From an uncultured Eubacteriales bacterium (GTDB taxonomy: Bacteria; Bacillota; Clostridia; Lachnospirales; Lachnospiraceae), in contig ONEC01000016.1 in NCBI GenBank assembly GCA_900316715.1, positions 1 to 37,640 of the forward strand: a stretch of 37,640 nucleotides of DNA. The letters are read 5' to 3'. Shown piece by piece: positions 1-37,640 of this stretch. Under the pieces are notes generated by a model. The model ran no database searches and had not been told where the DNA came from. It worked only from the letters and a program-made list of their open reading frames with translations. Made by a program: the position numbers and the translations under genes. Numbering within the stretch: position 1 is the stretch's first letter; each line of letters opens with the position of its first letter.

Positions 1-1014
1 AATCCGATGAATATATACCAAGCAGCAGATTGGTTGCCGACATTGACAGATCATCCTGCTTTTCAATGATAAGATCATATGCATCTCTGATATCATTCAA
101 CTTTATCTTATCCTTTGCCATGCATCCACAGGACTCTCTGAGTTTCAGTATTCCCGGCAGTGCCTGAGTAGCCGGAACCTCTTCGCCATTCCAGAGCTTT
201 GTAAGCGTCTCAACACCGGCACGCCCCACATTTTCAAACGGCTGACATGACGTGGTTATAGAAGGCTCCGAGTATCTTGACTGAAGCATATCATCATATC
301 CGGTTATCAGTACATCTTCAGGAACGCTGAAGCCCCTTAGCCCCTTTCCTGCAGTGCATTCAGCACACCAAGAACAGTGTAATCATTTACACAGACTATG
401 GCTTCAGGAAGCTTTCTTTCGGTTCCTCTATAAAGATCCAGTATCTTTCTTACAACTTCCCTTCCGCAGTTTGATTTAAGGTTGCCGTTGACTATTTTAT
501 CCTTTGAAAATGCAATGCCATGCTCTTCCATAACGGCTGTAAAGATATCTTCTCTTTCACGAAGGAATGACTTATCTCTGTCACTGGAAACAAGCACAAA
601 ATCCTTGCAGCCATGAACTGTGACCATATGCTCCACGATTTCCTTAAAGGACAAGGCCTGATCATTAACTATGTTATAAGAATAGTCCTGCACATCTCCG
701 AGGGTCACCACCGGACACTCCGCATGCCTCTTAATATCATTTACCGGATTCTTATATAAATCCGGCAGATACGAGTCAAGGGAAATAAGCCCGTCATATT
801 CCGAAAGCTTCGGAAGCATAAAGACAGACATATCTCCCTTGTCATAATTCTTATATCTTATGTATTTTTTACTGCTGTAATTGTCGTTAAAGCTCGTGAA
901 AAAGATAAGCTTTATGCCCTTACTCTTTGCGGCTTCAATGATTCCATTCTGTGTTTCCTTGGTCATATCCTTATAGATATTGGCCAGAAAAACCGCTACC
1001 TTCTTCCGCTCCAT
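1..1014 (-). pseudogene. LacI-type sensor protein, frameshifted and cut by the left edge
   Basis: The N-terminal 225 residues (start MERKKVAVFLANIYKDM, ATG at 1014) have the fold signature of a LacI/periplasmic-binding-protein-like sensor without an N-terminal DNA-binding helix-turn-helix. The frame stops at a TAA at 337-339. In another frame the same domain continues without stops to base 1: VPEDVLITGYDDM, then a conserved SCGC motif, matching the paralogue at 5205-7574. One missing G in the G-run at 341-344 (four present, five expected) would restore the frame. The intact gene would probably carry a C-terminal output domain such as GGDEF beyond the window. The lesion may be a true mutation or a sequencing error in the homopolymer. 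It lies 47 bp downstream of maf on the same strand. Confidence 0.75.
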
Positions 1015-1061
1015 ATAATACCCCGTAATACTTAAAAAACAAAAAACCCCACCCCGTATTT

Positions 1062-1673
1062 CTATTCAAAACGGGTAAATCTATTATAGCATCTACGTAA
1101 GAATGCCGCCAGCGGAAAACCTACAACATTATTATAATCACCATCTATTTTTTCTACGAGACGGGCACCGATTCCCTGAATCCCATATGCCCCGGCCTTA
1201 TCCATAGGTTCCTTTGTACTTATATAGTCAAGAGCTTCCGCCTCATCGAAGGCATACATGGTGACACCTGTTCTTTCGACAAAGCTGATCACGTTTTCCC
1301 TTTTATCTCCCGAAATAAGGATACAGCTTACTCCTGTATATACATCATGCGTCTTGCCTGAAAGACTCATCAGTATATCCAGGGCATCCTTCTCATCCTT
1401 AGGTTTTCCGATAACCTTGCCTTCCAGTGCAACCACAGTGTCGGCAGAAACTATCAGCAATTCTTCACCGTTTTCACGGCGTTTCAGGAATTCATCTGCT
1501 GCTGCATCCGCTTTTCTCTGTGACAGGATGTGTACTACCTCTGCCGGATCTGTTATATCTATTGATTCATCTGCATCGGTAACAAGTACCGTAAACTCAA
1601 GGCCTGCCTGAGTCAAGAGCTCACGTCTTCTAGGTGATCCCGATGCCAGTATTATCTTTACATTCTGCTTCAT
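1062..1673 (-). CDS. maf: Maf-family nucleoside triphosphate pyrophosphatase
   Basis: 203 residues, the usual Maf length. The N-terminus MKQNVKIILASGSPRRRELL is the Maf signature, with the SxSPRR phosphate-binding loop; later IVSADTVVALEGKVIGKP contains the catalytic Asp region, and AGAYGIQG is the third conserved block. Maf proteins hydrolyse non-canonical or modified nucleoside triphosphates (dTTP/UTP or m7GTP subfamilies) in the cytoplasm and are linked to septum inhibition. I chose ATG at 1673 because AGAAGGA lies about 9 bp upstream; a longer open frame back to 1826 only shadows the padR 3' end. It sits 85 bp downstream of padR and is probably cotranscribed. Subfamily substrate is not assigned. 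Confidence 0.93.
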   Translation of the reverse strand: MKQNVKIILASGSPRRRELLTQAGLEFTVLVTDADESIDITDPAEVVHILSQRKADAAADEFLKRRENGEELLIVSADTVVALEGKVIGKPKDEKDALDILMSLSGKTHDVYTGVSCILISGDKRENVISFVERTGVTMYAFDEAEALDYISTKEPMDKAGAYGIQGIGARLVEKIDGDYNNVVGFPLAAFLRRCYNRFTRFE

Positions 1674-1758
1674 GTTATAATATCCTTCTTCTGTTTTTTC
1701 CTTAATGTATCTTTCGCACTTCTTTCTGGTGCGATTTTTCGCCTCTTTGGAGCGCAGC

Positions 1759-2298
1759 TTATTCAGCCAGGATCTTCTTCGCTTTTTTACACCACTTGAG
1801 GTAGCCTTCATAGGTGTCAATCCCAAAAATCACTGTAAGGTAATAATATTTATGCTCCTCATCATCCAGTGCTTTTTCCAGGTTTTCTTTATATATCTTT
1901 AGAACTGCAAGACTCTGTCTCACCTGCTCTTCAAAGACTTCGATATTATGCAGGGTTACACTCTTTTCATCCACACCGCCAAAGAAAAGCTTTAAGAGTG
2001 TCTCGTACTTAAGTTCATTTCCTGCGCTCTCATCTCTCAACCAGGTCTTAAGAGTATCCGTTCCCTTTTTTGTTATATGATAGGCTATCTTCTCTCTTCC
2101 GCCACTGTTATCAGATTTCAGCTTCTTTACCAGCTCATTCTTCTCCATATCACTGAGCGCAGGATATATACTTCCGAAGCTTCCCTTCCAGAAGAAGCTT
2201 ATCGGCCCGTCTATTTTTTTCTTTATATCATAACCGGTTGAATCTTCGTGAGCCAGCAGCCCAAGAATCACCATATCTATTTTTCTGTCTTTCCCCAT
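1759..2298 (-). CDS. PadR-family transcriptional regulator
   Basis: 179 residues. The N-terminal winged helix (about residues 8-80: ILGLLAHEDSTGYDIKKKI, then SFGSIYPALSDMEKNELV) is typical PadR, followed by an alpha-helical C-terminal dimerisation region of the Vir_act_alpha_C type (about 90-175). PadR proteins are usually repressors that bind palindromic operators near their own operon. GGGGGATTCGGAA upstream supports ATG at 2298. It follows the membrane ferredoxin gene by 68 bp on the same strand, so it may control that gene through the palindrome at 3140-3167; that link is inference. Confidence 0.9.
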   Translation of the reverse strand: MGKDRKIDMVILGLLAHEDSTGYDIKKKIDGPISFFWKGSFGSIYPALSDMEKNELVKKLKSDNSGGREKIAYHITKKGTDTLKTWLRDESAGNELKYETLLKLFFGGVDEKSVTLHNIEVFEEQVRQSLAVLKIYKENLEKALDDEEHKYYYLTVIFGIDTYEGYLKWCKKAKKILAE

Positions 2299-2366
2299 TT
2301 CCGAATCCCCCTATTTCACTGCTTCACCAGCCTCGTGCTGCTTTCCTCGCGTGCCCGCCTTGTGCT

Positions 2367-3104
2367 TTACCTTGCGCGCTTCCAGGTCATCCTGTACTTC
2401 AACACTTTTTTCGGGCACTCATCCACACAGGCACCGCACTGCATACATTCCGTGCATCTGCTGTTTGCCCCTTCCGATACCATCTTCCTTACATCCAGTC
2501 CCTTAGGACATGCCATATTGCACTTACCGCATCCGATGCATTTATCTGTCTCTGCTTCTATATGGAGCTGCGGAAGGCGCAGCCATCTTCCGATAGTGCT
2601 TCCTATCACCATAAACGGGGCCATCCAGCATATATAATGACATGCTGCTCTCCTTCCATGGATCATACAGGGAACGATAAGCAGAAATATCACTCCGTAG
2701 TATATCACATAATCATATATGCACGAAACCGAAATGCCATGGTCTGTCATATAGAAAGGATTGATGGTCACATCACTTTTGGCAAGTATAAATGTAACCA
2801 CTATCGTAATCATCCAGATAATCCAGATAACATATTTTATAATCTCACGCTTTCCCTGCTTTGGAGGCTTGTTATTTATTCTTGCCACACACTCCTGAAG
2901 TCCTCCTGCCGGACACAGCCATCCGCACCAGACACGTCCTAAAAACATGGATGCTATAAACATGATCGTAAATACTATAAAGCTTCCGTTAATCACATGC
3001 TCTGAGGCTCCCATAATGATCAGATATGGCGAGAAGTAATATATTGTAATCGGGAATAGAATTAACGATACAAGCAGTAATGCTCTTCTTACTTTTTGTC
3101 TCAT
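2367..3104 (-). CDS. NapH/NosR-like membrane-bound 4Fe-4S ferredoxin protein
   Basis: 245 residues with about four to five membrane segments (about 8-30, 38-60, 85-108, 125-148). A loop motif CGWLCPAGGLQE follows the second segment, and there are two C-terminal 4Fe-4S motifs, CIGCGKCNMACPKG and CMQCGACVDECP (about residues 190-235). This arrangement is that of NapH/NosR/RdxA-type electron-transfer proteins that pass electrons across or along the membrane; the partner oxidoreductase is not in the window. ATG at 3104 is preferred because AAAAGGAGA lies 8 bp upstream; the longer frame to 3125 begins with TTG inside that ribosome site. First gene of a likely operon with padR and maf. Confidence 0.85.
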   Translation of the reverse strand: MRQKVRRALLLVSLILFPITIYYFSPYLIIMGASEHVINGSFIVFTIMFIASMFLGRVWCGWLCPAGGLQECVARINNKPPKQGKREIIKYVIWIIWMITIVVTFILAKSDVTINPFYMTDHGISVSCIYDYVIYYGVIFLLIVPCMIHGRRAACHYICWMAPFMVIGSTIGRWLRLPQLHIEAETDKCIGCGKCNMACPKGLDVRKMVSEGANSRCTECMQCGACVDECPKKVLKYRMTWKRAR

Positions 3105-3139
3105 GACTGTTAATCTCCTTTTCAAAAGCTTGTTCTATA

Positions 3140-3167
3140 TATCGATTTGATATATATCATTTTGATA
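3140..3167. promoter_or_regulatory. Palindrome upstream of the membrane ferredoxin gene (candidate PadR operator)
   Basis: A 28-bp imperfect palindrome centred at 3153/3154. The core TGATATATATCA (3148-3159) is perfect, and outer TATC/GATA arms at 3140-3143 and 3164-3167 are symmetric. It lies 36-63 bp upstream of the first gene of an operon that contains padR. Assignment to PadR is inference. Confidence 0.4.
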
Positions 3168-3210
3168 CATTAAAACACCGGGTCTGCGATTTGTCAAGAA
3201 TAAAATCAGC

Positions 3211-3236
3211 AAAAAAGAGGACCCGAAGGTCCTCTA
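3211..3236 (-). terminator. Intrinsic terminator of the XRE regulator gene
   Basis: Perfect 8-bp stem (AGAGGACC / GGTCCTCT, 3216-3223 and 3228-3235) with a TTCG loop on the minus strand followed by six T. It lies 12 bp after the stop codon of the gene at 3248-4282. Confidence 0.9.
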
Positions 3237-3247
3237 CGCTTTACAGC

Positions 3248-4282
3248 CTACTGCTGTCTCAGTTTTTCCCAGAACTCGTTGCCTTTCATATAGCCAAAAA
3301 CGTTTTCATCTTTAAATCTTTCTATTACATCATCCTTTAATTTCTTAACAAAGCTGCTCTGGTATATTTCAAATCCAACATGGGAGAAAAGATCAGATTC
3401 TGTATAACCAAAAGCTGAATCAGTATTATCAATTATCATTCGCATGAGATGTTCAGTCTCCTCCACATCCTTCTCATGTTCAGCAAGACTGATAGCCGGA
3501 GCTGCTGCATGATATTTACCCATTTCGAAAAGTTCAGCTAAACCACACTGCTTATCAACTATTTTATGGGTCATCTCCATATTCCCCTGCTCCTTATACA
3601 TAGTATACAGTGAACTTAAAGTAATCTGCATATCACTGATATGCTTTAGAAGAATAGCTTCATGTTCACGAAATGCCTCTTCGGTCCTTCCAGTTTTACT
3701 TAAGATATCTGCGTGCAGGCTTTTTCTCTCCGGATCATCTTCAGAAAGGTAAGCCAGATAGATTTCAGCCTCGTTATATTCTTCCTTCTTGTAATAAAAC
3801 CTATATAATGATAAAGCTGCTCCCTTCTTAATATTATCGACCTCTGAATCCAGAAGCTGAGAAAACCAATCATAAATCTGAGAATCATATTTATCTCCTT
3901 CCGGAAGTGGATAAAACATAAGCCAGGCATCAAGCATAGATGCTATATTCCATTTCAGCTTATCACAACTTGGATACTCCTTAATCTTATCTGCAGCTTC
4001 TGTAAACAGCTGTTCGAAAGGTTTATCATTAAAATGATCTTCAAGATATTTTATAAAAAAATTAACCTCTTCGTCTGTCAGATCATCCTTAAAAGAAAGC
4101 AGTGTATCAGTTGTTATTCCAAAAAGCCTTGCTATCGGTGCAATCAGACTTATATCCGGCTGAGTATTGCCATTTTCCCATTTATTCACGGCAGGTGTAG
4201 TCACGCCAAGTCTTTTTGCAACCTCTTCCTGTGTGAATCCCAGTTCCTGTCTGTATCTCTTTATTACATTACCTATATTCAT
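3248..4282 (-). CDS. XRE-family regulator with helical-repeat sensor domain
   Basis: 344 residues. An N-terminal helix-turn-helix (about residues 1-60: MNIGNVIKRYRQELGFTQEE, then VTTPAVNKWENGNTQPDI) is followed by about 280 residues of helices resembling TPR repeats (for example YNEAEIYLAYLSEDDPERKS), as in Rgg/PlcR-like or related Lachnospiraceae regulators whose helical part binds a small ligand or peptide. The ligand is unknown. GGAGGAACAACA before ATG at 4282 sets the start. A perfect 16-bp palindrome just upstream (4309-4324) suggests autoregulation. It is monocistronic, with a terminator directly downstream. Confidence 0.88.
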   Translation of the reverse strand: MNIGNVIKRYRQELGFTQEEVAKRLGVTTPAVNKWENGNTQPDISLIAPIARLFGITTDTLLSFKDDLTDEEVNFFIKYLEDHFNDKPFEQLFTEAADKIKEYPSCDKLKWNIASMLDAWLMFYPLPEGDKYDSQIYDWFSQLLDSEVDNIKKGAALSLYRFYYKKEEYNEAEIYLAYLSEDDPERKSLHADILSKTGRTEEAFREHEAILLKHISDMQITLSSLYTMYKEQGNMEMTHKIVDKQCGLAELFEMGKYHAAAPAISLAEHEKDVEETEHLMRMIIDNTDSAFGYTESDLFSHVGFEIYQSSFVKKLKDDVIERFKDENVFGYMKGNEFWEKLRQQ

Positions 4283-4308
4283 TGTTGTTCCTCCGCTCTT
4301 ATGTTTTT

Positions 4309-4324
4309 GCATAACTAGTTATGC
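4309..4324. promoter_or_regulatory. Perfect 16-bp palindrome in front of the XRE gene (candidate operator)
   Basis: GCATAACTAGTTATGC reads the same on both strands. It lies 27 bp upstream of the XRE start codon, directly downstream of a TATTATAGG stretch that could be the -10 element, where a bound repressor would block the regulator's own promoter. Confidence 0.5.
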
Positions 4325-4434
4325 ACCTATAATAACGTAAATTCGAATCAATATCTATTGAACACATGTTAATTTACAGGAATTTTTTTTAACCAGCAGG
4401 AAATTCATTAGAAATGCTCATCACCGTATGCTCA

Positions 4435-4469
4435 CAAAAAAAGACTTGCAGCTAAATAACTACAAGTCT
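4435..4469 (-). terminator. Intrinsic terminator downstream of the GNAT gene
   Basis: 10-bp stem with one G-U pair (4442-4451 / 4460-4469), 8-nt loop, then seven T on the minus strand. It lies about 70 bp after the stop codon of the gene at 4541-5113. The rest of 4325-4540 shows no gene. Confidence 0.85.
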
Positions 4470-4540
4470 ATTTCTCTCAATCTGCCCAGCGGGTCTCAAC
4501 TTTCATGCCTGACCGCTTTTGCGCCGGCCAGCCTCTGCTT

Positions 4541-5113
4541 TCACGCCTGGCTACCCTTCGTGATTGTCCAGTAGCCATTATAGGCATAGCCGTCATCGCC
4601 CACCAGACACTTGTCCGTTCTTTCGAACCCGATGCTTTCCGCCGCCTCAGCCCTTTCCACAGCATAATTCGGAATCTTTGTTATTATCTCGCTGCAGTCA
4701 AAGAACTCATAGGCCTTTGGTACAAATAACTCAAATATCTCTTTAAGCGTGTCAGCCTTCTCATACTCACTGCCGACATCAAGTCTTATAACACCTACTT
4801 CTCCAAAGTCCTCTCTGTATGGCCTGTGAAAAGCTTCAATGGTTCCTATAGCCTTGGATAAGGTCTTATCTATAATAGCCCATCTCACAAACCACTCTGT
4901 TTCGTAGGACTGTATCCAGAAGTCCAGCGCATCGTTCATTCTGTCTATTGTCGGATAATAAAAGTTATCTCCATCACAGTTATCACTGTTAAAATATGGC
5001 AGTGCTCTCTTATCGCTGTATACCTCCAGCAGATCTGCAGCATCAGACTTCTCAACAAGTCTCATCAGCCATCTCGGGTTTTCCAGTACAGGACAGTTTT
5101 CGTATACGTTCAT
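4541..5113 (-). CDS. GNAT-family N-acetyltransferase
   Basis: 190 residues resembling RimJ/RimL-like GNAT enzymes: an N-terminal strand-helix (NPRWLMRLVEKSDAADLLEV), a central acceptor region with WAIIDKTLSKAIGTIEAF, a VGVIRLDVGSEYEKADTL segment where acetyl-CoA would bind, and a C-terminal AVERAEAAESIGFERTDK. Substrate cannot be predicted. GGAGGAGACTGAT before ATG at 5113 sets the start; the open frame continues upstream to 5134 without its own ribosome site. Monocistronic, with its own terminator. Confidence 0.82.
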   Translation of the reverse strand: MNVYENCPVLENPRWLMRLVEKSDAADLLEVYSDKRALPYFNSDNCDGDNFYYPTIDRMNDALDFWIQSYETEWFVRWAIIDKTLSKAIGTIEAFHRPYREDFGEVGVIRLDVGSEYEKADTLKEIFELFVPKAYEFFDCSEIITKIPNYAVERAEAAESIGFERTDKCLVGDDGYAYNGYWTITKGSQA

Positions 5114-5204
5114 ATCAGTCTCCTCCGTAAGCATATTCCTGCGGCATAATAGCCGCTCCGTCTTTATAGAACTAATATATCAAAGTATACGCGACATCTA
5201 TATG

Positions 5205-7574
5205 TCATGTTTGATCAGCTTTTATTATGCTTGCCCGTCTTTTTTTCTTCTCTTCATAGAGACACTCATCCGCCTGACTGGTAAGCTCTGCTATGGAATA
5301 ATCTTCGCTGCATATAAAAGTTACGCATCCGGTTGAAAATTCCACATAATACGGTTTATCGCAGGATTCGTTGAAAAGGCGGCAGCGCTCTTTCAGCTGT
5401 GCCTTAATCTCTTCAACATCCGATTCATTATCACATATCATAAAGGAAACAAACTCATCTCCTCCGATACGGCCGCATACAGCCCCTTCACGTCCGAAGC
5501 TGTCAAAGGTTTCTTTCATAATCCTGCCTGCATTTATAAGAGCAAAGTCACCATCCTGGTGTCCATACTCGTCATTTATCTGTTTCAGATGATCCAGATC
5601 TGAGAAGAATATAGCCGCACATGATCCGATATGCTTATTTACTTCCTCCACTGCCTGTTCTATAAATCCACGTCTGTTATACAGCCCTGTCAGAGCATCC
5701 GTAGAAGATACAAAGCTGAGCACTTCATTCTTCTCCTTAAGTTCCTTTAGTGTCTCATATAACTGACGCTTAGCTTCGTTCTCCTGCCTGCTTATCTGCA
5801 TATATGCCTTAGCTGTACTTATCTGAAGGGCCACGCCATACAGAAGTCCCAGAGACTCCGCATCTGTTTCACAGAGCATGATTCCATACTGATAAGTCTT
5901 TGCAAAAAGGAGAAATGCAACGTAAACGTGTTTTGTCGAATCAGGATAATAAGTTACAAAGCCATCCTTTTTGGTAATGACCGGCCTGTTATCCTTATCA
6001 TACACCTTAACTTCATCAACATACTCTGCTGCAAGTTCCAGTCTTTCAGGACATAAGAACTGCCCTTTTCTGTCGCAATGCAACGGCTCCGGCAGCAGAT
6101 AAAGATAGGCGCTTTTTGCTCCCTGATCTATGGCTGTTTCAATTGCAAGACGGTTAAACGCATCCTCATTGTCAACCTTTTCGATCATGTATCTTATGGA
6201 AGCCGGTGCAGCCCAGCTCTTATTCATGAGCATCATTATATTGTTTTCATCACTTCTCATGATAAAAGAAGTGATATAGTTGTCTGTTACTTCCTGTATA
6301 AGGCCCAGCTTCCGAAGAACTTCCGCATCAGTCTCCTTCTCCATAAAGAAGCGGAGCACCTGATGAAGGGTTCTCTGAAATCCGGAAAAGTCGAGTTTTC
6401 TTTTTCCATCCTTCATACAGAGCTTCTGTATCTTAGCAAATGCAAGATCAGATGATTTCTTATCGGATAACAGCTCCTTCGTACCTGTCATCTCAAGCAT
6501 GGAATAAATAAGGAATCTGAAATACTCTTCTCCGGCCTTTCGGGTTTCCTTCATGGCAATACTCTGATATGGGTCTGATGCCGCAACAGAAACTGCCTTC
6601 TCTATAAGCTCTTTATCATCTTTGGTCTGTATCTTTTCCAGAACATCTATAAGTTTTATCTCTTCGTCATGCTGTCCCTTACAGCCACAGGACTGTCTTC
6701 TCAGGAACTTTGCAGGAAGCTTCATCTTAACCGGTTCTGCATCTTTGCAAAGGGATACAGCGCATTTTAGAGCACGGAAGCCCATATCCAGGCCATCCTG
6801 ATTAGCCGTGGTAAGCGGCGGATCCATACGCTGGGCGAATTCAACATCATCGTAACCTGTAATTGCAATATCTCTTCCCGGTATAAGGCCTCTTTTTCTG
6901 CATACCCGGTATGCACTTGAAGCCATCTCATCATTTGCGGAAACAATTGCCTCCGCATCCGGATTATTATCCAGAAGCTTCTCTACCAGATCCTCAACTT
7001 CCGATGAGTAATCACCATACTCCACCATGTCCTCAGTCACAGTAAGTCCATGAGCCTTCATAGCCTCAAGGTAAGCTCTCTCTCTTTCGTTGGAATCCGT
7101 GTTATTCTTAGGTCCGCTTAAGTACAGAACCTTCTTATAGCCATGATACGTAAGGATATGTTCCATTATCGTATACATGCTTCCATAGTTATCACTGATA
7201 ATAAAACTATCGCAGGAATCCTCATCATACTCCTCAAGGATAACCAGCGGCACGCTTCTATACTTTGAAGCAAAGGCCTCTCTGTCATCCCTGTCAAGGT
7301 ATATACACAGAGTACCATAAGAAATGATTATGGCATCCAGTCCTGCAATAAGTGAATAGTCATAAAGTGAATTATACTGATAATTATATGCAGATAATTC
7401 ATTTGCATCGCCCTTCCAGAAGTCCAGTGCATTTCCCTGAGCTCCAACAAAGAAGGATATATTTACATTTTCTGTTTTTGCTGCTTCACATATACCCCTG
7501 ATAAGTTCCATAGGGTGCTGGGTATGAACATTTCCTATCATAACCCCTATGTGATATATCTTCTCCCCAGACAT
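5205..7574 (-). CDS. LacI-type sensor fused to a GGDEF diguanylate cyclase
   Basis: 789 residues. Residues about 1-290 are a LacI/sugar-binding-protein-like sensor with no helix-turn-helix (MSGEKIYHIGVMIGNVHTQH ... DIAITGYDDVEFAQRMDPPL), ending in a SCGC motif. A linker region of unknown fold (about 300-600) follows, then a coiled coil (QENEAKRQLYETLKELKEKN) and a GGDEF domain (about 626-783). DALTGLYNRRGF, SDLDHLKQIND and GRIGGDEF (residues 704-708) are intact, so cyclase activity making c-di-GMP from two GTP is expected. The inhibitory RxxD site five residues before GGDEF reads REGA, so product inhibition is probably absent. There is no signal peptide or membrane segment, so a cytoplasmic ligand, probably a sugar, is likely sensed. 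ATG at 7574 follows GAGG by 8 bp. It is a paralogue of the gene at 1-1014. Confidence 0.92.
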   Translation of the reverse strand: MSGEKIYHIGVMIGNVHTQHPMELIRGICEAAKTENVNISFFVGAQGNALDFWKGDANELSAYNYQYNSLYDYSLIAGLDAIIISYGTLCIYLDRDDREAFASKYRSVPLVILEEYDEDSCDSFIISDNYGSMYTIMEHILTYHGYKKVLYLSGPKNNTDSNERERAYLEAMKAHGLTVTEDMVEYGDYSSEVEDLVEKLLDNNPDAEAIVSANDEMASSAYRVCRKRGLIPGRDIAITGYDDVEFAQRMDPPLTTANQDGLDMGFRALKCAVSLCKDAEPVKMKLPAKFLRRQSCGCKGQHDEEIKLIDVLEKIQTKDDKELIEKAVSVAASDPYQSIAMKETRKAGEEYFRFLIYSMLEMTGTKELLSDKKSSDLAFAKIQKLCMKDGKRKLDFSGFQRTLHQVLRFFMEKETDAEVLRKLGLIQEVTDNYITSFIMRSDENNIMMLMNKSWAAPASIRYMIEKVDNEDAFNRLAIETAIDQGAKSAYLYLLPEPLHCDRKGQFLCPERLELAAEYVDEVKVYDKDNRPVITKKDGFVTYYPDSTKHVYVAFLLFAKTYQYGIMLCETDAESLGLLYGVALQISTAKAYMQISRQENEAKRQLYETLKELKEKNEVLSFVSSTDALTGLYNRRGFIEQAVEEVNKHIGSCAAIFFSDLDHLKQINDEYGHQDGDFALINAGRIMKETFDSFGREGAVCGRIGGDEFVSFMICDNESDVEEIKAQLKERCRLFNESCDKPYYVEFSTGCVTFICSEDYSIAELTSQADECLYEEKKKRRASIIKADQT

Positions 7575-7601
7575 AAACTAAACCTCAAAACATCATTTGT
7601 T

Positions 7602-8202
7602 TTATCTGAATGTTTTTAAATACTCTTTATGCTCATCAGTTACCCGATAGCTTTCAACCGCCTTTTGAATAGCCTTCTTCAGTACCCAGTCATCAAGTTT
7701 TCGCTCTTCAATATACTTAACGCTTTCGTCATACTGCTTAGCAAGCGCTGTTGCAAAGTACCAGGCGACCATCATTTTAAGATAATAATCTTCACCCCTC
7801 TTAGAGGCCACCAGTTCCAGATACTCTTTCTTAAAATCATCTCCCAGGAATTCATTCATCAGCATACGGATACCGAACCTGGCAGTATATACATGATTGG
7901 TCTGATACCGGCCAGCAGTCAACATACGGAAGAAACTCATCCACTGCCTTAACGCATTCATCGAAGTCCTTAATCATCGCTATCAAAAAGAAATGAACCA
8001 GATTCTCTTCGTAGAATTTATGTGGAAGTTCCTTTAAAAATGCATCTCTTTCATCACTTTTAAATACTTCTTTAGCTATGTTCCTCATATCCGGAGTTCT
8101 TACGCCTATCATGGCATCCGGAGATATGTTGGGAACAAGTTTTATCTGAAAGTCTCTATATTCCTTATCCTGTACCTTTAACAGTCTCTCGTATACAGTC
8201 AT
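7602..8202 (-). pseudogene. AlkD-like DNA alkylation repair protein, internal deletion and frameshift
   Basis: Start ATG 8202, with GGAGAAGGAT upstream. The first frame encodes about 102 residues of the HEAT-like AlkD family (MTVYERLLKVQDKEYRDFQI ... IGVRTPDMRNIAKEVFK ... FLPYVDCWPVSDQ), then falls out of frame near 7900. The rest of the family (VYTARFGIRMLMNEFLGDDF ... DDWVLKKAIQKAVESY) resumes in another frame and ends at 7602. Between DQ and VYTARFG the family normally has some 20-30 residues that are missing here, so this is a deletion plus frame change, not a single-base error. The W-x3-D pair of the glycosylase pocket (WPVSD) is kept in the first part. It lies 27 bp upstream of the GGDEF gene. 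Function is very likely lost. Confidence 0.8.
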
Positions 8203-8226
8203 TATCCTTCTCCTGCCCCTCTTATG

Positions 8227-9000
8227 TTAGAATCCGACCTTTGCAAAAACCCCGTAATGGTCACTTGCAGCAAGATTCGTATTCTGATAAACCCCTGTTC
8301 CAAATACATCGCTTGCAAGAAGTGCCGGAAGTTCTTTCGGATAAGTATTCTGTACAAATATTCTATCCACTCTCTGATTTACCTCAATAGTATTCAGTCT
8401 GAATCTTGGGTTATTGAGATAATTAAGTGTTTCCTTAGCAGGAATACCGCTGAGCTGTTCATAGCCTGAAGCCAGATCAAAGAACGGAGGGTTTGCCTCT
8501 GTTCCATATATGGTACACTCACCGAGCATCATTCTGATGACATCGGAGTTGTTGCCACAGTTAAAGTCTCCAAGGAAGAATAAATAATCATAATTCTTGG
8601 ATTCCAGCTTTTTCATTATATTAACTATACTTCTCTCACGTTCCAGTGTTGAGTCCCACGGAAAGTGTACATTTACCACAGCAATGGTCTTATCATAGTA
8701 TAAGATTTCCGCATACTGTGCGTGAGCATCAACCATCCAGTTTTCTTCTTCCAGAATTGGAAGGCTGCTGAGTATAGCAATTCCTTCATCCTCTCCTATA
8801 CGGTTTGTAAAGAAGCAGTCCATGCCCAGTCTGTCTTCCATATCATGCGCCATTGCAGAATCTTTGATCTCCTGAAGACAGATTATGTCCGGATTAACCT
8901 CTCTGATCTCTGCCAGGATATGCGCATATCTGGTCGGCATACCCTCGTTGCTGTTCCAAATGTTATAGGTTGCGAGTGTTATAATACTTCCCTTTTCCAT
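8227..9000 (-). CDS. Endonuclease/exonuclease/phosphatase (EEP) family hydrolase
   Basis: 257 residues with all EEP motifs in order: LATYNIWNSN (metal-binding Asn), DIICLQEIKDS (catalytic Glu), NVHFPWDS, FFLGDFNCGNNSD (GDxN) and AASDHYGVFAKV (SDH). The family covers DNA-repair nucleases, sphingomyelinase-like and inositol phosphatase-like enzymes; no signal peptide is visible, so it should be cytoplasmic. AAAGGTGA upstream supports ATG at 9000. It ends 24 bp before the AlkD-like pseudogene, so the two may have formed a repair-related operon. Confidence 0.88.
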   Translation of the reverse strand: MEKGSIITLATYNIWNSNEGMPTRYAHILAEIREVNPDIICLQEIKDSAMAHDMEDRLGMDCFFTNRIGEDEGIAILSSLPILEEENWMVDAHAQYAEILYYDKTIAVVNVHFPWDSTLERERSIVNIMKKLESKNYDYLFFLGDFNCGNNSDVIRMMLGECTIYGTEANPPFFDLASGYEQLSGIPAKETLNYLNNPRFRLNTIEVNQRVDRIFVQNTYPKELPALLASDVFGTGVYQNTNLAASDHYGVFAKVGF

Positions 9001-9105
9001 GATTCACCTTTTCGTCTTTCTCATAGTTAACAATGTGAGTGAGTCTCCGTTTACCATACTTATTCAATATAACATAAATCCGATTTTTCGTAAATCAAGT
9101 ATGCT

Positions 9106-9801
9106 CTAAATCACCCCTATAAGATCCAATATACTTTCAATATCATAGGATGCATATGCTTTATCGTCAGCCTCTCCATTTCTATTTATCCAGACCGGTT
9201 TTATACCTGCATCATATGCCCCTATTACATCTGTCTTATATGTATCTCCGATATAGAATATCTCTTCTTTAGTGGCCCCGGGATGATTCTTCAAGACCTC
9301 TTCCAATGCTGTATCAAAGATTTCTTTTCGAGGCTTTACCCAGCCGATATCTGCACTGGACCACAGCTCGGTAAAGTATTCTCCTATACCAAATCTCTGA
9401 AGAATTATCTTAAGTGCTTCTGCCGTGAAGCCGCTGTTTGATATAACATACATGGGGATATTCTTTTCGGCAAATTGAGAAAGCATATCTGCCAGACCCG
9501 GAATAACTTGCATCTCATTGCAATACATCAGAAAATCCGCCTCTTCATCTGCATTCATAGTTACAACATCGCCGCCAAACTTTTCAGCATAAAGTGGCAG
9601 TTCTTCCTTCACAAAGGGGAACTCTCTTCCGGTACTCTGGACCTCCAGCATATGCTGAAACATTTCTTCAGCAAAAGTCCTTATCTCCTCAAAAGAGCAT
9701 TTATCCTTATAGTACTTTTCCCAAAAGGACTCTAACCCACGGTTAAAATCCATAGAAATAACATTTACTAGTGTTTCAAAAAAGTCAAATATCAATATCA
9801 T
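9106..9801 (-). CDS. HAD-superfamily hydrolase (subfamily IA, phosphoglycolate phosphatase-like)
   Basis: 231 residues. Motif I is FDFFETLV (nucleophile Asp; the second position that is usually Asp is Phe-Glu, as in several DFFxT HAD hydrolases). Motif II is YVISNSGF, motif III lies in WVKPRKEIF, and motif IV is FYIGDTYKTDVIGAYDAG. A helical cap lies between motifs I and II (about residues 15-110). Such enzymes dephosphorylate small phosphorylated metabolites or act as dehalogenases; the substrate is unknown. First gene of a possible run with the EEP hydrolase (105-bp gap). Confidence 0.88.
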   Translation of the reverse strand: MILIFDFFETLVNVISMDFNRGLESFWEKYYKDKCSFEEIRTFAEEMFQHMLEVQSTGREFPFVKEELPLYAEKFGGDVVTMNADEEADFLMYCNEMQVIPGLADMLSQFAEKNIPMYVISNSGFTAEALKIILQRFGIGEYFTELWSSADIGWVKPRKEIFDTALEEVLKNHPGATKEEIFYIGDTYKTDVIGAYDAGIKPVWINRNGEADDKAYASYDIESILDLIGVI

Positions 9802-9885
9802 TATGTAAGCCTCATATCTCCCGCATCTTCGTTTCCAGGTTATACTCCTGCGCTGTCGTCCTTAATATACCATAAAAATGTTTAA

Positions 9886-9915
9886 TAAAAAAATCCCGCA
9901 GATAATCTGCGGGAT
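9886..9915 (-). terminator. Intrinsic terminator of the PBECR4-like gene
   Basis: 10-bp stem (9893-9902 / 9906-9915) followed on the minus strand by a T-run at 9886-9892. It lies 25 bp after the stop codon of the gene at 9940 and forms the left edge of the A+T-rich cassette. Confidence 0.92.
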
Positions 9916-9939
9916 AAATATCTTATAATCAATTAATAT

Positions 9940-10629
9940 CTACGATTCTCCATTATCGTCATTCTCTTCATCAGTTATATATTCAGCAATAACGTCTGGC
10001 TCATTCAGAATAATCTGATCTGTTCCATATTTTTTATGTCTAAAGAGATTCTTTCTATCGCCATTTATTATTTTGTCTTTAAGCATCACATATGTATATA
10101 TACCGCCATATTCAACTTTCTTCTTCACACCAAATGATATAATCCTACAAGAAGAATCAGAACCACTTCTATGCTTCAAAAATATAAAGACAGTTTCATT
10201 TCTTTTATTACTCTTACTTTTAATAATATAATCACAATTAATCAATGAATTATTCTGTGGTGAATCCTTTGGAGAGTATATATATACAATATTATCATTA
10301 TCAAGATATTCTTCGAGAAACCTTAATTCCGATATTCTTTTTTCAACATCCTTCTCATCATTTGGTTTTCCTTTATAAAAAGCACTTTTTTGTAAATACT
10401 CTTCTGTTACATTATTATTTCCCTCTAAAATCCATGGAATTACTCTATTTTTTGATCTGGGAATCTGGATATCCGTCAAATATTGAAGGCCAGCCACATG
10501 ATGAAAATCGCTTTCCTTGAAATCTATTAAAAAAACTTCTATCCTTTTATTTTTTGCTACATGAAAAATATATTTTGTTGTTTGAGCTATTTTTTGAAAG
10601 TTTAATGCACATTCCTGAAATATATCCAT
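9940..10629 (-). CDS. PBECR4-like predicted nuclease
   Basis: 229 residues, strongly A+T-rich codons. The block IEVFLIDFKESDFHHVAGLQ followed by YLTDIQIPR, and the later SLINCDYIIKSK and TVFIFLKHR strands, resemble the PBECR4 domain (phage Barnase-EndoU-ColicinE5/D-RelE-like nuclease 4), predicted in phages and mobile elements to be a metal-independent RNase. The His pair in DFHHVAGL is a candidate active-site position. The C-terminus is acidic. Start ATG 10629 follows AAAGGAG; only this ribosome site separates the start from the terminator at 10641-10674, so translation depends on read-through of that terminator. Recognition is from memory of the family pattern, so moderately sure. Role inferred: toxin or anti-phage effector. 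Confidence 0.65.
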   Translation of the reverse strand: MDIFQECALNFQKIAQTTKYIFHVAKNKRIEVFLIDFKESDFHHVAGLQYLTDIQIPRSKNRVIPWILEGNNNVTEEYLQKSAFYKGKPNDEKDVEKRISELRFLEEYLDNDNIVYIYSPKDSPQNNSLINCDYIIKSKSNKRNETVFIFLKHRSGSDSSCRIISFGVKKKVEYGGIYTYVMLKDKIINGDRKNLFRHKKYGTDQIILNEPDVIAEYITDEENDDNGES

Positions 10630-10640
10630 AGAGCTCCTTT

Positions 10641-10674
10641 AGTAAAACAAAAGCCCTGCGCACGGCAAGGCTTT
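10641..10674 (-). terminator. Intrinsic terminator between the structured RNA and the PBECR4-like gene
   Basis: 10-bp stem with one G-U pair (10650-10659 / 10665-10674), 5-nt loop, then TGTTTT on the minus strand. Its 3' arm and loop (10657-10663, GTGCGCA) can pair with TGTGCAC at 10805-10811 in the leader, which would break this hairpin. Confidence 0.88.
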
Positions 10675-10829
10675 GTTATCATAATATGCAACTTTCTTTC
10701 ACCGAAGCTAAGATGGATTATGGTGAGTTGCCACCTTTGTGAGCCTCCATGTCAACCGCACTCCATCACGGCTTTCACTTCACAGGCGAAGTACATTTTA
10801 ATGAGTGCACAGCTCAAGAAGTCTCCTTC
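10644..10829 (-). ncRNA. Structured RNA / leader of about 185 nt upstream of the PBECR4-like gene
   Basis: A consensus-like promoter (10835-10866) and an intrinsic terminator (10641-10674) bracket this stretch. Foldable elements on the minus strand: AGAAG-GAGA-CTTCT (10821-10830 area), GCACTC/GAGTGC (10803-10808 with 10758-10763) enclosing ACTTC/GAAGT, a GGTG/CACC hairpin inside ATGGA/TCCAT, and the terminator. An alternative long-range pair, TGTGCAC (10805-10811) with GTGCGCA (10657-10663), competes with both the first stem and the terminator. I do not recognise it as tmRNA, RNase P, SRP RNA, T-box or a common riboswitch. It could be a standalone small RNA, an RNA antitoxin or an attenuator. 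It also contains a 21-codon frame (10752-10817). Confidence 0.6.
10752..10817 (-). CDS. Possible 21-residue leader peptide inside the structured RNA
   Basis: TTG at 10817 follows AGAAGGAGA by about 5 bp and opens 21 codons to TGA at 10752. The peptide has three Cys and ends MECG. An internal ATG at residue 8 has no ribosome site. The good ribosome-site spacing is the only evidence; the same bases also form the RNA stems, so this could be coincidence. Confidence 0.25.
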   Translation of the reverse strand: MSCALIKMYFACEVKAVMECG

Positions 10830-10834
10830 TGATT

Positions 10835-10866
10835 ATTATACTATCCTTACAAATATCTTTTGTCAA
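10835..10866 (-). promoter_or_regulatory. Strong sigma-A-type promoter for the structured RNA
   Basis: Minus strand TTGACA (10861-10866), then TAGTAT at 17 bp (10838-10843), overlapping a TATAAT at 10835-10840 (20 bp). It begins 18 bp after the helicase stop codon, so the RNA and nuclease are transcribed independently of the helicase. Confidence 0.75.
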
Positions 10867-10884
10867 GCCATTTCATTTCCATAA

Positions 10885-13842
10885 TTATTTCTGATGTTTA
10901 AATGCTATCTCTAGAAGTTCGGCAGCTACTTTTTCTGATTTAATTCTCATAAGATTATCCCATGCATCGTCTCTGCCTAGAAGATTCATTCCACCGTGCC
11001 ATACTATATCACTGTCTATCACAGCAAAATGTTCTTCTACCTCTTCTCTTTCTACGACTTCTACTCCCGATGCAATCAAAGTAGTAATCATACTTGAAAA
11101 GAAAAAAGAATTTCCAAACATTACCTCATCAGGATATGTAGTTATTACAGTAACTTTTACACCAGCCTCCTGTCTTTTCTTAATAATGTTCAGTAGTCTA
11201 TCAATCTTCCTAATTTCGATATCAGGACTTGAGATTATAATTCTTTCATTTGCTTCAACCAGATCACGTTCAAATGTATCTATGTAATTATCTGAAGAAT
11301 AAATAGCATTAACACTTTGTTTATTATTAACCACATCTGTCTGTGCAGTAAATCCTATCTCCTTATATGCTCTAAGACGCTTTGAATACATCCGTTCAAA
11401 CATTCCTATATGTGAATCCACATAATCATAAACAACCACTTCTTCTTTTCCCGGATTATTTCTCCCAAGCCTGCCCAGATATTGTTCCAGTCTTCCATCA
11501 AACGATACTGGTGCGGCTAACATTAATGTATCAAGACGTGGAAAATCAAAACCTTCTCCTATTTTCTGTCCTGTTGCAATAAGAATAAGTGTTTCCTTAT
11601 CCGAAACACTTTTTAACTTGTTTCTAATCTCTGCATTTTCTTTATCTGTATTATCTCCATACATTAGGAAAACATTCTTTTCATCAACGGATAGTTTATC
11701 ATATAAGATCTTTGCCTGTTCTTTAAGGCGCGTAAGAATTATAGGTGTTTTTCCCTTTTTTACTACATCTTTCACATCTAAAATAATCATATCATTTCTA
11801 TCAGGTGAACCACTTATAAGTTTGTATAAAGCATTTACATCATTCTTATCCTCATTAATTCTTACAGTCCTTGTGTATCTTGGAATAACAATGTGAGGTA
11901 TACCTAACTTCTGATTTCTTTCAATAGCTGTATACGAATGCCTGATAGGACCTATCAGCATGAATATTTCTTTATCAAGATTATCGCTTCTCTTAGGCGT
12001 AGCTGTAACACCATACACATATCTTGCATTAACCTTCTGCATAACATTCATTGCTGTATTTGAAGCCACATGATGACATTCATCATAGATGACAAGCCCA
12101 TACTGATTTAGCATCTTATGATAATTTCCTTTGGCATATAGAGAGCCTACCATTGCCACATCAATTATTCCGGTTAATGTATCTTTCCCTGAAGCTAAAC
12201 TTCCAACAACATCATCCCTTCTTTTCTCACGGCCAGTTTTAGTTTTATATATTGGAGGTTCTTCATCAATGATTAAAAACTTATGAAGGGACTCTACCCA
12301 CTGTTCAAGTAAATCCTTGCTTTGGAGAATAATCAAAGTATTCACTTTCCTTTTTGCTATAATATAACTAGATACAACAGTCTTTCCAAATGCAGTTGCT
12401 GCACTGAGAACACCATTATCATATGAAAGCATTTTTTCTACAGCTTCTTTCTGTTCATCCTTTAGTTCTCCATTAAATGCAACATTGATAGGAATACCTT
12501 TCTCTCTTTCATCTTTTATATCATAAGGAATATCTGAATTCTTACATTCTGCTATTATCTCTTCCTTTAATCCACGAGGAAGCTTAATATATCCATCTAT
12601 ATCTTTTCCCAAATACACTGCCTGAAACTGATAATAATTTGACTTATGCATTCTAAACCTTTTTATATATTCAGGGTTATCAAATGCCGCCAGACCCCTT
12701 ATCTGGTTTTGAAGTCTCGGAGATATATTAAGTGCATCGATATAAGCCCCATCCGCTAGAGTAAGGTGAATTTTTCCAACAACGTCCTCCTTTACAAAAG
12801 CGTCGTGTTTCTTCCACGGTTTTACTCTTTTATCCTGGTTATTAACAATAACAGAATATGGATTACTTGATGCCAGTTCAGTCTGCCATTTCTCCATATA
12901 GCAATTGATATCATCGATTGATAGTCGTATATCATCACGATAAATTAGTGACCATTGATCAGGATATGCATTCCAGTTTTCATCTACAAAAGCACTATTT
13001 CCATCCTTTAGAGCTTTTCCCTGAAGTGGAAGCGCAATAAGATTTCCTAAGCTGTTAGCACTATCCTGACATGGATACATTCTGTCATAGTATTTGAAGG
13101 TCTTAAGGTTATATGACATCATTCCTTTATCAAGGAGCATAAATCCAAAATTGCGAGCTATTATGGCATTTACAGGGCATGAAAACAATATCCAAACATG
13201 AGCTCCTCTTCCAGAACGAGAACGCTCTACAAGAGGATGAATACCATTTGATTCACATATCTTTCGGAGAGCATTTACCTCGTCCTGCCACTCATTATCG
13301 GTATTAGCAAAATCCGTTTGTTCTGAGCCTCTCTCATGATTATCGAAATCATACACAATAAATCTCACGGTACCGTTTTCATGAAGCGGATATATACCAA
13401 TCACATCTGTACCATCTTCTTTATATCCAAACAAATGTTTCTTTACCGTTTTGGGATCAAGCTTTGTCCAGCATCTATTTTCACATTCATCACAAGGATA
13501 CTTTTTATCTCCCCGTTGCTTCGGGCATAGAGCATACTCCCACCTGTTATCGCACTGTGGAAAATAACCTCCATTTTTCCCACGCTTTGCAAACACATCC
13601 TCCCTTCCCCAGAACATGGAATAAAAGCGGATTACCATTTCATCAGTTATATATTTCGAATTAATTCTTCCTCCCTGATCCGGATCATACTTCTCCGATT
13701 CCTCTATCACATCTTCAAAAACATCTTTTAATTCATACGGAATGTTTTCTTTATCAAGAATAGCCTTTAATTCAATATTTTCCACTTGAAGTTTTCTAAC
13801 CAATTCTCGTAGTGAATCAAGATTATAAGATTCTATATTCAT
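10885..13842 (-). CDS. TOTE-type primase-helicase-PLD protein (conflict system)
   Basis: 985 residues. An N-terminal coiled coil is followed by a Cys cluster (about residues 97-124: CDN, LCPK, PCDECENRCW) and an archaeo-eukaryotic primase-like domain (about 65-330) with the catalytic FIVYDFDNH (DFD about 165-167) and SRSGRGAHVWIL. Next is a superfamily II helicase (about 455-830): AATAFGKTV (Walker A), VIYDECHH (motif II), VTATPKR (III), ILIATGQKIGEGFDFPRLD (V) and QYLGRLGR (VI). A C-terminal phospholipase-D-like nuclease domain (about 860-980) has HFAVIDSDIVWHGGMN. In that HKD motif the Lys position is Ala. Such AEP-helicase-PLD proteins are described in TOTE biological-conflict systems. ATG at 13842 is preferred over the GTG one codon earlier, with AGGTG upstream. 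A+T-rich relative to neighbours, which suggests acquisition. Confidence 0.85.
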   Translation of the reverse strand: MNIESYNLDSLRELVRKLQVENIELKAILDKENIPYELKDVFEDVIEESEKYDPDQGGRINSKYITDEMVIRFYSMFWGREDVFAKRGKNGGYFPQCDNRWEYALCPKQRGDKKYPCDECENRCWTKLDPKTVKKHLFGYKEDGTDVIGIYPLHENGTVRFIVYDFDNHERGSEQTDFANTDNEWQDEVNALRKICESNGIHPLVERSRSGRGAHVWILFSCPVNAIIARNFGFMLLDKGMMSYNLKTFKYYDRMYPCQDSANSLGNLIALPLQGKALKDGNSAFVDENWNAYPDQWSLIYRDDIRLSIDDINCYMEKWQTELASSNPYSVIVNNQDKRVKPWKKHDAFVKEDVVGKIHLTLADGAYIDALNISPRLQNQIRGLAAFDNPEYIKRFRMHKSNYYQFQAVYLGKDIDGYIKLPRGLKEEIIAECKNSDIPYDIKDEREKGIPINVAFNGELKDEQKEAVEKMLSYDNGVLSAATAFGKTVVSSYIIAKRKVNTLIILQSKDLLEQWVESLHKFLIIDEEPPIYKTKTGREKRRDDVVGSLASGKDTLTGIIDVAMVGSLYAKGNYHKMLNQYGLVIYDECHHVASNTAMNVMQKVNARYVYGVTATPKRSDNLDKEIFMLIGPIRHSYTAIERNQKLGIPHIVIPRYTRTVRINEDKNDVNALYKLISGSPDRNDMIILDVKDVVKKGKTPIILTRLKEQAKILYDKLSVDEKNVFLMYGDNTDKENAEIRNKLKSVSDKETLILIATGQKIGEGFDFPRLDTLMLAAPVSFDGRLEQYLGRLGRNNPGKEEVVVYDYVDSHIGMFERMYSKRLRAYKEIGFTAQTDVVNNKQSVNAIYSSDNYIDTFERDLVEANERIIISSPDIEIRKIDRLLNIIKKRQEAGVKVTVITTYPDEVMFGNSFFFSSMITTLIASGVEVVEREEVEEHFAVIDSDIVWHGGMNLLGRDDAWDNLMRIKSEKVAAELLEIAFKHQK

Positions 13843-13872
13843 CACAACACCTCATAGAGCACATTATTGCCT

Positions 13873-13902
13873 ACTATATATAAAATAACATACAAATACC
13901 AA
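13873..13902 (-). promoter_or_regulatory. Probable promoter of the primase-helicase gene
   Basis: Minus strand TTGGTA (13897-13902), 18-bp spacer, TATAGT (13873-13878), about 30 bp upstream of the start codon. Reasonable but not perfect match. Confidence 0.4.
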
Positions 13903-13908
13903 CATTCA

Positions 13909-13944
13909 ATAAAAAATCCCGTAGGATAATTCTCCTACGGGATT
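13909..13944 (-). terminator. Intrinsic terminator, right edge of the helicase cassette
   Basis: 12-bp stem (13915-13926 / 13933-13944) with six A on plus, giving a T-run on minus at 13911-13916. It lies 28 bp downstream of the orphan copy of the gdhA 3' end, and may be the original gdhA terminator. Confidence 0.88.
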
Positions 13945-13971
13945 ATGTGTTCTTATAAGTTTTTTAATAAA

Positions 13972-14003
13972 TTAGCAAACACCCTGAGCGATCATAGCTT
14001 CAA
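13972..14003 (-). repeat. Orphan 32-bp copy of the gdhA 3' end (left direct repeat)
   Basis: Identical over 32 bp to 16857-16888, which are the last codons and stop of gdhA (EAMIAQGVC then TAA on minus). Identity ends abruptly on both sides. It has the form of an att-type direct repeat left when DNA inserts into the 3' end of a gene and restores the coding end. No integrase lies between the copies. Confidence 0.9.
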
Positions 14004-14089
14004 ATCAGTGTTCGGCAAAGATACTGGGGTTCCGGGAGGTGGTGTATATTACGTGTGTATTATGAATTCAGATTATTGTAATAGATATT

Positions 14090-14521
14090 CTATATCTGCT
14101 TTCCAAGAACTGTTACACCCTCATCGTTAACAATCCCGCATTTTGCATAGAACTCCCAGTTTTCTTTGATGGAGATTAGCTCCACTACACTGATGCCTTT
14201 CTCTTTCAGATGGATTTCAAGTTCTGCAAGAAGCAACTTCCCAACACCATGCTTCTTCCACTCAGGAATAACAAATAGTTCAGATATAAAAAAGAAGTCT
14301 TCATCTGCATAAGGATCAACAAAGCCAAGAGCTGCGCCTATTAGCTTATCGTCTTCAAATGCAGCCACTCCCAGAGACTCAAAACCAACCAGAATCGATC
14401 TGATTCTCCTCTCAGCTCTATCACTTTTCCATTTTTCATTCCATGGCTCTTCTGCATATGAACTGGACATAGCTTCTGCCAGAGCCGGAATATCATTTTC
14501 ATTTACTACTCTATACTCCAT
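14090..14521 (-). CDS. GNAT-family N-acetyltransferase
   Basis: 143 residues with a clear GNAT core: FISELFVIPEWKKHGVGKLL contains the beta4 strand and acetyl-CoA loop (K-x-G-V-G-K), and the C-terminal ISVVELISIKENWEFYAKCG is the usual beta6 and Tyr-containing helix. N-terminal VNENDIPALAEAMSSSY. Substrate unknown. AAGGGA lies 8 bp before ATG at 14521. The same frame stays open upstream to 14674. It lies inside the segment bounded by the gdhA direct repeats. Confidence 0.85.
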   Translation of the reverse strand: MEYRVVNENDIPALAEAMSSSYAEEPWNEKWKSDRAERRIRSILVGFESLGVAAFEDDKLIGAALGFVDPYADEDFFFISELFVIPEWKKHGVGKLLLAELEIHLKEKGISVVELISIKENWEFYAKCGIVNDEGVTVLGKQI

Positions 14522-14674
14522 ACCATTTTCCCTTGTAACCACACTATGGGTAACTTCCCAACTATTCAGTTCCTCTACATTTGTAAATCCAGCTGCAAGA
14601 AGCGCATTACCATTATCAGGTCCGTCTACTATAATTAGAATAACCCAACCAAGTGGACAATCACAACCTCGTAT
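14522..14674 (-). other. Open stretch in frame with the GNAT gene, possible gene remnant
   Basis: About 50 codons without ATG and in frame with the GNAT start, with protein-like content (WVILIIVDGPDNGNALLAAG, then VEELNSWEVTH). A TAA precedes it. It may be the truncated 3' end of an earlier acetyltransferase-like gene fused to the present one, or chance. No match recognised. Confidence 0.3.
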
Positions 14675-14728
14675 TTACTTATAAATAATCTTGAGAAAAT
14701 ATTAACAAGTTTAAATATACTATAAGTA

Positions 14729-14768
14729 TAAAAACTGTGGCAAGCACTCTTACATACCTGTCACAGTT
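14729..14768 (-). terminator. Intrinsic terminator of the XRE-AbrB gene
   Basis: AACTGTG/CACAGTT stem (14733-14739 / 14762-14768), extended by weaker inner pairs, then TTTTTAT on the minus strand. It lies 6 bp after the stop codon. Confidence 0.75.
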
Positions 14769-14774
14769 CATAGT

Positions 14775-15200
14775 TTATTTCTTCTTAAGTTTCTCCACCA
14801 TATTTGCAAGGGAAAGGAAATGATCCGCCTTAATAATAGCTAACCCCTGCCCCTCATCTCCAAGCACCACAAGAGTGTCTCCCGGGGAAATATCGAATAG
14901 TTTCCTGGCCTTGGCAGGAATTACAATCTGTCCTTTGTCCCCCACTGTCACAAGTCCGAATAGGTGTTTTCCCTTCGGTGCCACTCCAAGTCCCATATTT
15001 TCCCCTGGCTCATAGTTAACCAGATCATCTAGTGACACACCAAATGCTTCCGCTAATAGCCGACTCTTCTCAATATCCGGAATCGATTCCCCCGACTCCC
15101 ACTTTGCAACCGCCTGCCTGGAAACACCGACTATTTCTGCCAACTCCTCCTGTGTCATCTGATTTAACTTTCTAAGCTGAACTATATTATCCTTAAACAT
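14775..15200 (-). CDS. XRE helix-turn-helix regulator with AbrB/SpoVT domain
   Basis: 141 residues. The N-terminal helix-turn-helix (about 1-62: LRKLNQMTQEELAEIVGVSR QAVAKWESG in two parts) is joined to a C-terminal AbrB-type swapped-hairpin (about 80-125: VTVGDKGQIVIPAKARKLFD, then ISPGDTLVVLGDEGQGLAII). Two DNA-binding folds in one small protein occur in Firmicutes regulators of membrane or transport genes. AGGAGAAAAAAT before ATG at 15200 sets the start. It starts 43 bp after the acyltransferase gene and is probably cotranscribed with it, so it may regulate that operon. Confidence 0.88.
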   Translation of the reverse strand: MFKDNIVQLRKLNQMTQEELAEIVGVSRQAVAKWESGESIPDIEKSRLLAEAFGVSLDDLVNYEPGENMGLGVAPKGKHLFGLVTVGDKGQIVIPAKARKLFDISPGDTLVVLGDEGQGLAIIKADHFLSLANMVEKLKKK

Positions 15201-15243
15201 ATTTTTTCTCCTATATACTTCATTCGTTCCGGTCATTCAGAGA

Positions 15244-16383
15244 TTACTCCTCACTATTCTTAACCTTCTTCTTACTGATTCCAAGAATCGCCCATCTAAA
15301 GAATGGAATCCTACTGATAATGGCATAAAGTCCATATCCAAATAAGAATCCTGCTATTAAACTAAGCAGGTAGCAAAGAGGTGCCGGAAGGAGTGCATTC
15401 TTCGCAAAAACAAGTGCAACCGTGGATATTCCAAGATAATGGAATACATATAATCCAAAGCTATGACTACTCATCCACTTTGTGAAATCATTACTGAAAT
15501 CTCCGAATCTAGCCATACCGGAAAGCATCGCCAGGGAACCAAAGTATGCACATGCTGCGAACAGTGGCCCTCTATTAACTGGCTTATCTCCAAAGTTCGA
15601 ACCACCGCGAATGATAAAGTTTATTACCGCAAATGAAATAGAGAGCGCTACTCCGATCACTATAAATACTACTGCGTATTTTTTTAACTTATCCATTACT
15701 TCCTCATTTGAAAATACATAGTATCCCAACATGAAGAAAACAAAATAAAATGCAAATCTATATACTGATACAATTGGTGCATTAAGTATCTGTGCAGCTC
15801 CCCAGATTGGGAAGAATAAAAGAACTATCAACCACATCTGTGCCTTTGATCCAACTTCGAGAAGTTTTCCCTTCTCTATCTTCCTAATAAGTACAAGCAC
15901 CACGCTATATATCCATAGAAGATGAACGAACCACAGCACTCCACTTCCTGTAGCAACCATTATAAAGTAGATAACAAACTTTGGAACTCCTGCTGCTGCA
16001 AGCGCTGCTACTCCATCCCCAAGATTCATACTTACATATCCCTGAATAAACTGGAATACAAAAAGTCCTAAAGTTGATGGAACTAGGAGCTTCGTAGTTC
16101 TGCTCTTTATAAATTCCTTATTTGTATGCTTCTCCAGATACAGTCTTGAACTTATACCTGCCACAATGAAAAGCACCGGCATAAACCATGGATATACCAG
16201 ATACTGGAAGATATCGTAAGGCTGAGTTGATAATTTGGTAATCTGACCAATTCCTCCTGACACCCCCTCAGCATTGTACATATATAATACATGGTATAAA
16301 ACAACGATCACAACCGTAATCCAGCGGATATTATCCAGATAATTTTTTCTAACTGCTTTTTTATCACTATTCATATTATTCAT
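15244..16383 (-). CDS. Acyltransferase-3 family membrane protein
   Basis: 379 residues with about ten membrane segments. The N-terminus RKNYLDNIRWITVVIVVLYH carries the catalytic-type His of the acyltransferase-3 (OatA/NodX/OpgC) family, and VYPWFMPVLFIVAGISSRL follows with the conserved F-x-x-G-x-x-S/R pattern. These proteins acylate sugars or cell-envelope polymers at the membrane. The acceptor is unknown. AAGGTGG lies about 5 bp before ATG at 16383. The C-terminus is basic and cytoplasmic. Located within the gdhA-repeat segment. Confidence 0.85.
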   Translation of the reverse strand: MNNMNSDKKAVRKNYLDNIRWITVVIVVLYHVLYMYNAEGVSGGIGQITKLSTQPYDIFQYLVYPWFMPVLFIVAGISSRLYLEKHTNKEFIKSRTTKLLVPSTLGLFVFQFIQGYVSMNLGDGVAALAAAGVPKFVIYFIMVATGSGVLWFVHLLWIYSVVLVLIRKIEKGKLLEVGSKAQMWLIVLLFFPIWGAAQILNAPIVSVYRFAFYFVFFMLGYYVFSNEEVMDKLKKYAVVFIVIGVALSISFAVINFIIRGGSNFGDKPVNRGPLFAACAYFGSLAMLSGMARFGDFSNDFTKWMSSHSFGLYVFHYLGISTVALVFAKNALLPAPLCYLLSLIAGFLFGYGLYAIISRIPFFRWAILGISKKKVKNSEE

Positions 16384-16510
16384 ATATTTCCACCTTATAA
16401 TATTATTACAACATTTGCAACTATTGTTAACATTATTATATCCATCTGATTTTCAGCAATCCACCAACTATACCATACATTTTTGTCCAATTTATGTTAC
16501 ATTTGGTTGC

Positions 16511-16550
16511 AAAGAAAAAGACAGCTGAAGCCTTTCCCTCATCAGCTGTC
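16511..16550 (-). terminator. Hairpin-T-run terminator in the gdhA-acyltransferase gap
   Basis: 9-bp stem GACAGCTGA/TCAGCTGTC (16520-16528 / 16542-16550) with TTTTTCTTT on the minus strand. It is one of three minus-strand terminators in the 470-bp gap 16384-16856; no gene is visible in that gap. Confidence 0.7.
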
Positions 16551-16683
16551 ATTTTATCATCATAATTTTGTATTCCTTAGAAATCTTTCAATCTCCAAAA
16601 AGTTCTATCTGTTTATAAAGCCTTTTACAGTTATATCTTCATTTTATAGTCAAAGGTTTGGGGATTCGTCCCCAAGTATCTTA

Positions 16684-16724
16684 CAAAAAAGAAAAGTCCC
16701 ATAAACACTGGGTTTACAGGACTT
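16684..16724 (-). terminator. Second terminator in the gdhA-acyltransferase gap
   Basis: Stem of two blocks (AAGTCC/GGACTT and an inner GTAAAC/GTTTAT; 16694-16706 / 16712-16724), then TTCTTTTTTG on the minus strand. A separate 7-bp perfect hairpin with TTCG loop lies at 16658-16675. Confidence 0.65.
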
Positions 16725-16772
16725 AATCTCATGCCATGCAGCATCTCGCCTATCGGCTCGATGTATGGCTGC

Positions 16773-16851
16773 GCCATATATTGAAATAGAATCAAAAAAG
16801 CCCATTCACGCAAGCGTGATGGGCTCTTTCAATTCTATTTCACTGCATGGC
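16773..16851. repeat. 79-bp near-perfect inverted repeat abutting gdhA, containing the gdhA terminator
   Basis: Arms 16773-16810 and 16815-16851 around a 4-nt loop. They match at outer GCCAT, the 11-bp TGAAATAGAAT/ATTCTATTTCA block and the inner AGCCCAT-CACG block. The inner part plus the minus-strand TTTTTT makes a strong terminator for gdhA. The length is far beyond what a terminator needs, so it may be a mobile small repeat or an island end. Next to it (16727-16772) lies a further foldable element (CATC-GA-GCC-GATA-GGC-GA-GATG). Confidence 0.8.
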
Positions 16852-16856
16852 TTAGT

Positions 16857-18227
<1,371 letters not shown>

Positions 18228-18277
18228 TTAATATAATTCTCCTCAACTTTAGTCAGCTGAAGTAAAAATCTTTTCTG

Positions 18278-18306
18278 ATTATATTATACTTACCGCAACT
18301 TGTAAA
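18278..18306 (-). promoter_or_regulatory. gdhA promoter
   Basis: Minus strand TTTACA (18301-18306), 17-bp spacer, TATAAT (18278-18283); a second overlapping TATAAT lies at 18283-18288. It leaves a leader of about 65 nt before the start codon. Confidence 0.7.
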
Positions 18307-18419
18307 TAAGAAAATTAAGTTTTTTGCATTTTTTTTTGATTTTATTTTGTTAAATGCATTTTTTATTGATTTTATTATCATCATTTGAATTAAACACTGA
18401 AACGTGCTATAAGTTTTTT

Positions 18420-20003
18420 ATGGAAAAGAAATCAATTACTATCAATAAAATATACTGGGACCGCATATGGATATACATGGATATTACCACTGATGTACAT
18501 ATGCCCCTATATCTCACTCGCATTAAGGCAGCAGATAAAACGCCCTATTCCTGTGAGCTCGAAGTAGTTTCCGCCGAAGGCGACCACTATCTTCTGCGCG
18601 TCAATGTTACCAATCCCGGAACAAATGCTCAGCTTCCTAGGGGCGAGTACGCCATATCGAATCTCAGCCTTAAGCGGGAAGCCCACTACTATCCGAATAT
18701 AATCCTCTCTGAGGAGCTTTCAGAAAACCTTTCGGCCTGTGATAAGCATTTTCCTTATCATATAAAGAAGGTTTATTCGGTATACTTCCGGAGGGATGCG
18801 AGATTCGGCATGAAGCTTGTTGTCCGTAATACTATTGGAAAACTCACAGAGGAAGAGGCTGCTCTTGAGCGTAAGAAGGCGGTGAAGCGCCGTATGGCCC
18901 AGGACCTCTATAACACTGCAAGGGAGGCGGTCCTCTCCGGGAGACGTCTTTCTCCGACCAGAGAGAAGTGCATACTTCTTATGTCCGACCAGAAGTCTGA
19001 ACCTACAGGCAACCTTCTTGCAATTAAGAAGGAACTTATAAAAGAAGGCTATACCTTCCGGGAAATGTATCGCTCCGTACTCACAGAGCATTTCAACAAG
19101 AAGCAGTGGCTGGAAGCTATCCGGTTACTCGCCTGGGCAGATTATATCTTTCTGGATGACCACAGCCCTACTCTGGACTGGCTCACCCTGAAGAAAACGA
19201 CCATAGTTCAGCTGTGGCACGCAGGCGCCGGTTTCAAATCCACCGGCTACAGCCGTTTCGGCATGCCTGCAAGTCCCGGACCTAAGTCCGGCCACCGACA
19301 GTACACCTTCGGAATTGCCGGTTCCATAAAGATCCGTCACTTCTTTGCAGAAGTATGGGGAATCAATCCTGAAATGGTGCTTCCTACGGGTATGCCCCGT
19401 CTGGATTCCTTCCTTGATCCGGATGAACAGGCAAAGACCAGAGCTGATCTGATACTTACCTATCCTTATCTTATGAAGCGTTCGAATATCCTGTTTGCTC
19501 CTACCTACAGAGGGCGGAACAAAGCAGATGCCCATTATCCGATGGATAAGCTTGATTTCGGACGTATATATAAGATGTGTCTGGATAAGGATGCAAACTT
19601 CATAATAAAGAACCATCCTTTCGTTACTGAACCGGTTTCAATTCCGGAAGAATATAAGGATAGAATCTTTGATATGACTTCATATGAGAATATCAACGAC
19701 CTCTTCCTGGTAACGGACCTTCTGATAACAGACTACTCTTCCGGCATATATGAGTTCTCTCTTATGGATAAGCCGATGCTGTTCTATGCCTTCGACAGAG
19801 ATGAATACTGCAGCGAACGCGGCTTCCACAGAGATTACGAGTCAAATGTACCGGGCCGCATAGTTACGACCTTTGACGAACTGATAGACGCCATCTACAA
19901 GGAAGATTATGACTTCGAGAAGGTTGCTGAATACGTGGATAAAAACTTTGACAGAGTTGACTGCCATGCATCAGAACGCGTGATAAAGACAATTCTTGGA
20001 TAA
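18420..20003 (+). CDS. CDP-glycerol glycerophosphotransferase family protein
   Basis: 527 residues. An N-terminal beta-rich domain (about 1-110) precedes a GT-B-like transferase (about 180-525) with family motifs IVQLWHAGAGFKSTGYS, FAPTYRGRNK, FIIKNHPF and LLITDYSSGIYEFSLMDKPM. These enzymes (TagB/TagF/TarB type) transfer glycerol- or ribitol-phosphate from CDP-alditol to teichoic-acid or capsule acceptors on the inner membrane face. No signal peptide. ATG at 18420 is the best start by homology length, but it has no clear ribosome site; the frame is open back to 18354. Divergent from gdhA, with its own bidirectional terminator. It stands alone, without other teichoic-acid genes. Confidence 0.88.
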   Translation: MEKKSITINKIYWDRIWIYMDITTDVHMPLYLTRIKAADKTPYSCELEVVSAEGDHYLLRVNVTNPGTNAQLPRGEYAISNLSLKREAHYYPNIILSEELSENLSACDKHFPYHIKKVYSVYFRRDARFGMKLVVRNTIGKLTEEEAALERKKAVKRRMAQDLYNTAREAVLSGRRLSPTREKCILLMSDQKSEPTGNLLAIKKELIKEGYTFREMYRSVLTEHFNKKQWLEAIRLLAWADYIFLDDHSPTLDWLTLKKTTIVQLWHAGAGFKSTGYSRFGMPASPGPKSGHRQYTFGIAGSIKIRHFFAEVWGINPEMVLPTGMPRLDSFLDPDEQAKTRADLILTYPYLMKRSNILFAPTYRGRNKADAHYPMDKLDFGRIYKMCLDKDANFIIKNHPFVTEPVSIPEEYKDRIFDMTSYENINDLFLVTDLLITDYSSGIYEFSLMDKPMLFYAFDRDEYCSERGFHRDYESNVPGRIVTTFDELIDAIYKEDYDFEKVAEYVDKNFDRVDCHASERVIKTILG

Positions 20004-20011
20004 TGCTAAAG

Positions 20012-20056
20012 AAAAAACAGTGGATTTGAGGTGACACCTCATTTCCACTGTTTTTT
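20012..20056. terminator. Bidirectional intrinsic terminator
   Basis: Long stem (AAAAAACAGTGGA at 20012-20024 with TCCACTGTTTTTT at 20044-20056, plus inner GAGG/CCTC) between the convergent transferase and glpK genes; T-runs on both strands. Confidence 0.9.
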
Positions 20057-20089
20057 CATGTCACAGAGTTCTGTTATCTGATCAACTTA

Positions 20090-21724
<1,635 letters not shown>

Positions 21725-21783
21725 TTAACAATTTGTTTACAAATAATTTAAAGTTCAGCAAACACTTCAAACCCGGGTAGTAG

Positions 21784-21890
21784 TAATATAAGATCAAGCC
21801 AAGAGATGGTGTTCAAGAAAATAATATCTCTCAAGGATTATAGATTAAATAGTGTGAAAGAGAAAGCATCCGAAAGGGTGCTTTTTCTTT
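21784..21890 (+). ncRNA. Possible small plus-strand RNA between glpK and the GGGtGRT gene
   Basis: A TAATATAAG at 21784-21792 may serve as -10 (no good -35). A hairpin AGAGAT/ATCTCT follows, and a clear terminator at 21863-21890 (AAAGCATCC-GAAA-GGGTGCTTT, then T-rich). A short frame starting ATGGTGTTC (21806) runs through the terminator, so a peptide is unlikely. No family recognised. The rest of 21587-22012 shows no gene. Confidence 0.35.
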
Positions 21891-21947
21891 TATATTTTTC
21901 GGACTTTGGTGGACGGGTGAGACGCGCACTTCTCTGGTTCACCTTCA

Positions 21948-21984
21948 TAAAAAAAGGACAGACACTTAATTGTATCTGTCCTTT
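21948..21984 (-). terminator. Intrinsic terminator of the GGGtGRT gene
   Basis: 10-bp perfect stem AAAGGACAGA/TCTGTCCTTT (21953-21962 / 21975-21984), followed by TTTTTTT on the minus strand, about 29 bp after the stop codon. Confidence 0.9.
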
Positions 21985-22012
21985 AATTATTCTATATTAG
22001 TTTTGCTCTTCC

Positions 22013-23032
22013 CTAGAACTTACCTGCCTTTGCAGCTTCCTCAATTGAAACTGCTGTTGAAACAGTCATACCAACCATTGGGTTGTTACCTGCACCGATA
22101 AGTCCCATCATCTCTACGTGAGCAGGAACTGATGATGAACCAGCGAACTGAGCATCACTGTGCATACGTCCCATAGTATCTGTCATACCATATGAAGCAG
22201 GACCTGCAGCCATGTTATCTGGGTGAAGTGTACGACCTGTACCACCACCTGAAGCAACTGAGAAGTACTTCTTACCAGCCTCTATACGCTCCTTCTTATA
22301 TGTACCTGCAACCGGATGCTGGAATCTTGTAGGGTTTGTTGAGTTACCTGTGATAGATACATCAACATTCTCCTTCCACATGATTGCAACACCTTCCTGT
22401 ACATCGTTAGCGCCGTAGCAGTTAACCTTTGCACGTGGTGACTCAGGATCCTTTGAGTAGCACTTTCTGAATACTTCCTCAACTTCACCTGTGAAGTAGT
22501 TGTACTTTGTCTCTACGTATGTGAAACCATTGATACGTGAGATGATCTGAGCTGCGTCCTTACCAAGACCGTTAAGGATAACTCTGAGCGGCTTCTGACG
22601 AACCTTGTTAGCCTTCTCAGCGATACCGATAGCACCCTCAGCTGCAGCGAATGACTCGTGACCTGCAAGGAATGCGAAACACTCTGTATCCTCTTCAAGA
22701 AGCATCTTTCCGAGATTTCCGTGACCAAGACCAACCTTACGACGGTCAGCAACTGATCCAGGAATACAGAAAGCCTGAAGTCCGATACCGATAGCTGCTG
22801 CTGCATCTGCAGCTCTTCTGCAGCCCTTCTTGATTGCTATAGCAGCACCTACTGTGTAAGCCCACTTAGCATTTTCGAAACAGATTGGCTGGATACCTTC
22901 GATGAGGTTGTATACATCGATACCAGCAGCATCTGTGATTTCTTTACACTCTTCAATTGATGAGATGCCATACTCCTTAAGTGCAGCAAGGATCTGAGGC
23001 TCTCTTCTCTCGTATGATTCAAATAATGCCAT
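22013..23032 (-). CDS. GGGtGRT protein (conserved, function unknown)
   Basis: 339 residues. It contains the hallmark SVASGGGTGRTLHPDN that names this family, plus conserved GHGNLGKMLLEEDTECFAFL and MGLIGAGNNPMVGM. The family is widespread in anaerobic Firmicutes and is nearly always next to the NifU-like gene found here 19 bp upstream, so the two are an operon. Codon use is as biased as gdhA, implying very high expression. GAGGAGGAAATCAAA precedes ATG at 23032. The reaction is not known; a link to iron-sulfur cluster handling is inferred only from the neighbour. Confidence 0.9.
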   Translation of the reverse strand: MALFESYERREPQILAALKEYGISSIEECKEITDAAGIDVYNLIEGIQPICFENAKWAYTVGAAIAIKKGCRRAADAAAAIGIGLQAFCIPGSVADRRKVGLGHGNLGKMLLEEDTECFAFLAGHESFAAAEGAIGIAEKANKVRQKPLRVILNGLGKDAAQIISRINGFTYVETKYNYFTGEVEEVFRKCYSKDPESPRAKVNCYGANDVQEGVAIMWKENVDVSITGNSTNPTRFQHPVAGTYKKERIEAGKKYFSVASGGGTGRTLHPDNMAAGPASYGMTDTMGRMHSDAQFAGSSSVPAHVEMMGLIGAGNNPMVGMTVSTAVSIEEAAKAGKF

Positions 23033-23051
23033 TTTGATTTCCTCCTCTTTC

Positions 23052-23744
23052 TTACTGCTTTCTTGGATCTATAAACTTAACTGCATCAGCAACACGTCCA
23101 TACTGACCTGAAGCCTTCTCGATAGCTGTCTTAGGCTCATCACCTGCCTTGATGAAGTCCATCATCTTACCGAAGTTGATGTACTTGTAACCGATAATCT
23201 CATCGTTCTCATCAAGTGCGAGATCTGTGATGTAACCGTCTGTAAGCTCAAGGTAACGAGGTCCCTTATCAAGTGTACCGTATGTTGTACCAACCATTGA
23301 ACGAGCACCCTTACCAAGATCTTCGAGACCGGCACCGATCTGAAGTCCGTCTTCTGAGAATGCACTCTGAGTTCTTCCGTAAACGATCTGAAGGAAAAGC
23401 TCTCTCATAGCTGTGTTGATAGCATCACAAACAAGGTCTGTATTAAGTGCTTCAAGAACTGTAAGTCCCGGAAGAATTTCTGATGCCATAGCAGCTGAAT
23501 GTGTCATACCTGAGCATCCGATTGTCTCTACGAGTGCTTCCTGGATGATACCATCCTTAACATTGAGGGAAAGCTTGCAGCATCCCTGCTGAGGTGCACA
23601 CCAACCTATACCATGTGTATAGCCTGAAATGTCTTCTACTTTCTTAGCCTGCACCCACTTAGCTTCCTCAGGAATTGGTGCAGCACCATGATGTACCCCT
23701 TGAGTTACTGGGCACATGTTCTTAACTTCTGTTGAGTAAATCAT
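23052..23744 (-). CDS. NifU/IscU-like iron-sulfur scaffold-type protein
   Basis: 230 residues. The N-terminal half resembles the NifU/IscU scaffold, with conserved Cys in GWCAPQQGCCKL, IGCSGMTHSAAM (matching the second scaffold Cys) and DLVCDAINTAM. The C-terminal part (SMVGTTYGTLDKGPRYLELT and after) is specific to this family. Expected to be cytoplasmic. First gene of the pair with GGGtGRT. AAAGGAGGATCTT before ATG at 23744 sets the start. No cysteine desulfurase lies nearby, so a role in general cluster assembly is not shown. Confidence 0.88.
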   Translation of the reverse strand: MIYSTEVKNMCPVTQGVHHGAAPIPEEAKWVQAKKVEDISGYTHGIGWCAPQQGCCKLSLNVKDGIIQEALVETIGCSGMTHSAAMASEILPGLTVLEALNTDLVCDAINTAMRELFLQIVYGRTQSAFSEDGLQIGAGLEDLGKGARSMVGTTYGTLDKGPRYLELTDGYITDLALDENDEIIGYKYINFGKMMDFIKAGDEPKTAIEKASGQYGRVADAVKFIDPRKQ

Positions 23745-23800
23745 AAGATCCTCCTTTTTATAAAATGTGGTAGGGATTAATATTTCTATTAAACGCACCC

Positions 23801-23829
23801 ATTATATTAACATATCTGGTGTCAATAAA
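23801..23829 (-). promoter_or_regulatory. Probable promoter of the NifU-like/GGGtGRT operon
   Basis: Minus strand TATAAT at 23801-23806. A TTGACA lies only 13 bp upstream of it (23820-23825), and TTTATT at the standard 17 bp (23824-23829). The -10 is convincing, the -35 choice is not. Confidence 0.5.
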
Positions 23830-23864
23830 CAATGAGTGTTTTTATAAAAGTTGCTTATCTGAGT

Positions 23865-24569
23865 TTAAAGAAGCTGAGTTATCCTGTTCTTCAGGTTCTC
23901 ATCATAATAGGTCTTATTTGACTTTAATATCTCGTATTTTCCGGAAGTCTCATCATACCTTACGATATCTATGCCGCAGTTAGGCTGAAGCCCGTCGCCC
24001 CAGAAATCCGGCATAGGTGCATTTCCTCTTATATGCATAAGTAATGCTTTATTCAGCGCCCCGTGTCCGGAAATGAGAATCGTACGTTCAGCTGTCTCTT
24101 CAGCCGCTACCCCATCGAAATCCACAGCCCGTTCAACCTTTTCTGTAAGGAAATCTGCCGCTCTCTCACACAGCGTTGTAAGGCTCTCAGTATCACTGTC
24201 ATGGATGGTCAGCTCATCATACTTATCCGGAGCTGATTTAAAATATCTGAAGGGAACAGACACGTCATACATCATGCCCTCAACCTTCTGTCCTTCCTGT
24301 CTTCCAAAGCTTAGCTCTCTGAGTCTCTTATCAGTTATTATATCTTCTTCAGGATTCTCAACGCAGGCCGCAAGTACTGCTGTCTCATATGCCCGCTTAA
24401 GAGGGCTGGAATAAACTTTATCAAACCTGATTCCCCGCTCCTTCAATCTTTCTCCCGTCTGACGAGCCATCTCCCGTCCCAGGTCATCCAGAAGGATATC
24501 TGTCCTTCCCTGTATCTTATGTAAACTATTCCATTCCGTAGTTCCGTGTCTAAGTATATATATTAACAA
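23865..24569 (-). CDS. Histidine phosphatase family protein (phosphoglycerate mutase-like)
   Basis: 234 residues. LIYILRHGTTEWN holds the catalytic RHG His, YSSPLKRAYETA the phosphate Arg, LRELSFGRQEGQ the acid-base Glu, and TILISGHGALNKA the second His. Members dephosphorylate small phosphorylated metabolites or act as mutases; the substrate is unknown. The ATG at 24581 leaves no ribosome-site spacing, whereas TTG at 24569 lies about 8 bp after AGGATGG and gives the family-typical N-terminus MLIYILRHG, so I chose it. It starts 41 bp after the PlsC-like gene, likely one operon. Confidence 0.87.
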   Translation of the reverse strand: MLIYILRHGTTEWNSLHKIQGRTDILLDDLGREMARQTGERLKERGIRFDKVYSSPLKRAYETAVLAACVENPEEDIITDKRLRELSFGRQEGQKVEGMMYDVSVPFRYFKSAPDKYDELTIHDSDTESLTTLCERAADFLTEKVERAVDFDGVAAEETAERTILISGHGALNKALLMHIRGNAPMPDFWGDGLQPNCGIDIVRYDETSGKYEILKSNKTYYDENLKNRITQLL

Positions 24570-24610
24570 TGTACATGCCATCCTTTAAGTCATTAAAATC
24601 TTATATTGTA

Positions 24611-25903
24611 TCACGCCAGGCCCGGAGCATATTCCTTTCCATGAGCCCTCTTATAAGCGAAGTACAGTTCCTCCGTGGCCAGTGCCATCTTGGTAACCGC
24701 AAACTCGCATTTATCCGGTTCAGGATAGATGTACCAGGTATCTTCAAGAGTATTAAGATCCACGCAGTCACCAAACTTACCCAGATATTCATACTCTATA
24801 TGGCATGAATAAAGGGATGGTACAGTCTTTATCATCTCGAAAGGATCTCCATCCACGTCCGTTCCTCTTACTGTGAAGCCGTTCATGTCATGAACCATGG
24901 TTCCTGAACCAAGCCGTATAAACTTCTTTGCGTTAGGCAGTGAATCCACATGTACAGGAAGTTCGCCTGAAGAGTATGTACCTGCCTCAACTTCCTTACG
25001 CACATTCTCCCGCTCCCACTCGTACCAGTCAGGTATGTGTGAAAACTCTGTCTTTCCCTCAAGGGCCTTTAATTCTCCAAGCTCGGTCATCTCCCACTTT
25101 TTTCCGCAGGCCGTGCACGAAAGAGTTGTACCCGAAGTCATCATCTTAAACTCCATACCGCAGGATGCGCACTGATACAGAACCTTATGAAGTCCCTCTG
25201 CTCTTCCCTTGTAAGGAGTCCTGATATTCTTTTCCTTCTGCCAAGCAAAGTCATTATATTGAAATGCATCCACTAATCGTCTGTTTATCTCTTCCACCGG
25301 AGTCTTTGCCAGCTCCTCCTTCGTAAACAGGAGCTTATACTCTGCTTCAGTAGGTTTTACACCTCTATCATGAAGATTCCAGAATGGGGAATTTACGTGA
25401 TGTCCGTGACAGATAAGTACTGCAACGGGAACTTTAAGAAGTTTACATAACTTCCCTAAGGATTCCGGTAAAACTGCCGTGGTTCCGCAAAGAGAATATC
25501 TCGCCTCCGGATAGATAACAGCCACATCCCCATTCTTTATGGTCTTTATCAGCTGTTTAACCAGCATGGTATCGTTGGTGAATTTACGCTTACAGATACA
25601 TCCCACATCTCTGAGAAGCTTCTCTCTTCCGATAAAGCCATCAATAGCAACTACGTAATTGGCTCTCATCGGGTAGATAGCTTTTGTTGCAACCTTAAAA
25701 TCCATAAATGCATTATGATTGCAGAGAAGAACAAATGGTCCCTTCAGCCCTTCTGTTCCCTCTTTATGCAGAATATTCTTGTGCTTCCATACATCCGGCA
25801 TACTAAGCAGATAGGTGATCGGTCTCAGATACCACTTCGTCCTTACCGGATCAGCTTTCATATCAAAACGTTCAAATTCTTCTTTCAATATCGGCTCCCC
25901 CAT
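24611..25903 (-). CDS. PlsC-like acyltransferase with C-terminal zinc ribbon
   Basis: 430 residues. About 30-210 is a glycerolipid acyltransferase domain with the HX4D catalytic motif in CNHNAFMDFK and a VIYPEARYS block matching the usual FPEG; it would transfer acyl chains to a glycerol-phosphate-type lipid at the membrane. A zinc ribbon follows (CASCGMEF and CTACGKKW, about 240-270), then about 150 residues of unknown fold. ATG at 25903 has no close ribosome site; a TTG at 25888 sits 6 bp after GGGGGAG and is an equally good start. Divergent from purE. Confidence 0.78.
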   Translation of the reverse strand: MGEPILKEEFERFDMKADPVRTKWYLRPITYLLSMPDVWKHKNILHKEGTEGLKGPFVLLCNHNAFMDFKVATKAIYPMRANYVVAIDGFIGREKLLRDVGCICKRKFTNDTMLVKQLIKTIKNGDVAVIYPEARYSLCGTTAVLPESLGKLCKLLKVPVAVLICHGHHVNSPFWNLHDRGVKPTEAEYKLLFTKEELAKTPVEEINRRLVDAFQYNDFAWQKEKNIRTPYKGRAEGLHKVLYQCASCGMEFKMMTSGTTLSCTACGKKWEMTELGELKALEGKTEFSHIPDWYEWERENVRKEVEAGTYSSGELPVHVDSLPNAKKFIRLGSGTMVHDMNGFTVRGTDVDGDPFEMIKTVPSLYSCHIEYEYLGKFGDCVDLNTLEDTWYIYPEPDKCEFAVTKMALATEELYFAYKRAHGKEYAPGLA

Positions 25904-25950
25904 GAGTAATCAGTCATCCCTACGTAATCATAGCAAATAATACATACGGC

Positions 25951-25979
25951 TTGCAACAACTCAAAATGATAGTTATAAT
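25951..25979 (+). promoter_or_regulatory. purE promoter
   Basis: TTGCAA (25951-25956), 17-bp spacer, TATAAT (25974-25979), about 50 bp before the purE start codon. Confidence 0.75.
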
Positions 25980-26030
25980 GATTTTTATTCAGTAAATAAA
26001 TGATAATTCAAAGAAAGAAGGGAAATAAAC

Positions 26031-26522
26031 ATGAAAGCTGCAATCATTATGGGTTCTACCAGCGATCTTCCAAAGATCGAGCCTGCAGTAGATATCCTTA
26101 AAGCATACGGCGTTGATGTAAAGGTAAGATGCCTGTCTGCTCACAGAGCACATGCTGCTCTTGCTCAGTTCATCGATGAAGTAAATGTTGATGGTACAGA
26201 TGTTATCATCACTGCTGCCGGAATGGCCGCTGCTCTTCCAGGAGTAGTTGCATCCATGACAGTTCTTCCGGTTATCGGAGTTCCGCTTTCAGGATCAGTA
26301 CTTGACGGAACAGACGCACTGTACTCAATCGTTCAGATGCCGCCTGGAATTCCTGTAGCAACCGTTGCTATCAATGGTGCTAAGAACGCTGCATGGCTTG
26401 CTCTTGAGATTCTTGCAATAAAGCATGAGGATGTACGTCAGAGACTTCTCATCGAGCGTAAGAATATGGCTGAAGCTGCAGATAAAGCAAATGCTGAAGT
26501 TATAGCAAAATTCGAGAACTAA
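26031..26522 (+). CDS. purE: 5-(carboxyamino)imidazole ribonucleotide mutase
   Basis: 163 residues, class I PurE length. AIIMGSTSDLPKIEPAVDIL is the nucleotide-binding start, CLSAHRAHA carries the catalytic His, and GMAAALPGVVASMTVLPVIG with GVPLSGSVLDGTDALYSIVQ completes the active site. It converts N5-CAIR to CAIR in de novo purine synthesis. Nearby purC encodes the next step but is on the opposite strand 6 kb away, and purK is absent here. GAAGGGAAAT precedes ATG. It has its own promoter and terminator. Confidence 0.97.
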   Translation: MKAAIIMGSTSDLPKIEPAVDILKAYGVDVKVRCLSAHRAHAALAQFIDEVNVDGTDVIITAAGMAAALPGVVASMTVLPVIGVPLSGSVLDGTDALYSIVQMPPGIPVATVAINGAKNAAWLALEILAIKHEDVRQRLLIERKNMAEAADKANAEVIAKFEN

Positions 26523-26526
26523 TCAA

Positions 26527-26588
26527 CAAGAAACTCCCCCTGAGATGACACAATTTGAATGGTCACTCAGGGGGAGTTCTTGTTTTTC
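26527..26588 (+). terminator. purE terminator
   Basis: Long stem CAAGAAACTCCCCCTGAG with CTCAGGGGGAGTTCTTG (26527-26544 / 26566-26582, one A bulged), then TTTTT. The complementary T-run on minus is weaker. Confidence 0.9.
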
Positions 26589-26637
26589 ACTATTATATCA
26601 CAGCACACACCAGACTACCTGAGCTGTTTTTATACAA

Positions 26638-29600
26638 CTAACCTAGCTTCACTATCTGATCCAGTATGTACGGATCCTTGATTTTTTTATCTTCCGCGAA
26701 GAATATGATCTTCGACATTATCTCTGCTGTCTTCGGATCGTCATCTACGAATGGAAGGAATATACGTCCTCTGTTCTGCGAATGAACAGGCAGTACATTT
26801 ATCATAGGTCCTCCCTCCTGATGGATTACGCCGCTTCCGAGATGAATGGTATAACTTCCTCTTGTCCCCTTTATAAGTGCATGTGAATCCGTAAATATAA
26901 CGTTGTCCAGCTTGAACATCGGTACCACAAATTCTGCGATGGCACGTCTCATCTCTATTGTAGAATGTGACATCTCCGGATCAATCTGACCGGCATGAGC
27001 CACACTGACAGCAAGGTCCACATCTCTCATTACCTCTGAGAAAATGATCTCAGGAATCTCGCATATAGGCTTTCTCTTAAAGGTCTTTCTGTCATAGAAT
27101 ACAACCCACTCAAGAGTCGGCTCCTCTATATCACTTGGTGAGAACCAGTCTGCCTCAGCATAGATGGTAGCTATGATATCTTCTTTATAGTAAACCTTCT
27201 GAAGACCGTCCTCCATATCAGCTATCCATCTTCTGTTTCTGAGAACTCCCACAGTCTGCTTAGGATTGATCTGATTTCCGGCATATCTCATGCTCTGATC
27301 ACGATCCTTCTCCTCATCAGTCTTAATATACAGTTCTCTGAATATCTGCTTAAATGGCTGTACTATCTGCTTGTCATAACAGATCTTCTGGAATTCATGC
27401 CATCTTCCGGCTTTATACAGATGATATGGATGAGCTACCAGGAGCTTATCATCAGGCTTAAAGCCCTGTGCTTCAATATCTTCAGGGAAGCCAAAGAAGT
27501 CATCCTTCTTGAAAAGCAGTCTTCCTATCAGCTTACCGATTACCGGATCCTTGCTCAGATCAAGAATCTCTGATACGAAGTACTCGCTCTCACTTTCCAT
27601 GGATTCTTCCATCATGAGCTTCGTTCTTCTGTACTGCTCAGTAAAGGTCTTCTTTGCCTCGTTTATATCAACTACATATTCATCTTTTTTAATTGCTGCA
27701 GGAACAGATTTAAGCTGCTTCTCGCCCTTCTTTGCGATAAGACTTACCTTTCCTGCATCATCTGCTTCAAGCCATACAGTATATTCTCCTACCTCGTGAG
27801 GCTTGAGGAATCCCAGCAGTTCAGAGGATATCTCTCTTTCCATCTTAAGGATGAATCTTGTCTCATCATCATAGCCCTCAACCTTGGCAAGATTCTTAAC
27901 TGCCATTTCTGAAGCAGCTCTCTCACTGGCTCTTCTCTGAGCACCGAACTTTTTAGAACCCTTCAGGAATTTCTGAATAAACTGGTACTTCTTTGTCGCC
28001 TCTTCCATTTCTTTTGGAATAAGAGCATATGCCATCAGAAGATCCTTATTTCTCTTAGCTTCTATATCTGCTGCTGTCTTTACAGGATCCATTTCTCCTC
28101 TTGCAGCATCAGCGTACTTTCTGGCTCTGGTATGCTTTGCTCCGTCGGAAATGTATTTAGCTGCCTTATATATGGCATCGAATCTCTTCTTTCCCAGCTT
28201 CTCATATACTTCATTAAACCAGGTTACATCGAAGGCACCATCGTTAAGTTCTTCCGGTGTAAGCGGTGTATACTTTGCAATAATAGCTTTTCTCTTATCA
28301 TCAAAGCGGTCATTCATATGCGCCATGAAATAGTAGCATCCTGATGTAAAGCCATCCCATCCCAGATATTCTCCTATGATGGACAGCCACTCAGGGCTGT
28401 AAAGTCCTGCTTCTATAAGGCGTTCCTCTTTGATATCCGTACCTTTTACCAGTTCCTTAAGTTTCTTGGCCTGCTCTTCCGTGCTGCCTTCTTTAGGATC
28501 AGGGATGCAGACTGACAGAAGATGAGATAAACTCTCCTTCTTTGAAACCTTACTATATGAACTGTATCCATAATATGTGGATCTTTCAAGGGTATCACTT
28601 CCCAAAGCTGAAAGAATTTTAACCAGATACTCTAAACCATATATTCTGTTGATATCATGGATGTATTTTGAATACTCAGTATCTGTATCACCTCTTACAA
28701 GCTCTGTACCCATAACAAGGGCAGTTACATTTTCATAAACTTCATCAGCTAAGGCCATTGTCTTTCGCTGTTTATCAGAAAGATTCTCAAGAGAGTCTTC
28801 TTCAAGATTAATATCCAGAAGAGTCTCAACTCTGGCCTTTTCTTCTCTTATACGCCATGAAGATGTTCTCTGTCTCGTAGATACATTCATATCTATTTCA
28901 CGTACGAATTTAATTACTGAAGTAATTGCAGTCAATGTAGCAGCCATATGTCTCTCAGAGAGCAGCATCTTATACATGTAGTCCTTGCTGATAATACCTT
29001 CGCCTGCTGCCTTGATATAGTCAAGTGAGCTCGGTGGATTATAACTGTTTGTGCTTCCACCGTATATAGCTGTTTCCAGCGAACCATCTTTTAATGCCGG
29101 AAGATATATCTTATTCATAAAGATATAATTTATAGGGAAATTTCTGATATCACGCCTCATACCTCCAAGCATAAAGCCCACGGAAGGATGAATCATAACA
29201 TGCTTCAGGAACTCTTTGTCCGGATCAACTCCCCTTCTCTTCCATTCATATACAATATCCGCAGTTTTATACTTATAGTATAAATTATCCTTACAGCTCA
29301 GCAGATATAGTGCCAGTGCCGGTGAATAATACTTAAAGTCCTTTCCTATTTCTGTCTTCAGATACAGATAGGTAAAGACGCTTGACATCTGACCTATATA
29401 CCTGAATCTGTCAATTTTCTTATAATCAAGAAATACTCCAAATACCCTGTTTAACAACGGATTAAAGAAATCCCAGTAACCTCTTACACTTTCATTAAGA
29501 GAATGAAGATCAAAACAGGTTTTAATAGCCTTGATCTCGCTGAGCGAAATGTTATTCTTCTCGGCATATTCATCCCATAGCTCTGGGAACGGATAATCCT

Positions 29601-31962
29601 GATACTTTCCGTTGATATACTGTCTGGTAAGCTTATTACCCAGAAGTTCCTTCTCCGGATAGCCAGGATATTCTCTGTCCTTATTATCTTCAATAAGCTG
29701 ATTAAGTTTTTCCAGAAGGGCGATTAATCTCTTTTCCTTCAGGCTTTCCTTAACCTTAATCTTCTTTACAGCACTCTTCTGTTTATCATTCAGGATATCA
29801 CCCTTTGATAAAACCTTAACTATATCTGAATCCGGATAAAGCTCAAGGAACTTTTCAACTATAAATGTAATGTAATCCGTATCTATTTCCGGAGTATAGG
29901 ATGCATTTTCATCATAGAAAGGTTCCACATCCGCCTGTTTTTCTTCTGCTGAACCACATATCTCATTGATGAGTATCTGTTCTTTTGTAGTAGGTTTCTT
30001 TATTAACTGTATCTTCTCGATGGCTGCCGGTGCAATAACATCATCATTTTTCTTCAGCTGCATGATGATATCAAGTCCTGCTGTAACCTTCTCTTCTTTA
30101 CCATCATTAAAGATTCTTTCCAACATTTCCAGTTTTTCTTCCGGTCCTCTGGTTCCAAGAAGTGTAATTACACATGATCTGATATCTTCTCTCTTGAAGC
30201 GAAGATGATCCTCCAGAATAAGATAGCACATTTCCGGAAGCTTTCCTGCAGGAGCAGCAATCTCTCCTTCCAGATTCGATCTGTCTGTATCAAGCTCCTG
30301 CTTAAGAAGCACATATGCATTATCTCTTGTATCAGTATCTGCATCTGCTATTTCATTGGTAAGAGCCCTAAGGAGTTCCGGTGAATCCGGTTCTCTAAGG
30401 AGGATTTCAAGCGCATCTACACGGCCGCCGCTCCAATCGCTCTGCACATCTTTTATTATATCTGTAGCTTTAATGATAAGCTCTTTATCCTTCAGCGCAC
30501 TTGCACAGAAGATCATCCTTATGGCAATTCCGCCACGGGTGAGTTCCGCTTTATTCCATGGGAAAACAGAAGGTTCAAATACAAAACCCTTCTTAGGAGT
30601 AACATCATATAACTCCTTCAGCAGATTATAGTATTCACGGCATTCCTGCTCATCCTTGAAATACTCTGAATAATCTGTATATACCTTTTTTCTGAACTCT
30701 CCCTTGGTACTATAACGAGTAGTTCTTCCCGGATAAAGCGTTTCATTTATAGCGGATCCGGCCGCTCCCATAAATCTACCGAAGATAAGAGCCACCGTCT
30801 CATAATCATCCTTGAACTTCTTTACGATCTCCTTGGCATAGTCCCCCATGCTTCCTCTGTAATAGATATTCTTGAGGAAGAAACAGGCCGATTTTCTCTG
30901 ATGATCGGTTCCCTCCATACATACCTTATAAGCTCTTTCAACAGCGTTGGTCAGCTTTACTGTTCCTAAAGCCCAAAGTGCAATATATATCTTCATTGAG
31001 TCTTCAGTCTTCAGGTATTCTTCTATGACAGAATTATCCTTCAGTGCATTTACGATGAGTTCCATCTCTTTACCGGTTATCCTGTCCACATCCTTGGTAT
31101 CATAGGCACCGAGTCCTGTAAATGTCATGATTGCTCTTTTGACAGAAGAAAATCTGATAAGATTTTCATCATTTATGATACCCAGCATATATGTAAATGC
31201 TTCTGACGTACCAAAGTCAATATTCTCACATATAGCCTGACGGAGACCTTCTGAAAGCTTTGCAGCAAGAAGAGTTTTGCCAAGGATTTCATACATCTTT
31301 GTATTATGGCTCATAAGGATAGCTCTGATGTAATGAACCTCCATCTCTCCTTCGTCACCATAGAATATATTCTCTATCGCCTCTTCCGCTGCAGGGTCTC
31401 CCTCATCAAGAAGAGCCGTAAGATAATAGAGAACAACCTCTCTTCTGCGGCGATCATTCTGCAGATAGCATCCGAGTCTCTCTGATACATTCTGCATCAT
31501 AATGTCCACAACGCTGTATCTCTTACCCTGATCAAAGTTCATATAGTTTGTAAGACTTCTATAAAAACGTATTATCTCCGGAAGTCTTATATAATAATCT
31601 GAATAGTCTCCCCCATTTCTGAAGGACTGCCTGTAATAAGAATTCCAGTTGATCTGCCACTTATCTACACTATCCATACTTATATACATATATGGCAACA
31701 GAGCCTTATCTATATAATCCGGCAGGAGATTTATATTCTTCTTAAAATACTCTGATGGCTTTCCGCCGTTCGACAGATGATTTATAAGAGCTTCGCCAAA
31801 TTTATTTATTACCTGGACTTTTTCACTGTTTGTGTATTTATAGATTCCCCCATGCATAAACTCAAATACATCAGTTGAAAACCCGGCTTCCGCATCCTTA
31901 TCCTTCTTTTCAAAATAATCCTTTACTTCTGACGCTATACGTCTTATCTCTTTATCTTCCAT
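26638..31962 (-). CDS. Giant DUF5724/DUF4132-type helical-repeat protein
   Basis: 1774 residues, the longest gene here. Mostly alpha-helical with HEAT-like repeats through about residues 150-700. The C-terminal third matches the DUF4132 pattern: AYALIPKEMEEATKKYQFIQ, then SKKFGAQRRASE (about 1335-1346), followed by the terminal block WFSPSDIEEPTLEWV (about 1606) and EVMRDVDLAVSVAHAG with HSTIEMR (about 1643-1666), as in the DUF7737-like C-terminus. E. coli MolR/YehI are DUF4132 relatives; the biochemical function of the family is unknown. No signal peptide or membrane segment. GGGGAGAGAAGT precedes ATG at 31962. It follows the 144-aa gene by 16 bp, so the two form an operon. Confidence 0.8.
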   Translation of the reverse strand: MEDKEIRRIASEVKDYFEKKDKDAEAGFSTDVFEFMHGGIYKYTNSEKVQVINKFGEALINHLSNGGKPSEYFKKNINLLPDYIDKALLPYMYISMDSVDKWQINWNSYYRQSFRNGGDYSDYYIRLPEIIRFYRSLTNYMNFDQGKRYSVVDIMMQNVSERLGCYLQNDRRRREVVLYYLTALLDEGDPAAEEAIENIFYGDEGEMEVHYIRAILMSHNTKMYEILGKTLLAAKLSEGLRQAICENIDFGTSEAFTYMLGIINDENLIRFSSVKRAIMTFTGLGAYDTKDVDRITGKEMELIVNALKDNSVIEEYLKTEDSMKIYIALWALGTVKLTNAVERAYKVCMEGTDHQRKSACFFLKNIYYRGSMGDYAKEIVKKFKDDYETVALIFGRFMGAAGSAINETLYPGRTTRYSTKGEFRKKVYTDYSEYFKDEQECREYYNLLKELYDVTPKKGFVFEPSVFPWNKAELTRGGIAIRMIFCASALKDKELIIKATDIIKDVQSDWSGGRVDALEILLREPDSPELLRALTNEIADADTDTRDNAYVLLKQELDTDRSNLEGEIAAPAGKLPEMCYLILEDHLRFKREDIRSCVITLLGTRGPEEKLEMLERIFNDGKEEKVTAGLDIIMQLKKNDDVIAPAAIEKIQLIKKPTTKEQILINEICGSAEEKQADVEPFYDENASYTPEIDTDYITFIVEKFLELYPDSDIVKVLSKGDILNDKQKSAVKKIKVKESLKEKRLIALLEKLNQLIEDNKDREYPGYPEKELLGNKLTRQYINGKYQDYPFPELWDEYAEKNNISLSEIKAIKTCFDLHSLNESVRGYWDFFNPLLNRVFGVFLDYKKIDRFRYIGQMSSVFTYLYLKTEIGKDFKYYSPALALYLLSCKDNLYYKYKTADIVYEWKRRGVDPDKEFLKHVMIHPSVGFMLGGMRRDIRNFPINYIFMNKIYLPALKDGSLETAIYGGSTNSYNPPSSLDYIKAAGEGIISKDYMYKMLLSERHMAATLTAITSVIKFVREIDMNVSTRQRTSSWRIREEKARVETLLDINLEEDSLENLSDKQRKTMALADEVYENVTALVMGTELVRGDTDTEYSKYIHDINRIYGLEYLVKILSALGSDTLERSTYYGYSSYSKVSKKESLSHLLSVCIPDPKEGSTEEQAKKLKELVKGTDIKEERLIEAGLYSPEWLSIIGEYLGWDGFTSGCYYFMAHMNDRFDDKRKAIIAKYTPLTPEELNDGAFDVTWFNEVYEKLGKKRFDAIYKAAKYISDGAKHTRARKYADAARGEMDPVKTAADIEAKRNKDLLMAYALIPKEMEEATKKYQFIQKFLKGSKKFGAQRRASERAASEMAVKNLAKVEGYDDETRFILKMEREISSELLGFLKPHEVGEYTVWLEADDAGKVSLIAKKGEKQLKSVPAAIKKDEYVVDINEAKKTFTEQYRRTKLMMEESMESESEYFVSEILDLSKDPVIGKLIGRLLFKKDDFFGFPEDIEAQGFKPDDKLLVAHPYHLYKAGRWHEFQKICYDKQIVQPFKQIFRELYIKTDEEKDRDQSMRYAGNQINPKQTVGVLRNRRWIADMEDGLQKVYYKEDIIATIYAEADWFSPSDIEEPTLEWVVFYDRKTFKRKPICEIPEIIFSEVMRDVDLAVSVAHAGQIDPEMSHSTIEMRRAIAEFVVPMFKLDNVIFTDSHALIKGTRGSYTIHLGSGVIHQEGGPMINVLPVHSQNRGRIFLPFVDDDPKTAEIMSKIIFFAEDKKIKDPYILDQIVKLG

Positions 31963-31978
31963 ACTTCTCTCCCCTGTT

Positions 31979-32413
31979 CTACCACATTCTGCCGGCCAGC
32001 ATGGCCAGTCTTACAAAAGTTACTTCGTCCCCTTCACTGAGACTTATAGGCGTTCCCTCTTTTTTATATTCCACATCTTCTCCATTTATAAAGAGCCTTA
32101 CCATACCGTCTTCATATGCCAGAAGTGCTGTATCAACAGCCTTATCCTCGTTTGGTTCTTTATCATTATAAATGTAGCCAAATGCGATCTTTCCGATTTC
32201 AGCCATAGACTTCATCGTCTCATCCGACAGAGCCTCAGGAACATGTGACTCTACGGACAGCTTCTGCCTTTCAATAAAAGCCTTCACCATAATTCTTACA
32301 GTATCCTCTATCAGCTCCCCAGCTGTAGCAGGACACCTGTCATATTCAAAAGGAACAGGCTTAACCCTTCTTCCTTTCTTCCCCATCTGCTTGATGTTAA
32401 TGTTTAGCTTCAC
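31979..32413 (-). CDS. Small protein paired with the giant DUF4132-type protein, possible beta-grasp fold
   Basis: 144 residues. N-terminus MKLNINIKQMGKKGRRVKPV, a helical middle (ELIEDTVRIMVKAFIER) and a C-terminal stretch GTPISLSEGDEVTFVRLAML ending AGRMW. The ending resembles the last strands of MoaD/ubiquitin-like beta-grasp proteins (LxxGDEVxFxxxxxGG), but without a terminal GG, so conjugation is not indicated. No named family recognised. GTG at 32413 is the start, with GAGGG 7 bp upstream. It begins 17 bp after the purC terminator, so its mRNA must come from read-through or a promoter inside purC. Likely partner of the giant protein. Confidence 0.75.
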   Translation of the reverse strand: MKLNINIKQMGKKGRRVKPVPFEYDRCPATAGELIEDTVRIMVKAFIERQKLSVESHVPEALSDETMKSMAEIGKIAFGYIYNDKEPNEDKAVDTALLAYEDGMVRLFINGEDVEYKKEGTPISLSEGDEVTFVRLAMLAGRMW

Positions 32414-32429
32414 TCACTTACCCTCTTAT

Positions 32430-32471
32430 TAAACAAAATGAGCCAGCAGGCCGCACTTGACCTGCTGACTC
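32430..32471 (-). terminator. purC terminator / attenuator before the small-giant gene pair
   Basis: 11-bp stem with one G-U (32440-32450 / 32461-32471), then ATTTTGTTT on the minus strand. The next start codon lies 17 bp further on, with no room for a promoter in between. Confidence 0.82.
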
Positions 32472-32483
32472 TTAATCTCTAAT

Positions 32484-33368
32484 TTACAGCTCTTCTCCTG
32501 TCAGCATTCTGTAAGCTGAGAGATACTTATCAATTGTCTTGTCAACGATCTCCTGTGGAAGGAACCAGTCTTCCGGAGCATTCTTATTTTCATCAGATTT
32601 GAGCCAGTCACGTGCAAACTGCTTATCGAAGGAAGGCTGGCCCTTGCCCTTCTCATAACCATCTGCAGGCCAGAAACGTGATGAATCCGGTGTGAGCATC
32701 TCATCACCAAGAACTATATTTCCGTCCTCATCAAGACCAAACTCAAACTTTGTGTCTGCGATTATGATACCCTTTGTAAGAGCATAATCTGCACATTTCT
32801 TATAAAGTGCGATTGTGTAATCGCGAAGCTTCTCAGCATACTCCTTACCCTTGCCCGGGAACTCCTTCTCAAGAACTTCAATTGACTTCTCAAAAGAAAT
32901 GTTCTCATCATGATCACCGATCTCTGCCTTTGTTGAAGGTGTGTAGATTGGCTCAGGAAGCTTCTCTGACTCAACAAGTCCTTCAGGAAGCTTGATACCG
33001 CATACTGTACCATTCTCCTTGTAGCTTGCCCAGCCGCTGCCTGTTATATATCCACGAACGATGCACTCAACAGGAAGCATAGTAAGCTTCTTGCACATCA
33101 TACTGTTTCCAGTATATTCCGGCTTCTGGAAGAACTCCGGCATTTTCTTCACATCTGTTGTGATCATATGGTTTGGAAGAATATCCTCTGTCATCTCAAA
33201 CCAGAACTTAGACATCTGTGTAAGAACTGTACCCTTCTTCTCAATCTTGTTCTTAAGGATTACATCATAGCAACTGATTCTGTCTGTTGCTACCATGATA
33301 AGGCTGTCGCCATTATCATAAATCTCTCTGACTTTTCCTTCTTTAACCGGCTTTAATGTATCGCCCAT
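32484..33368 (-). CDS. purC: Phosphoribosylaminoimidazole-succinocarboxamide synthase
   Basis: 294 residues, typical for the longer SAICAR synthase form. [20 protein letters not shown] is the nucleotide-binding start, [11 protein letters not shown] the substrate block, [20 protein letters not shown] the second family signature, and [13 protein letters not shown] with [14 protein letters not shown] the metal and ATP site. It joins CAIR and aspartate with ATP hydrolysis in de novo purine synthesis. GAAGGGAGAATTATC precedes ATG at 33368. It has its own promoter and a leader of about 60 nt. Confidence 0.97.
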
Positions 33369-33408
33369 GATAATTCTCCCTTCATTACTGAATTGATTCT
33401 TTTTCGTA

Positions 33409-33427
33409 TTGATGGCGTATCCATCAA
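33409..33427 (-). promoter_or_regulatory. Hairpin in the purC leader
   Basis: Perfect 7-bp stem TTGATGG/CCATCAA with a 5-nt loop in the purC 5' leader, without a T-run. It may stabilise the mRNA. It does not look like a purine riboswitch. Confidence 0.35.
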
Positions 33428-33436
33428 CAGGCTTTT

Positions 33437-33465
33437 ATTATATCCTTGCAGATTTTAAAATGCAA
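33437..33465 (-). promoter_or_regulatory. purC promoter
   Basis: Minus strand TTGCAT (33460-33465), 17-bp spacer, TATAAT (33437-33442). The rest of the 33369-33647 gap is A+T-rich and shows no other clear feature. Confidence 0.75.
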
Positions 33466-33647
33466 TACATTCTAAATACATTCTAATTTATTAATACTAT
33501 TAACACTATCTTCATTTTCTTTAAGAGGATTTTAAAGAAACTCTCCAATTATTTTAAAATGCCCTTTACCCGGATATTAATAACCGTCTGATAACATTAT
33601 ACCATCCAAAACGACGCAAAATAAAATTACAGAAATTGGAGAAACTT

Positions 33648-34655
33648 ATGAAGTTATCAAAAAAGCAGCGGGGACGTCTTATCAGAAGACTTGTCTTCAC
33701 CATGATATTCACGTTCACTATGCTGAGCATATCTATTGTTGCGCTTATCAAAGCTATAGACCACGAACCAAAGGAGGATAAAAACGGAATAAAAACCGAC
33801 AAATCATCTTATCAATCTGAAAATTCAGATTCCAAAGAATATTCAAATGTTCAAAAAAACGATTCTATTGATTACCTGACCGGTGTATCAGAGGCATACA
33901 AAAACGCCGGAGACCCGTCAGACCCTGATGTTTATCCTGTAAGCAGCAAGATGGACCTTCCTGAAGACATGGACAGTTCAGAAAGAGCTTACGCTATAAT
34001 CGAAGCTTATGCAGAGGATCACGATATTAATATTGATTCATATCCTCAGGTAGTATTTGATACTTTCGGCTATGACCATAACCGCGAACTCGAGGTTTAC
34101 TGCTGTAAGTATCCTGAACTTTTGGGAACCGGAGATCCGGAACCACTATATGAATATGAAAACTGTGACGAGGTTCCTCTTCTTATTCAATGGGATCCTC
34201 GCTGGGGATACCTGAAGTACGGTGGAAATACCGTTGGCTTTGCCGGCTGTGGTCCTACCAGTCTAAGCATGATAGCTTTATATCTTACACATAATCCTGA
34301 ATATACACCTTACTATATATGCCAGTTCGCTGAAGAACAGGGATACAGAATAGACGGCCAGGGTACAAGCCCTCTTCTTATGACTGAAGGTGCCGCAAAG
34401 CTCGGAATAGATGGTCAGGAATTCATGCTGGATGAATCAGCGATTGCCCGGGAATTACAGGCCGGACATCCCTTCATCTTTTCTATGTCACCCGGAGACT
34501 TTACAGCTCACGGACATTATATAGTTGTAACCGGCTATGAAGATGGCTTTATAACAGTAAACGACCCGAACAGTCATTACCGTTCGAGTCGTAAATGGAA
34601 ATTCACTGATATTCAGGATCAGATAAGCAACCTTTGGGTATTCTATCCGAATTAA
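33648..34655 (+). CDS. C39-like cysteine peptidase, membrane-anchored
   Basis: 335 residues. A basic N-terminus (MKLSKKQRGRLIRR) and one membrane segment (about 15-37) are followed by an acidic Ser/Asn-rich linker and a Peptidase_C39_2-like domain (about 180-335): GFAGCGPTSLSMIALYL holds the catalytic Cys, TAHGHYIVVTGYEDGF the His, and ITVNDPNS the Asp. The domain should lie outside the cell and cleave peptides or cell-wall-linked bonds; the target is unknown. TTGGAG before ATG at 33648 decides the start; the frame extends to a TTG at 33636 that overlaps that ribosome site. It overlaps the convergent ATPase gene by 4 bp at the 3' end. Confidence 0.87.
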   Translation: MKLSKKQRGRLIRRLVFTMIFTFTMLSISIVALIKAIDHEPKEDKNGIKTDKSSYQSENSDSKEYSNVQKNDSIDYLTGVSEAYKNAGDPSDPDVYPVSSKMDLPEDMDSSERAYAIIEAYAEDHDINIDSYPQVVFDTFGYDHNRELEVYCCKYPELLGTGDPEPLYEYENCDEVPLLIQWDPRWGYLKYGGNTVGFAGCGPTSLSMIALYLTHNPEYTPYYICQFAEEQGYRIDGQGTSPLLMTEGAAKLGIDGQEFMLDESAIARELQAGHPFIFSMSPGDFTAHGHYIVVTGYEDGFITVNDPNSHYRSSRKWKFTDIQDQISNLWVFYPN

Positions 34656-36595
34656 CGAATTTTGAGACAGCGAGTTGCGTTTAATACCGCAATCACCATG
34701 ACACCCACATCCGCAAATATCGCAACCCACATATTTGCAAACCCTAATGCTCCAAGCACAAGACATAACACTTTTACCGTGATTGCGAATACTATATTTT
34801 GTCTGACGATCCTCAGGGTTTTTCTGGATATTTTCATAGCCAGAGAAATCTTTGCAGGATCGTCATCCATAAGTACAACATCTGCAGCCTCTATTGCTGC
34901 ATCAGATCCCATGGCACCCATGGCTATTCCTATATCGGCCCTTGCAAGTACCGGAGCGTCATTGATTCCGTCTCCGACGAAAGCAAGTCGGCCTCTTTTT
35001 TTATCTTCATCACTTCCCAGTTCACCCAGAAGAAGCTCAACCTCAGAAACCTTATCTCCCGGAAGAAGCTCTGCCTTATAGGCACTTACTCCAACCTCTT
35101 CAGATACGAGCTCTGCCGCACGTCTTGCATCTCCTGTCAGCATAACTGTTTTGATACCCTGATCTGCCAGGCTTTCCATAGCCATTCTTGAGTTAGGCTT
35201 AATCACATCAGATATTACTATGCATCCGGCATACATTCCTTCAACTGCGATATAGCATGTGGTTCCCTCATCATGGATATCACCGACTGCTATTCCTTCT
35301 CTATCCATAAGTCTCAGGTTACCTGCCAGAATCCTTACCGGAACAGCGTCTTCCATGATCGTGGCCTGGATACCATGGCCTGCTATTTCTTCTATACTTT
35401 CAATATTTCTTTCATCAGGTGCAGATGCCTTTCCGCTGCATTTTTCTTTATAAGCCTTACATATACTCAGCGCAATCGGATGACTTGACGCAGATTCAGC
35501 TGCAGCTGCATAACGGAGCAGCCTTTCTTCTGCATCCCCCTTTACGGTTTTAGCAAATACATCCGATACATATATACCGGTAACTTCGAAAACACCCTTT
35601 GTAAGAGTTCCTGTTTTATCAAACACGACGGTCTTCGTATCTGACAGAATCTCCAGATAATTTGAACCCTTAACAAGTATACCGTTCTTGGAAGCACAGC
35701 CTATTCCACCAAAGAAGCTCAGCGGAACAGATATAACTACCGCACATGGACAGCTTATTACGAGAAATGTAAGAGCCCTCATAAGCCAGCTTATCCAGCC
35801 GGCATCCTTACCGAGAACTGTCATGATCAGCGGAGGAATAACCGCCAGGGCAAGAGCACTGTAACATACAATCGGTGTATAATACTTTGCAAACTTCGAT
35901 ATAAAGTTCTCAGCTTTAGCCTTCTTGAGGCTTGAGTTTTCAACAAGATCTAAGATCTTTGATACTGTTGAATCACCAAATTCTTTTGTTGTTTTTATCT
36001 TAAGACGTCCTGAGAGGCTGATGCATCCGGAGATTATCTCCTCTCCCTCATGTACGGTACGAGGAACTGATTCACCTGTAAGTGCGCTGGTATCAAGAGA
36101 TGATGTTCCTTCAAGAACTATACCGTCAATAGGAACCTTCTCTCCCGGATTAACAACTATAACGCTTCCGATCTCTATATCATCCGGATCTTCCTCTGAA
36201 ACACTTCCATCCTCCTGCAGAAGATTTGCAGTGTCAGGTCTTATATCCATAAGATCCGCGATGTTCTTACGGCTCTTACCAACAGCTATACTCTGGAACA
36301 GTTCTCCTATCTGATAGAACAGCATAACCGCAACGCCTTCACTGAACTCTCCTGTTGCTATTGCACCGATTGTTGCTATAGCCATCAGGAACTGCTCATC
36401 AAACACCTGGCCGTTACGGATGTTCTTAGTCGCTTTCATAAGTACATCATATCCGACTATAAAATACGGCACGAGATACAGTGGAAGCTGAATCCACTTA
36501 CTGCATTCCTTAATATGAAATGTTACCATCAGCGCTGCAACAAGTACGAAAGCGATAATAACTCTTATTAATGTTTTCTTCTGTTTAGCCGTCAT
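34652..36595 (-). CDS. Heavy-metal P1B-type ATPase (Zn/Cd exporter type)
   Basis: 647 residues. No N-terminal metal domain; that function is a separate gene just upstream. About eight membrane segments. SSLDTSALTGESVPR (actuator TGES), LVISCPCAVVISVPLSFFGG (CPC ion site, of the Zn/Cd/Pb subgroup by the flanking SVPLSFFGG), VVFDKTGTLTKG (phosphorylated Asp), SSHPIALSIC (HP motif) and LAFVGDGINDAPVLARADIG. It exports divalent metal at ATP cost. Third gene of arsR-HMA-ATPase; AAAGGAG precedes ATG at 36595. A hairpin at 36611-36645 in front may lower its expression relative to the first two genes. Confidence 0.94.
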   Translation of the reverse strand: MTAKQKKTLIRVIIAFVLVAALMVTFHIKECSKWIQLPLYLVPYFIVGYDVLMKATKNIRNGQVFDEQFLMAIATIGAIATGEFSEGVAVMLFYQIGELFQSIAVGKSRKNIADLMDIRPDTANLLQEDGSVSEEDPDDIEIGSVIVVNPGEKVPIDGIVLEGTSSLDTSALTGESVPRTVHEGEEIISGCISLSGRLKIKTTKEFGDSTVSKILDLVENSSLKKAKAENFISKFAKYYTPIVCYSALALAVIPPLIMTVLGKDAGWISWLMRALTFLVISCPCAVVISVPLSFFGGIGCASKNGILVKGSNYLEILSDTKTVVFDKTGTLTKGVFEVTGIYVSDVFAKTVKGDAEERLLRYAAAAESASSHPIALSICKAYKEKCSGKASAPDERNIESIEEIAGHGIQATIMEDAVPVRILAGNLRLMDREGIAVGDIHDEGTTCYIAVEGMYAGCIVISDVIKPNSRMAMESLADQGIKTVMLTGDARRAAELVSEEVGVSAYKAELLPGDKVSEVELLLGELGSDEDKKRGRLAFVGDGINDAPVLARADIGIAMGAMGSDAAIEAADVVLMDDDPAKISLAMKISRKTLRIVRQNIVFAITVKVLCLVLGALGFANMWVAIFADVGVMVIAVLNATRCLKIR

Positions 36596-36610
36596 TACAA
36601 AAACTCCTTT

Positions 36611-36645
36611 AAAAATGTGCCACGAAGCTTACCGCCCCGTGACAC
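36611..36645 (-). terminator. Hairpin-T-run between the HMA gene and the ATPase gene (partial terminator)
   Basis: 8-bp stem with one G-U (36617-36624 / 36638-36645) followed by ATTTTT on the minus strand, 16 bp before the ATPase start. It probably tunes read-through within the operon. Confidence 0.5.
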
Positions 36646-36658
36646 ACCCCTGTATCTT

Positions 36659-36877
36659 TTATAAAAATATCTCCATATCATCTTCGATCTTCTTGCAGTT
36701 TTTTCTTGCTTCCTGCATAACTGCATCAGGATCAACACCTTCTTCAAACTCAACCTTGACCTTAAGGCTCATAAAGCTGAGTGCCGCATCCTTTATACCT
36801 TCTGTATTCTTAATAGCTTCCTGCATCTTCTCTGCACATGCAGCGCAGTCTACATCTACTTTATACGTCTTCTTCAT
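36659..36877 (-). CDS. HMA-domain metal chaperone
   Basis: 72 residues, one ferredoxin-like HMA domain: TYKVDVDCAACAEKMQEAIK has the metal-binding C-x-x-C (DCAAC), and the rest gives the usual beta-alpha-beta-beta-alpha-beta length. It replaces the N-terminal HMA domain missing from the ATPase and should pass metal to it in the cytoplasm. It starts 4 bp after the arsR stop codon, so it is translated from the same mRNA. Metal identity is inferred from the ATPase. Confidence 0.92.
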   Translation of the reverse strand: MKKTYKVDVDCAACAEKMQEAIKNTEGIKDAALSFMSLKVKVEFEEGVDPDAVMQEARKNCKKIEDDMEIFL

Positions 36878-36881
36878 CTCT

Positions 36882-37238
36882 TTACTCCTCTACGTGTTCC
36901 ATTCCCAGTTTAAGAATAGATCTTACATGATCATCATCAAGGGCATAATATATACTCTTTCCGTCTCTTCTGAACTTAACCAGCTTGTTATCCTTAAGGA
37001 TTCTCAGCTGATGGCTTACAGAAGACTGGCTCAGATTAAGAATAGCCGCAATATCACCTACACAGAGTTCTTCTTCAAACAGTGCAAAAAGAATCTTTAT
37101 TCTTGTTGAATCACCAAATATTCTGAAACACTCTGAAAGGTCATAAAGGTACTCATCATCCGGCATACTGTTCAGTATTCTTTCTGCCGCACTCTGATCA
37201 ATTATCTTCTCTTCCGGGTTGTTCTTTGTTTCTTTCAT
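36882..37238 (-). CDS. ArsR/SmtB-family metal-sensing repressor
   Basis: 118 residues. The winged helix is LCVGDIAAILNLSQSSVSHQ then LRILKDNKLV. The alpha5 metal site is visible in DDDHVRSILKLGMEHVEE (D-x-H with E-H-x-x-E), the Zn-sensing arrangement of CzrA/SmtB. The alpha3 site has one Cys (ELCVGD), not the C-x-C of CadC, so Zn rather than Cd/Pb is favoured. It represses its own operon through the palindrome at 37255-37282 until metal binds. Confidence 0.93.
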   Translation of the reverse strand: MKETKNNPEEKIIDQSAAERILNSMPDDEYLYDLSECFRIFGDSTRIKILFALFEEELCVGDIAAILNLSQSSVSHQLRILKDNKLVKFRRDGKSIYYALDDDHVRSILKLGMEHVEE

Positions 37239-37254
37239 TTTAGACTCCTTTGCG

Positions 37255-37282
37255 GAACATATGCATATTTGTTCATATGTTC
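37255..37282. promoter_or_regulatory. ArsR-family operator
   Basis: 9-bp perfect arms GAACATATG (37255-37263) and CATATGTTC (37274-37282), containing the ATATGAAC/GCATAT pattern typical of SmtB/CzrA operators. It sits over the transcription start, directly after the -10 element. Confidence 0.8.
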
Positions 37283-37311
37283 ACTATACTCTTGTTATCT
37301 TCCGATGTCAA
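37283..37311 (-). promoter_or_regulatory. Promoter of the arsR-HMA-ATPase operon
   Basis: Minus strand TTGACA (37306-37311), 17-bp spacer, TATAGT (37283-37288). Confidence 0.85.
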
Positions 37312-37335
37312 CTACTTTTTTATTATATCGATGCC

Positions 37336-37379
37336 AAAATAAAAGAGACAGTTCACTAAGTCTTTGGTGAACTGTCTCT
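37336..37379 (-). terminator. Intrinsic terminator of the radical SAM gene
   Basis: 13-bp perfect stem AGAGACAGTTCAC/GTGAACTGTCTCT (37344-37356 / 37367-37379), followed on the minus strand by TTTTATTTT, 4 bp after the stop codon. Confidence 0.93.
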
Positions 37380-37383
37380 ATTC

Positions 37384-37640
37384 TTATCTCAGTTTCTTAT
37401 TCAGTGCATTCAGCACTCTTTTTTTATCTGTACTCCACATAGGTGCCACAAGGGTTTTCTTGGCACCGTCTCCGGTAATACGGTGTATGACCATATTTTC
37501 AGGAAGTGCCTCTATACAGTCAGCAATAAGGTCAACATACTCTTCCATCGACATGCAGCTGAAATGTCCTGCCAGATAATCCTTCTCCAGATCTGTTCCC
37601 CGTATCACATGCAGAAGCTGCAGCTTTATGCCGAATTCAT
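37384..37640 (-). CDS. YhcC-like radical SAM protein, C-terminal part (cut by the right edge)
   Basis: About 85 residues up to the window edge. The frame GIKLQLLHVIRGTDLEKDY, then EEYVDLIADCIEALPENMVI, RITGDGAKKTLVAPMW and NALNKKL is the C-terminus of the TIGR01212/YhcC radical SAM family. The GTG at 37608 is internal, since the frame stays open and family-like to 37640. The CxxxCxxC iron-sulfur motif lies outside the window. Function of the family is not settled. Confidence 0.85.
   Translation of the reverse strand, partial: EFGIKLQLLHVIRGTDLEKDYLAGHFSCMSMEEYVDLIADCIEALPENMVIHRITGDGAKKTLVAPMWSTDKKRVLNALNKKLR

Follow-up and report, generated by a model that had tools for sequence, protein, structure and literature searches.

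Passages of PMC5086642 define type III toxin-antitoxin (TA) systems by a promoter, a pseudoknotted RNA, a Rho-independent terminator and an RNase-like open reading frame (ORF), an order seen in ToxIN, CptIN and TenpIN, whose toxins are homologous to ToxN and whose RNAs are made up of 34-50-nt repeats (passages of PMC12373285). Toxins other than ToxN homologs are also paired with RNA: in AbiF/RCd22 of Clostridioides difficile, an RNase-like HEPN protein follows a structured RNA, and the RCd22 RNA neutralises AbiF in cis and in trans (passages of PMC12373285); AvcID combines an RNA antitoxin with a deoxycytidylate deaminase (passages of PMC10511110). PBECR domains occur in phage and conjugative-element proteins, either alone or within large polyvalent proteins (passages of PMC5512222), and the word "noncoding" is absent from the text of that study. 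The literature searched makes no mention of PBECR4. The structured RNA family drum (RF02958) is listed in Rfam as an sRNA gene, and the passages on drum found in the literature name no function for it. The drum RNA was reportedly described in a 2017 paper. A literature search yielded no paper linking drum to PBECR4, the original description of drum lying beyond its reach, so that an earlier mention is possible.

We analyzed a 37,640-nt stretch of DNA from an uncultured Lachnospiraceae bacterium (contig ONEC01000016.1; hereafter, the window), in which a structured RNA with pseudoknots, located upstream of a PBECR4 gene on the same strand and accompanied by a promoter-like site and a Rho-independent-type terminator, reproduces the gene order of ToxIN, CptIN and TenpIN (Table 1). 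Unlike in those systems, the putative toxin is a PBECR4 protein with no ToxN match in Pfam, and the RNA is usually a single unit of about 110 nt and not a tandem array, although the RNAs of sister PBECR4 genes do consist of two units. The protein and RNA families also differ from those of AbiF/RCd22, where the RNA belongs to the abiF RNA motifs, and PBECR4 is unlike the AvcID deaminase. Based on this layout and on the evidence presented below, we propose that the drum-type RNA and the PBECR4 gene probably constitute a type III-like TA module. In agreement with the preliminary description of the locus, the PBECR4 gene (G+C content 0.286) and the neighboring TOTE gene (0.354) are more A+T-rich than six neighboring genes (0.382-0.453; 0.410 for the window), and both are bracketed by two hairpins with T-runs; a third terminator-like hairpin lies ahead of the PBECR4 gene. 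The remaining weak Rfam matches, located at 9880-9988 and 13905-14021, were taken as chance matches to terminators alone.

Table 1. Features of the RNA-PBECR4 locus and its surroundings in the window
Feature	Position	Strand	Basis or remark
Terminator-like hairpin with T-run 3' of PBECR4	9885..9930 (ends approximate)	-	Sequence; weak Rfam matches covering the hairpin
PBECR4 (PF18813) RNase-like protein, 229 aa, proposed toxin	9940..10629	-	Pfam; conserved His44 and Ser/Thr165
Intrinsic-terminator-like hairpin between drum-type RNA and PBECR4 ORF	10641..10676	-	AAAGCCTTGCCGTGCGCAGGGCTTT followed by T-run; sequence
Drum-type structured RNA, two pseudoknots, proposed RNA antitoxin	10684..10788	-	RF02958 match, R1 model match, covariation
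Promoter-like site of the RNA	10838..10866	-	TTGACA, 17 nt, TAGTAT; 2 mismatches in all
TOTE-type primase-helicase-PLD protein	10885..13845	-	Pfam; inconstant neighbor of the RNA-PBECR4 module
Terminator-like hairpin with T-run upstream of TOTE gene	13905..13944 (ends approximate)	-	Sequence; weak Rfam matches
Copy of gdhA 3' end plus ~60 bp, likely integration scar	13972..14065	-	32 bp identical to 16857-16888
gdhA (Glu/Leu/Phe/Val dehydrogenase), 3' end an apparent insertion hotspot	16857..18203	-	Pfam; genome comparison

The product of the 229-aa ORF, previously noted as a PBECR4-like protein encoded beside the TOTE gene, indeed matches the PBECR4 profile (E = 1.2e-12; 49.1 bits, above the curated cut-off of 27). 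His44 and Ser/Thr165 are each present in all 74 rows of alignment A5. By analogy with the PBECR domains of polyvalent proteins, which are part of the same Pfam-named group and possess the same His and Ser/Thr site (passages of PMC5512222), this His in the N-terminal helix and the C-terminal Ser/Thr would form the nuclease site; the BECR fold of PBECR4 rests on Pfam's label. In a Pfam search at E up to 0.01, all 74 members matched PBECR4 and none matched ToxN, and a sequence search of the PDB with PBECR4 detected no chain below E = 1.

The RNA aligns with RF02958 over the whole model (40.3 bits, E = 3.1e-5), 2.7 bits below the gathering cut-off of 43 bits, and relatives from the same protein clade score above this cut-off (e.g., 44.4 bits for L051 and 50.9 bits for L050). 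The consensus helices of drum are present in the full-length alignment, with some non-standard pairs. This RNA is a divergent homolog of the orphan family drum. It scores 60.6 bits with R1, an RNA model trained on 22 rows, the window and L089 among them. Two interlocked pseudoknots show covariation (0.611 vs 0.217 for shuffled alignments, with 0 of 500 shuffles reaching the observed value); the underlying alignment A4 includes all 92 RNA matches up to E = 1, four weak ones having E > 0.001. Tandem repeats are not the rule: a single drum match precedes the ORF in 80 of 82 linked loci, and two loci, L156 and L158, have two matches in series, of which the outer match in L158 is weak (22.6 bits).

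The RNA and the nuclease are tightly linked. Among 84 loci fetched with the nuclease sequence (best 80 of 166 qualifying stretches kept), 82 have a drum-type RNA within 400 nt upstream on the same strand, a figure that measures linkage inside the subfamily because the search motif was derived from alignment A2, in which 14 of 14 rows carry the RNA; the two exceptions are an insertion in the spacer that splits the RNA from the ORF (L136) and a contig end (L193). In the search that started from the RNA, 18 of 25 drum matches (at least 25 in 250 genomes of the family) are followed on their own strand, after 48-142 nt, by a match to the PBECR4 domain. A phylum-wide search yielded drum matches in at least 2 of 398 genomes, at one locus without a PBECR4 remnant detectable by tblastn (L108) and at another with such a remnant (L109); the family and phylum counts are lower bounds because the strict filters missed both the window and G180. 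Sorted by the next ORF, 26 drum RNAs comprise 12 with an intact ORF, 7 with a broken one, 5 with none, 1 ambiguous case and 1 at a contig end. Conversely, no intact drum-clade ORF with available upstream sequence lacked the RNA among the loci sampled; three short ORF fragments of this clade (L081, L086, L090) lack a match to R1 within the limit of E = 1. The divergence of the RNA correlates with that of the protein (r = 0.75, n = 76), as expected of any linked pair. In a midpoint-rooted tree of 77 loci linked to drum and 28 of the 30 remaining PBECR4 loci (L078 and L092 were dropped as short, and the fragments L081, L086, L090 and L096-L099 are omitted), the drum-linked proteins form a single clade of 77 tips, with one label change. 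The module extends to plasmids, with a drum-type RNA in all four members fetched of 21 records (two of the four RNAs being identical), and to viral contigs, where the alignment of drum-type PBECR4 detected four loci, three with drum and one cut at the contig end; two queries with drum-type PBECR4 found no match in 50,697 phage records. Cultured carriers include the rumen bacterium Butyrivibrio proteoclasticus P18 (L122).

A terminator-like hairpin separates the RNA from the ORF in 82 of 82 linked loci, vs 5.6% of shuffled spacers, and a promoter-like site with at most two mismatches precedes the RNA in 68 of 82, vs 6.4% of shuffles; these shuffles, like those used below for further RNA motifs, preserve base composition only. 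Such a site was also seen by eye in L089. In the proposed mechanism, in which transcription, toxicity, RNase activity, RNA-protein inhibition and the trigger are all predicted, a sigma-70-type promoter would produce mainly a short RNA because the intrinsic terminator would halt most transcripts, and the nuclease mRNA would arise from rare read-through. The doubly pseudoknotted RNA would bind the PBECR4 protein and block its His/Ser-Thr site. A drop in RNA supply, caused by phage shut-off of transcription or by loss of the element, would then free the longer-lived nuclease, which might cut cellular RNA.

Attenuating riboswitches have the same RNA-terminator-ORF layout. This layout and the tight spacing between RNA and ORF (37-66 nt in 68 of 82 linked loci) would also suit a cis-acting leader, that is, a ligand- or protein-sensing attenuator of read-through into PBECR4 that plays no antitoxin role. 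We consider this unlikely, given that five drum RNAs without an ORF retain 70-94 bits (three of them 88-94) and that unrelated-looking pseudoknot RNAs occupy the same place in other PBECR4 clades. Furthermore, drum shows no excess complementarity to the 30 nt at the start of the spacer (7.9 bases for cognate pairs, 8.7 for swapped and 8.0 for shuffled ones), which disfavors an antiterminator switch. The RNA could instead be a positive cofactor that activates or targets the nuclease within a ribonucleoprotein. The RNA-partnered AbiF toxin is structurally linked to ancestral Cas13 (passages of PMC12373285), so RNA-toxin pairs can lie near RNA-targeting systems; in alignments A3 and A4, however, drum is conserved over its full length and has no variable, guide-like stretch, and decay of the ORF with retention of the RNA is better suited to an inhibitor, making a cofactor role quite improbable.

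The antitoxin interpretation is extended by the other PBECR4 clades, which follow different covarying pseudoknot RNAs, in doubled units. One of two further motifs is present at 19 of 30 such loci: class B, which also occurs in this genome, is a duplicated RNA of ~50 nt closed by three loop-to-tail helices, and class C consists of two 33-nt H-type pseudoknots in tandem. Neither matches an Rfam family at the cut-off where searched. The helices of both classes were read by eye from the very sequences in which they were then counted, a procedure that biases the comparison with slid controls in their favor; for class B, the counts cover 11 of 14 motif loci (L071, L074 and L075 left out), two rows lacking part of H0. 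Non-drum PBECR4 loci, whose start codons were assigned by a rule, probably wrongly in some cases, also exceed control genes in terminators (20 of 29 vs 18 of 81) and repeats (12 of 29 vs 6 of 81). A class B query matches 2 of the 50,697 phage records, and the class B alignment detected one locus among viral contigs. These observations suggest that one nuclease family has swapped RNA inhibitors more than once, and we lean towards the view that PBECR4 represents a new superfamily of toxins in RNA-neutralised (type III-like) TA systems, combined with at least three pseudoknotted RNA architectures, namely drum (class A), B and C.

The TOTE protein (986 aa from GTG or 985 aa from ATG) combines AEP primase, SF-II helicase and PLD domains within a single polypeptide, as the preliminary description had it, and thus shares all domains of TOTE primase-helicase-PLD conflict proteins (PF22548); both the Pfam matches (AEP-TOTE, E = 7e-70; ResIII, 1e-19; Helicase_C, 4e-7; PLDc_2, 6e-7) and the motifs (DFD 166, SGRGAHVW 211, AATAFGKT 482 and DECH 588, in the 986-aa numbering) agree. 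The same description envisaged TOTE and PBECR4 as a functional pair, the DNA-acting and RNA-acting arms of one defence system. The two genes lie side by side both in the window and in G651, a genome of the same genus, so their co-occurrence does extend beyond this genome. It recurs there once: of the 84 PBECR4 loci retrieved with the protein sequence, a single locus (L113), on a contig of G651, has a TOTE gene nearby. None of 23 other TOTE contigs (the best 23 among the matches listed) carries a drum match, one of the 23 carries a PBECR4 match, ~186 kb from TOTE, and G686, G687 and G657 have TOTE (broken in G657) but no match to drum-type PBECR4. We therefore reject the functional pair and regard a two-armed system as very improbable. 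It is the RNA that consistently accompanies this PBECR4 clade, and the conserved unit at the locus pairs the nuclease with the RNA and not with the helicase; TOTE is a neighbor of the module in two genomes.

The proposal of an acquired island, in contrast, is supported. In G651, the TOTE-drum-PBECR4 block is flanked by the 3' end of gdhA and by a further copy of it, i.e., by direct repeats, and in G180 drum-PBECR4 alone, with no TOTE, is found in this position. The ~60 bp accompanying the gdhA copy in the window recur beside the module in both genomes, and this segment is likely an integration scar; a decayed 5S rRNA was considered and dropped, the stretch containing the gdhA 3'-end copy. Comparison with relatives further indicates that the cassette is not core DNA because, among 41 genomes of the genus, TOTE (E up to 1e-30) is present in 5 and drum-type PBECR4 in 2.

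Thus, we propose a testable function for the orphan Rfam RNA drum. If the RNA does hold PBECR4 in check, this unexplained RNA family would gain a job, and the RNA-controlled switches with which bacteria can poison themselves would be joined by a further toxin family. A predicted RNase domain would become the toxin of a module found in clostridia of the gut, in treponemes and on plasmids of enterococci, and the exchange of inhibitors within one nuclease family would offer a good system for studying the evolution of RNA-protein inhibition.

The preliminary description of a primase-helicase-PLD gene (TOTE) adjacent to a PBECR4 gene, both richer in A+T than their neighbours and bracketed by terminators, is borne out: both genes are recognized by Pfam, their G+C content is 0.354 (TOTE) and 0.286 (PBECR4) versus 0.382-0.453 in six neighbouring genes, and the sequence contains terminator-like hairpins at both ends of the cassette. 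Between the two genes lies a full-length match to the structured RNA drum (40.3 bits, below the cut-off of 43), with a promoter-like site, TTGACA-17-TAGTAT, upstream.

Features of the window around the drum-PBECR4 cassette
Feature	Position	Strand	Source
PBECR4 protein ORF	9940-10629	-	Pfam
drum (RF02958), between the TOTE and PBECR4 genes	10684-10788	-	Rfam
AEP-TOTE type primase-helicase-PLD protein ORF	10885-13845	-	Pfam
gdhA copy, directly upstream of TOTE (32 bp)	13972-14003		
32-bp repeat with recurring 60-bp neighbour	13972-14065		
ORF joining an HTH domain and a MazE-type antitoxin domain	14775-15236	-	Pfam
gdhA sequence identical to the 32-bp copy	16857-16888		

In the window, a GNAT/HTH/acyltransferase segment separates the gdhA copy from gdhA; the two genes beside the HTH-MazE ORF give acetyl- and acyltransferase family matches (Pfam). 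In G651, a genome of the same genus, the gdhA 3' end and its second copy enclose TOTE (74% identical), drum and PBECR4 (83%), and in G180 the same position is occupied by drum and PBECR4 without TOTE, homology with the window stopping at 10873, 12 nt before the TOTE stop codon. The 32-bp direct repeats and the recurring 60-bp neighbour flank differing small cassettes in several species (the window, L233, L237 and L232). Given the gdhA repeats around the cassettes of G651, G180 and the window, the gdhA 3' end looks like an insertion hotspot that gathers small cassettes; no integrase was found among the Pfam-annotated genes of the window cassette. A further genome, G657, carries an 8.4-kb segment at the gdhA 3' end.

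The search of 250 Lachnospiraceae genomes detected drum above the cut-off at 25 places in 21 genomes, and in none of the 14 control genomes; PBECR4 is present in 44 and one of these, respectively. At 18 of the 25 places, a same-strand PBECR4 domain match begins 48-142 nt downstream; the other seven comprise one contig end, one short PBECR4 remnant and five places where tblastn gives no trace of the gene. Using a motif from an alignment of drum-type PBECR4 proteins (A2) as the query against an 84,980-species genome collection and viral contigs, we obtained 84 loci (the best 80 of 166 genome stretches and four viral-contig loci), with Lachnospiraceae in many record titles and Treponema in 11. 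The drum covariance model R1 (22 training rows, including the window and L089) detects drum within 400 nt upstream, on the same strand, in 82 of the 84. Of the two exceptions, L193 begins at a contig end, and L136 has, by eye, a transposon-like insertion within the terminator hairpin separating drum from the ORF. This insertion (~780-2290) is IS3-like in appearance only, and the PBECR4 ORF there is intact. Among 77 control sources, which contain TOTE genes, further PBECR4 genes and a small number of drum loci, R1 matches below E 1e-6 only the window, L089, and L108 and L109, which are drum loci from a separate phylum-wide drum search.

A plasmid tblastn search with one drum-type protein yielded 21 records (20 Enterococcus and one Streptococcus). 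All four plasmids sampled carry a drum-type RNA (24.3, 37.5, 41.9 and 41.9 bits; the two RNAs that score 41.9 are identical), and inspection by eye shows a promoter-like site as well as a terminator-like hairpin. In two Enterococcus plasmids the setting is defence-like: TIR, DUF6414 and AAA ATPase genes adjoin drum-PBECR4 in L197, and an AbiH gene does so in L199. A tree built from 77 drum-linked PBECR4 proteins and 28 others places the drum-linked ones in a single clade (support 0.78, one label change). Two drum copies stand in series ahead of the ORF in L156 and L158; an extra copy lies 3' of the ORF in L170, with a broken second PBECR4, and in L154 and L126, where no second PBECR4 was recognized.

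Across the 82 loci, drum ends 37-66 nt before the chosen start codon in 68 and 79-138 nt before it in 14, and the spacer invariably contains an intrinsic-terminator-like hairpin with a T-run (82/82, versus 5.6% of shuffled spacers). A TTGACA/TATAAT-like site with up to two mismatches, from which drum would be transcribed, precedes it in 68 loci (6.4% of shuffles) and, with up to three, in 75 (36.6%). Such a leader could act as an attenuator, but complementarity between drum and the spacer start shows no excess (7.9 bases for cognate pairs, 8.7 for swapped and 8.0 for shuffled ones), which argues against this role.

The drum fold consists of nested helices and two pseudoknots. In PK1, the first-hairpin loop pairs with a downstream stretch (GATGGA with TCCATC in the window); in PK2, the second-hairpin loop pairs with a stretch 3' of the conserved GAAAGAAA (GCAAC with GTTGC). 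In alignment A4, which was fitted to the nested helices alone, 91.4% of PK1 cells and 77.6% of PK2 cells are paired, with compensatory changes in 6/6 and 5/5 pairs, and the pseudoknot covariation score is 0.611 versus 0.217 shuffled (0/500; slid controls at most 0.127). RNAalifold chose five PK1 pairs unprompted (alignment A1). In a published survey, drum is one of the new K-turn predictions (PMC12510878).

All 74 rows of the drum-type protein alignment match PF18813 and have His at position 44, together with Ser (59 rows) or Thr (15 rows) at position 165. These residues agree with the published PBECR-domain site of His plus Ser/Thr (PMC5512222). A PDB sequence search found no chain similar to drum-type PBECR4 below E=1.

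Other PBECR4 genes are preceded by different RNAs. Among 30 non-drum PF18813 loci from Lachnospiraceae genomes, an upstream class B motif occurs in 14, class C in five and neither in 11; a simple H-type element occurs in 12 of the 30, versus 8/300 shuffles. The class B order is a leader hairpin, a ~50-nt unit (two copies in most loci), a terminator-like hairpin and the ORF; its loop-to-tail helices H0-A3, H2-A1 and H1-A2 have 99.3% of cells paired (11 loci; covariation 0.427 versus 0.209, 0/500). The second PBECR4 gene of the window's genome (contig C135, L072 1076-1735, minus strand) has such a class B pseudoknot RNA upstream, not drum. Class C consists of two 33-nt H-type pseudoknots (five loci; 97.7% paired; covariation 0.393 versus 0.249, 0/500, eight distinct units). 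No Rfam family reached its cut-off on the class B or C RNAs of 13 and four loci, respectively; the search over 20 sources gave two matches only, both away from these RNAs, and Clostridiales-1 RNA (RF01699) occurs in L094, ~1.2 kb beyond the PBECR4 gene. Upstream of PBECR4, L093 and L094 share, by eye, a further RNA-like stretch unlike classes A (drum) to C, accompanied by a promoter-like sequence and a hairpin resembling a terminator. When their profiles are compared, drum-type and class B proteins align over 120 N-terminal columns (probability 96%, E 3.9e-9).

An antitoxin without its toxin is tolerable to a cell; a toxin without its antitoxin is not. Hand classification of 26 drum RNAs (the 25 family-genome places and the window) placed 12 before an intact ORF, seven before a broken one and five before none, with one ambiguous (L043) and one at a contig end. 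Among the sampled loci, every intact drum-clade ORF for which upstream sequence was available had the RNA; three ORF fragments lacked it (L081, L086 and L090). Since orphan RNAs occur and intact orphan ORFs were not seen, this pattern is suggestive of a toxin-antitoxin pair. TOTE genes decay too, being split or bearing stop codons in G043:C1, G188:C50, G038:C2 and G657:C23.

The succession of promoter, pseudoknotted RNA, terminator and RNase-like ORF is that described for type III toxin-antitoxin loci (PMC5086642). We do not class drum-PBECR4 with ToxIN, CptIN or TenpIN, because, in contrast to these, its putative toxin does not resemble ToxN and drum mostly occurs as one unit; AbiF (PMC12373285) and AvcID (PMC10511110) are precedents for non-ToxN toxins. 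The literature searches, with the original drum description outside their scope, listed no paper tying PBECR4 and drum together or either to an antitoxin role. From the type III layout and these precedents, we propose that drum binds PBECR4 and thereby would inhibit it, and that loss of the RNA supply, the probable trigger, would free the predicted PBECR4 nuclease.
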